Shown here: piece by piece, positions 1 through 47,540 of the stretch
How positions within the stretch are numbered: position 1 is the stretch's first letter
How the letters are laid out: every line of letters starts with the position of its first letter
Assembly: GCA_003696105.1 (NCBI GenBank)
Contig: RFGE01000190.1
Coordinates: 1-47,540 of the forward strand
DNA length: 47,540 nt
Reading direction: 5' to 3'
Source: Deltaproteobacteria bacterium
Lineage (GTDB): Bacteria > Myxococcota_A > Polyangia > Haliangiales > J016
Made by a program: the position numbers and the translations under genes
Notes under the pieces: model-generated
The model's input: the letters and a program-made list of their open reading frames with translations, nothing else
What the model was told of the DNA's origin: nothing
Database searches by the model: none

Positions 1-2
1 AC

Positions 3-809
3 GACTTCCACTGCATCGCGCCCGATCTGATGGGTCTGGGCGACACCGAGGTCGATCCGAAGACCACGCGGTTCGACATGGCGAGCCAGGCCGAGATGCT
101 GATCGAGGTGATGGCCACGCTCGGCTACGACGAGTTCGCGATCGTGTGTCACGACCAGGGCGGCGCGGCGGCGCAGCACATCGCCGCCAACGTGCCGCAG
201 CGGATCACTGCGCTCGTGCTCACCGACTGCGTGTGTTACGACAACTGGCCGGTGCCGGTGATCCGCAGGCTGCAGAGCCGGATGCGCAGCCGGTTCGTGT
301 CCGAGTTGATCGCGCGAGGTCATCTCGGGGAGTGGGTCGAGACGCGCACGCGACTGTCGGCGTTCCGGCGCGGCGTATACGAACCCCGCAAGCTCTCCGA
401 CGACGCGATCCGCGAGTACCTGCGGCCGCTGCGCACGCACGCCGGACGCGAGCGATTCCGCCAGTTCCTCCTCGCCGGCGACTCCCGCTATACGCAGCTC
501 GCCGTCGACGGGTTGCGCCGGTTCGAAAAGCCCACGTTCGTGATCTGGGCCGCCGAAGACCGATACCTGTCGCCGTCGTGGGGGCAGACGCTGGCCGACG
601 ACATCCCCGGGGCCGTCGGAGTGCGCCTGGTGCCGTTTTGCGGCCACTTCTGGCAGGAGGAGCGCCCGGCCGAGTTCGCGTCGCACATCGGCGCGTTCTT
701 GACCGAGCACCTCGCCGACCGAGTCGTCGAAGGCGACGGCGCCGTGCGTCGAGGCAAACCGGTGTGCGCCGGCGCCACCGGCTACAAGAAACCGCCGGTG
801 ACGGTCTGA
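3..809 (+). CDS. alpha/beta hydrolase with Asp nucleophile (5' end outside window)
   Basis: The reading frame is open to the window edge, so the N-terminus is missing; the first visible Met is at 30. Counting from that Met, the nucleophile elbow is H41-D42-Q-G-G, the acid is probably D177 (WAAEDRY) and the base H206 (CGHFW). An Asp nucleophile is typical of haloalkane dehalogenases and soluble epoxide hydrolases rather than of Ser esterases. Classical dehalogenases have Trp after this Asp to bind halide; here it is Gln, so the substrate is unclear. A helical cap domain fits residues about 70-160. No signal peptide is visible in the part present. The family is sure; the reaction is not. Confidence 0.85.
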   Translation, partial: DFHCIAPDLMGLGDTEVDPKTTRFDMASQAEMLIEVMATLGYDEFAIVCHDQGGAAAQHIAANVPQRITALVLTDCVCYDNWPVPVIRRLQSRMRSRFVSELIARGHLGEWVETRTRLSAFRRGVYEPRKLSDDAIREYLRPLRTHAGRERFRQFLLAGDSRYTQLAVDGLRRFEKPTFVIWAAEDRYLSPSWGQTLADDIPGAVGVRLVPFCGHFWQEERPAEFASHIGAFLTEHLADRVVEGDGAVRRGKPVCAGATGYKKPPVTV

Positions 810-1388
810 CGGAGGACGCGATGCTCGCCAACCAGATCCTGTTCACGACGCCCGCGTACCCGTACCCGACGCTGCCGGCCAACGACTCGCTCACCGACGC
901 GACACGCGATCGACCGCGACGCGGCCAACGGCGTCATGCGCCGGCGCGCGTGCTCGAGTGAAGCCGGAGACACCGGCGATGGGACGCGACCGGCGCGCGC
1001 CCGCGCGCGGAGGACCGGCGCCGGCGATCGGCTGGTGGATGTCCCCGGCGCGGCGATGTGGGTCGGCGAGGACGGCGATGCCGCGGTCGGGCCGCCGGCC
1101 GCCGCGCCGATTGCTTCCGGCGCGCCCGGGCCGACGTCGCTGCCACCGCGGGCGCGCGCGGTCGTCCCGATGGGGCCCCACGGCGGCGCGCCGGAAGCGC
1201 GCCCTGGGGAGGCCATCTGCTGATACAGTGGCGTGCGCCGTGCTCGACCGGGCGATATCGCGCAAATCCGAGCAGCGCCGCATGCTCCCAGCGACGGCGC
1301 GTGCGACCGAGGCGCAACGTGGCGACCGAACGCGAGCGCGCGCGGTCGACACGAACCGTGCACCTCGTGGGGATCGACGGGCGAAGCG
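810..1388. other. 579-bp stretch without a convincing gene
   Basis: Apart from the small ORF at 821-961, this holds only GC-rich open frames without recognisable motifs. One frame is open from 810 to 1223 but reads as low-complexity Arg/Pro/Ala/Gly sequence. It may be decayed coding sequence or simply spacer. Confidence 0.5.
821..961 (+). CDS. possible 46-residue ORF or 5' remnant of a gene
   Basis: An ATG follows a GGAGG ribosome-binding site (811-815) 11 bases after the stop of the hydrolase. The first 27 or so residues (from MLANQILF to NDSLTDA) look like ordinary protein, then the frame turns Arg-rich and stops. This is what a frameshifted or truncated gene would look like, but a real small protein cannot be excluded. 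No family was recognised. Confidence 0.3.
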   Translation: MLANQILFTTPAYPYPTLPANDSLTDATRDRPRRGQRRHAPARVLE

Positions 1389-1970
1389 ATGAGGCTCACG
1401 CGGTGGCCGGTCGCGGTGCTGGTCGGCGCGGCGGTCGCCGGGGGGACGGCGACCGCCGACATCGACGGCGACCGGTTCTCGGCGGACCGCTACGGTCAGA
1501 CGATCGAAGTCACGGCACCGCGCAACTGGACGCCGAGCCAACGGCGCGGGTACCCGAGCGTACTGCTGTGGCTCACCCGGCGCGATCCGCCCGGCCGCAT
1601 GTTGCTGTCCGCCGAACGGCTCGCGCGCCGCACCGATGCCGCGCGCTACGCGGCGCGCGCGAAAACCGCGCTCGAAGCGCTGGGCTTCGCGGTGCGGCCG
1701 CCGCAGCTGCACGCCCAGACGGGCGCGTACTGGTTCGACTTCGACAACGGCAAGACGTTCCTCCGGCAAGCGGTGCTCGTCGTCGGCGACGTCGGCTACG
1801 CGCTGACCCTGGCGGCGCCCGACAGCCGCACCCGCGGCCAGCATTTACGCGCATTCGATGCCGCGTTGCGCAGCGTGCGGGTGCGCCGCAGTTCGACCGC
1901 GTCGGCCGGGGCCGGGCCGGTCGACCGCGACGCCGGCGTGCCGCCGCGCGACGCCGGCGCGCCGCCGTGA
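1389..1970 (+). CDS. exported protein of unknown function
   Basis: 193 residues. The start is the ATG directly before a signal peptide (MRLTRWPVAVLVGAAVAGG), with likely cleavage near TATA-DI. The mature part begins with a segment of the type YGQTIEVTAPRNW and then alternates predicted strands and helices, somewhat like the small PsbP/DcrB-like domains, which is only an impression. The C-terminal 30 residues are a disordered Pro/Asp/Ala tail. An upstream in-frame extension to 1233 is Arg-rich and would bury the signal peptide, so it was not used. It ends 58 bases before the MoxR gene and may be cotranscribed, although that gene has its own candidate promoter. Confidence 0.6.
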   Translation: MRLTRWPVAVLVGAAVAGGTATADIDGDRFSADRYGQTIEVTAPRNWTPSQRRGYPSVLLWLTRRDPPGRMLLSAERLARRTDAARYAARAKTALEALGFAVRPPQLHAQTGAYWFDFDNGKTFLRQAVLVVGDVGYALTLAAPDSRTRGQHLRAFDAALRSVRVRRSSTASAGAGPVDRDAGVPPRDAGAPP

Positions 1971-2016
1971 TCGCCCTCCCCCTCGGTCGCCGCGTGCGCG
2001 TCGCCGGCGCGTTGTG

Positions 2017-2022
2017 TACGGT
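2017..2022 (+). promoter_or_regulatory. candidate -10 box (TACGGT) of the MoxR gene
   Basis: TACGGT lies 6 bases before the ATG at 2029 with no Shine-Dalgarno sequence between, the geometry expected for a leaderless transcript. Confidence 0.4.
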
Positions 2023-2028
2023 AGCGGC

Positions 2029-2934
2029 ATGTTCGACAGCATCGACGCGGTCACCCACGCACTTCGCCAGACCGGCTACATCGCTGACCGGGCGCTGGCG
2101 ACGACCGTGTTCCTCGCCGGGCGGCTCGGCAAGCCGATCCTGGCGGAAGGTCCGGCGGGTGTCGGCAAGACCGAGTTGGCCAAAGCCGTCGCATCGGCGC
2201 TGGGGACCGACCTGATTCGCCTCCAGTGCTACGAGGGGCTGGACGAAGCCAAGACCTTGTACGAGTGGAAGTACGCGAAGCAGCTACTGTATACGCAACT
2301 TCTTCGCGACCACATCGACGCCGTCATCGGCGGGGCGACTTCCCTTGCCGACGCGGTGGAGCGGATCGCCAGCGAGCAAGACGCATTCTTTTCCGACCGC
2401 TTTCTCCAGGAGCGCCCGCTGCTGCAGGCGATCCGAGCCGATCGCCAGACCGTGCTGCTCATCGACGAGGTCGACCGTGCCGAGGACGAACTCGAGGCAT
2501 TCTTCTTGGAGGTGTTGGCCGAGTTCCAGGTGACCGTGCCCGAACTCGGCACGCTACGCGCGCGCCACCGCCCGTTCGTCGTGCTCACGTCGAACAACAC
2601 GCGCGAGCTGTCGGACGCGCTGCGGCGGCGCTGCCTGCACCTGTGGATGGACTATCCGTCGGCCGCGCGCGAAGCGGAGATCCTGCAGGCGCGCGTTCCC
2701 GAGATCGGCGCTCAGCTCGCCGGCCAGGTCGCCGACTTCGTTCACAAGCTGCGCGCGCTCGATCTGAAGAAGGCGCCGAGCATCTCGGAGACGATCGACT
2801 GGGCGCGGGCCTTGACCGTCCTCGCGACCGAGCAACTCGGCGAGGACGTCGTACGCGACACGCTCAACGTGCTGCTGAAGTACGAGGGGGACCGGGAAGC
2901 GGCGGAGGAAAAGCTAGGCTCCATGCTCGAGTGA
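2029..2934 (+). CDS. MoxR-family AAA+ ATPase
   Basis: 301 residues, cytoplasmic. Walker A is G41-P-A-G-V-G-K47-T48 and Walker B ends in D146-E147 (LLIDEVD); a sensor-like Asn is in VLTSNN and an Arg finger follows in DALRRRC. The family acts as a chaperone-like ATPase that assembles or activates metal enzymes or surface complexes, usually together with a VWA-domain partner. No VWA gene is adjacent: the next gene is convergent. Compared with MoxR itself it resembles the CoxD-like branch, which is an impression from the N-terminus. The start is the ATG before MFDSID; an upstream frame extension is Arg/Pro-rich and unlikely. The last 71 bases overlap the 3' end of the convergent peptidase gene. 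Confidence 0.85.
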   Translation: MFDSIDAVTHALRQTGYIADRALATTVFLAGRLGKPILAEGPAGVGKTELAKAVASALGTDLIRLQCYEGLDEAKTLYEWKYAKQLLYTQLLRDHIDAVIGGATSLADAVERIASEQDAFFSDRFLQERPLLQAIRADRQTVLLIDEVDRAEDELEAFFLEVLAEFQVTVPELGTLRARHRPFVVLTSNNTRELSDALRRRCLHLWMDYPSAAREAEILQARVPEIGAQLAGQVADFVHKLRALDLKKAPSISETIDWARALTVLATEQLGEDVVRDTLNVLLKYEGDREAAEEKLGSMLE

Positions 2935-3763
2935 GCCGGCCGAACGCAAATCCGACCGGGGCGCCGGCCGCCGGGCGCCGGACCGCGCGGCCGTGCGCGC
3001 CGGCGGGCGCGGGCTCGGCGGCGACGAGTTCATACTTGTACAGCTTCTTCTTCCACCGCAGCGGACCGCGGTCCGAACAGCCCAGCGGCCGATCCGACGG
3101 CGCGCAATAGATCCGCACGTGAAAGTGATCGTCGTGGGGCGCGGCGTCGCTCGGTTGGCGCAGCAGCGCGGCGGCGCGCGCCACGCGGTCGGGCGGTTCG
3201 CCGGCCGCGCGAGCGTGGTCCAACAGCAGCAGCCTCAACGGCTCGGCGACGAAGATGTATTGCACGTCGGCGGCGGGGTCGTCGATCAGCGCGCGAACGA
3301 GCGCCCAGTTGCGCGCGGTGTCGAACCGCAGGCCGTCGCGCGTGTGGCCGTCGGCGTCGACGGGACGCATCTCGCCGTTGCGGACGGGGCGACCGGTCGC
3401 ATCGACCAGATAGAACAACAGGTCGATGTCGCGGCCGCTCTGGTGGGACCGGTGGAACCGGCTCGGCCCGCCGCCGCGCGGCGACAGGTCGGCGACTCCG
3501 AGCGGCGGCCCGTTCGGCTGCTCGCGACGGAGCCGCCTGGCCACCCGCACGACGAGCGCGACCGCCTCGTCGGTGCCGTACAGCGCGCCGCGGTCGACCC
3601 AGCGCGGCGGCACCCAGTAGCCGTCGCCGCGCGGCGGCAGCCGGACCCCGCGCGTGAGCATACCGGCGTTGCCGCGGCCGAACGACACCGACGTCCCGTC
3701 GTCGACGAGGCCGTACTGCGCACAGCCCATGGCCGCCGCGCACACGAGGCACCACGCGCGCAC
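2864..3763 (-). CDS. MepA-like (M74) murein endopeptidase, probable lipoprotein
   Basis: 299 residues. The motif HRSHQSGRDIDL (H104, H107, D112, D114) and the later HDDHFHV (H210, H213, H215) are the zinc-binding and catalytic signatures of penicillin-insensitive murein endopeptidase MepA, which cleaves D-Ala-meso-DAP cross-links in peptidoglycan. I chose the GTG at 3763 because it gives a short export signal ending in AAAMGC, a marginal lipobox, and because a TACAAT box sits 7 bases upstream. The frame extends to an ATG at 3829, which would mask the signal. A Pro/Arg-rich tail of about 60 residues after the domain is unusual and overlaps the MoxR gene end-to-end. Confidence 0.82.
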   Translation of the reverse strand: MRAWCLVCAAAMGCAQYGLVDDGTSVSFGRGNAGMLTRGVRLPPRGDGYWVPPRWVDRGALYGTDEAVALVVRVARRLRREQPNGPPLGVADLSPRGGGPSRFHRSHQSGRDIDLLFYLVDATGRPVRNGEMRPVDADGHTRDGLRFDTARNWALVRALIDDPAADVQYIFVAEPLRLLLLDHARAAGEPPDRVARAAALLRQPSDAAPHDDHFHVRIYCAPSDRPLGCSDRGPLRWKKKLYKYELVAAEPAPAGAHGRAVRRPAAGAPVGFAFGRLTRAWSLAFPPPLPGPPRTSAAR

Positions 3764-3770
3764 GTCGTCG

Positions 3771-3776
3771 ATTGTA
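3771..3776 (-). promoter_or_regulatory. candidate -10 box (TACAAT) of the MepA-like gene
   Basis: Read on the minus strand, GCGG-TACAAT is followed by 7 bases and then GTG. The same GCGG-TACAAT string precedes the genes at 14123 and 24727. Confidence 0.5.
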
Positions 3777-3874
3777 CCGCACGCGCGCGCCGAGGCCGAA
3801 ACCGCACCGAGGGTGCGGCGGTGTGCCACACCCTCGGTGGGACGGCGCGCCTGGCGCCGCGGCCTGGTTCGGCG

Positions 3875-5803
<1,929 letters not shown>

Positions 5804-5863
5804 GGCGGAATTCCCTCTCTCTCTTGCGTGGTCTCGGGGGTAGGTCGCGAAAATCGCGAGGAT

Positions 5864-5903
5864 GTGATTACGGTTTGTAACGGACGCCACAGAACGTAAT
5901 CAC
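5864..5903 (-). promoter_or_regulatory. 9-bp inverted repeat over the dnaK promoter (candidate operator)
   Basis: GTGATTACG (5864-5872) and its exact complement CGTAATCAC (5895-5903) are separated by 22 bases. The distal arm covers the candidate -10 hexamer. It is not CIRCE (TTAGCACTC-N9-GAGTGCTAA). A second symmetric element, TCGCGA-AAA-TCGCGA, lies at 5845-5859 in the presumed leader. Confidence 0.5.
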
Positions 5904-5921
5904 GCCCCCCCGCACCGTCAA
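5893..5921 (-). promoter_or_regulatory. candidate dnaK promoter
   Basis: On the minus strand TTGACG (5916-5921) and TACGTT (5893-5898) are spaced by 17 bases. This would give a start near 5886 and a leader of about 80 bases. Confidence 0.5.
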
Positions 5922-5936
5922 TAGCGCGCGGCGCCG

Positions 5937-8405
<2,469 letters not shown>

Positions 8406-8467
8406 GTCGGGTCAACGTATTGCGCGCCCGAGCCGCCGTCAACGTCACCCGCCACGTTCGATGGGGC

Positions 8468-8496
8468 TTGACAGCGAGGACGGAGCGCGATAGTAA
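8468..8496 (+). promoter_or_regulatory. promoter of the GntR-GMC operon
   Basis: TTGACA (8468-8473) matches the -35 consensus exactly, followed after 17 bases by TAGTAA (8491-8496). Initiation near 8503 would fall inside the first operator-like palindrome. Confidence 0.55.
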
Positions 8497-8522
8497 TCGG
8501 TCAGACCAGTTGGTAAGACCAA
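8497..8522 (+). promoter_or_regulatory. tandem FadR-type operators before the GntR gene
   Basis: Two palindromes, GGT-CAG-ACC (8499-8507) and TTGGT-AAG-ACCAA (8510-8522), are centred 13 bp apart. They fit the TnGTnnnACnA class bound by FadR-subfamily GntR regulators. The second ends on the A of the start codon, and no Shine-Dalgarno sequence fits between. Confidence 0.6.
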
Positions 8523-9265
8523 TGCCTCCGGTTGCCGCCGAGTCCGCCGCCCCCGCCGAGTCCGCCGCCGACGCCGTGTTCGAGGCGATCCTGGCCGGCA
8601 TCGTACGCGGCGACTACCCGCCGCGATCGCGCTTGCCGGCCGAGCGCGACCTGGCGCGCCAGCTCGGCGCGAGTCGACCGACGTTGCGCGAGGCGCTCGG
8701 CCGGCTCGCCGAGTGGAACCTCGTCGAGGCGCGGCGCGGGTCCGGCGTGGTCGTGCGCGACCGCAGCGACTGGTCGATCGAGGTGCTGCCGGCATTTTTG
8801 CGCTACGGCGGCGGCTCGGTGCCGCCGCGCGAGCTGGTGCAGATGATCGACGACCTGCTGGCCCTGCGCCGCGCGCTCGTCGTCGAGGTGGTCGCGCTCG
8901 TCGCGCCGCGCGTCGACGCGGCGCGACTGGCAGCGGCGCGCGATGCCGCCGAACGCGCGTGGCGAGCGAGGGATGACGCCGCGGCGTTCGCGCGCGACGA
9001 CTTTGCGCTCATCCGCGCAATCGTCGATGCGGCCGGGTTCTTGCCCGGCGTGTGGTTGATCAACCGCCTCGCCGGGGTCTACCTGGACCTCGCCCGCACC
9101 ATCACCGGCGCCGCGCCGCCGCCGGACGACTATCTCGACACGGCCACATCACTGATCGACGCGCTCGCCCGCGGCGACGCGACCGGCGCCGTCGCGATCG
9201 AACGCGCCTATCTCGAACGCCACGACGCGCGCCTGCTCGCGCGCATCCGAGGAGACAGCCGATGA
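8522..9265 (+). CDS. GntR/FadR-subfamily transcriptional regulator
   Basis: 247 residues. The winged helix at about 15-85 has the GntR pattern (FEAILAGIVRGDYPPRSRLPAERDLARQLG split by a turn, then SRPTLREALGRL and ARRGSGVVV). An all-helical effector domain follows (about 100-240), as in FadR/VanR-type members; its metal- or acid-binding residues were not assigned. The start is the ATG directly after the second operator. An upstream in-frame extension to 8420 would run through the promoter and was rejected. Position and operators suggest autoregulation and control of the downstream oxidoreductase genes, with an acid or fatty-acid-like effector as in relatives. Its stop overlaps the next start by 4 bases. 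Confidence 0.88.
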   Translation: MPPVAAESAAPAESAADAVFEAILAGIVRGDYPPRSRLPAERDLARQLGASRPTLREALGRLAEWNLVEARRGSGVVVRDRSDWSIEVLPAFLRYGGGSVPPRELVQMIDDLLALRRALVVEVVALVAPRVDAARLAAARDAAERAWRARDDAAAFARDDFALIRAIVDAAGFLPGVWLINRLAGVYLDLARTITGAAPPPDDYLDTATSLIDALARGDATGAVAIERAYLERHDARLLARIRGDSR

Positions 9266-9813
9266 GCGACCTCGCCGACTACCGCCATGGCCCCGCCACC
9301 CGCCGCCTGCTGCGCTCGCTGATCGCGGTCGTGTGCCCGCCCGAAGCCGAATCGCTCGGCGTCGTCGACCAGGTCATCGACGAGAGCGAGCTGAGCATGC
9401 GGTCGATGCCGCCGGTCGTGCGCGCCATGCTGCGCGCCGGCATGACGACCTACGACCTCGCCGCGGTCGCGCGCTACGGGCGCCGCGCATCGGCGCTGCC
9501 GGCGGACGCGGCGCACGCGTGGTTCGACTGGTGGGCCCATGGGTTGCCGCTGCAACGACAGTTCGCCAAGGGCATCAAGGCGCTGCTGGCGATGAGCTAC
9601 TACGAGCTGCCCGCGGTGCGCGCGACGCTCGACTACACGCCGGAGCAATGGATCGAAAAGGTCAAGCGCCGCCGGCTCGAGCAGTATCGCGACGACATCG
9701 CCGCGCACGAGCGCACCATCTTCGAACCGGACCCGATCCCGCTGCCGTCCGAGGTCGCGCGGCGCACCGAGGCGTCCGTCCAGCTCGCCGATCGCAAGGA
9801 GGCGTCCCGATGA
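9262..9813 (+). CDS. small protein coupled to the GMC oxidoreductase
   Basis: 183 residues, translationally coupled on both sides by ATGA overlaps; a GAGGAGA ribosome-binding site lies at 9249-9254. Composition is helical, with moderately hydrophobic stretches (LLRSLIAVVCPPEAESLG, GIKALLAMSYYELPAV) but no signal peptide. Its position immediately before a GMC-type flavoenzyme and its general look recall the small subunit-3-type partners of membrane-bound gluconate-type dehydrogenases, but the similarity is not strong enough to assign. A role as partner or maturation factor of the oxidoreductase is inferred from gene order only. Confidence 0.7.
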   Translation: MSDLADYRHGPATRRLLRSLIAVVCPPEAESLGVVDQVIDESELSMRSMPPVVRAMLRAGMTTYDLAAVARYGRRASALPADAAHAWFDWWAHGLPLQRQFAKGIKALLAMSYYELPAVRATLDYTPEQWIEKVKRRRLEQYRDDIAAHERTIFEPDPIPLPSEVARRTEASVQLADRKEASR

Positions 9814-11390
9814 CCGCCGCCGCCGCGCCGGATCCGCGCATTCACGGCTATACGCACGCGCGCCGCCCGCCCGGCGTGTTCGGCCGCGAGGACTTCTACG
9901 GCGACACGGTCCTCGGCTGCGACGTCGTCGTCGTCGGCTCGGGCGCCGGCGGCGCGACGGCCGCCGCCGAACTCGCCGAAGCCGGCTTCGACGTGATCGT
10001 GCTCGAGGAAGGCAGCTACTACGGCACGGGCGACTTCACGCCCAACGCGCTCGACATGATCCGCAAGATGTACCGCGACGGCGGCGCGAGCGCGGCGATC
10101 GGACGGCCGCCGATCCTGTTTCAGGAGGGCCGCACCGTCGGCGGCTCGGCGGTCGTCAACGGCGGCATGTCCTGGCGCACGCCGCCGCGGGTGCTCGACC
10201 ACTGGCGGCGCGAGTTCGGCCTCGACGGCGTGAGCCCGGCCGCGCTCGAGCCCTACTTCGAGCGCGTCGAGCGCCGCATCCACGTCGCCTACCAGGATCC
10301 GGAGACGATCGGCCGCGACAACCAGCTGCTCAAACAGGGCGCCGACAAACTCGGCTGGCGGATCGAGCCGAACTTGCGCAATCAACTTCATTGTGCCGGG
10401 AGCAACAACTGCGCGTTCGGCTGCCCGACCGGCGCCAAGCAATCCACGCTCGTCACGTACATCCCGCGGGCTCTCCACTTTGGCGCGCGCGTCTACTCCA
10501 ACGTCCGCGTCGACCGGATCGCCCACCGCGGAAAGCGCGCGACCGGCGTCGTCGGCCACGTCGTGCGCGAGAACGGCACGCGCGGGTTCCGCGTCGTCGT
10601 GCGCGCCAAACTGGTGATCGCCGCGTGCGGCTCCATCCACACGCCGGCGCTGCTCGCGCGCAGCGGCGTCCGGTCGCCGTCCGGCCAGCTCGGCCGCAAT
10701 CTGAGCATGCACCCGAACGTGAAGGTGGTCGCGCTGTTCGACGAGGAAATGCGCGGCTGGGAGGGCGTGCACCAGGCCTACCAGATCCGAGAATTCGCGC
10801 CGTACGGCATCCAGACGCTGGCCGCCGTCAACGTGCCGCCGAGCATCCTCGCGATGGGAATGCACGGCTACGGCGCCGAACTCGGCGACATCATGCGCGA
10901 CTACAAGCGCTGCGTCGTCGCCGGGCTATTGTGCGAAGACAGCCGCTACGGCCACGTCAAGGTCGTGGCGGGGCGGCCGGTGGCGTTTTACGACCTCGCG
11001 CCCGCCGACTTCGACCGCATCAAGATGGGCGCGGCGCGCCTGTGCGAGCTGCTGTTCGAGGTGGGGGCCCACACGATCTACACGCCGTTTTCCGGCATGG
11101 AAGTGGTCCGCTCGTCCGACGACGCGCGGCGCATCGAGTCGGCGCCGATCCCGCGCGAGCGCACCGAGGTCGTGACCGTCCACATGATGGGCACGGCGCG
11201 CATGGGCGCTCGCCGCTCCGCGGCGGTGACCGACGAATTCGGCCGCGTCTACGACACCGAGGGCCTGTTCGTGTGCGACGCGAGCCTGTTTCCGAGCGCG
11301 GTCGGAGTCAATCCCTGCGAGACGATTCAGACCCTGTCGACCCGCAACGCGGCGCACATCATCGAGAATCGCGGGAGGTACCTGCAATGA
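9810..11390 (+). CDS. GMC-family FAD-dependent oxidoreductase
   Basis: 526 residues. The FAD-binding Rossmann motif is VVVG43-S-G-A-G-G near residue 40, followed by GRTVGGSAVVNGG, the second GMC signature. The C-terminal active site pairs H458 (VHMMGTARMG) with N501 (GVNPCETIQ). The family oxidises alcohols, sterols or sugars. A cluster of Cys (CAGSNNCAFGCPTGAK, about residues 192-206) is typical of the long-chain-alcohol/sterol-like branch and might bind a metal or a cluster. There is no export signal. It sits third in a five-gene run under a FadR-type regulator, so a lipid-like alcohol is a reasonable guess, not a demonstrated substrate. Confidence 0.9.
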   Translation: MTAAAAPDPRIHGYTHARRPPGVFGREDFYGDTVLGCDVVVVGSGAGGATAAAELAEAGFDVIVLEEGSYYGTGDFTPNALDMIRKMYRDGGASAAIGRPPILFQEGRTVGGSAVVNGGMSWRTPPRVLDHWRREFGLDGVSPAALEPYFERVERRIHVAYQDPETIGRDNQLLKQGADKLGWRIEPNLRNQLHCAGSNNCAFGCPTGAKQSTLVTYIPRALHFGARVYSNVRVDRIAHRGKRATGVVGHVVRENGTRGFRVVVRAKLVIAACGSIHTPALLARSGVRSPSGQLGRNLSMHPNVKVVALFDEEMRGWEGVHQAYQIREFAPYGIQTLAAVNVPPSILAMGMHGYGAELGDIMRDYKRCVVAGLLCEDSRYGHVKVVAGRPVAFYDLAPADFDRIKMGAARLCELLFEVGAHTIYTPFSGMEVVRSSDDARRIESAPIPRERTEVVTVHMMGTARMGARRSAAVTDEFGRVYDTEGLFVCDASLFPSAVGVNPCETIQTLSTRNAAHIIENRGRYLQ

Positions 11391-11971
11391 GACACGAAGC
11401 CCCATCGGCCGGCGCCACGACCAACCGCCCGAGCGCGCGCGTCCTCGAACTCGAGCGCATGTCGCCGGCCGACCTCGAGCGCCTGTTCGTCGACGGCGCG
11501 ACGCCCGACCCGGACGCCCTCGCCGGGTGGGAGTTCCGCGGCCTCAACACGCCGAGTTACTTCAAGCTGCTCGGCATCAAGAAGTTCATCAAGGGCTTCT
11601 TCCGCAAAAACGGCGACCTGTACGGCTACAACTGTCCGGTCGTGCAAAACGCGATCGACGGGCCGTGGATCGCCAAGCCGAGCGACGATCAGCCCAAGCG
11701 GTTCGGCTTCTATCGCGTCGACCGGGTCGACCCGACGGCGCGCGACAACGCCTACCTGCACGCGTTGCTGCTCGACTACGGCCGCGGCGACAACCCGCGG
11801 CTCGACCCGTCGCGCGGGCTGCGCGACTACCTCGTCCAGCCCGACCGCGACAACCCGGACCTGTACCTCGGCAAGGCGTACTACGCGGTCGGCCGGCTGC
11901 GCGTCCCGACGCGCAGCTTCTTCATCCTCGAGCGCCACCGGCCCGGCCTCGGCGACGTCGTCTACCGGTGA
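11387..11971 (+). CDS. unknown protein downstream of the GMC oxidoreductase
   Basis: 194 residues; starts in a 4-base overlap with the oxidoreductase and has a strong GGGAGG site at 11373-11378. The body is rich in aromatic and charged residues (NTPSYFKLLGIKKFIKGFF, GFYRVDRVDP, LGKAYYAVGRLRVPT, FFILERHRP) and has no signal peptide or membrane segment. I do not recognise a family. The pattern of conserved-looking Tyr/Asn/Asp suggests a compact soluble fold. Tight coupling implies it works with the oxidoreductase. Confidence 0.75.
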   Translation: MRHEAPSAGATTNRPSARVLELERMSPADLERLFVDGATPDPDALAGWEFRGLNTPSYFKLLGIKKFIKGFFRKNGDLYGYNCPVVQNAIDGPWIAKPSDDQPKRFGFYRVDRVDPTARDNAYLHALLLDYGRGDNPRLDPSRGLRDYLVQPDRDNPDLYLGKAYYAVGRLRVPTRSFFILERHRPGLGDVVYR

Positions 11972-11993
11972 CCGCACCGCGGCCGCTGCCGCC

Positions 11994-12443
11994 ATGTCGC
12001 CCCCGGGTCGCCCGCCGCCTCGCTACACGTCCCGACCGCTGCCGCCGTACGCGTTCTTGCCGGGCCGCGCGCCCCACCCGACTCGCGATCCGCGCGGGCA
12101 CAGCTACGGCGTCGCCGCGCGCGCCGACTACCTGCCGGCGGATCGTTGGCGCGACAACGACATGTACCTGTGGGGCATCGACCTGCTGAACGCCGGCTAT
12201 CCGTGGGAGGCGCACGAGGCGTGGGAGGCGGTGTGGACCGCGTGCCGCGCCGCGGGCGACGCCGACCAGGCGGCGTTCGTCCAGGGGTTGATCCAGCTCG
12301 CCGCGGCGGAGGTGCACGAGCGCCTCGGCGAGCCCGACCGCGCCGCGCGCATCCGCGCGCGCGCCCGCGCCAAGCTCGCCGCCGCGCCCGCCGGCTACCT
12401 GGGACTCGCGTCGCGCACGCCGCCGCTGCTGCTCGCCGAGTGA
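11994..12443 (+). CDS. DUF309-like protein
   Basis: 149 residues. After a Pro-rich N-terminus of about 50 residues, the sequence DLLNAGYPWEAHEAWEAVW followed by FVQGLIQLAAAEVH matches the two helices that define DUF309 (HE-x-WE-x-W and QGLIQLAAA). Members are small helical proteins without a settled role, though the paired HE and Q residues have suggested metal binding. It begins 22 bases after the preceding gene and is probably the last gene of the operon, ending 10 bases before a convergent gene. No clear ribosome-binding site precedes the ATG. Confidence 0.75.
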   Translation: MSPPGRPPPRYTSRPLPPYAFLPGRAPHPTRDPRGHSYGVAARADYLPADRWRDNDMYLWGIDLLNAGYPWEAHEAWEAVWTACRAAGDADQAAFVQGLIQLAAAEVHERLGEPDRAARIRARARAKLAAAPAGYLGLASRTPPLLLAE

Positions 12444-12453
12444 CCGGCCGACA

Positions 12454-13203
12454 TCACCGATCGCGGACGAGATCCTGCGCGCGCCCGAGCACCGCGGCGG
12501 CGATGTCGTCGCGCTCGCTGCGGACGACGACGGCGATCGCGTCGCCGGTGTCGACGACCTCGACGGCGACCGACGGCAACACGGCCGGGCAGTACGGCAT
12601 GAAGTCGGTCGGGTAGCCGAGCGCGGCCGCGCGCGCCATGTGGCAGGCGAGCGCCTTGCGCATCCATGCCACCGTGAGCCCCGGCACGCGCCGAAACAGC
12701 ACCCGCGCGCCGCGCAGCGCGCCGCCTTCGCGGTACGGCTCGACCCGCAGGATGTCCGAGCGATGGTAGAACGGAGAGTGGCTGCGCTCGTCCGCGCCGA
12801 GGCCGGCGCAGTGGTCGCGCTCGGCCTCCTGCAGGGCGCGCGCGCGGGCTCGGTGGGCGGCGGCGATCTCTCGGTGGCGCATCGCCTCGCGGCGCTCGCG
12901 AGCGCTCGGACTGGTCAGCGCGGTCCAGCACGGGCGCAGAAGCTCGTAGCGCTCGCCGCCGGACTCCGCGACGCCCTCGAGCGGCTGGTCGAAGCAGCGC
13001 GTATCGGCGTTCGGATCCTGCTGCTCGCGCGACAGCGCGGCGGCCTCGTGCTGTTCCGCCGCGCGGTCGTGCGCGCGCGCCGCCTGGCGGTGCTCCGTCG
13101 CGCTCATCGGACGAGGAGCGAGGGCCGGGTCGCGCGGCGGCCGGCCGCAACCGGCCGCGGCGCCGACGGCCGCCGCGAGGAGGACCGTGCGAAGTGGGTG
13201 CAT
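12454..13203 (-). CDS. predicted lipoprotein of unknown function
   Basis: 249 residues. The start ATG gives a clear lipoprotein signal (MHPLRTVLLAAAVGAAAGC). The mature protein has a long, strongly charged helical stretch (about 35-130, rich in Ala, Arg, Glu and His; likely coiled coil) and a C-terminal globular part with CHMARAAALGYP and a closing strand-helix segment. Three further Cys (RCFDQ, RPCWT, DHCAG) may form disulphides. No family was recognised. It is convergent with the DUF309 gene and shares the strand with the extensin-like gene 148 bases upstream. Confidence 0.7.
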   Translation of the reverse strand: MHPLRTVLLAAAVGAAAGCGRPPRDPALAPRPMSATEHRQAARAHDRAAEQHEAAALSREQQDPNADTRCFDQPLEGVAESGGERYELLRPCWTALTSPSARERREAMRHREIAAAHRARARALQEAERDHCAGLGADERSHSPFYHRSDILRVEPYREGGALRGARVLFRRVPGLTVAWMRKALACHMARAAALGYPTDFMPYCPAVLPSVAVEVVDTGDAIAVVVRSERDDIAAAVLGRAQDLVRDR

Positions 13204-13351
13204 ACAGCCGCAATGTGTGCACGATCGCGACCAACGCACAACCGCCGGCACCGCGTTCATCCACGCACGAGTTGCGCCGCGCGCCGGCCGCCGCGCACCG
13301 CGTGCGCGACCGCGGCGGCCGGCGGCCCGGACGATCGCGCGCCGCGCTCGC

Positions 13352-14035
13352 TCAGATCTCGACGATGCGCCACGGCGCACAGTCGAAGTGAAAGTGGTTC
13401 TTGTGGCCGGGCCACGCCGGGCCGAGCAGCACGCGGAAGACGTCGTCGCGGCCGACGAGTCGGTCGGTGAGCCGGCGCAGGAACTCGGCGTGGATCGCGT
13501 CGACGCCGCGGGTGCGGCCCCAGTGGTCGGCGACCCGCACGCGGAACGCACGGCGCAGGCGGCGGTGCGGCGCGGCGGCCCGCTCGCCGCGACCGCGCGC
13601 CGGGCCGAAGTCGAAGCCCGCGATGTCGATGCCGTTGCCGAGCGCGTGCTCCGACAGGTACGTCGGATAGCGGCGAATGCGGCGACAGTTGTACGTACCG
13701 ATGTGGACGATCCGGCGCGGTGCCCGCCCGTAGACCTCGATCGCGACCTCGCGCACGATCCGCTCGAATTTCTCGAGCCGCTCGCGGAAGCCGACGTACA
13801 CCCGCACCGGCTTGTGGTAGCGGATGACCGCGCCGCGATAGCGCACCATCGGCACCTTCGGGCAGATCACGCGCCCCGTCGGCGGCACGTACCGGGGCAC
13901 GTCGTCGAGCCCGTAGCGGTCGTCCGCACCGCCCGCGCGCGCGTCCGCCGTCGCGCCGCCGCCGGCCGCCGCGACGGCCGGTGCCACGACCGCGATGGCC
14001 GCGACGACCGCGATGATTCCGCCGGGTGCGCGCAT
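13352..14035 (-). CDS. exported extensin-like C-terminal domain protein (peptidase MD-type fold)
   Basis: 227 residues with a signal peptide (MRAPGGIIAVVAAIAVVAPAV). The core carries YNCRRIRRYPTYLSEHALGNG, then IDIAGFDF and, near the end, GHKNHFHFD. The H..D..HxH arrangement and the Cys pair (CR and FDC) are those of the extensin-like_C family, which shares its fold with the VanY/MepA clan of D,D-peptidases. A cell-wall role in the periplasm is likely; catalysis has not been shown for most members. The frame continues far upstream, antisense to other genes, and was trimmed to the signal peptide start. Confidence 0.8.
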   Translation of the reverse strand: MRAPGGIIAVVAAIAVVAPAVAAAGGGATADARAGGADDRYGLDDVPRYVPPTGRVICPKVPMVRYRGAVIRYHKPVRVYVGFRERLEKFERIVREVAIEVYGRAPRRIVHIGTYNCRRIRRYPTYLSEHALGNGIDIAGFDFGPARGRGERAAAPHRRLRRAFRVRVADHWGRTRGVDAIHAEFLRRLTDRLVGRDDVFRVLLGPAWPGHKNHFHFDCAPWRIVEI

Positions 14036-14110
14036 CGCCACGATCCGTTCAACGCGCGGCGGCGCGATTCGATTCACGGCGGCGAATTTCTGCGCCGCCG
14101 GCCGGCGCGG

Positions 14111-14116
14111 TACAAT
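14111..14116 (+). promoter_or_regulatory. candidate -10 box (TACAAT)
   Basis: GCGG-TACAAT followed by 6 bases and the GTG at 14123; the arrangement is the same as on the minus strand at 3771 and 24734. Confidence 0.5.
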
Positions 14117-14122
14117 CTCTTC

Positions 14123-14788
14123 GTGCGCACGGCGGCGCTCTGTCTGGCTGCGGCGGCCTGCGCGGCCGATCCGGTCGTGATCGCGGTCACGCCGCTCGGT
14201 GCGACGCACGACACGGCGGGTCCGTACGGGGTGGACGCCGTCGTGGTCGGCGCCGCCGGCGCGCGCGTCGACCTTCGGTGGGGCACCGGCGACGGCGACC
14301 CGGCCGGGATGGCCCGCGCGCCGATGCAGGCCCGAGGCGACGACCTGTGGTTCGGCGCGATCCCGGGGCAGCCCGCCGGGACGGCCGTGTTCTACGCGGT
14401 CGAGGTCGTGCGCGACGGCGACGTCGTCGCCCGCGCGCCGGACGACGGGCTCGCGCGCGCGTTCGGCTTCCGCGTGCTGCGCCCCGACGGCGCGTGCGAC
14501 GTCGACAGCGAGTGCGCGCTCGGCGCCGAGGTGTGCGCCGGCGGCCGATGCACGCCCCTGCCCGGCGTGTGCGCCGCGGACGCGGACTGCCCCGGCGGCT
14601 ACGCGTGCGACGCAGCGACCGGCACGTGCGCCCTGCCCCCGCGGAGCTGCGCGACGGACGCCGACTGCCCGGCCAGCGACCGCTGCGACGCCGGCGCGTG
14701 CGTCCCGCGGCACCTGTGCGGCGACGCGGTCCCCTGCCCCGCCGGGTTTACCTGCAACCCGGCGCTGGGACGGTGTTTTTCGGAGTAG
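14123..14788 (+). CDS. Cys-rich exported (probable lipo-) protein
   Basis: 221 residues from a GTG. The short signal ends LAAAAC, a possible lipobox. Residues about 15-115 look like a beta-rich domain (DAVVVGAAGARVDLRWG, TAVFYAVEVVRDG), in the style of an Ig-like or DUF-type ectodomain. The C-terminal 100 residues hold four tandem Cys modules of the pattern C-x3-D-x-(E/D)-C-x8-C-x4-C (for example CDVDSECALGAEVC), a repeat common in secreted myxobacterial proteins. It is probably surface exposed. The stop at 14788 touches the -10 box of the next gene. Confidence 0.72.
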   Translation: MRTAALCLAAAACAADPVVIAVTPLGATHDTAGPYGVDAVVVGAAGARVDLRWGTGDGDPAGMARAPMQARGDDLWFGAIPGQPAGTAVFYAVEVVRDGDVVARAPDDGLARAFGFRVLRPDGACDVDSECALGAEVCAGGRCTPLPGVCAADADCPGGYACDAATGTCALPPRSCATDADCPASDRCDAGACVPRHLCGDAVPCPAGFTCNPALGRCFSE

Positions 14789-14791
14789 GCT
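14786..14791 (+). promoter_or_regulatory. candidate -10 box (TAGGCT)
   Basis: TAGGCT lies 6 bases before the ATG at 14798 and overlaps the stop codon of the preceding gene. No Shine-Dalgarno sequence is visible. Confidence 0.35.
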
Positions 14792-14797
14792 GGCGGT

Positions 14798-16786
<1,989 letters not shown>

Positions 16787-16814
16787 GCGCACCGGGTTCG
16801 CGCGCGCCTCGCAC

Positions 16815-16847
16815 AAAAAAAAAACGGCGGAGCGTGCGCTCCGCCGT
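16815..16847 (-). terminator. intrinsic terminator of the RRM gene
   Basis: A 10-bp perfect stem (16824-16833 with 16838-16847, loop GTGC) is followed on the minus strand by ten T (16815-16824). It lies 33 bases beyond the stop of the RRM gene. Confidence 0.85.
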
Positions 16848-16879
16848 CTCCACGGCGCACCGAAGGGTGCGCGCTCGGA

Positions 16880-17158
16880 CTACCAGCGACCGCGACCGCC
16901 GCCGCCGCGCTGCTTCGCGGTGGCGTGATCGCAGCGGATGGTGCGGCCGTCGAGGCTCGCCCCGTTCATCGCCTCGATCGCGCGATCGGCGTCCGCCGGC
17001 GCGTCGTAGGTGACGAACCCGAACCCGCGCGAGCGGCCCGTGTCGCGATCCGAGATCACCTTCGCCTCGAGAACCTGACCGTACGACGCGAATGCGTCCG
17101 CGAGGCCGCGATCGTCGGTGTCCCAGCTGAGGCCGCCTACAAATACCTTACTCGACAT
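16880..17158 (-). CDS. RRM-domain RNA-binding protein
   Basis: 92 residues, a single RNA recognition motif plus a Gly/Arg tail. RNP-2 is KVFVGGLS at residue 4 and RNP-1 is RGFGFVTY near residue 45, both with the aromatic residues that stack on RNA. The tail GGGGRGRW is a short RGG-like extension. Such proteins act as RNA chaperones, often cold- or stress-induced, in cyanobacteria and myxobacteria. The start has a good AGGAGA site (17163-17168); an extension to 17248 is not RRM-like. It has an isolated structured leader and its own terminator, so it is monocistronic. Confidence 0.93.
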   Translation of the reverse strand: MSSKVFVGGLSWDTDDRGLADAFASYGQVLEAKVISDRDTGRSRGFGFVTYDAPADADRAIEAMNGASLDGRTIRCDHATAKQRGGGGRGRW

Positions 17159-17305
17159 GAACTCTCCTGCTCCAGGTCCGCCTCGACGGGCGGACTCTCT
17201 CGATGGATGCGCGCTTGAACGGTAACGAATCGACTCGGCGCGCACCAACGAGGCAGAGCAGTTTGCTCAGCCGGCGAGACCCTTCGCTCGTCCTCTCTCA
17301 GGACG
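17159..17305 (-). promoter_or_regulatory. structured 5' leader of the RRM gene
   Basis: Two perfect hairpins can form on the minus-strand RNA: a 7-bp stem (17176-17182 with 17189-17195) starting 7 bases upstream of the ribosome-binding site, and a 6-bp stem (17289-17294 with 17300-17305). The transcription start was not located. The rest of the 277-bp gap holds no gene. Confidence 0.4.
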
Positions 17306-17398
17306 GCTCCCTTCTACCACTGCCGCGGCCCGCGACCAAGCGCTTTGTCGCGTTTTCTCGTTTGGGGCGTCATTTCAACGGACTGCGCGGACAGCCGC

Positions 17399-17438
17399 GC
17401 CGGCGAAACTGCCGATCAGCCGGCGAAACTACCGATCA
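17399..17438. repeat. 20-bp tandem repeat at the cnoX stop
   Basis: Positions 17399-17418 and 17419-17438 differ at one base (GCCGGCGAAACT followed by G or A, then CCGATCA). The second copy contains the stop codon of the cnoX-like gene. Confidence 0.85.
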
Positions 17439-18272
17439 GATCAAGATCGACAGCCTGCGGCGCGCATCGCGCACGAGGTCGTCGTCCTCGCACACGGCAA
17501 ACAGCGCGACGAGCGCCCGGCGCGCGGCGGCGTCGCGCCAGTGACGCTCCGACTCCACCAGCGCGAGCAGCTCATCGAACGCGCCGCGAAAGTCGCCGCG
17601 CACCGCGCGGCAGCCGGCGCGCGCGTAGCGCGCCTCCGGGGCGTCGCCCGCGGGCTCGGCGCCGCCCGCGTCGCGGCACGCGCGCACGAGGTCGACCGCC
17701 GCGAGCAGCGCCTGCGCCGCGTCGTACTCGTCGGCCGCGGCGGACACCGCGCTCGCGTGGTGTTCGACGGCCTCGACGTCGCCGCGGTGAAACGCCACGC
17801 GGGCGGCCTCGAGTCGAACGGCCGGCCGATCCGGGTAGCGATCGGCGAGGGCGGCGAGCCGCGCGGCCGCGCCGTCCAGGTCGCCAGCGCGGCGAGCCGC
17901 GCGCGCGGCATCGAGTTCGGCTTCCCACTCGCTGCGCACGTGGCGCGCGAGAAACGCGCGGACGGCCGACTCCGGCAGCGCCCCAACGAACTCGTCGACC
18001 ACGCGCCCGTCGACGAACAGCTTGCACGCCGGGATACCGCGGATGCCGAACCGAGACGCCAACCCCGGGTGCGCCTCCGTATCGACCTTGGCGACGATCA
18101 GCGCGCCGGCATAGTCGTCCGCGACGCGCTCGAGCACCGGGGCGAGCATGCGGCACGGCCCGCACCAGGCGGCCCAGAAGTCGACCAACACCGGCGTGTC
18201 GCGCGACGCGGCGACGACCGCCTGGTCGAAGTCGGCCTCGCCGACCTCTCGAACCCACCTCGATGCGCTCAT
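17436..18272 (-). CDS. cnoX: CnoX/YbbN-type thioredoxin with TPR-like C-terminus
   Basis: 278 residues. The N-terminal thioredoxin domain (about 8-115) has WAAWCGPCRM with both redox Cys, unlike E. coli CnoX, which has lost the active site. The C-terminal half is a run of helix pairs (SEWEAELDAARAARRAGDL, AARLAALADRYPDRPAVRL) matching the TPR-like part of the family. CnoX proteins hold chlorine- or heat-damaged clients and pass them to DnaK or GroEL; dnaK is in this window but not adjacent. The start codon overlaps the stop of the upstream trxC-like gene by 4 bases, so the two are coupled. Confidence 0.88.
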   Translation of the reverse strand: MSASRWVREVGEADFDQAVVAASRDTPVLVDFWAAWCGPCRMLAPVLERVADDYAGALIVAKVDTEAHPGLASRFGIRGIPACKLFVDGRVVDEFVGALPESAVRAFLARHVRSEWEAELDAARAARRAGDLDGAAARLAALADRYPDRPAVRLEAARVAFHRGDVEAVEHHASAVSAAADEYDAAQALLAAVDLVRACRDAGGAEPAGDAPEARYARAGCRAVRGDFRGAFDELLALVESERHWRDAAARRALVALFAVCEDDDLVRDARRRLSILI

Positions 18273-18715
18273 GCCGACATCCTTTCGGCGCCGGCGGCCG
18301 CGTCGACCCACTGCGCCATCTGCCGGGCATCCACGAGACCGGAATGACGATGGACCACGTCGCCGCCGCGAAATACCGCGAACGTCGGAATGCCGCGGAT
18401 CTGATAGCGAGCGGCCATCTCCGGGTGCGCCTCGGTGTTTACCTTGAGGACGATCGCGCGGCCGGCGCGGTCGCGCGCGAGCTGGTCGACGTGCGGCGCG
18501 GCCATGCGGCACGGCCCGCACCACGGAGCCCAGAAGTCGACGAACACCGGCACGCGCGCGGCGCGCACGATCGCGTCGAACTCCTCGGGGCCGACGTCGA
18601 TCGGCGCCGCGAGCGGCGGCAGCGCCGCCTTGCAGGCGCCGCACCGGCCGCGGTCGGCGAGACGTTCGGGGGGGATGCGGTTGCGGCGACCGCAGGCGGG
18701 ACAGGTCCGGATCAT
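18269..18715 (-). CDS. trxC: thioredoxin 2 (TrxC-type) with N-terminal zinc motif
   Basis: 148 residues. Two CxxC pairs at the N-terminus (CPACG near 5-8 and CGACK near 26-29) form the zinc-binding module that distinguishes TrxC from TrxA. The thioredoxin fold follows with FWAPWCGPCRM and the cis-Pro loop IRGIPTFAVF. It reduces protein disulphides in the cytoplasm, and the zinc module is associated with oxidative-stress regulation. The ATG before IRTCPACG was chosen because the zinc motif follows at once; the frame extends upstream as unrelated sequence. A 36-residue ORF overlaps its start. Confidence 0.92.
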   Translation of the reverse strand: MIRTCPACGRRNRIPPERLADRGRCGACKAALPPLAAPIDVGPEEFDAIVRAARVPVFVDFWAPWCGPCRMAAPHVDQLARDRAGRAIVLKVNTEAHPEMAARYQIRGIPTFAVFRGGDVVHRHSGLVDARQMAQWVDAAAGAERMSA

Positions 18716-18822
18716 GCCGACAACGTGACCACGGCCGCGCCGGCGCGCAACCCGGGGCCGGGGCGGCACACGCGAATCTTGGCGTAGCCGACCGGCGATG
18801 CCGACGGGGCCGGGTCGGCCAC
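18712..18822 (-). CDS. possible 36-residue ORF coupled to trxC
   Basis: A GTG-started frame (MADPAPSASPVGYAKIR, then 19 further residues) ends in a TGA that overlaps the trxC ATG in the ATGA form usual for coupled genes. Part of it (VGYAKIR) repeats the C-terminus of the upstream gene at 18868. It may be a real small leader peptide, a duplicated gene end or chance. Confidence 0.25.
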   Translation of the reverse strand: MADPAPSASPVGYAKIRVCRPGPGLRAGAAVVTLSA

Positions 18823-18897
18823 GCCAGGCGGCCCCGTGCCGGTACGCGCGGACGCCGCCGGCGCGGGTCACATCCCACGAATCTTCGCGTAGCCGAC
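18773..18897. repeat. 20-bp repeat copied from the 3' end of the helical-protein gene
   Basis: CGAATCTT(G/C)GCGTAGCCGAC occurs at 18773-18792 and at 18878-18897, offset 105 bp, with one mismatch. The second copy encodes the last residues (VGYAKIR) of the gene ending at 18868. The flanks are not obviously similar. Confidence 0.75.
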
Positions 18898-20082
18898 GAG
18901 CGCCGACAGCGCGTGCTGCACGTAGTCGACCCGCACGTGCTGCCAGTCGTCGCCGACGAACCAGCGGCGCAGCGCGCGCCGGAAGCCGCCGCGGTGCGGA
19001 CCGGCGGCGACCTGGCACGCGAGCGCGAACGCGATGCCGTCTTCGATCGCTTCGGCGAAACGGGCGCGCGCGGGATGATCGGAGCCGACCGCCAGCGCGA
19101 TCGCCGCCAGGCCCTCGAGCCGCGTCGTCGTCGGCGTCACCCGCGCGTCGGGCGTGAACGCGCCGGCGGCCCCCGGCACGAGCCGCGTCCACCGCTGCTC
19201 GCGCCGCATCGCGTCGCCGAGCGCGATGGCGTGCGCGACGAGTTCGTCGCGCGTTACGGGCGGGTCGACCGCATCCGCGACGTGGGGCAACAGTCGCGCG
19301 ATGGCGATCATGAGCCAGTGGTCGTTCGGCAGCCGCGCCATCTTGCGCTGGCGGTCGATGAGCGCGCGCGCCGCGCGCAGCGCGAGCGACAGCCACCGCG
19401 GATCGCGGTCGATCTCGTAGAGCATCGCGACGCCCAGGATCGCTTCGCCCGGGTAGTACAGCGAGTCGAAGTCGCGCGCGAACGCGTCGCGCTCCGAGTA
19501 CTTGGACCGAAACGAGCCGTCGGGCCGCTGCATGAACTCGACGAACGCGCCGATCTGCCGCAACGTGTCGACGTCGACGACGCTCGGGTCCAGCGCGCGC
19601 GCCGCGATCAGCGCGACCAGACCGAGCCCGGCGCCGCCGAGCTTCGCCTCGCGCGCGCCGCCGGCCTCCTCTCCGGGCAGCGAAAACACCGCCGATCGCC
19701 CGGGGAGGCCGGCGACCGGCGCGACGTGGCGCGCGCGCAGGGTGCGCGCGGCCCGCACCAGGGTGTCGCGCACCGCGGGCGTCGGCCGCAACTCGTGGTA
19801 CATCGCGAGGCTGTAGATCGCGCCCGCGTGGCGCAGGACGTTGTAGCGTCCACCGCCCACGGGCGCACCGGCGCCGTCGACCTCATAGACGAACCGGCCG
19901 TCGGCGCCGGCGTGCCGGACCAGATAGTCCGCCGCCGCGCGCATCGCCGCGTCGACCCGGGGCGGATCGACCTCCACCCGCGGGTCAAGCGCCGCGCACG
20001 TGACCGCATACGCCGCCGCGACCGCAGCGAAGGTCGCCGTCACAGCCGCGCGCCTCGTCTTCCACCACGGCGTGTTGGCCAT
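18868..20082 (-). CDS. membrane-anchored helical (toroid-like) protein of unknown function
   Basis: 404 residues. An N-terminal signal or anchor (AAVTATFAAVAAAYAVTCAAL) precedes a large, almost wholly helical domain. Repeated helix pairs with patterns such as YNVLRHAGAIYSLAMYHE, FDSLYYPGEAILGVAMLYE and TRLEGLAAIALAVG resemble the alpha/alpha-toroid of prenyltransferase-like, lanthionine-cyclase-like and epimerase C-terminal domains. No single family is recognised, so no reaction is proposed. It is preceded by a duplicated segment containing its own first codons and lies in a minus-strand run with the esterase upstream and trxC-cnoX downstream. Confidence 0.72.
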   Translation of the reverse strand: MANTPWWKTRRAAVTATFAAVAAAYAVTCAALDPRVEVDPPRVDAAMRAAADYLVRHAGADGRFVYEVDGAGAPVGGGRYNVLRHAGAIYSLAMYHELRPTPAVRDTLVRAARTLRARHVAPVAGLPGRSAVFSLPGEEAGGAREAKLGGAGLGLVALIAARALDPSVVDVDTLRQIGAFVEFMQRPDGSFRSKYSERDAFARDFDSLYYPGEAILGVAMLYEIDRDPRWLSLALRAARALIDRQRKMARLPNDHWLMIAIARLLPHVADAVDPPVTRDELVAHAIALGDAMRREQRWTRLVPGAAGAFTPDARVTPTTTRLEGLAAIALAVGSDHPARARFAEAIEDGIAFALACQVAAGPHRGGFRRALRRWFVGDDWQHVRVDYVQHALSALVGYAKIRGM

Positions 20083-20090
20083 CTTCGGCG

Positions 20091-20096
20091 ATGATA
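20091..20096 (-). promoter_or_regulatory. candidate -10 box (TATCAT) of the helical-protein gene
   Basis: TATCAT lies 8 bases before the ATG at 20082. The equivalent TATCGT is present in the other copy of the duplication. Confidence 0.35.
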
Positions 20097-20134
20097 CGGC
20101 GGCCGGCCGCGGCGCGGGGCGACACGGCGCGGCG

Positions 20135-20185
20135 TTACGGCTTCGGGTGAGCCTTCATCCACGTCCACCGCGGCGTGTTGGCCAT
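20135..20185 (-). pseudogene. 16-codon fusion ORF made by the tandem duplication
   Basis: MANTPRWTWMKAHPKP followed by a stop. The first five codons come from the start of the gene at 20082 and the last nine from the end of the esterase gene at 20235. It is a junction product of the duplication rather than an independent gene. Confidence 0.7.
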
Positions 20186-20234
20186 CGCCGGCGACGATAC
20201 GCCGGCCGCCCGCGCGGGGCGACGCGGCGCGGCG

Positions 20235-21197
20235 TTACGGCTTCGGGTGAGCCTTCATCCACGCCCAGAACACGCCGGGCACCGCGTCGGAGAACGACAT
20301 GACGTGGCCGGAACCGGCCGCCGTCCACAATTCGACCCCGACTCCGGACGGACAGCCGTCGTACGCGCTCGGCGTCGTCTCGGCGTCCGCGGCCAGCAGA
20401 TCGAGATCGAACGCCGTGCCTGCAGCGGTCGTCGTCGCGCAGCCGTCGTAGCCGGCCCACATCGCCACCGTGTCGGCCGCGCTCGGGTATGCGCGCATGG
20501 CCCCGTCCGGAAACTCGATCGCTCCTCCGTCGTACAAGATCGTCTGGTCGGCATCGCCGTGCACCTGCAGCACGCTCACCGGTTCCGCCGGACTGCAGGC
20601 GGTCGAATCCGCAAACGTCGCACCGGCGATCGACACGACGGCCGCGAACGTGTCGGCCATGTCGCATGCGAGCCGATACGCCATGAAGCCGCCGTTGGAG
20701 TGGCCGATGGCGAAGATGCGCTTGGGATCGACGTTGTAGGCGGCGCGAATGTCGGCGACGATGCCGGCAAGGTAGGCGACGTCATCGACCCCCGAGCCTT
20801 CGAAGTCGCAACAGGCGTCGGTGGCGTTCCAGTAGCCCTTGCCGGCGCCATCTTTCAGGCCAGGTGGAGCGATCACGAGCACGCCCTCGGAGTCGACCAG
20901 CGTGTCGAACCGCGTGTAGCCGGTGATGAACGTGGGGTCTTCCGAATAGCCGTGCAGCAGGACGACCAACGGCGCGGGCACCGCCGGATCGTAGTTGGCC
21001 GGCACGAGCAACTCGGCCGGACGGTCGCCACCGAACGTCGTCGGCAGCCCCGCGTCGGGGGGCGCCGCGTCCGCGCGCGGCGCGGCGTCCGGACGCGGTG
21101 CCGCGTCCGCTCCGCCCGTTCCGTCGTCGCCGCAGCCGGCGACGAGCAACCACAACCCAACGGCCCCCCGTGCGACACGACGCATGCGATCGCGCAT
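20235..21197 (-). CDS. PHB-depolymerase-like esterase, lipoprotein
   Basis: 320 residues. The signal ends WLLVAGC, a clear lipobox. A linker of Ala/Pro/Asp repeats (DAAPRPDAAPRADAAPPDAG) precedes an alpha/beta-hydrolase of the LpqC/PHB-depolymerase type: oxyanion region VVLLHGYSED, nucleophile IGHSNGGF, a later acid in VHGDADQTI and the base in AGSGHVMSF. The family cleaves polyhydroxyalkanoate or feruloyl and acetyl esters; the substrate here is unknown. Four or more Cys (DACCDF, DGC) suggest disulphides and an exported location. The ATG at 21197 lies 6 bases after a TATCGT box. Confidence 0.88.
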   Translation of the reverse strand: MRDRMRRVARGAVGLWLLVAGCGDDGTGGADAAPRPDAAPRADAAPPDAGLPTTFGGDRPAELLVPANYDPAVPAPLVVLLHGYSEDPTFITGYTRFDTLVDSEGVLVIAPPGLKDGAGKGYWNATDACCDFEGSGVDDVAYLAGIVADIRAAYNVDPKRIFAIGHSNGGFMAYRLACDMADTFAAVVSIAGATFADSTACSPAEPVSVLQVHGDADQTILYDGGAIEFPDGAMRAYPSAADTVAMWAGYDGCATTTAAGTAFDLDLLAADAETTPSAYDGCPSGVGVELWTAAGSGHVMSFSDAVPGVFWAWMKAHPKP

Positions 21198-21203
21198 GTG
21201 AGC

Positions 21204-21209
21204 ACGATA
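21204..21209 (-). promoter_or_regulatory. candidate -10 box (TATCGT) of the esterase gene
   Basis: TATCGT on the minus strand, 6 bases before the ATG at 21197; no ribosome-binding site in between. Confidence 0.45.
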
Positions 21210-21240
21210 TCAAATCTGCGGCGCGCGTGCGCGCTCCCGG

Positions 21241-22086
21241 TCACGGTGGAGACGCGCCGGCGAGCGCCGCGACCGCCGCGCGCACGGCGCGCTCGACGCG
21301 CGGCGGCACCGGCGCCTGCCCGCACTGCCGACACGCGGCGAGCGCGGCCCGCAGCGCGTCGCAGCGCGCGCGGCAGGCGGCGCACCGGTCGACGTGCGCC
21401 TCCATCTGCGCGCACAGCGCCGGCGCGACGTCGCCCTCGAGGTGCTTCGACAGCAGCGCGACCACGTCGGGGCATGCCGCGGCGGTGTCGGGTGCCTGCG
21501 CAACCAACGGCTGGAGCTGCTCGCGCACGAATGCGCGGGCGCGGTGCAACCGCGACTTGACTGCCGGGACCGACACCTCGAGCACAGTTGCCACCTCGCG
21601 GGCGCTGAGCCCCTCGACGTCGCGCAAAACGAGCACCTCACGGTAGGGCGGGTCGAGCGCCGCGATCGCTCGCTCGATCGCGGCGCCGAGTTCGCGCGCC
21701 GCGACCACGTCCTCTGGACTCGCCGCGCTCGGGTCCGGCAGCGACGCGCTGTCGTCGACGTCCGTGTCCAGCGACTCGACCCGGGCGGGCGCGTACTTGC
21801 TCCGGCGACGCCGCTTGATGCAGTGGCTGCGAGCGACCTGGAACAGCCAGGTCGACAGGGACGCGTCGCCGCGAAACGTGCGCACCGAGCGCGCCAGCGT
21901 CAGCAGCGTCTCCTGCGCGATCTCCCTCGCTTCCTCGGGATCCCCACACATCTTCATCCCGTACCGGTAGATGCGCGCCTGGTGGCGCGCGACGAGCGCG
22001 TCGACGGCCGACCGGTCGCCCGCTCTCGCAGCGGCGACCAGTTCCCGTTCGCTGCGTGAATCCTTTTCCGGCACGGCGGCTCTCAC
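21241..22086 (-). CDS. ECF sigma factor with fused C-terminal zinc-binding (anti-sigma-like) domain
   Basis: 281 residues from the GTG at 22086 (a second GTG at 22074 is possible). Sigma region 2 (about 20-90) includes ALVARHQARIYRYGMKMCG and SLSTWLFQVARSHC; a linker rich in Asp/Ser/Pro follows; region 4 (about 135-185) has LDPPYREVLVLRDVEGLS and VPAVKSRLHRAR. After region 4 there are some 85 more residues with HVDRCAAC, the HxxxCxxC motif of zinc-type anti-sigma factors, and another Cys pair later. No separate anti-sigma gene is adjacent. The extra domain may control the sigma factor intramolecularly, for example by redox or zinc. Confidence 0.88.
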   Translation of the reverse strand: MRAAVPEKDSRSERELVAAARAGDRSAVDALVARHQARIYRYGMKMCGDPEEAREIAQETLLTLARSVRTFRGDASLSTWLFQVARSHCIKRRRRSKYAPARVESLDTDVDDSASLPDPSAASPEDVVAARELGAAIERAIAALDPPYREVLVLRDVEGLSAREVATVLEVSVPAVKSRLHRARAFVREQLQPLVAQAPDTAAACPDVVALLSKHLEGDVAPALCAQMEAHVDRCAACRARCDALRAALAACRQCGQAPVPPRVERAVRAAVAALAGASPP

Positions 22087-22268
22087 CAACAGCTGTCCCT
22101 GCCGGCAGCTAACCACATCCTGCGTCTCTGAACCGTCATGCGACGTCGCGCCTGCGTTTTTTGCCTGGACCCACCCGCCGTCGCCGCGCCGTGCGTGGGG
22201 TTCCACGGGCCTGGCGGCCGACGCGCGACATGCCGGGACAGAGCCCGCGGTCGCACACGGAGGCCCGC

Positions 22269-22970
22269 GTGATCTTTCGCCAACTCTTCGACACCGACAG
22301 CTGCACATATACCTACTTATTGGCCAGCGACCGCACCCGGGAGGCGATTGTCATCGATCCCGTGCGGGACGCGCTGGCCAGTTACCTGCGCCTGCTCGAC
22401 GAACTCGACCTGCGGCTCGTCTACGCCGTGGACACCCACCTGCACGCCGACCACGTGACGGCGCTCGGCCCGCTGCGCAGCGAGACGCGCTGCGTCACGG
22501 TGATGGGGCGCGAAACGGCGGCGGACTGCGTGTCCGAGCGCATCGCCGATGGCGACACGATCGAGGTCGGCGGCGTGCGCCTCGAGGCGCGCTACACGCC
22601 CGGCCACACCGACGACTCGTACTCGTTCGTGCTCGCCGAGCCGGGCGGGCCACTGCGCGTGTTCACCGGCGATACGCTGCTCATCCGCGGCACCGGTCGG
22701 ACCGACTTCCAAAACGGCGACCCGCGCCTGCAGTACCAGAGCCTGTTCGGCAAGCTGCTCGCGCTGCCGGACGACACCCTGGTCTACCCCGCGCACGACT
22801 ACAAGGGATGGACCGTGAGCACGATCGGCGAGGAACGCCGCCACAACCCGCGCCTGCAGGTCGCGTCCATCGACGAGTACGTCGACATCATGAACAACCT
22901 GAAGCTGCCACACCCGCGCATGATGGACGTGGCGATCCCCGCCAACCGCGCGTGCGGCGACACGGTGTAG
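22269..22970 (+). CDS. persulfide dioxygenase-like (ETHE1-type) metallo-beta-lactamase fold protein
   Basis: 233 residues. The metal motif THLHADH near residue 60, the later GHTDDSYS and FTGDTLLIRGTGRTDFQ, and the C-terminal VYPAHDYKGWTVSTIGEE and NPRL are the ETHE1/sulfur dioxygenase signatures; the RTDFQ and YKG segments separate this group from glyoxalase II. These enzymes use one Fe(II) and O2 to convert glutathione persulfide to sulfite. The GTG start has GGAGG at 22258-22263; an earlier ATG at 22230 has no site. No rhodanese or sulfide:quinone reductase gene is adjacent. Confidence 0.9.
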   Translation: MIFRQLFDTDSCTYTYLLASDRTREAIVIDPVRDALASYLRLLDELDLRLVYAVDTHLHADHVTALGPLRSETRCVTVMGRETAADCVSERIADGDTIEVGGVRLEARYTPGHTDDSYSFVLAEPGGPLRVFTGDTLLIRGTGRTDFQNGDPRLQYQSLFGKLLALPDDTLVYPAHDYKGWTVSTIGEERRHNPRLQVASIDEYVDIMNNLKLPHPRMMDVAIPANRACGDTV

Positions 22971-23119
22971 CCGGCGCGCGCGATCCCGGCGGCGGCGCTG
23001 GCATCGCACCGGTCGCGCGGGCCCCGCGCGGCGCGGCCCGAACAGCCGTTTTGTCGGTCATCCTCCTGACTGCTTCGGCACGGGTTCCGCGTTAGGGTCG
23101 ACGGCGTCTGGAGTCCCCC

Positions 23120-23764
23120 GTGTCCACCATTCGCATCCTACTCGCCGACGACCACGCCCTGTTTCGCTCGAGCCTGCGCCTGCACCTCGAGACCCATCCC
23201 GAGCTCGAGGTCGTCGCGGAGGCGGCCGACTGCGAGTCGGTCCTGCAGCATGCCCGGCGCACGCAGCCCGACGTCATTCTGCTCGACCTGGCCATGCCCG
23301 GCGGGGACGCGCTGGACGTCATCCCGCGGCTGCGCGAGGCCTGTCCCGCCAGCCGCATCCTGGTGGTGACCGCCTTCGCGTCGCCGACCTATCTGCGGCG
23401 CTCGCTGTCCGCCGGCGCCTCCGGCTACGTGTGCAAGGCGACCTCACCGGAGCAGCTGCTCGCGGCCGTGCGGGCGGTGCGCGAAGGCAAGACCTACATC
23501 TCGTTGTCCGAGACCGAATCGGGCGCGGCGCTCGGCACCGGGTCGACGCGCGTGCCCGCCGTCGGCCCGGAGCTGTCCGGTCGGGAGCGCCAGGTTCTCG
23601 AGCTGATCGCGTACGGCCACACGTACAAGGAGATCGCGTCCGAACTCGGCGTGTCGATCAAGACGGTCGAGACCTATCGGTCGCGCCTGTCCGAGAAGCT
23701 CGGCCTGCGCTCGCGCAGCGACATCGTCCGCTACGCGCTCGACCACAACATCCTTCGCGCGTGA
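23120..23764 (+). CDS. NarL/LuxR-type response regulator
   Basis: 214 residues from a GTG. The receiver has the acidic pair D10-D11, phosphoacceptor D56 (LLDLAMPGG) and the Lys of GYVCKAT. The C-terminal LuxR helix-turn-helix is LSGRERQVLELIAYGHTYKEIASELG split by the usual turn, then SIKTVETYRSRL. All key residues are present. There is no histidine kinase next to it. It is closely similar to the regulator at 46812 in both domains, so the two are paralogues. TAGGGT at 23092-23097 could be a -10 element, with a 20-base leader containing CTGGAG. Confidence 0.93.
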   Translation: MSTIRILLADDHALFRSSLRLHLETHPELEVVAEAADCESVLQHARRTQPDVILLDLAMPGGDALDVIPRLREACPASRILVVTAFASPTYLRRSLSAGASGYVCKATSPEQLLAAVRAVREGKTYISLSETESGAALGTGSTRVPAVGPELSGRERQVLELIAYGHTYKEIASELGVSIKTVETYRSRLSEKLGLRSRSDIVRYALDHNILRA

Positions 23765-23833
23765 CGCCGTCCGCGCGCGACGGCCGCCGTGCGTTTTTCC
23801 GACCCACGCCGTTGCCCGCCGCCCGCCAGTGTG

Positions 23834-23839
23834 TAGGAT
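23834..23839 (+). promoter_or_regulatory. candidate -10 box (TAGGAT)
   Basis: GTG-TAGGAT followed by 7 bases and the ATG at 23847. Confidence 0.4.
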
Positions 23840-23846
23840 GGCCGCC

Positions 23847-24038
23847 ATGGCCACCTACACGTGCAGCAAGTGCGGAATGAGCGTGAACCTCACCTGCGCC
23901 AAGTGCGGCGCCGCCCTCGTCCACGACTCGATCACCAAGGACGACGGCACCGCGGTCGCCATCTCGAAGTGTCCCAACGGAGACGGCAAGGTCAAGTCGC
24001 CGCTGTGCTGCGGGCAAGACATGACCTGTCCCGTCTGA
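23847..24038 (+). CDS. small zinc-ribbon-like protein
   Basis: 63 residues with eight Cys: YTCSKCG (C6, C9), LTCAKCG (C17, C20), then SKC, LCCG and MTC. The paired CxxC units suggest one or two zinc sites or a rubredoxin-like iron site. No signal peptide or DNA-binding region is visible. The start was set at the ATG that gives MATYTCSKCG and that has a -10-like box 7 bases upstream; a GTG six codons earlier is possible. I do not recognise a named family beyond zinc ribbon. Confidence 0.75.
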   Translation: MATYTCSKCGMSVNLTCAKCGAALVHDSITKDDGTAVAISKCPNGDGKVKSPLCCGQDMTCPV

Positions 24039-24268
24039 CGCCCGCGTGACGCTCGCGGGGTCGCGTGCGCACCGCACCTTCGCGCGCCACGATCCGGCCG
24101 CCTCGCCGGCAGACACCGCGGCCCCGCGCGATTGCCTGCCCGCGCGCCGGCGTGCCGCGAGGCGCGCGACCGTAAGCGACAGGAAGCGGCGTCTTCCGGC
24201 CCGCGCGCGGACGCGCTGCCCGTTCGCGACCGCCGCGCGTCCCCGCTGGCGGGCCGGGGTGCCTGCGT

Positions 24269-24727
24269 TCAACGCTCGCGCGGCGCCGCGGTGGCGGGGG
24301 GCGAGCCGGCCCCATCCCCGTCAGGTAGCGCGTCCGGCTCGGGACACCGAGGGCGGTTCGGGTTCGGCACGTACGGCGCGATCGAAGGCCGGCCGGCACC
24401 GGCGTCGGAACGCCGAGCGGCGTCGGCCGGCGCGGGCGCGCACGGCACCTGGCGCGGCCCCGCGTCGCGATCGAGGCGATCGAGGACGTCGGGCGGAACG
24501 GCCTCCCCCGACGAGCGCACCTTGTGCGGTCGCTCCGGGTCGGCCTCCTCCGGTCGCTTGCCGGCGAGTTCCGGGTTCATCAACGTGAGCACGGTCGCCG
24601 TCGCGGCGGCACCCACGGCGACTTTCTTGGGATCCGCCTTCGGAACCTTGGCGCCGACGGGCGGCCCGCCGCACGCGGCGACGGCGACGATCGTTGCCAC
24701 GCCACACGCCCGAACGAACCGCGTCAT
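24269..24727 (-). CDS. predicted lipoprotein, disordered
   Basis: 152 residues. The signal peptide ends IVAVAAC, a good lipobox. A short hydrophobic segment follows (VAVGAAATATVLTLMN, about 40-55), then a Pro/Arg/Asp-rich, probably disordered tail with two Cys (QVPCAP, RPRCPE). No family is recognised. The start is fixed by the signal peptide and by a TACAAT box 6 bases upstream. It lies alone between intergenic stretches. Confidence 0.6.
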   Translation of the reverse strand: MTRFVRACGVATIVAVAACGGPPVGAKVPKADPKKVAVGAAATATVLTLMNPELAGKRPEEADPERPHKVRSSGEAVPPDVLDRLDRDAGPRQVPCAPAPADAARRSDAGAGRPSIAPYVPNPNRPRCPEPDALPDGDGAGSPPATAAPRER

Positions 24728-24733
24728 GTCCTC

Positions 24734-24739
24734 ATTGTA
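24734..24739 (-). promoter_or_regulatory. candidate -10 box (TACAAT)
   Basis: GCGG-TACAAT on the minus strand, 6 bases before the ATG at 24727. Confidence 0.5.
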
Positions 24740-25035
24740 CCGCTCGGATCGCGCGGCGGTGGCCGCGGTCGCGCACGCTGCCGCCGCCGCGTCCGGGTGT
24801 GTGCGCCCGCTGGGCCAGCCCTGCGGGCCAACTCGATCTGTGACGCGTAGCCCCGTTCGGCCGGGCGGCACTCGCGCCGGCGCCTGGGCCCACGCCCGGT
24901 GTCGCACCGCGTCATTCGCGGTCGCTTCCCCGTGGTGACGCGGCTCGGCAGGCGCGATCTCGGAGATCACTCCCGAACGAAAGTGACAGAAATGGGGCCC
25001 ATCGGCGGGGGGTGGAGTCGCAGGGGGTGGGGAGC

Positions 25036-25071
25036 GATGTCCCGCGCCTGTCCACCCGGGGTCGGGACATC
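25036..25071. repeat. 9-bp inverted repeat upstream of the MYXO-CTERM operon
   Basis: GATGTCCCG (25036-25044) and CGGGACATC (25063-25071) are exact complements 18 bases apart. It lies about 165 bp upstream of the sigma-54-type promoter, within the range used by enhancer-binding proteins. Confidence 0.6.
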
Positions 25072-25234
25072 CTCGCGAACCCTGGTTTCCGTGAATTCTT
25101 CCTGTCTTAGCCCTAGGGGCCACCCGGCGAGGCCAGCTTGAACCGGCCCGAGCTTGCCGCGAACGCCTTCGATCGCCCGGACCGCCGGTCCCTTCCGGCC
25201 GGCATAACCAACGGATTTTCCACGATGCCTACAT

Positions 25235-25250
25235 CGGCACAGGGATTGCG
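25235..25250 (+). promoter_or_regulatory. sigma-54-type promoter of the MYXO-CTERM/haem-lipoprotein operon
   Basis: CGGCACAGGGATTGCG: the -24 GG (25236-25237) and -12 GC (25248-25249) are separated by exactly 10 bases, and GGCAC and TTGC match the consensus. Initiation near 25261 leaves a leader of about 45 bases with a CAGGAG site before the ATG at 25306. Confidence 0.6.
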
Positions 25251-25305
25251 ACAGCACGGGCTGCAAGTCATCCCACCAGACCAACGCCGGGTCACAGGAG
25301 CTGCC

Positions 25306-27039
25306 ATGACGTCCAGACTGAATCCCTTCTTGATTGCCGCCGCCGTGGGTATCCCGGCCGCGGCGGTCGCGGCCCCGCACGTCGATACGATGCTGGTCCG
25401 CGACGGCTACGACGCAGGCGAGACGCGCCGCGACGAAGACGGCCGCGACCGGCCTCGCCGCGCTGTCTACCCGGGCGGCGAGCAAGCCCAGCTCGCCCAG
25501 CTCGCGTCGGGCGAGATCTTGATGTTCGGAATGGGCTCGTACCGCCTCAACGGCGAGCTGCCCAACCACCGCAACCAGATGTTCTGCGCTTCGATCAAGA
25601 TGGACCCGGTCCTCGGGCCGCAGCTGCAGAACCTCAAGTACGTCACCAACAACCAGGGCGACCGCTACCGCAACGCGCACCACCCGCGCGTGACGCCGAT
25701 CTTCAACGGCGAGGCCGTCGCGGTCACCTACAACTACGCCCCGAACAACCACGCCTACGCCTATCAGTTGGTGTTCGGCCCGAACTGCGAGCAGTTGTCG
25801 GAGCGTACGCGCATCGTCGCCAAGAACAACGACAACTGCAGCGAGACCGGCCAACACCCGGAAATCGTGACGTATCAGGACGCCACGACGACGCGCCTGT
25901 TCTCGGCGCACGGCTGCAACGGCAACGGCAGCGACGACTCGTGGGCCGCCATCACGGAGATCCGCAAGAATCCCGACGGCACCTACACGGTCGAGAAGAT
26001 CACGGACGACATCCGCACCGAGCGCGAAGAGGAGCGCAGCCGCCCCGACGTGCTCGCGACCAACATCCCGGATCTCGCCGTCGTGTGCCTCACCGCGGGC
26101 AACACGCAGCCGCCGAACCGCGGCGTGTACTGCTCGGGCTACGACACCCAGACCGGCGAGCAGCTGTGGCGCATGGCCGTCGCGAAGAAGGAAGACGGCA
26201 TCTACCGGACGCAGATTCGCGCCACCCCGATCCTCGACGCGGCCGGCAACCCGACCAACAAGGCGTACGTGACCTGGCAAGAGCTCACCAAGCGCCGCCG
26301 CAAGGAGAAGGGCACGGCGAAGATGATGGCGTCGGTCATCAGCTACGACCGCAACGGGATGAGCATCGAAGCCGTCCCGCAGACGGACATCTTCCCGGGC
26401 GGCGACGCGACGCACGCGAGCCAGTGCTCGACCCTGTGGGGTGAGGACGGCGCCGCCGAGTCGCGCATGGTGCTCATCAGCGGTTCGATCAACGGCAACG
26501 CGTCGGCCCTGTCCACCGCCCACGTCGTGGGCTGGAACGACCTCGAGCGCAAGCTCACGCACGTCCGCAAGATCGGCCTCGCCGCCGCGATCGACACCGG
26601 CTGGCTGTCGAACCTGTACGGCGAGAACCCGACGACCCAGGGCCGCAACTACATCCAGTGCATCGGCAACGTCCGCAACCCGGGCTACGGCGTCACCGGC
26701 GGCTATCAGCCGGACGTCCGCTCGTTCGTCGCGATCGCCGCGCACACTCGCCGCATCGACCCGACGACCGGCGCCCCTGAGGAGAAGCTGGCGACCGAAC
26801 TCGTGCTCATCCCGGCCGTGACCGCGCCCGCCGCGACCCTGCCTCCCGACGAGCCGAACAACGACCCGGACCCCGAGCCCGAGCCCGAGCCGAACCCCGA
26901 GCCGCAGCCCGACCCGGACCCGGCGCCGACGCCGACCGCCGACATGGCCGGCTGCAGCACCACCGGCACCACGTCGGGCGCCGCGACCGCGCTGCTCGTC
27001 GCCCTGGCTCTCGGCCTGCCGCGCCGCCGCCGCCGCTAA
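25306..27039 (+). CDS. secreted protein with MYXO-CTERM sorting signal
   Basis: 577 residues. It has a signal peptide (TSRLNPFLIAAAVGIPAAAVA). The large mature part is beta-rich with propeller-like blades, such as YDTQTGEQLWRM (which recalls PQQ-type repeats) and EAVAVTYNYAPNN; this fold is an inference. An Asp/Glu/Pro-rich stalk (DPDPEPEPEPNPEPQP) leads to the C-terminal signal: a small Gly-Cys motif (MAGCSTTG), one hydrophobic helix and a poly-Arg end (GLPRRRRR). That tripartite tail is the MYXO-CTERM signal, processed in myxobacteria and leading to surface attachment. It is the first gene of a probable operon with two haem-motif lipoproteins. Confidence 0.85.
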   Translation: MTSRLNPFLIAAAVGIPAAAVAAPHVDTMLVRDGYDAGETRRDEDGRDRPRRAVYPGGEQAQLAQLASGEILMFGMGSYRLNGELPNHRNQMFCASIKMDPVLGPQLQNLKYVTNNQGDRYRNAHHPRVTPIFNGEAVAVTYNYAPNNHAYAYQLVFGPNCEQLSERTRIVAKNNDNCSETGQHPEIVTYQDATTTRLFSAHGCNGNGSDDSWAAITEIRKNPDGTYTVEKITDDIRTEREEERSRPDVLATNIPDLAVVCLTAGNTQPPNRGVYCSGYDTQTGEQLWRMAVAKKEDGIYRTQIRATPILDAAGNPTNKAYVTWQELTKRRRKEKGTAKMMASVISYDRNGMSIEAVPQTDIFPGGDATHASQCSTLWGEDGAAESRMVLISGSINGNASALSTAHVVGWNDLERKLTHVRKIGLAAAIDTGWLSNLYGENPTTQGRNYIQCIGNVRNPGYGVTGGYQPDVRSFVAIAAHTRRIDPTTGAPEEKLATELVLIPAVTAPAATLPPDEPNNDPDPEPEPEPNPEPQPDPDPAPTPTADMAGCSTTGTTSGAATALLVALALGLPRRRRR

Positions 27040-27069
27040 CCCCGCCACGCCTATACGAAGGAGCATCTG

Positions 27070-27972
27070 ATGTCCTGGCGCACACTCACTCACACACTCG
27101 CCTCCGTGGCGCTGCTGGCGACGGCGTGCGCGGGCGAGCTCGAGCCGCTGAACCCCAGCGACCCGGAGCCGCCCACGCCGCCGCCGAGCGGCAGCCCGGA
27201 CGCGGGCGTCCCTGAGCCCACGGGAGACGATCCGTCGGTCCTGTTCTCCACGAACGTCCAGCCGATCGTCGCCCGCTGCGCCGGCGAAGCCTGCCACACC
27301 GGCGTCGGCACGCCGCTGAAGTTCCTCGGCTCGCCGTCCCCGGACGACGACTACGAGAGCATCACGGCGTTCCCGTCGGTGACGGGCAACTTCCAACCGG
27401 CGCTCGCGAACATGCTGTTGAAGATCGACGCGGGCGGCCACTACGGGCAGTCGTATACCCAGGCCGAGCGCGATGCGATCGTCGCCTGGCTGCAGGCCGA
27501 GAGCAGGGTTCGCGCGGACGCCGACGACGACGGCGAGCCCGACCCGCCGCCCGCGTCCACCAACGCGTTCGCCGAGTGGTCTGGCTGTATGACCAAGGCC
27601 AACTGGGATGCCGCGCAGATGGGCGACTGGGCCGACAAGCGGGCCGAGGGCGGTGACACCTGCTCGACCTGTCACGCCGACGGCGCGTTCCGGTTCAACA
27701 CGAACCCGACCAACGACACGATGTTCACCATGAACCGGACGGAGCTGTACATCATCGGGTTCTTCACGGTGAAGGTGAACGCCGACGGCAGCCAGCAGGT
27801 CATCCCGGCCTACGACAAGCTCGAGCGCATGGGCAACGGCTCCACCCTGCACCCGCGCTTCGACTACGGCCCGGACGACCCGTACTTCCAGCGGCTCGCC
27901 GAGTTCCATCAGCTCACCGAGCAGACCAAGCTGGCCGGCCAATGCGGCCCGGCTCAGTTCCCCACCCCGTAA
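27070..27972 (+). CDS. two-domain haem-motif lipoprotein
   Basis: 300 residues; a lipoprotein signal ends LLATAC, and GAAGGAG precedes the ATG. Domain I (about 55-145) starts VLFSTNVQPIVARC and contains CAGEACH (a CX4CH variant), then KFLG and a closing DAIVAWLQAE helix. Domain II (about 165-300) contains EWSGCM, NWDAAQMGDWADK and CSTCHADG, a CXXCH haem c motif. Domain I is similar to the protein at 43932 and domain II to the next protein. A periplasmic or outer-membrane c-type cytochrome role is likely for domain II; haem binding by the CX4CH site is less certain. Spacing and strand suggest cotranscription with 25306. Confidence 0.82.
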   Translation: MSWRTLTHTLASVALLATACAGELEPLNPSDPEPPTPPPSGSPDAGVPEPTGDDPSVLFSTNVQPIVARCAGEACHTGVGTPLKFLGSPSPDDDYESITAFPSVTGNFQPALANMLLKIDAGGHYGQSYTQAERDAIVAWLQAESRVRADADDDGEPDPPPASTNAFAEWSGCMTKANWDAAQMGDWADKRAEGGDTCSTCHADGAFRFNTNPTNDTMFTMNRTELYIIGFFTVKVNADGSQQVIPAYDKLERMGNGSTLHPRFDYGPDDPYFQRLAEFHQLTEQTKLAGQCGPAQFPTP

Positions 27973-27993
27973 CCCCTACCGACACGGAACCCC

Positions 27994-28572
27994 ATGCGCT
28001 CGCTGGCCCTCCTCGCCGTACTTGTCGCCCCCTCGGCCTGCCTCCAGTCGGAGTTCACTCCGGTGGATCCGGGACCGGACGCCGGCACCGCGCCGCAACC
28101 CGACGCCGATGTCGGCGGCGGCGAGCCCGACGCGGAGCCGGTGAACGTCGACCCGCTGGCCGAGTGGTCGGGATGTATGAACCTGACGAACTGGGATGCG
28201 TCAGGCATGGCGACGTGGGCCGACAAGCCGACCGAGGGCGGCACGGTGTGCTCCTCGTGTCACGGGGACGGGCTCGCGCGGTTCTTCGCGAACACCGACG
28301 ACACGTTGATGTTCACCTACAACCGCTACGAGACGTTCATCACGGGGTTCTTCACGATCGGTACCCGCCCCGACGGCACGGTCGACATCGTCCCGGCGTA
28401 CGCCAAGCTCGACCTCAAGGGCGGCGGCGCCAACAACCACCCCACCTTCGCCGTCGGCGACGCCGACCCGTACTACCAGGCGCTCGAGACGTTCTATCAG
28501 CTCACGCTTCAGCGCCGGCAAGCGGGCCTGTGCGACCCCCCGGGGTTCCCCACGCCCACTCCGAACCCGTAG
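27994..28572 (+). CDS. single-domain haem-motif lipoprotein
   Basis: 192 residues with a lipoprotein signal (RSLALLAVLVAPSAC) and a Pro/Asp/Ala linker. The domain repeats domain II of the preceding protein almost motif for motif: EWSGCMNLTNWDASGMATWADK, split by one residue change each, then CSSCHGDG (CXXCH), NRYETFITGFFT, and a C-terminal QAGLCDPPGFPTP. The extra conserved Cys pair (SGCM and GLCDPP) probably forms a disulphide. It is the last gene before a strong terminator. It arose by duplication of its neighbour or of an ancestor. Confidence 0.82.
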   Translation: MRSLALLAVLVAPSACLQSEFTPVDPGPDAGTAPQPDADVGGGEPDAEPVNVDPLAEWSGCMNLTNWDASGMATWADKPTEGGTVCSSCHGDGLARFFANTDDTLMFTYNRYETFITGFFTIGTRPDGTVDIVPAYAKLDLKGGGANNHPTFAVGDADPYYQALETFYQLTLQRRQAGLCDPPGFPTPTPNP

Positions 28573-28620
28573 TCTGAGACGTTACACTTCGCGCGGCCGC
28601 GCGCCGCCACCTGCCCTCCC

Positions 28621-28654
28621 CGCCCCGAGCGCTCTGCTCGGGGCGTTTTCTTTT
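28621..28654 (+). terminator. intrinsic terminator of the MYXO-CTERM/haem-lipoprotein operon
   Basis: A 10-bp perfect stem (CGCCCCGAGC, 28621-28630, with 28636-28645) and a 5-base loop, followed by TTTTCTTTT. Confidence 0.9.
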
Positions 28655-28677
28655 GCCAGGTCGCCGGGGTGGCGCGG

Positions 28678-29718
28678 CTACAGCGGGTCGGGCTCGTCCG
28701 GCGGCGGAGGCGGCGGCTCCGTGAACAGCGCGAGCGCCTGCACGGGCGTGTTCGACGGCCCCAGCACGATCTGGCCCGACGACTGCGGGTTCGCGACAAA
28801 GTACGCCTGTTCCAGCGCCGCCCGATCGAGGCGCGCGACCTTGCGCTCGTCGTAGATCAGATCCGCGGCCTGCACGGACGTCACGTCGACGCCCTGTTTG
28901 GCCAGATACGGCAGCAGCTTCCAGCGCAGCTCGCCCGCGTCGGTGCGCTCGGCCAGTTTTTCGGCCCCCGCGAGCATCCGCCGCTTGATCCACACCGCGA
29001 GCCGGTCGTCCTTGTAGACGCGGATGCCGCCGCGCATCGGCTCGCCGTAGTACGGAATGCCGTCGATGACCTTGCCGTCGAGCAGCGTATCCCCGTTGTC
29101 GCTCACGTCCGGCGGACGCTTGTCGATGTACACGCACACGGCCGCGATGTGGTCGAACGTCGTGCTCGTGCGCAGGTCTTCCGGGAAGTACACGAGCGGC
29201 TTGCCCGACGTCTCCGAGCCGAAGCCGAAGTACAGCCGGTCGCGCACGCGGCGCAGTTCGGGGCCCGAGATCTCGGCGACGAAGTGGTTGCCGCCGTAGA
29301 TGTGGACCGCCTTGACCCGAGCCAGGTCGACTCCCGCCGCCTCGAGGTACTCGGCGAGCCGGTACCGCCGCACCTTGATCTTCTCCTCGCGCGGTCCCGG
29401 CTGGCCGGCGCGGAAGTCGAGCATGCGCACGTCCTCGAGCCACACCGGCCGAAGCTTGGCCGGCAGCTCGCCGAACCACAGCACGCCGATCGGCACGCCA
29501 TCGACGTAGACGCCCGCGTCGCGCCACTTGCGCCCGCCGCGCTTGTACTCCGCGGGGACCCACTTTGCGTTGGCGCGGTGGTGCCCGGATACGCCCGCAA
29601 ACGGCGCAGCGTCGGCGGGTTGCGCCGCAGCGGGAGCCTTGCGCGGCGCGTCGGACTTCCCGGAGCACGCGGCAGCGACCAGACAACACACGGCGAGGGA
29701 TGGACGACAGCGTGGCAT
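28678..29718 (-). CDS. predicted lipoprotein of unknown function
   Basis: 346 residues. The signal ends LVAAAC. The mature protein looks globular and mixed alpha/beta, with segments such as VPIGVLWFGELPAKLRPVW, VKAVHIYGGNHFVAEISG and VVYIDKRPPDV-like strands (CVYIDKRP), and ends in a Pro-rich tail (TEPPPPPPDEPDPL). The motif IYGGNHFVAEI could suggest an oxidoreductase molybdopterin-like or SH3-type domain, but this is not a recognised match. It is divergent from the next gene; TATACT lies 12 bases before its ATG. Confidence 0.7.
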   Translation of the reverse strand: MPRCRPSLAVCCLVAAACSGKSDAPRKAPAAAQPADAAPFAGVSGHHRANAKWVPAEYKRGGRKWRDAGVYVDGVPIGVLWFGELPAKLRPVWLEDVRMLDFRAGQPGPREEKIKVRRYRLAEYLEAAGVDLARVKAVHIYGGNHFVAEISGPELRRVRDRLYFGFGSETSGKPLVYFPEDLRTSTTFDHIAAVCVYIDKRPPDVSDNGDTLLDGKVIDGIPYYGEPMRGGIRVYKDDRLAVWIKRRMLAGAEKLAERTDAGELRWKLLPYLAKQGVDVTSVQAADLIYDERKVARLDRAALEQAYFVANPQSSGQIVLGPSNTPVQALALFTEPPPPPPDEPDPL

Positions 29719-29742
29719 GATTGCTGCTGGAGTATAGAGGCG

Positions 29743-30240
29743 ATGACACGGTTGACCATCTTCGCGCTAGCACTTTCCGTCTTTTCCGGCGGTTGCGGAG
29801 AGCTCGGCCAGGTCGATTCGCCGCCGGGCGGGGGGGACCCTGGGGATCAACTCCCCGACGGGGTCGCGTGCCAGGCCGAGCTGTCGATCACGGGCACGCT
29901 CACGCCACCGGGGACCCCGCCGGATCCCGCCGAGGGCTGCGTGCCGGTCGGGACCTGGACCCTGCAGGTCGCGGTCGACGATCCGGGCACCTGCGACCAG
30001 GTCGATCACGAATCCACCTACGTCTACGAGGTGACCGGCGACATCGACAACGGCTACGACGTGACCTACCAGGGCACCCCCGCCGGCGAGGTCTACCTGA
30101 AGATCACATCGGAGGGCGGCGCCTGCCAGGGCAGCTTCGAGCATTACAGCGCCGACGGCAGCGCGCTGCTGCTGCTCAAGCCGTTCGAGGAAAACCTGGC
30201 GATCTCCGGCCGCGGTTACTTCGAGCGCTACGCCGAGTGA
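29743..30240 (+). CDS. small lipoprotein of unknown function
   Basis: 165 residues. The signal ends SVFSGGC. A Gly/Pro/Asp linker is followed by a beta-rich domain with three or four Cys (CQAEL, GCVPV, GTCDQV, ACQGSF), probably disulphide-bonded: GTWTLQVAVDDPG, STYVYEVTGDIDNGYDV and YLKITSEGG read as strands of a sandwich or lipocalin-like barrel. The start follows GAGG by a few bases. It is divergent from 28678-29718 across only 24 bases. Confidence 0.7.
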   Translation: MTRLTIFALALSVFSGGCGELGQVDSPPGGGDPGDQLPDGVACQAELSITGTLTPPGTPPDPAEGCVPVGTWTLQVAVDDPGTCDQVDHESTYVYEVTGDIDNGYDVTYQGTPAGEVYLKITSEGGACQGSFEHYSADGSALLLLKPFEENLAISGRGYFERYAE

Positions 30241-30380
30241 CGCGCTCACCGCCGCCTTGCGGCCGCGCCAGCCGCGCGGCCGGCGAGCGCGAGGCGGCGG
30301 GCGACGGCGCCGGCGGTCGGCGGCGCGCGGTGTGCGGGTTACCCGGTCGCGAGTGAGCCGCCGCCGGCCGTTCGTGCGAC

Positions 30381-30395
30381 GGCGTTCCCGTTGCA
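30381..30395 (+). promoter_or_regulatory. weak sigma-54-like element upstream of the short activator
   Basis: GGCGTTCCCGTTGCA has GG-N10-GC and TTGCA but misses the CAC of the -24 part. It lies 105 bases before the GTG at 30500. Confidence 0.25.
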
Positions 30396-30499
30396 CAAGC
30401 AACTGCCGGTCCGGCGTCGCGTTTCGCCTTCCAGGTCGGCGCCGGCGTGGTACGCTCACGGCGAATCGCGAGGCGGTTCGATCCAGAAAGGGGGCGGAC

Positions 30500-31576
30500 G
30501 TGAGTGGCCAGGCGGACGGCGCGGCGGCTGGGGTCGATTCATTGCGCGAGCGCGTGCGCAGCCGCAATCCGAAGATGCAGCGACTCGTCGACTACGCGGT
30601 CGCCGTCGCCAAGACGCCGTATGCGGTGTTGCTCGAAGGCGAGACCGGCACGGGCAAGGAAGTGTTCGCACGCGGCATCCACGCTGCCTCCGGCCGACCC
30701 GGGCCGTTCGTCCCGCTCAACTGCGCCGCCGTCCCCGACACCATGTTCGAGGCGGAACTGTTCGGCGCGCGCCGCGGGGCGTACACGGGGCTCGTCGACG
30801 AGCGTCCGGGCCTGTTGTCCGTGGCCGACCGCGGAACGCTGTTTCTCGACGAGATCGCCGACATGCCATTGCCGATGCAGTCCAAGCTGCTGCGCGTGCT
30901 CGAAGACGGCGAGATCCGCCCGCTGGGCGGCACGCGCTCGCTCCGCGTCGACGTGCGCGTCATCGCCGCCACGCACCGGTTCCTCAAGCCGCTCGTCGAG
31001 TCGGGGCGCTTCCGGCGCGATCTGTACTTCCGGCTGAGCGCCGCGTGCATTCGACTTCCGCCACTTCGCGACCGGCCGGAGGACATCCCGCTTCTGGTCG
31101 ACGCGGCAGTGGATGCCGCCTGCCGCCTGCAGAACGTTCCGCGCTGTTCGGTGAGCCGGGCGGCGATCAACGCGCTGATGCAGCACCCGTGGCCCGGCAA
31201 CATTCGCGAACTGAACAACTGCATCGCCGCGGCGGTCCTGCGCGCGCAAGGCGCTCCGATCACGCCGCCCGATCTGCAGCTGTCGCCGAGCGCGCCGGCC
31301 ATCCGGGCGACGGACGCCGGCGATCGCGGCGACGACGACGACGAGCCGCCGTGGATGCGCGGGCCGTTCTTCGATGCGCTCGAGGCGTTCGAGGCGCGCT
31401 ACCTGCGCTCGCTGCTGCGCGCGTCGCGCGGCAATCTGTCCGAGGCGTCACGGATCTCCGGATTGTCGCGGTCGGCGATCCGCAGCAAGGCCCGCGCCTA
31501 CGGCCTTCTCGGCGACGGCGACGGCGCGCCGGGCGTAGCGGCGAGGCAGCGCGTGCGAAAGCCGCCGCGCGAGTGA
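30500..31576 (+). CDS. single-domain sigma-54 activator (AAA+ plus Fis) without sensor domain
   Basis: 358 residues from a GTG preceded by AAGGGGGCGG. Only some 25 residues precede the AAA+ domain, so there is no receiver, FHA, GAF or PAS input. Walker A is G47-E-T-G-T-G-K53; Walker B is LFLDEIAD; the Arg region is present (RRDLYFRL). The sigma-54-contact loop reads GAYTGL (93-98) instead of GAFTGA. The C-terminal helix-turn-helix (LSEASRISGLSRSAIRSKA) is Fis-like. Without an input domain it may be active whenever expressed or controlled by a partner. A near-consensus sigma-54 promoter lies 140 bases after its stop, in front of the GGDEF gene. Confidence 0.9.
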   Translation: MSGQADGAAAGVDSLRERVRSRNPKMQRLVDYAVAVAKTPYAVLLEGETGTGKEVFARGIHAASGRPGPFVPLNCAAVPDTMFEAELFGARRGAYTGLVDERPGLLSVADRGTLFLDEIADMPLPMQSKLLRVLEDGEIRPLGGTRSLRVDVRVIAATHRFLKPLVESGRFRRDLYFRLSAACIRLPPLRDRPEDIPLLVDAAVDAACRLQNVPRCSVSRAAINALMQHPWPGNIRELNNCIAAAVLRAQGAPITPPDLQLSPSAPAIRATDAGDRGDDDDEPPWMRGPFFDALEAFEARYLRSLLRASRGNLSEASRISGLSRSAIRSKARAYGLLGDGDGAPGVAARQRVRKPPRE

Positions 31577-31715
31577 CGGGTACGCGCCACCCCGACGGCG
31601 CCTCATCCGTCGCCTTTTCCACAACCTACAGCACGGCCGCAAACCTGCACTGGCCGCTATCCGCCACTCCCGAAACGATCGCGCGTCCGACCCCACCTGG
31701 CGGCGCCACTTGCGG

Positions 31716-31731
31716 TGGCACGGGTGTTGCG
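31716..31731 (+). promoter_or_regulatory. near-consensus sigma-54 promoter of the c-di-GMP genes
   Basis: TGGCACGGGTGTTGCG matches TGGCACG-N4-TTGC at every defined position, with GG (31717-31718) and GC (31729-31730) 10 bases apart. Initiation near 31742 leaves a leader with CGAGGGGGA before the GTG at 31780. Confidence 0.75.
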
Positions 31732-31779
31732 TGTGCTTCAGCGCGGGCGAGCAAACTCATTCGAGGGGGAACGACGGCT

Positions 31780-32727
31780 GTGACGGAACACAATCCGGGC
31801 AATGTGTTGGTATTGCGCGCACAGGGAGCGGGGCACGGAACGGTGGAGGCGGCACTGCGCTCGACCGGCTATCGCGTGCTCACGGCAGCGGGAGGGCGGG
31901 ACGCGCTCCGGTTGTGCGCGTCCACCGACCGTCCGGACCTCGTGATTCTCGACGTCGAGGAAGCGACCGCGGACGCGCTGACATGGCTGACGGAGCTGCG
32001 CCGGACCACCCGACGGGCGTGCCTCCCTGCAATCGTCGTGTCCAGGGCACCCACGCGCGACTCCGCGGTCGCTTTCCTCGACGCCGGGGCGACCGACTAC
32101 GTCTCGCGCCCTGACGACGACGAGCTGCGCGCACGCGCGCGCTGCGCGATCGCCGCCGCGCGCGAGGCGCGCCGGTGGCGGGACGGCTCGACTGTCGACC
32201 CGCTCACGGGACTGCTCAACCGCCGCGGCCTGCTGGCGCGCATGGACATCGAGATCGCGCGCGCGGTGCGCGGGAGTGCGCCCCTGTCGGTTGCGTTTCT
32301 CGACCTCGACAACTTCGGCTGGGTCAACGAACACCGCGGCCATGCATTCGGCGACGACGTCCTGCGCGCGGTTTCGACTTCGTTGCAATACCAACTTCGG
32401 AGATGGGACGTGGCTGCGCGCTGGGGTGGCGACGAGTTCGTCGTCGCGCTTCCCGGCACGGGCCGCCTCGCAGCGGCCCGCGTGATGGCTCGCATCGACG
32501 CGGCGATCGCGCGCCTGCGCTGCGACGGCCGAACGCCGGACGGAGTCGGCGCATCCTGGGGCATCGCGAGCCTGTTTCAGGACGTACCGGGCAATGCCGA
32601 CCGCGCCGCCGAACGCCTCATCGAAGAGGCCGACCGCGCCATGTACCGGCGCAAGCACGCGCGCCGACGACCGCGCGGCGATCCGGAGTCGTCGTGGACG
32701 GCCGGCCGCAGCAGGGCAACCTCGTAG
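31780..32727 (+). CDS. GGDEF diguanylate cyclase with degenerate receiver
   Basis: 315 residues. The N-terminal receiver-like domain (about 8-125) keeps the central Asp (D58, VILDVEE) but has lost the acidic pair (VLVLRAQ instead of a DD) and has Arg where receivers have the conserved Lys (YVSRP). The GGDEF domain (about 140-300) is complete: DPLTGLLNRRG, DLDNFG and WG216-G-D-E-F, with RRWD five residues upstream as the inhibitory I-site. It should make c-di-GMP under product inhibition. Input is probably not classical phosphorylation. The PilZ gene begins 14 bases later. Confidence 0.92.
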   Translation: MTEHNPGNVLVLRAQGAGHGTVEAALRSTGYRVLTAAGGRDALRLCASTDRPDLVILDVEEATADALTWLTELRRTTRRACLPAIVVSRAPTRDSAVAFLDAGATDYVSRPDDDELRARARCAIAAAREARRWRDGSTVDPLTGLLNRRGLLARMDIEIARAVRGSAPLSVAFLDLDNFGWVNEHRGHAFGDDVLRAVSTSLQYQLRRWDVAARWGGDEFVVALPGTGRLAAARVMARIDAAIARLRCDGRTPDGVGASWGIASLFQDVPGNADRAAERLIEEADRAMYRRKHARRRPRGDPESSWTAGRSRATS

Positions 32728-32740
32728 ACGGGGGCGCGCG

Positions 32741-33469
32741 ATGATGGAGCGACGCAAATCGTACCGGATCCCGTTGCACGCCGACGCAGTGGTCCGCGCG
32801 CGCCGCATCGCCTATCGATGCACGGCGGACGATGTGTCCCTCGGCGGCGCTCACCTCACGCACACGCCGCGACTCGACCGCGGCACCCCGATCCAACTCG
32901 AGATTCGCCCGGCGGGATTCGATCCGGTGATCGCGACGGGCGAGGCCTGGCGGATCGGCGCCGACTGGATCGGCGTCCGCTTCGGCGCGCTCCACCCGGA
33001 CGCGGAGGATGCCGTCCACGACCTGTCGATCGCACTGCTCGAGCACGGCCGGCGACCGGGCGCACTCGTCGTCGAGTGCGACCGCCGGCGGCGGGCACGG
33101 CTCGCGGAACTGCTTTGTCGAGCTGGATTCGACGTGACCGTGGCCTGCACGCCGCTCGAAACGGTCGCCGCGCTGCAAGATCCGCTGTCGCACATTCGCG
33201 CGGCGATCGTCGACCTCGACCTCACGCAGACGTCCGGGTTGGAGGTGCTTCGCTACCTCGCCGTGGAGCACCCCGACATCCGGCGCGTGGCGGTCGCGCG
33301 CTGCCGCGGCCGCGGCGACGCGGATCGGCGGGTCGCCGCGCGGTACGCGCACCGGATCGTGTGCGAGCCGCTCTGCGGACGCCACGTCGCCGCCGCTGTT
33401 CGCGAGCGCAGGCGGCGCGCACCGGCCGCGGTGCGCGCCGCGTCGCGGCCGCCCGCGCGACTTCGGTGA
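32741..33469 (+). CDS. PilZ domain protein with C-terminal receiver-like domain
   Basis: 242 residues. The PilZ domain (about 1-95) shows ERRKSYR at the N-terminus and DVSLGGA, the RxxxR and DxSxxG c-di-GMP-binding motifs. The second domain (about 105-225) has the fold pattern of a receiver (GALVVECDRRRRARLAELLC, AIVDLDLTQTSGLEVL, and the closing IVCEPLCG); a DLD phosphoacceptor region is present, but the acidic pair is reduced to ECD and the Lys is replaced. It is probably a c-di-GMP effector, cotranscribed with the cyclase 14 bases upstream. An alternative ATG is one codon later. Confidence 0.88.
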   Translation: MMERRKSYRIPLHADAVVRARRIAYRCTADDVSLGGAHLTHTPRLDRGTPIQLEIRPAGFDPVIATGEAWRIGADWIGVRFGALHPDAEDAVHDLSIALLEHGRRPGALVVECDRRRRARLAELLCRAGFDVTVACTPLETVAALQDPLSHIRAAIVDLDLTQTSGLEVLRYLAVEHPDIRRVAVARCRGRGDADRRVAARYAHRIVCEPLCGRHVAAAVRERRRRAPAAVRAASRPPARLR

Positions 33470-33564
33470 CGGGATCCGCCCGTCGCGCGCACACGTCGCC
33501 CCCGCGGCCCGCGACCGGCCGTCCGGCGTGCCCGCGCCGAGCGGGCGGGCTGGCGACGGCAGCC

Positions 33565-33813
33565 CTACGGCGCGGCGTCGTCGGCGTCGTCGCCGCCGCC
33601 GTCGTCCGCCGCGTCGTCGCCGCCGATCTCCATCCACGGCTGGCGCTGCGGCCCGGGCACGATCCCCGCGATGTCCGGGTCGACGTCGCCGTCGGTCCCC
33701 GCGCGGCGCTTGTCCTCACGCCGTTCGGCGCGACGCCTCGCTTTTTCTGCGCGCTTGCGCTGGCGCTGCATCTCGCGCTGGCGCTTGGCAAAGGCAGACG
33801 GGTTGCGCGCCAT
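33565..33813 (-). CDS. small basic/acidic protein of unknown function
   Basis: 82 residues. The N-terminal half is a strongly basic helix (FAKRQREMQRQRKRAEKARRR), the middle contains DPDIAGIVPGPQ, and the end is a run of Asp and Gly. Such bipolar small proteins are common in myxobacteria and have no assigned role; nucleic-acid or ribosome association is only a guess. The frame is intact and has a coherent start (MARNPSAF), which is the argument for it being real. Confidence 0.6.
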   Translation of the reverse strand: MARNPSAFAKRQREMQRQRKRAEKARRRAERREDKRRAGTDGDVDPDIAGIVPGPQRQPWMEIGGDDAADDGGGDDADDAAP

Positions 33814-34010
33814 CCTACCGGCGCCCCCGGGGCGAGCAGCATGTCCAATCTGCCGCGTTCGTGGTCGTCATACGTCGATCGTGATCCATAAGTCCTCTGC
33901 ATCGCCGCCGCACACGACGCGGCGGTCGACGCACCGTACCAGGAAATCGACGGGCGTGCCGTGCTTTGGCACAGAAACTGCGTCGCCTTTGCGCGCGCGG
34001 CGCACCGTTT

Positions 34011-34016
34011 TACGAT
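34011..34016 (+). promoter_or_regulatory. candidate -10 box (TACGAT)
   Basis: TACGAT followed by 7 bases and the GTG at 34024. Confidence 0.4.
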
Positions 34017-34023
34017 CGGCGGC

Positions 34024-34581
34024 GTGTCGCGCATCCTCGCCACCGCCGTCCTCCTGCTGTGCGCCTGCGGCAGCGACGCGCCGTCGACCGCCGCCGCGAT
34101 CCACGTCCCGTTTCGCGTCCTCGGTCGCAGCGCCGACGGCGACGGCACCCTGCGCGATCGCGTCGCGGCGACCGACCTGCCCGACGACGCGTGGCGCGCG
34201 TTCGTCGCCGACGCGCGCGCGGCACTCGGCGGCGATCCCGCCGACATCGCCGTCACGGCCGCCGCGATCGCACTGGCTCCGTCGTCCGAAGGCGTGGCGC
34301 GCCTGGCCGAGGTGTTCGACGGCCCCGTGACCGTCCGCTGCGAGCTGACCGCGTCCGGCCGCGCGTACCCGCTCGCCGAGGGGCTCATCTACGAGAGGAC
34401 CGAGCCGGAGCCCGTCGCGCTCGCTCCGCGGTTCGCGCTGGCGGACGTGGAGCCCGACGACGTCGGGCCGCTGCTCGTCGGCGAATTTGACGTCGTGTTC
34501 GTGGGACAAGGCGGCGGTGCGTTTCGCGGTAGCGATGCGCGTGCCGACCTGAGCGTCACCCTGGAGATCGCGGCGCGGTAG
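34024..34581 (+). CDS. predicted lipoprotein of unknown function
   Basis: 185 residues from a GTG. The signal ends AVLLLCAC, a usable lipobox. The mature part is mixed alpha/beta without a recognised family: a strand-rich opening (HVPFRVLGRSADG), helices around DDAWRAFVADARAAL, then VTVRCELTASG and a closing strand pair (FDVVFVGQGGGAF, DLSVTLEIAAR). The upstream frame to 33961 would mask the signal. It stands alone between a convergent small gene and the kinase gene. Confidence 0.68.
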   Translation: MSRILATAVLLLCACGSDAPSTAAAIHVPFRVLGRSADGDGTLRDRVAATDLPDDAWRAFVADARAALGGDPADIAVTAAAIALAPSSEGVARLAEVFDGPVTVRCELTASGRAYPLAEGLIYERTEPEPVALAPRFALADVEPDDVGPLLVGEFDVVFVGQGGGAFRGSDARADLSVTLEIAAR

Positions 34582-34786
34582 CCTCACCGCCGCACGCCGC
34601 GCGGATGCACGCCGTGGCCGAGCGACGACACGTCGTCAGTCGGGCGGCGGCGGACGACCAACCGCGCCGCGATGTGAGGGCGGCGGCGCGAGAGATGCCT
34701 GTGCACGCCGCGACCACGGCGTCGCGCGACGCCGTGCCCCGCACCAGGGCCGCGGGGCACGCGACCGCAGCGACGCGGTCGGAACG

Positions 34787-36271
34787 TCAGTTCTTTACCG
34801 TGCCGTCGCCTTCCGTGAGCGCGCGCCGAACTCCCACGTCGTCCACGACGACGACGGGCGGTGTGCGGGCTCCGGCATCGTCGTCAGCCGCCGCGCGCTG
34901 CGCGACCGGCAACAGCACCCGGAAGACCGAGCCGCGGCCGGGTTCGGATTCCACGTCGATGGCGCCGCCGGCCTGCGCGACAATGCCGTAACAGGTCGCC
35001 AATCCGAGACCGGTGCCGCCCGCCGCCGACTTCGTCGTGAAAAACGGTTCGAAGATGTGCTCGCGTACGTCGCGCGACATCCCGCAACCGGTGTCGGATA
35101 CCTCAATCGCGGCGAACCGCGGCGCGAGCCGACGCGCGCGGCGGTCCGTCGACTCGTACACCGAGCGCGTGCGCACGACCAGCGTGCCGCCGTCCGGCAT
35201 GGTGTCGCGAGCGTTGACGGCCAGATTGAGCACGACTCGGTCGAGTTGGCGCGGATCGATGCACGTGCATCCAGCGGCCGGATCGAGGTCGACGACGACC
35301 GCGACATGCGCGCCGACCACTCGGCGCACCAGGGGCTCGATCGCCGAGATCGCCGCGTTGATGTCGACCCGTCTCGGTTGAGCGTCGTCGCGCTGTGCAA
35401 ACGTCATCAACTGGCGGGTGAGCGCGGCCGCGCGCTCGGCCGCGTCGCGGATCGTGGCGATCTCGGTGCGGCGCGGGTCGTCCGCGGGCGTCTTGACCTC
35501 GAGCAGGCGCGCCGACGCCGCGATGCCCGACACGACGTTACCAAAGTCGTGCGCAATGCCGCCGGCGAGTGTGGCGAGCGCGTCGAGGCGCCGGGCGTGC
35601 TCCAGTTCGACGGCGAGGCGGTCGCACGTGCCCGCCAGTTGCACGTTCGTCCGCGCCGGAAACCGCGCCGCTGCCAGCAGAAACAACGTGAGGCCGACGA
35701 CGGAGGTGAACTGCGCGACCGCCTGTTGCGCGGGCGACCACGCGACGACGCCGGCGGGCGCGACGCCCGCGCGGTCCAGCGCGAACCAGGCCGCCACCTC
35801 CCCGATGCACAGCAGGGTCCACATCCCGACGACCCAGCGGCGGCTCGCCACCAATACGGCGCACATCGGGATGGTCGCATTCCACACCAGCACCGAGGTG
35901 GGGAATCCGCCGCGCGCGGCGGCGAGGGCGCCGATGCCGGCGAAACACGCGGCGGCGAGCACGTTGCCCGCGAGCGCCACCGATCCGGCCTTTTGCAGAC
36001 AGCGCGGCACGCACAGCGCGACGGCCGCGGCACCGCCGACGAGCGCCGCCCCGAACCACCACGCGTACGCCGCGGCGAACCAGACGGCGTACGCGCCGAA
36101 CGTGGCGGCGGCCGCGCGCGACACCCACTCGAGTTGGCGAGCCCGCGCCGCCGTGCGCGCGCCGGCCAGGCCCGGGCCCGGCCGCCACGGTGCCGCGCGC
36201 CCGAAGCGTTCCCACCGCCCCCGCCCCCTATCGCGCCGTTCGACCCGTTCGCCGCGCCCGGTTTCTTTCAC
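34787..36271 (-). CDS. membrane histidine kinase with truncated receiver tail
   Basis: 494 residues from the GTG at 36271; the precise start is uncertain, since the first 50 residues are Arg/Gly-rich. Five or six membrane segments follow (about 55-205, for example FGAYAVWFAAAYAWWFGAAL and VVGLTLFLLAAARF). The HisKA domain has the phosphoacceptor H241 (GGIAHDFGN). The ATPase domain has N-box LNLAVNARDTMP, G1 DTGCGM and G2 GTGLGLA. After the kinase there are about 25 residues reading PPVVVVDDVGVRRAL, which is how a receiver begins, and then a stop. It looks like a hybrid kinase whose receiver has been lost. No response regulator gene is adjacent. Confidence 0.88.
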   Translation of the reverse strand: MKETGRGERVERRDRGRGRWERFGRAAPWRPGPGLAGARTAARARQLEWVSRAAAATFGAYAVWFAAAYAWWFGAALVGGAAAVALCVPRCLQKAGSVALAGNVLAAACFAGIGALAAARGGFPTSVLVWNATIPMCAVLVASRRWVVGMWTLLCIGEVAAWFALDRAGVAPAGVVAWSPAQQAVAQFTSVVGLTLFLLAAARFPARTNVQLAGTCDRLAVELEHARRLDALATLAGGIAHDFGNVVSGIAASARLLEVKTPADDPRRTEIATIRDAAERAAALTRQLMTFAQRDDAQPRRVDINAAISAIEPLVRRVVGAHVAVVVDLDPAAGCTCIDPRQLDRVVLNLAVNARDTMPDGGTLVVRTRSVYESTDRRARRLAPRFAAIEVSDTGCGMSRDVREHIFEPFFTTKSAAGGTGLGLATCYGIVAQAGGAIDVESEPGRGSVFRVLLPVAQRAAADDDAGARTPPVVVVDDVGVRRALTEGDGTVKN

Positions 36272-36345
36272 CAAAAAAAAGAGTAAGCAAAATCACTTCA
36301 AAAATACAAGAAAATTTTAAACACCTTGTAATTTTGCGGAATCGC
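36272..36345. other. AT-rich island upstream of the kinase gene
   Basis: Some 70 bases are mostly A and T in an otherwise GC-rich window. They contain AAAATACAAG (36301-36310) and, 14 bases on, CTTGTAATTTT (36325-36335), an inverted repeat with one bulged base. It could be the kinase promoter with an UP-like element, a bidirectional operator, or a remnant of foreign DNA. Confidence 0.75.
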
Positions 36346-36398
36346 ATACCCGTCCCCGACCCGTAGCCCGCGACCTGGCGGGTCGCTCGCACGCCGCG

Positions 36399-37451
36399 CT
36401 AGTCGGCGCGACAGCGCCCGATCGACGCGGCCACCGCCGCGTCGATCGGCTCGTGCTGCGGCGCGGGAAAGTCCCGCGGCGTCACCGCGCGCAGGGCCTC
36501 GAGCACCCGCGGCCACGCGCCGCACGCGCGGCGCAACCGCGCGAGCGCGGCGAAGCCGGCGTGGTAGGTGCGAAACTGCATCAGGTAGGCGTTGTTGGGC
36601 GGCTCGCCCCACCCGAGGTCGGCTGCGAGCGCGCGCAGCAGCCGCCGCTTCCGCCGCCGCTTGACCGCTTCGGGCGCGTCGGACCGATACACCGCGTCGA
36701 GGTCGGCGACCGCGCGCCGCAGGCGCTCGCCGGCGCGCCGCTCGTCGGCCAGCTCGCGGCGGTACTGCGCCAGCTCGTCGGACGCGGCGCCGAAGCGCTG
36801 CGCGAGATAGTCGGCGGTCATCGCGTCGGCGACGAAGGTCGCGACGCTCTCGTTGAACACTGACTGGTCCGGCACCAACACGTTGGCGTGCACCAGCTCG
36901 TGCAACAGCGTGTTGGCGAGCCCGCGCACGCCGCGTCCGGGGTCCAACATGGTCGACAGCACGGGATCGCGCAGCCATCCGCCGGTCGAATACGCCGCCA
37001 CCGGCCGCACGTACACCTCCCAGCCCGCGCGTTCGAGCCGGCGCGCGAACGCGATCGCGTCGCGCTGATCGAACCAGCCGAGGTACGGAAAGCTGCCGAC
37101 GAGCGGGAACCGCCACAGCTTCGGCTCGAACGCCAGCGGCCGGCACGCGGTCACGAACCACACCACGCCCTCGCCGGCGATCGGCACGTAGCGATCGTAG
37201 TTGCCGCGGGTGGCCAGACCGCTCGCGCGCGCGAACGCGAGCACGCGGTCGACCTCGATCAGCAGGGCCCGGGTCGCGGGATCGGTATCGGGATCCGCGA
37301 TGACTTCAGCGCGTGGACGCGCTCGCTGCCACAGGTCGAGCTGGCCGAAGCCGGCCTGTACCGCGTAACGCGCGCGCACACAGCCGGACGCGGCCGTTGC
37401 GACCGCGAAGGCGACCGCCGAAGCGACCAACAGCGAACGCACGCGCGACAT
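36399..37451 (-). CDS. predicted aminopeptidase of the DUF2265 (COG4324) type, lipoprotein
   Basis: 350 residues. The signal ends AVATAASGC, a lipobox. The N-terminus [18 protein letters not shown], then [12 protein letters not shown] and [19 protein letters not shown], and the metal motif HELVHANV with NESVATF downstream, all match the DUF2265 pattern. HELVH plus the following Glu indicate a zinc metallopeptidase (gluzincin-like). Location is the cell envelope. Its substrate is not known. The downstream 100 residues are Arg/Ala-rich helices. The gene is divergent from polX and its promoter region contains a TATCCT box about 24 bases upstream of the ATG. Confidence 0.85.
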
Positions 37452-37506
37452 CCTGGCAGCCGACCGGGGGCACCGCCAGGATAGCAGACGGCCGGTCGAG
37501 GTCCGC

Positions 37507-37512
37507 TACACT
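37507..37512 (+). promoter_or_regulatory. candidate -10 box (TACACT) of polX
   Basis: TACACT followed by 6 bases and the GTG at 37519; no Shine-Dalgarno sequence fits. Confidence 0.5.
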
Positions 37513-37518
37513 GCGGCC

Positions 37519-39294
37519 GTGCCCACCCGAGACGACGAGCTGATCGCGCTGTTTCGCGAACTCGTGGAGCTGGCCACCCTCGATGAGGGCAGCGCACAGT
37601 CGTTTCGCGTGCGCGCCTACGAAAACGCGCTGCACGCGATCAAGGCGCACCGCGGCCAGCTCGAGTCGCTGTCGCTCGCCGAACTCATGGCGATCGACGG
37701 CATCGGCAAGAGCACGGCGCAGAAGATCCGCGAGTTCTACGAAACGGGCACGATCGCCAAGCTCGAACAGCTCCGGCGCAAATACCCGCCCGAGCTGGTT
37801 CAGCTCAGCCACATTCCGGGCCTCGGCCCGAAGATGCTCGCGCGACTGCGCGACGAACTCGGCGTGCGCAACGTCGACGATCTGCGCGCGGCGATCGCGC
37901 AACACCGCCTGCGGGAACTCAAAGGGTTCGGCGCCAAGACCGAGGAGAAGCTCCTTCGCGCGATCGAGCGGCTCGGCATGTCCGGCAAGGACCGGCGCAC
38001 GCCGATCGCCGACGCGCTGCCGGTCGCCGAACAACTCGTCGCCGCGCTGGCCGAGCTTCCCGAGGTGCAGCGCGCGGTCTACTGCGGCAGCCTCCGCCGC
38101 CTGCGCGAAACAGTCGCCGACGTCGACGTGGTGGTCGCATCGGAGCGCCCCGCGCCGGTCATGGACCGCGTCGTCGGGCTGCCGTCGGTGCGCGAGGTCC
38201 TCGGCCGCGGCGATACCAAGACCAGCGTGGTCACGCAGTCTGGCCTCCAGATCGACGTTCGCGTGGTGGCACCCGCGCACCTGGGCGCCGCCATGCAGTA
38301 CTTCACCGGGTCGAAGGCGCACAACATCAAGCTGCGCCAGCGCGCGCTCGCGCGCGGTTGGACGCTCAACGAATATGGACTCGCCGACGCCGCGACCGGC
38401 CGCGTGATCGCGTCCGCGACCGAGGACGACATCTACGCCGCGCTCGGCCTGCAGGTCGTTCCGCCGCCGATGCGCGAAGACCTCGGCGAGATCGAACTGG
38501 CCGAGGCCGGCGCCCTGCCCGCGCCGATCGCGCCGGCCGACCTGCGCGGCGACTTGCACGTCCACACCGACTACTCCGGCGACGGCCGCAGCTCGCTGGA
38601 CGACGTGGTCGCGGCGGCGGTCGCCCGGGGCTACGCGTATGTCGCCATCACCGACCACGGCGAACAGCTCGCCATAAACGGGGTGAGCCGCGACCGCATC
38701 GCCGAACAGCGCGACCACATCGCACGACTGCGCGCGCGGTTCCCGCAAATCGCCATCCTGCACGGCGCCGAACTCAACATCGGCCCGGACGGCGAACTCG
38801 ACTACGACGCAGAGCTTCGCCAATCGCTGGATTGGTGCATCGCCGCGGTGCACTCGCACTTCGACCTCGACGCGGCCGCACAGACGCGCCGGCTGCTGGC
38901 CGCGATGGACGACCCGGCGGTCGACGCGCTCGGCCACCTCACCGGGCGACTGGTCGGCCGGCGCCCCGGGATCGAGTTCGACGTCGACGCCGTGTTCGCC
39001 AAGGCCGCGCGCACCGGTGTCGCGATCGAGCTGAACGCCGCCCTGTCGCGGCTCGACGCACCGGCCGAGCTGCTGTGGCGCGCGCGCGGTGAGCCGGGCG
39101 GGCCGCGCGCGTACGACCTGGTCTTCACGGTCGACTCGGATGCGCACCACGTCACCGACCTCGACCGCGTGGCCTGGGGGGTGCAGCACGCCATGCGCGG
39201 CTGGGTCCCGCGCGACGCCATCCTCAACACGTGGCCGGCCGAGCGCCTGCGGGCGTGGATCGCAAAGCGGCGCGCGCGGGCCGCCGCGCGCTGA
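37519..39294 (+). CDS. polX: DNA polymerase/3'-5' exonuclease PolX
   Basis: 591 residues from a GTG. Two helix-hairpin-helix motifs ([12 protein letters not shown] and IPGLGPKML) lead into the polymerase palm, with the metal-binding Asp at D201, D203 (ADVDVVV) and D246 (QIDVRV). The C-terminal PHP phosphoesterase starts [12 protein letters not shown] (H347 region) and continues with AITDHGE, GAELNIG and SDAHH. All catalytic residues appear intact. Bacterial PolX fills short gaps in base-excision repair, and the PHP domain supplies Mn-dependent nuclease activity. The start is supported by a -10 box 6 bases before it. It is divergent from the aminopeptidase. Confidence 0.95.
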
Positions 39295-39413
39295 CCTGTC
39301 GCGCGCGCGCCACACGGTGTGGCCCGGCGTCGACACGCCCGCGGCCCCGTCGCGGGCCACCGCGGCGCGCGTCCCGGCGCCCGGCCGGCCCTCCGCTTGC
39401 ATTCGCCGCGGCC

Positions 39414-39923
39414 ATGCACCGTCGCCTGCCTGGATCGATGCTCCTGTCCGCCGCCGCGCTCGCCGGCGCCTTCACCGCCGCGTGCGGTGCCCTGCCCCGG
39501 CCCGCGGAGTCTCCCCAGGTCGACGTCCGCGCCGTCGGCATCACGTCGGTGACGGCCGCGGACGCGACCGGCTACGTCGACTTGTCGATCGCCAACCCGA
39601 ACGGCTTCGGCGTGCCGCTGCGACACGGCACGTGGACCCTGTCGTTGGGCGGCGCGCGCGCGGTCGCCGGCACCTTCGACCTCGACGCCACCATCCCTCC
39701 GCGGGGAACCGCGGCGGTGCGCGCGGCGCTCCACGTCGACCTGGCCGGCGCGGCGACCGTCGCCCGGCAGCTCGCCGGGGGCAACCGCCTGTACGCGCTG
39801 CGCGGCACCCTCACGTTTGCGACGCCGGTCGGCCCGATCGACGTGGCGTTCGACCACCGCGGCGAGCTCGCCGACGCGCCCCGGCCGGGCCTGCCGCTGC
39901 AGCTCGGCGCGGCGCCGCGGTGA
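39414..39923 (+). CDS. LEA-type-2-like lipoprotein
   Basis: 169 residues. The signal ends AFTAAC. The single domain (about 35-150) follows the pattern of LEA type 2 / water-stress domains: VDVRAVGITSV, DLSIANPNGFGVPL (the diagnostic NPN), then alternating strands and PVGPIDVAFDHRGEL at the end. These small beta-sandwiches occur in bacterial lipoproteins without a settled role. It lies between polX and the transporter on the same strand, separated from both by more than 60 bases. Confidence 0.78.
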   Translation: MHRRLPGSMLLSAAALAGAFTAACGALPRPAESPQVDVRAVGITSVTAADATGYVDLSIANPNGFGVPLRHGTWTLSLGGARAVAGTFDLDATIPPRGTAAVRAALHVDLAGAATVARQLAGGNRLYALRGTLTFATPVGPIDVAFDHRGELADAPRPGLPLQLGAAPR

Positions 39924-39990
39924 CGGCGCCGGCCCCGGCGAACCCATACGGTTGACGGCCATCGCCCCGCTGCGGTAGGCACGCCCCGAC

Positions 39991-41430
39991 GTGTCCGGCG
40001 CAGCCCCGAACCACAGCGCGCGCTATCGTGCGCGCCGCCTCGCCAACTGGCTGCCGATGGGCCTCGCGTACGCGTTCCTGTACATGGGGCGCTACAACCT
40101 GACGGTCGCCAAGAACGCGCTCGGCGACCAGCTGTCCAAGGAAGCCTTCGGGACGATCTTCGGCGTCGGCTCGCTCGTCTACGGCTTCGCGTTCCTGATC
40201 AACGGGCCGCTCATCGATCGCGTGGGCGGCCGGCGCGGCATGTTGATCGGCACCGCCGGAGCGCTCGCGGCCAACGTGTGCATGGGAGTCGCGCTGTACG
40301 CGGCGGCGAACTGGGATTGGGCGGTCCCGCTCACGGGCGTGTTCGTCGTGCTGTACGCCGCAAACATGTACTTCCAGTCGTTCGGTGCGGTGTCGATCGT
40401 CACCGTCAAGGCGCCGTGGTTTCACGTCCGCGAGCGAGGCACGTTCTCGACGATCTTCGGCGTCCTGATCGCCGCGGGCATCTACTTCGCGTTCGATTGG
40501 GGCTCCGCGATCGTCGCCGCGACGCGCGCCGAACCCGGGCACCTCGGGACCACGGCGCGAGCCTTCGCGGCGGTGTTCGGCCTCGGCGGCTCGGGCGTCG
40601 ACGAAAACTGGATGCTGTTTTTCGTCCCGGCGACCCTGCTCGCGGTGATGTGGGTGATCATGTTCGCCTGGCTGCGCAACACTCCGGGCGAGGCCGGCTT
40701 CGACGACTTCGACACGGGGGACGAGTCGCTCAGCGACGACGGCCAGCAGCTGCCCGTGGTCGCCGCCGTGCGGAAGATCCTCACCCATCCGGTGCTGCTG
40801 TGGGTCTGCCTGATCGAGTTCTGCAGCGGCGTGCTGCGCAACGGCGTCATGCAGTGGTACCCGATCTACGCGAAGGAGGCGGGGTTCAAACACGACATGT
40901 GGATCTCCGCCAACTGGGGCCTCGCGCTGTTGATCGCGGGCGTCGTCGGCGCGAACGCGACCGGCTGGGTGTCCGACAAGCTGTTTCAGTCGCGCCGCGC
41001 GCCGATGTGCGGCATCTCCTACGGGATCCTGATCGCGAGCTACGCCGCGCTGGCCGCCACGCTCGGGGCAAACCCGCTTTTCGGCGGCATCGCCGCGGTC
41101 TCCGCACAGGCCGCGGTGATCGCGGTGCACGGCATCCTGTCGGGGACGGCGACGGCCGACTTCGGCGGGCGCAAGAACACCGGCATCGTCGTCGGCATCG
41201 TCGACGGCTTCGTCTATCTCGGCACCGGATTGCAGGCGTTCCTCGTCGGGGCCCTGGCACCGACCGGCGCCGCGCAGCGCGATCCGAGCAACTGGCTGAT
41301 CTGGCCGCTGGCGCTGCTGCCGTTCGCGGCGGCGGGGTTGGCGATGGCGCTGCGCATCTGGCATGCGCTGCCGCGGGGAACGCGCGTGGCGCGCGCCGCG
41401 GAAGCGGCCGACACGGTGGTGGACGCATGA
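39991..41430 (+). CDS. OPA-type major facilitator (organophosphate/phosphate antiporter-like)
   Basis: 479 residues from a GTG, with about 12 membrane helices. The first helix region [20 protein letters not shown] and the following [31 protein letters not shown] are typical of the GlpT/UhpT/PgtP group; the loop-2 motif DRVGGRRG is present. Members exchange phosphate for glycerol-3-phosphate, hexose-phosphate or phosphoglycerate; which one is not evident. The stop overlaps the start of the aminotransferase gene by 4 bases, so the two are coupled, and a three-carbon acid phosphate would make metabolic sense. Confidence 0.88.
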
Positions 41431-42539
41431 CTCATCCTCCCGAACGCATCTTGCTGGGCCCCGGCCCGAGCGACGTGCCGGCCCGCGTGCTCGCCGCGCT
41501 CGCGCGGCCGACCGTCGGCCACCTCGACCCGGCGTTCTTGGCGCTGATGGACGAGTTGCGCGCGCGCTTGCGCGCGCTGTTCCGCACGACCAACGACCTG
41601 ACCCTCGCGGTGAGCGGCACCGGATCGGCCGGCATGGAGGCGGCGATCGCCAACGTGGTCGAACCGGGCGATCGCGTGCTCGTCGCCGTCCAGGGCGCCT
41701 TCGGCGGCCGCCTCGCCGAGGTGGCGCGCCGCTGCGGCGCAAAGGTCGAGACGATCGACGTCGAGTGGGGGCGCGCGTTCGATCCGGCGGACCTGGTGCG
41801 CGCGATCCGCGACCGGCGTCCCGCCGTGTTCGCCGTCGTCCACGCCGAGACGTCCACCGGCGTGCGCCAGCCGCTCGACGGCATCGCCGACGCGGTCCAC
41901 GACGCCGGCGGCCTGCTCGTGGTCGACTGCGTCACGAGTCTCGGCGGCATGCCGGTCGAGGTCGACGCGTGGGGCATCGACGTGGCCTACTCCGGGTCGC
42001 AAAAGTGCCTGTCGTGTCCGCCCGGTCTGGCGCCGATCACCCTGTCGCCGCGCGCGGTGGCCAAGCTCGACGCGCGGCGCGCGCCGGTCCAGAGCTGGTA
42101 CCTCGACCTGTCTTTGGTCCGCAACTACTGGGGCGGCGACCGCGCGTACCACCACACCGCGCCGGTCAACATGCTGTACGCGCTGCACGAGGCCGTCGGC
42201 ATGGCGCTCGAGGAGGGCCTCGACGAGAGGTTCACGCGCCACGCGCGGATGCACGCGCGGCTCGTGGCCGGCCTCGACGCGCTCGGCCTGTCGCTGCTGC
42301 CGCCCGCCGACGTGCGCCTGCCGATGCTCAACGCGGTCTGCGTGCCCGGCAGGCCGGATGCGTTCGACGAGCGTGCCGTCCGCGCCCGGCTGCTCGCCGA
42401 CTACGGCATCGAAATCGGCGGCGGGCTCGGCGCGCTCGCCGGGCGCGTGTGGCGCGTCGGACTGATGGGACACGCCGCCACCGCGCGAAACGTGGACCTG
42501 TTGCTGGCCGCACTCGACCGAACGCTCGCCGCCGCGTAA
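41427..42539 (+). CDS. class V aminotransferase (alanine/serine-glyoxylate type)
   Basis: 370 residues. The N-terminus [15 protein letters not shown] is the hallmark of the AGXT group; [12 protein letters not shown] binds the cofactor phosphate, VDCVTSLGG carries the pyridine-contacting Asp, and the PLP Lys is K193 (SGSQKCLS). The enzymes transfer the amino group of serine or alanine to glyoxylate or pyruvate. Coupled translation with the OPA-type transporter suggests joint use of a glycerate/serine- or glycolate-related compound. The sequence ends in a normal family C-terminus (IGGGLG, WRVGLMG). Confidence 0.92.
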
Positions 42540-42626
42540 GCCGTACACTGCGTCGACCGCGCCACACTCTGACAACGCCGTTTCACGCCGGGGCGCGTAA
42601 CGTCCTGCCCTCCCGTCGCGCGCACC

Positions 42627-42642
42627 TGGCCCGGAGGTTGCT
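42627..42642 (+). promoter_or_regulatory. sigma-54-type promoter upstream of the 42709 lipoprotein
   Basis: TGGCCCGGAGGTTGCT has GG-N10-GC, five of six -24 positions and TTGCT. Initiation near 42653 would give a leader of about 55 bases. Confidence 0.5.
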
Positions 42643-42695
42643 CCGCCCCGCCGCATGCCCCACCGCCACGCCCTGCGTCGCCGGCGTTTCCCGGC

Positions 42696-42701
42696 TATCC
42701 T
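42696..42701 (+). promoter_or_regulatory. candidate -10 box (TATCCT)
   Basis: TATCCT lies 7 bases before the ATG at 42709, so a second, leaderless transcript is possible besides the sigma-54 promoter. Confidence 0.35.
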
Positions 42702-42708
42702 CCCCGCC

Positions 42709-43692
42709 ATGCTTCGCCACCTGTCGATTGCGCTCGCGGCGGCCGTCGGCCTCAGCGGCTGCCTGAGCACCACCCACCGCATCCCGCACCAGGAGCTGCA
42801 GCGGCTCGCGCAGACGCCGCCGGAACAGCGCGGCCAGCGCGTGCGCGTGATCCAGGGGTTCGTGACGGACGACCAGCCCCCGGCCGCTCCGCGCGTGCAG
42901 GGAGGTGCGACCGTCGTCGTCGTCGGCGACGTGCACGTCGGCGGCGGCCACCACCACGTGCACCGCCACCGCCCCAACCCGAAAAAGCTCGCGAAGGCGA
43001 AGGCCGACAAGGCGGAGTACTACGTCATCCTCGCCGCGCTCGCGGCCGTCGGGCTCGCCATCACCGAAGGCGCCCGCTACGACGGCTGGGTGCAGGTACA
43101 CCCAATGCACCCGGTTCACCTGTACGGCCCCAACGGCGAGTATGGCTGGGTGCCGCTGGCCCAGCTCACGCCCGAAACCGCGGCGTGGGCGCGCAAGGCA
43201 TACATTCGCCCGGAAGAAGGCCCGTGGCGGCCGCTCGGCCGCGCCCCGCTCAACCGGCGCGGATGGACCTACTCGGTGTTGCTCGGCGCCGGGCAAATTC
43301 CATCCAGCGGCGACACCAACGACGCGGGCTTCTTGTCCCACATTCAGTTCGGCTACTTCCCGACCGGTCAGCTCGGCCTGCAGGCCGACATCGCCTTCGG
43401 CTGGCGCGAAGACGAATTGGCCAACACCGTGCTCGACGCGCGCTACGCGCTCGAGCTGGACGCCATGCTGCTGCGCGCCGGCAAGTTCCACGCGGGCGGC
43501 TACGGCCAGATCGGCAGCGCGGCGCTGTTCGACGACGGCCCCGGTCGGGACACCCGCGGCGTGCTGCTGGGCGCGGGCGTGCTGCTGCAGCTCGAACTCA
43601 CCACGCGGCTGGCGCTCACCGGCCGCGCCGGCATCGCCCAGGCCCACGGCGAGCGCGTCCAGGAGTTCACGGCCGGGCTTTCGATCTACTGA
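42709..43692 (+). CDS. outer-membrane-type lipoprotein with His-rich segment
   Basis: 327 residues. The signal ends AVGLSGC, a clear lipobox. A His-rich stretch (GDVHVGGGHHHVHRHRP, about 85-100) could bind metal. A hydrophobic segment (YYVILAALAAVGLAI) follows, then a domain with HPMHPVHLYGPNGEYGW. The last 130 residues show alternating strands ending in aromatic residues (GWTYSVLLGAGQI, HIQFGYFPTGQLGLQADIAFG, and a final FTAGLSIY), as in small outer-membrane beta-barrels. No family is recognised. An upstream ATG at 42655 lies in Arg-rich sequence and was rejected. Confidence 0.72.
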   Translation: MLRHLSIALAAAVGLSGCLSTTHRIPHQELQRLAQTPPEQRGQRVRVIQGFVTDDQPPAAPRVQGGATVVVVGDVHVGGGHHHVHRHRPNPKKLAKAKADKAEYYVILAALAAVGLAITEGARYDGWVQVHPMHPVHLYGPNGEYGWVPLAQLTPETAAWARKAYIRPEEGPWRPLGRAPLNRRGWTYSVLLGAGQIPSSGDTNDAGFLSHIQFGYFPTGQLGLQADIAFGWREDELANTVLDARYALELDAMLLRAGKFHAGGYGQIGSAALFDDGPGRDTRGVLLGAGVLLQLELTTRLALTGRAGIAQAHGERVQEFTAGLSIY

Positions 43693-43900
43693 TCGCGGAT
43701 CGCGAGTGACCCCAAGCGACTGCGGTCGCGGTCGCTCCGACCGGACCCGTCGCGCGCCGGCCGGCGACGCGGCGGCGGACGGCCCCGCGCGGTCGCGCCG
43801 GGGCCGCGCCGATCTGGCCCTGTGGGCCACTGCCCCCTGCCGGTGAGCCCAGTCCCCAGCCCGTGCCCGGCTATCGTGCGGAAACGACAGGAACCCGGAA

Positions 43901-43917
43901 TGGTCCCGGCGTTGCAA
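43901..43917 (+). promoter_or_regulatory. sigma-54-type promoter upstream of the haem lipoprotein at 43932
   Basis: TGGTCCCGGCGTTGCAA has GG-N10-GC and TTGCA; the -24 part reads TGGTCC instead of TGGCAC. The gap to the start codon is only 14 bases. A TATCGT box at 43872-43877 is an alternative. Confidence 0.4.
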
Positions 43918-43931
43918 TGGGCGGACGTGCC

Positions 43932-44357
43932 ATGCGCAGGCTAGCCACAGTGCTCGTCGCGGCTGGCGCCGTCGGGATGGTGGCGTGCGTCGGCGAACTC
44001 ACGCCCGTCGATCCGGCCACCGGCGGGCCGGGCGGCGGGCCGGACGCGGGTCGCGGCGGAGGCGCCACGGAAGCGCGCGACTACTTCGACACCGAAGTCC
44101 AGCCGCTGCTCGCGCTGCCGCGCCCCAAGGGGGCGTGCACCGTGTGCCACCAGGGGGTCGATCCGGGCAACGGTCCAGACTTCCTCGGCGCCGACGCCGC
44201 GGCGAACTACGACGCGCTCACCGCCAACCCGAGGCTCGTGAGCGGCGATCCGGCGACCAGCTTGCTCGTCACCAAGGGCGAGCACGCCGGCGACGCGTTC
44301 GCCCCCGCGGAGATCAGCATCATCAACGAGTGGATCCTCATGGAGGCGGGCCGGTAA
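43932..44357 (+). CDS. single-domain haem-motif lipoprotein (domain I type)
   Basis: 141 residues. The signal ends VGMVAC. After a Gly-rich linker the domain reads YFDTEVQPLLALPRPKGAC and CTVCHQG, a regular CXXCH haem c motif, then DFLG, YDALTANPRLVSGDPA and INEWILMEAG. It matches domain I of the protein at 27070 in order and spacing, with CXXCH in place of CX4CH. A periplasm-facing electron carrier is the obvious reading. The ATG at 43917 is an alternative start. The next gene begins 35 bases later. Confidence 0.82.
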   Translation: MRRLATVLVAAGAVGMVACVGELTPVDPATGGPGGGPDAGRGGGATEARDYFDTEVQPLLALPRPKGACTVCHQGVDPGNGPDFLGADAAANYDALTANPRLVSGDPATSLLVTKGEHAGDAFAPAEISIINEWILMEAGR

Positions 44358-44392
44358 ACTGGCGGTCGGGCGCACAGCCCGCACCTCCCGCC

Positions 44393-44686
44393 ATGACCGC
44401 ACGTCCGCTTACGCCCGAACAGATCGCGGATCGCATGGCGTCGCTCGACGGCTGGTCGATCGTCGACGGCAAGCTCCACCGCGATTTCGTGTTCGACGAC
44501 TTCGTCACCGCGTTCGGGTTCATGGCCCGCTGCGCACTCGTCGCCGAGGCGCTCGGCCACCACCCGGAGTGGTGCAACGTCTACGGCCGCGTCACCGTTC
44601 GCCTCACGACGCACGACGCAGGCGGCATCACCGACGCCGATTTCGCCCTCGCCGCGCGCATGAACGACCTCGCCGCGCGCCGGTAG
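44393..44686 (+). CDS. phhB: pterin-4a-carbinolamine dehydratase
   Basis: 97 residues, the family size. The signature EALGHHPEWCNVYGRV followed by RLTTHDAGGIT and a final Asp contains the catalytic His pair (HH) and the later His and Asp. The enzyme dehydrates the carbinolamine made by aromatic amino acid hydroxylases and so recycles the pterin cofactor. No phenylalanine hydroxylase gene lies in the window. In many bacteria the protein stands alone, so a different role (molybdopterin-related or DCoH-like) is also possible. It follows the haem lipoprotein closely and may be cotranscribed. Confidence 0.93.
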   Translation: MTARPLTPEQIADRMASLDGWSIVDGKLHRDFVFDDFVTAFGFMARCALVAEALGHHPEWCNVYGRVTVRLTTHDAGGITDADFALAARMNDLAARR

Positions 44687-44856
44687 CCCTCTTCCCGTGG
44701 TTGCCCCGCCTGCTGGCGGGCGGCGAGCCGCCGAGCCACCGCCCCGCGCTCGGCGCCCGCCGCGGCGCGACGAGCCGCCGGCGCCGACCGCCGCGGGCCG
44801 CGCGCGCAGTGCCGCAGCGTGCCGACCTCCGGTCCGCGCCCGGCGCCCGCCCGCCG

Positions 44857-45546
44857 TCAGTACGCCGTGACTCGGCGCCCGTCCTCGAAGTCGATCCAGT
44901 CGACCAGCTTGTCGTGGTCGTACACCTCGATCTTCGTCACGTAGCCGCGCTCCGAGCACCGCACCCATCGCCCATCCGGCTTCCCCCGCACGAACGCCCC
45001 TTGCCCCGCCAGGTTCCCCGACGGATACCACCACACCCACGGCCCGTCCTCCACGCCATCGCGAAAGTGCAGGTCGGTGGACACCTCGCCGTTTTCGTAC
45101 CACATGACCCAGCGCCCATCCTTGTTGCCGTGCACGTAGCGCCCCTGCATCTTGCGCTTTCCGTTGCGGTGCCATGCAACCCACAGCCCGTGTGCACGGC
45201 CGTCGGCGTCGTACGCGCCATCGCTCACGCGACGCCCCTGCTCGTACCACCACGTCCACCGGCCGTAGCGCGTGCCGTCCGGCTTCTCGCACCACACCTC
45301 GTCGCCGAACGGCGGCGGCTGGCCGCGCAGCGTCGTTCCGTCGGGGCACGCTCGCGCGCGATCCGTCCACCAGGCGACGGGAGCCGGTTCCGGAGGCGGC
45401 GGTTGCCACGCGCCGACCGGGCACACCTCACGCGCTTCGTCGTCATCGGGCGCCGTCGCCGCCGCCCCGCCGCATGCCGCGGCCACGGCCGCGGCGACCG
45501 CCGCTGCTCGCGCGCCGCACACTCCGCTCGCTCTCGTGCCGCTCAT
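44857..45546 (-). CDS. MORN-variant repeat lipoprotein
   Basis: 229 residues. The signal ends AAVAAAC, an acceptable lipobox. After a Pro-rich, Cys-containing stretch there are five or six toxin-antitoxin-type MORN variants of about 22 residues, recognisable as G.....(W/Y)..G (YGRWTWWYEQGRRVSDGAYD, HGLWVAWHRNGKRKMQGRY, DGRWVMWYENGEVSTD, DGPWVWWYPSGN, DGRWVRCSERG). The repeats form an elongated beta-sheet and usually bind partners or lipid. The start is supported by a TACGCT box 7 bases upstream. Confidence 0.85.
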   Translation of the reverse strand: MSGTRASGVCGARAAAVAAAVAAACGGAAATAPDDDEAREVCPVGAWQPPPPEPAPVAWWTDRARACPDGTTLRGQPPPFGDEVWCEKPDGTRYGRWTWWYEQGRRVSDGAYDADGRAHGLWVAWHRNGKRKMQGRYVHGNKDGRWVMWYENGEVSTDLHFRDGVEDGPWVWWYPSGNLAGQGAFVRGKPDGRWVRCSERGYVTKIEVYDHDKLVDWIDFEDGRRVTAY

Positions 45547-45553
45547 CGCGATC

Positions 45554-45559
45554 AGCGTA
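45554..45559 (-). promoter_or_regulatory. candidate -10 box (TACGCT)
   Basis: TACGCT on the minus strand, 7 bases before the ATG at 45546. Confidence 0.45.
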
Positions 45560-45652
45560 GATCGCCGCGCGCGCGGGAGCCACCGCGCGCCGCGCGCGGG
45601 GCGCCCCGCCGCCCGTCGCAGCCGACGCCCGCGCGCCGCGTCCATCTCGGCG

Positions 45653-46687
45653 CTACCCATCGATCGACCTGCCGCGAACCAGGCGCGCGAGGACCTCTCG
45701 GCGCGTCCGGCGGCGCACGTCGCGCAACCCGCGCAACAACCGGATCGCCTCGCCACTCGACGGGTTGACGCGGATCGCCTCCTCGAGGTGGATCGCCGCG
45801 GCCGCCACATCCCCGCCCGCGAGCGCCGCGCGCGCCAGCGCAATCGCGCGCCACTCGCGGGCCGCTGCGTCCGCCGGGTCGTCTCGGAGCGCAGCCGACA
45901 GGTGCCGCGCGGCCTCGTCCCACCGCCCGGCCGCCAACAGCCGCCGCGCCTCCGCATGCGGCACCGCCGCATCGGCCGCAGCGGACGCGAACGCCCGCTC
46001 GGCCTGCCGCTTGCGATCGCGCTCCGCGTTGCGGCGCCGCAGCTCGGCGCGCGCCGTCTCGCGCGCGAGCGTATCGCGCGCGCGCTGAATGCGGATGAAA
46101 ATCTCGGCGACCAACTCGCGCACGGCTTGTGGCTCGTCTCGATACTGTTTCGGATGCCACCGCTTGACTTGCATCAGGTACGCGCGCTCGACGTCGCGCG
46201 AGGTCGCGTCGTGCGGCAGTCCGAGCACCTCGAAATCGTCCTTTTCTTTCAGCTCGCCGAGTTCCTCGCGCAGTGCCGCGATGACGTCGACCGGTTCGGC
46301 CGCGATCGCCGCCGCCCGATTCGAGCCCTCGGCCGCGACGGCGCGCGCGCGGTCCAGCAGCGCGTCGACCGCCGCCCGCTCGCTATCGCCCAGGTCGAGG
46401 AACCGCACGCCGACCCCCGGCGTCGCGCCCGTGGCGGCGGCCCGCTCCGGGCTCACGACGTGGGCCACCTCGGCCGGCAGCGACACCTCGCGCCCGTCGG
46501 GCGCGCGGATGACCAGGTCGAGCCGCGTGCCGGGCGCCGGCGGTGCGGTGAGCCGCAAGAACGCGCCGCCGCGGCTGATGTCGCGCGTGTGCAGTTCCTC
46601 GAACTGCGCCCAGTTTTCGAGACGAACGCGGACGCGGAGCGCGGCCGGCACTCTCGCCTGTTGCCGTACGACGGTTGTCAAGCACAC
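45653..46687 (-). CDS. PilZ / J-domain-like / TPR fusion protein
   Basis: 344 residues from a GTG; a TTG two codons later is an alternative. The N-terminal PilZ-like domain (about 10-105) has DISRGGAFLR, the DxSxxG c-di-GMP motif, with an Arg-rich strand before it. A J-domain-like segment (about 150-205) reads DDFEVLGLPHDATSRDVERAY and KRWHPKQYRD: the invariant HPD of DnaJ is HPK, so stimulation of DnaK ATPase is doubtful. The C-terminus is TPR-like (AEARRLLAAGRWDEAARHLS, GGDVAAAAIHLEEAIRVNP). The architecture is that of a scaffold responding to c-di-GMP. Confidence 0.85.
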   Translation of the reverse strand: MCLTTVVRQQARVPAALRVRVRLENWAQFEELHTRDISRGGAFLRLTAPPAPGTRLDLVIRAPDGREVSLPAEVAHVVSPERAAATGATPGVGVRFLDLGDSERAAVDALLDRARAVAAEGSNRAAAIAAEPVDVIAALREELGELKEKDDFEVLGLPHDATSRDVERAYLMQVKRWHPKQYRDEPQAVRELVAEIFIRIQRARDTLARETARAELRRRNAERDRKRQAERAFASAAADAAVPHAEARRLLAAGRWDEAARHLSAALRDDPADAAAREWRAIALARAALAGGDVAAAAIHLEEAIRVNPSSGEAIRLLRGLRDVRRRTRREVLARLVRGRSIDG

Positions 46688-46811
46688 CGATCGTACGCGT
46701 GCGTCGCCGCGTTTTCTGTAGCGGTGCCGACGCGGCGCGCAGTTCGGTGCGCGCGGGCCTCACATCGCAGCGCGGCACCCACATGTCGCCGACCCCGCGC
46801 GCCCGCCGTGG

Positions 46812-47477
46812 CTATGCGTCTTTGGTCGGATCTCGGTCGGGCGACATGATGCCGTGCTCGAGCGCGTAGCGGACGACGTCCGCGCGCGTGCGCAGACCGA
46901 GCTTGTCGGCGACGCGCGCGCGGTACGTCTCGATGCTCTTGACGCTCACCGACAGGCGCTCCGCGATCTCGCGGTGAGTATGGCCGTAGGCGACCATCTC
47001 CAACACTTGCCGCTCGCGCCCGCTGAGCGCCGCGACCGCCTGGATCTTCGGCTGCGACCCGGCGGCGCACTGCGCGTCGATCGCCACATCGATGTAGGTA
47101 CGACCACCGTGGACGGTCCGGATCGCGCCGACCAGCTCGGACTCGCCGCTCGTCTTGACCATGTAGCCGGCGGCCCCGCTGGCGAGCGCGGCGCGCAAAT
47201 AGGACGGATCGTCGTGCATCGTGACCACCAGCACCCGCGTGTGCGGCGACGACGCGCGGATCGCCGGCAGCGCCGACAGCCCGCTGCCACCCGGCATGCT
47301 CACGTCGAGCAGCATCACGTCCGGTCGCCACTTCGCGGCCACCTCGATGGCGGCCGCCGCGTCGCCCGCCTCCGCGACGACCTCCATGTCGGGCGCCGCC
47401 GCCACCAGGCGGCGAAAGCCAGCGCGCACGAGCGCATGATCGTCGACGATCGCGATGCGAATCGGAGCTCCCGGCAT
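46812..47477 (-). CDS. NarL/LuxR-type response regulator (second copy)
   Basis: 221 residues from the ATG at 47477, which is spaced well from AGGGGGT; a GTG two codons earlier would abut that site. The receiver has DD near residue 11, the phosphoacceptor in LLDVSMPGG and the Lys in GYMVKTS. The LuxR domain reads LSGRERQVLEMVAYGHTHREIA and SVKSIETYRARVADKLGLR. It is a paralogue of the regulator at 23120, almost identical in the recognition helix, so the two may share target sites. No kinase gene is beside it; the orphan kinase at 34787 is a candidate partner by elimination only. Confidence 0.93.
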   Translation of the reverse strand: MPGAPIRIAIVDDHALVRAGFRRLVAAAPDMEVVAEAGDAAAAIEVAAKWRPDVMLLDVSMPGGSGLSALPAIRASSPHTRVLVVTMHDDPSYLRAALASGAAGYMVKTSGESELVGAIRTVHGGRTYIDVAIDAQCAAGSQPKIQAVAALSGRERQVLEMVAYGHTHREIAERLSVSVKSIETYRARVADKLGLRTRADVVRYALEHGIMSPDRDPTKDA

Positions 47478-47496
47478 GGCCACCCCCTATTTGTTC

Positions 47497-47526
47497 AGTG
47501 TACCCCCAGGGGTGATGCTTGCGCAA
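47497..47526 (-). promoter_or_regulatory. candidate promoter of the second NarL-type regulator
   Basis: On the minus strand TTGCGC (47521-47526) and TACACT (47497-47502) are 18 bases apart. The leader would be about 13 bases and contain AGGGGG. Confidence 0.45.
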
Positions 47527-47540
47527 AGGAATCGTATCGG

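Follow-up and report, generated by a model that had tools for sequence, protein, structure and literature searches.

A conserved myxobacterial cell-envelope gene set with a predicted beta-propeller and a probable haem lipoprotein, possibly tied to molybdenum or tungsten

Known systems closest to the locus

The usual picture of molybdenum and tungsten uptake is one of passive entry, followed by ModABC. The passage of these scarce metals across the outer membrane of bacteria is poorly known. The described systems MosAB and ModABC (Azotobacter vinelandii and others) are close to the locus analyzed here in that their homologues flank it in many relatives. In the literature searched, neither a surface propeller nor a haem lipoprotein nor a protein like gene product D (see below) is described for them, and the window itself, i.e., the whole stretch of 47.5 kb of DNA that was analyzed, contains no molybdenum gene.

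A second comparison is provided by TfcP, a non-canonical cytochrome which stabilises or calcium-loads PilY1 in Myxococcus xanthus (PMC8833165). As at this locus, a cytochrome c domain protein is encoded together with a propeller-bearing surface protein. However, TfcP is soluble, contains a single CXXCH with a cysteine as distal ligand and belongs to a pilin cluster, whereas gene product B, a lipoprotein, shows two haem motifs, and its distal ligand is likely a histidine. Furthermore, no PilY1 Pfam match was obtained for gene product A, no pilins were seen nearby, and the conserved neighbours are D, E, and molybdenum genes.

TraA shares with A the MYXO-CTERM sorting tag and the expected lipid anchoring by myxosortase, but it is a kin-recognition receptor with an unrelated core domain. 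MtrCAB-type porin-cytochrome conduits likewise place haem proteins at the outer surface, but their multi-haem chains and porin are absent from the module and the family matches are weak. Finally, sialidase, integrin-alpha and rhamnose-glucuronate lyase propellers show the fold predicted for A (TM about 0.4–0.5), but only about 10% identity, a high rmsd and no family match.

An earlier note on this DNA had recognised no named counterpart of the locus, and none was found in Pfam, NCBIfam, PDB or the literature, which was searched mostly outside subscription journals. Judged from the comparison of genomes, the genes D, A, and B form an undescribed, widely conserved myxobacterial cell-envelope gene set consisting of a predicted propeller (A), a probable two-haem lipoprotein (B) and a third lipoprotein (D). 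That the function of this module is tied to molybdenum or tungsten is our main reading, to which we assign a probability of about 0.45, slightly below even odds.

Operon layout and sigma-54 footprint

The transcription unit proposed in the earlier note, with a sigma-54 element, a leader, three ORFs and a terminator, was found in place on the forward strand when the sequence of the window was checked. The −24/−12 element CGGCAC-N5-TTGC (CGGCACAGGGATTGCG) is located at 25235–25250. It is followed by a predicted leader with an AGGAG ribosome-binding site (25261–25305, forward strand), the start of which was inferred from the promoter position, 12 nt after the −12 GC. The ORFs A, B, and C lie downstream and end in an intrinsic terminator (28621–28654, forward strand), which consists of a 10–11 bp GC stem and TTTTCTTTT (z −3.47, no shuffle equally stable).

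Taken on its own, the sigma-54 element of the window is only mildly unusual and weak evidence: the window contains two copies of YGGCAC-N5-TTGC, with 0.34 expected, and the genome 46, compared with 21 copies of a reversed control pattern. Despite these weak stand-alone statistics, the element was settled by phylogenetic footprinting across relatives. Among 21 A genes of the window's own order, 12 show a 9/10 match within 200 bp upstream (0.14 expected) and 16 a match of at least 8/10 (0.7 expected). A scan upstream of 23 A homologues gave matches of at least 7/10 for 20 of them (1.7 expected) and of 9/10 for 12 (0.05 expected), the −12 GC being located 29–86 nt 5′ of the A start codon. The control scan upstream of B was near background, with only three matches compared with 0.79 expected. 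In other families, where D is the first gene of the operon, the element precedes D in 11 of 18 cases (0.66 expected). By this comparison, the footprint tracks the module also at loci that now begin with D.

In addition, a palindrome-like sequence (TGTTTCAC-N4-GTCACA) was identified in six relatives, where its distance to the −24 element downstream of it is always 53 bp; one copy is degenerate. This position would be expected of an activator site; the palindrome is absent from the window. The gene rpoN is present in the genome, and together with the conserved footprint upstream of A this agrees with the sigma-54 control claimed before. The operon is likely a member of a sigma-54 regulon in Myxococcota.

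A sigma-54 activator with an AAA+ domain and a Fis-type HTH (Pfam Sigma54_activat, 1.7e-59) is encoded at 30489–31576 on the forward strand, just past gene E. It is a possible regulator of the module. As a conserved part of the module it was rejected, since no match was found near the module at other loci.

The surface-sorted protein A and the haem-motif proteins

Gene A (25306–27039, forward strand) encodes a secreted protein of 577 amino acids, in which a signal peptide precedes a core of about 480 residues, followed by a linker rich in Pro and Asp and by the MYXO-CTERM tail (TIGR03901, 28 bits with a cut-off of 20). The features expected of a protein sorted in this way, i.e., an N-terminal signal, a Cys motif, a hydrophobic helix and an Arg-rich end, are present. 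The Cys/Arg tail was found in 48 of 50 A homologues, including one with a disrupted C-terminus (L044), the remaining two being cut by contig ends. The surface sorting suggested for A is supported by this tail, which all complete homologues have. Proteins with a MYXO-CTERM tail undergo cleavage by myxosortase and are brought to the cell surface, their lipidation being predicted (PMC11980579).

An AlphaFold2 model of A, built with 31 homologues, is confident and all-beta (pLDDT 85.2, pTM 0.89). The best matches of this model in Foldseek are sialidase, integrin-alpha and lyase propellers, so that the propeller shape considered possible in the earlier note is now predicted; about 28 main strands in the model suggest seven blades. 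The core gave no Pfam match for 24 members and no sequence or profile match in PDB. A PQQ or quinoprotein identity, which had been put up for a profile search, was rejected, as neither a PQQ nor a propeller family nor a PDB entry was matched. Homologues of A were found in about half of the related genomes, at only about 25–40% identity. A loop NGNG-x-DD, which resembles a calcium loop, is conserved in the window's own order, and the full loop is not preserved in other families.

Gene B (27070–27972, forward strand) encodes a lipoprotein of 300 amino acids with a CX4CH motif in its N-terminal and a CXXCH motif in its C-terminal domain. Among 35 aligned members, Cys173, Cys198-x-x-Cys201-His202, His261, and Cys292 of the second domain are invariant, which suggests one haem c with His/His ligation and a disulfide; the haem itself is near-certain. 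Among homologues, the first motif is spaced as CX2CH, CX3CH, CX4CH or CX5CH (41, 2, 13, and 3 cases, respectively), and a haem in the first domain is therefore probable, not certain. The AlphaFold2 model of B has a pLDDT of 83 and gave no fold match in PDB, the second domain included, and a profile search of B against PDB returned chance matches only. Cytochrome c assembly genes are present in the genome.

Some B members show weak MtrC/MtrF-like and cytochrome c family matches (best E 1e-4 and 3e-5, respectively), which, together with the haem motifs, would be in line with general extracellular electron transfer by a surface redox conduit unrelated to molybdenum. This explanation is improbable, since B carries at most two haems, no outer-membrane porin-cytochrome partner was seen, and the linkage to molybdenum/tungsten genes described below would be left unexplained. 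Alternatively, B could be a helper cytochrome which stabilises the propeller A or loads it with calcium without any electron transfer, in favour of which stand the myxobacterial precedent of the TfcP/PilY1 pair and the calcium-loop-like motif of A in the own order. The likely distal ligand in B is histidine and not cysteine, A is not PilY1-like by Pfam and the full NGNG-x-DD is not retained in other families, which makes this role distinctly improbable.

Gene C (27994–28572, forward strand) encodes 192 amino acids with one CXXCH motif and is 51% identical to residues 147–300 of B. Its lipobox (APSA-C) is atypical. As C is a copy of the C-terminal domain of B, the two cannot be counted as independent lipoproteins: of the two haem-motif lipoproteins reported in the earlier note, the motifs were found as described, but the second protein is a B-domain copy. 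That note had also staked its proposal on the co-occurrence of the three genes in relatives, which was found for A with B and not for C. The three genes as a conserved unit were accordingly rejected, C being a local partial duplicate of B. Stand-alone copies of the C-terminal domain of B were found elsewhere.

The conserved unit and its molybdenum/tungsten neighbours

Clustering of neighbouring genes and synteny across relatives exposed a third conserved protein, D. In the window, gene D (28678–29718, reverse strand) is convergent with A and B and encodes a lipoprotein of 346 amino acids with two similar halves. Its invariant residues are Lys173, Arg229, Arg233, Arg246, Asp73, Asp189, and Asp237, and no cysteine is conserved beyond that of the lipobox. 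D gave no family match, and the PDB profile search returned chance matches only. Gene E (29743–30240, forward strand), divergent from D, encodes a small lipoprotein of 165 amino acids, which is kept with the module in the window's own order only.

A adjoins B in every relative whose contig permits, and in nearly all relatives examined D, A, and B lie side by side. The other families of the comparison (labelled f14 and f71) show the gene order D>A>B or D>A>B>B. A and D are confined to the identical 11 of 379 genomes of the phylum (cut-off of the A search 1e-8; two extra A matches, which cover only linker or tail, were discounted), and A was found in 52 of 318 genomes of the class. The named relatives are Kofleriaceae and related Myxococcales MAGs. 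Judged from this synteny, the conserved unit is wider than the three-gene operon described before and includes D and usually E.

Molybdenum/tungsten genes (MosA/MosB, ModABC, EcfT-like and tungsten-enzyme genes) were identified at 37 of 53 loci with D-A-B or with B lacking A, compared with none in 80 control stretches of the window's own genome (1.10 Mb sampled from the rest of the genome, 21%); the control comes from one genome and the loci are related and not independent, so that the Fisher p-value is indicative only. In one family (f14), the gene order is TonB receptor, D, A, B, small cytochrome c, EcfT-like, MosB, MosA, ModA, ModB, ModC, with the TonB receptor and the cytochrome c assigned by Pfam. 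In the window's own order, MosB-MosA lie directly 3′ of B in nine loci, part of which show MosB alone because the contig ends. The Mos proteins, including those of the own order, match the beta and alpha subunits of the molybdenum storage protein (MoSto) in PDB at 1e-58 to 1e-63, those of f14 at 1e-63. ModA (TIGR01256) and ModB (TIGR02141) are above curated cut-offs; ModC is only ModC-like.

The closest relative of B (64% identity, at locus L120) is encoded in the arrangement B> D< E> EcfT> MosB> MosA>, with MoSto confirmed, which corresponds to the arrangement of the window plus molybdenum genes. In the window, the sigma-54 activator follows E instead. A of the window is sister to a clade of two loci, L031, which is linked to molybdenum genes, and L032.

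The remaining 16 of the 53 loci have no molybdenum genes nearby. In the other families the link depends on the subtype, since it was found for 13 of 13 loci with a single B and for only 1 of 11 loci with a double B, and is thus not universal. The missing link in the double-B subtype, as well as the sialidase, integrin and lyase propellers among the fold matches of A, would suit a surface function such as adhesion or carbohydrate binding in a region that is merely common with molybdenum genes. Such a chance neighbourhood is the least probable explanation considered here: the link recurs across different gene orders and families, and B alone is linked as well. Two-domain B genes without A lie near molybdenum/tungsten genes at 10 of 10 loci, the neighbours being AFOR in three, MosAB in three, and ModA in four and at one MosAB locus.

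The AFOR domains at these loci (1e-85 and 1e-70) bear on another explanation, by which D-A-B would be a consumer and not an importer of the metal, i.e., a molybdenum/tungsten-dependent or -partnered envelope oxidoreductase, with B as the electron carrier and with the metal delivered through the storage and transport genes. Three genomes have B without A beside a tungsten-enzyme (AFOR) gene, and in others its neighbours are a Cu-monooxygenase-like gene and ModA. In one g66 genome, B adjoins a MYXO-CTERM protein with five CXXCH motifs together with ModA. Since A, B, and D carry no molybdopterin family signature and the clusters of the other families comprise uptake and storage genes, with no molybdenum enzyme among the identified genes, we regard this explanation as rather unlikely.

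The presence of uptake and storage genes beside the module in most relatives suggests a surface role in handling molybdenum or tungsten. Based on gene neighbourhood alone for the metal link, D-A-B may thus serve the acquisition or handling of molybdate or tungstate, in which a redox reaction at a haem is probably involved. The redox or electron-transfer complex proposed in the earlier note agrees with the haem motifs and with the invariant CXXCH and distal histidine of B, but it was incomplete, as the conserved lipoprotein D had been missed and the neighbourhoods point to molybdenum and tungsten.

In the proposed mechanism, A would sit on the outer face of the outer membrane, held by a lipid anchor, and present a binding face of its propeller. 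D, with its conserved arginines and lysine, would bind an oxyanion, e.g., molybdate or tungstate; this role is a guess. A redox step of B might free or convert the metal species or keep it available, after which the metal would be imported by ModABC and stored by MosAB. Sigma-54 would turn the module on under limitation. MosAB is beneficial under molybdenum limitation in Azotobacter (PMC6448029), which fits a cluster responding to limitation.

We put forward only tentatively the more specific form of this reading, in which D-A-B would be a hitherto unknown surface system whose haem redox lipoprotein and lipid-anchored propeller obtain molybdate or tungstate from the surroundings, e.g., by its release from minerals or complexes, and feed ModABC and MosAB, while the double-B subtype would serve a different substrate. 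If true, D-A-B beside MosAB and ModABC would represent a step at the outer surface that is open to testing. It would also assign a function to three protein families without a name, and metal acquisition would be added to the uses of haem.

Neighbours of B-type genes

At three loci in related genomes (L114, L116 and L119), the gene for the tungsten enzyme aldehyde ferredoxin oxidoreductase is divergent from a B-type lipoprotein gene, and an acyl-CoA ligase-like gene adjoins this pair. A gene coding for a copper type II monooxygenase-like protein (L128, 6195-7283, minus strand) adjoins B and ModA, as do its homologues in L129 and L131. The MYXO-CTERM-like protein of L130 (9130-10875, minus strand) contains five CXXCH motifs, shows weak MtrC-like similarity and is encoded directly upstream of a B-type lipoprotein.

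Module subtypes, gene F and haem-like motifs

The double-B module was found at L108-L110, L145, L151, L154, L156, L158, L159 and L163; molybdenum storage or import genes are missing at 10 of 11 loci of this subtype. Both module subtypes occur together in several genomes. At many loci from the window organism's own taxonomic order, gene F (L033, 3516-4214, minus strand; also at 13 other loci) lies beyond E; its membrane-anchored product matches no Pfam family, and the gene is absent from the window.

The B genes of L038, L039 and L012 encode a CX5CH haem-like motif (CNPGGACH, CSPDGACH), and homologues of this domain carry CX2CH to CX4CH. Distant from the operon, at 43917-44354 (plus strand), the window encodes a single-domain CTVCH lipoprotein with a relationship to B's first domain.

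Sigma-54-type elements

A second strong sigma-54-like element, TGGCACGGGTGTTGC, lies immediately 3′ of the sigma-54 activator gene (window 31716-31730, plus strand).

Upstream of gene A in L033, L035, L036, L041, L042 and L048, a palindrome-like sequence, TGTTTCAC-N4-GTCACA, precedes the −24 element by exactly 53 bp, the copy in L048 being degenerate. This palindrome is a candidate activator binding site.
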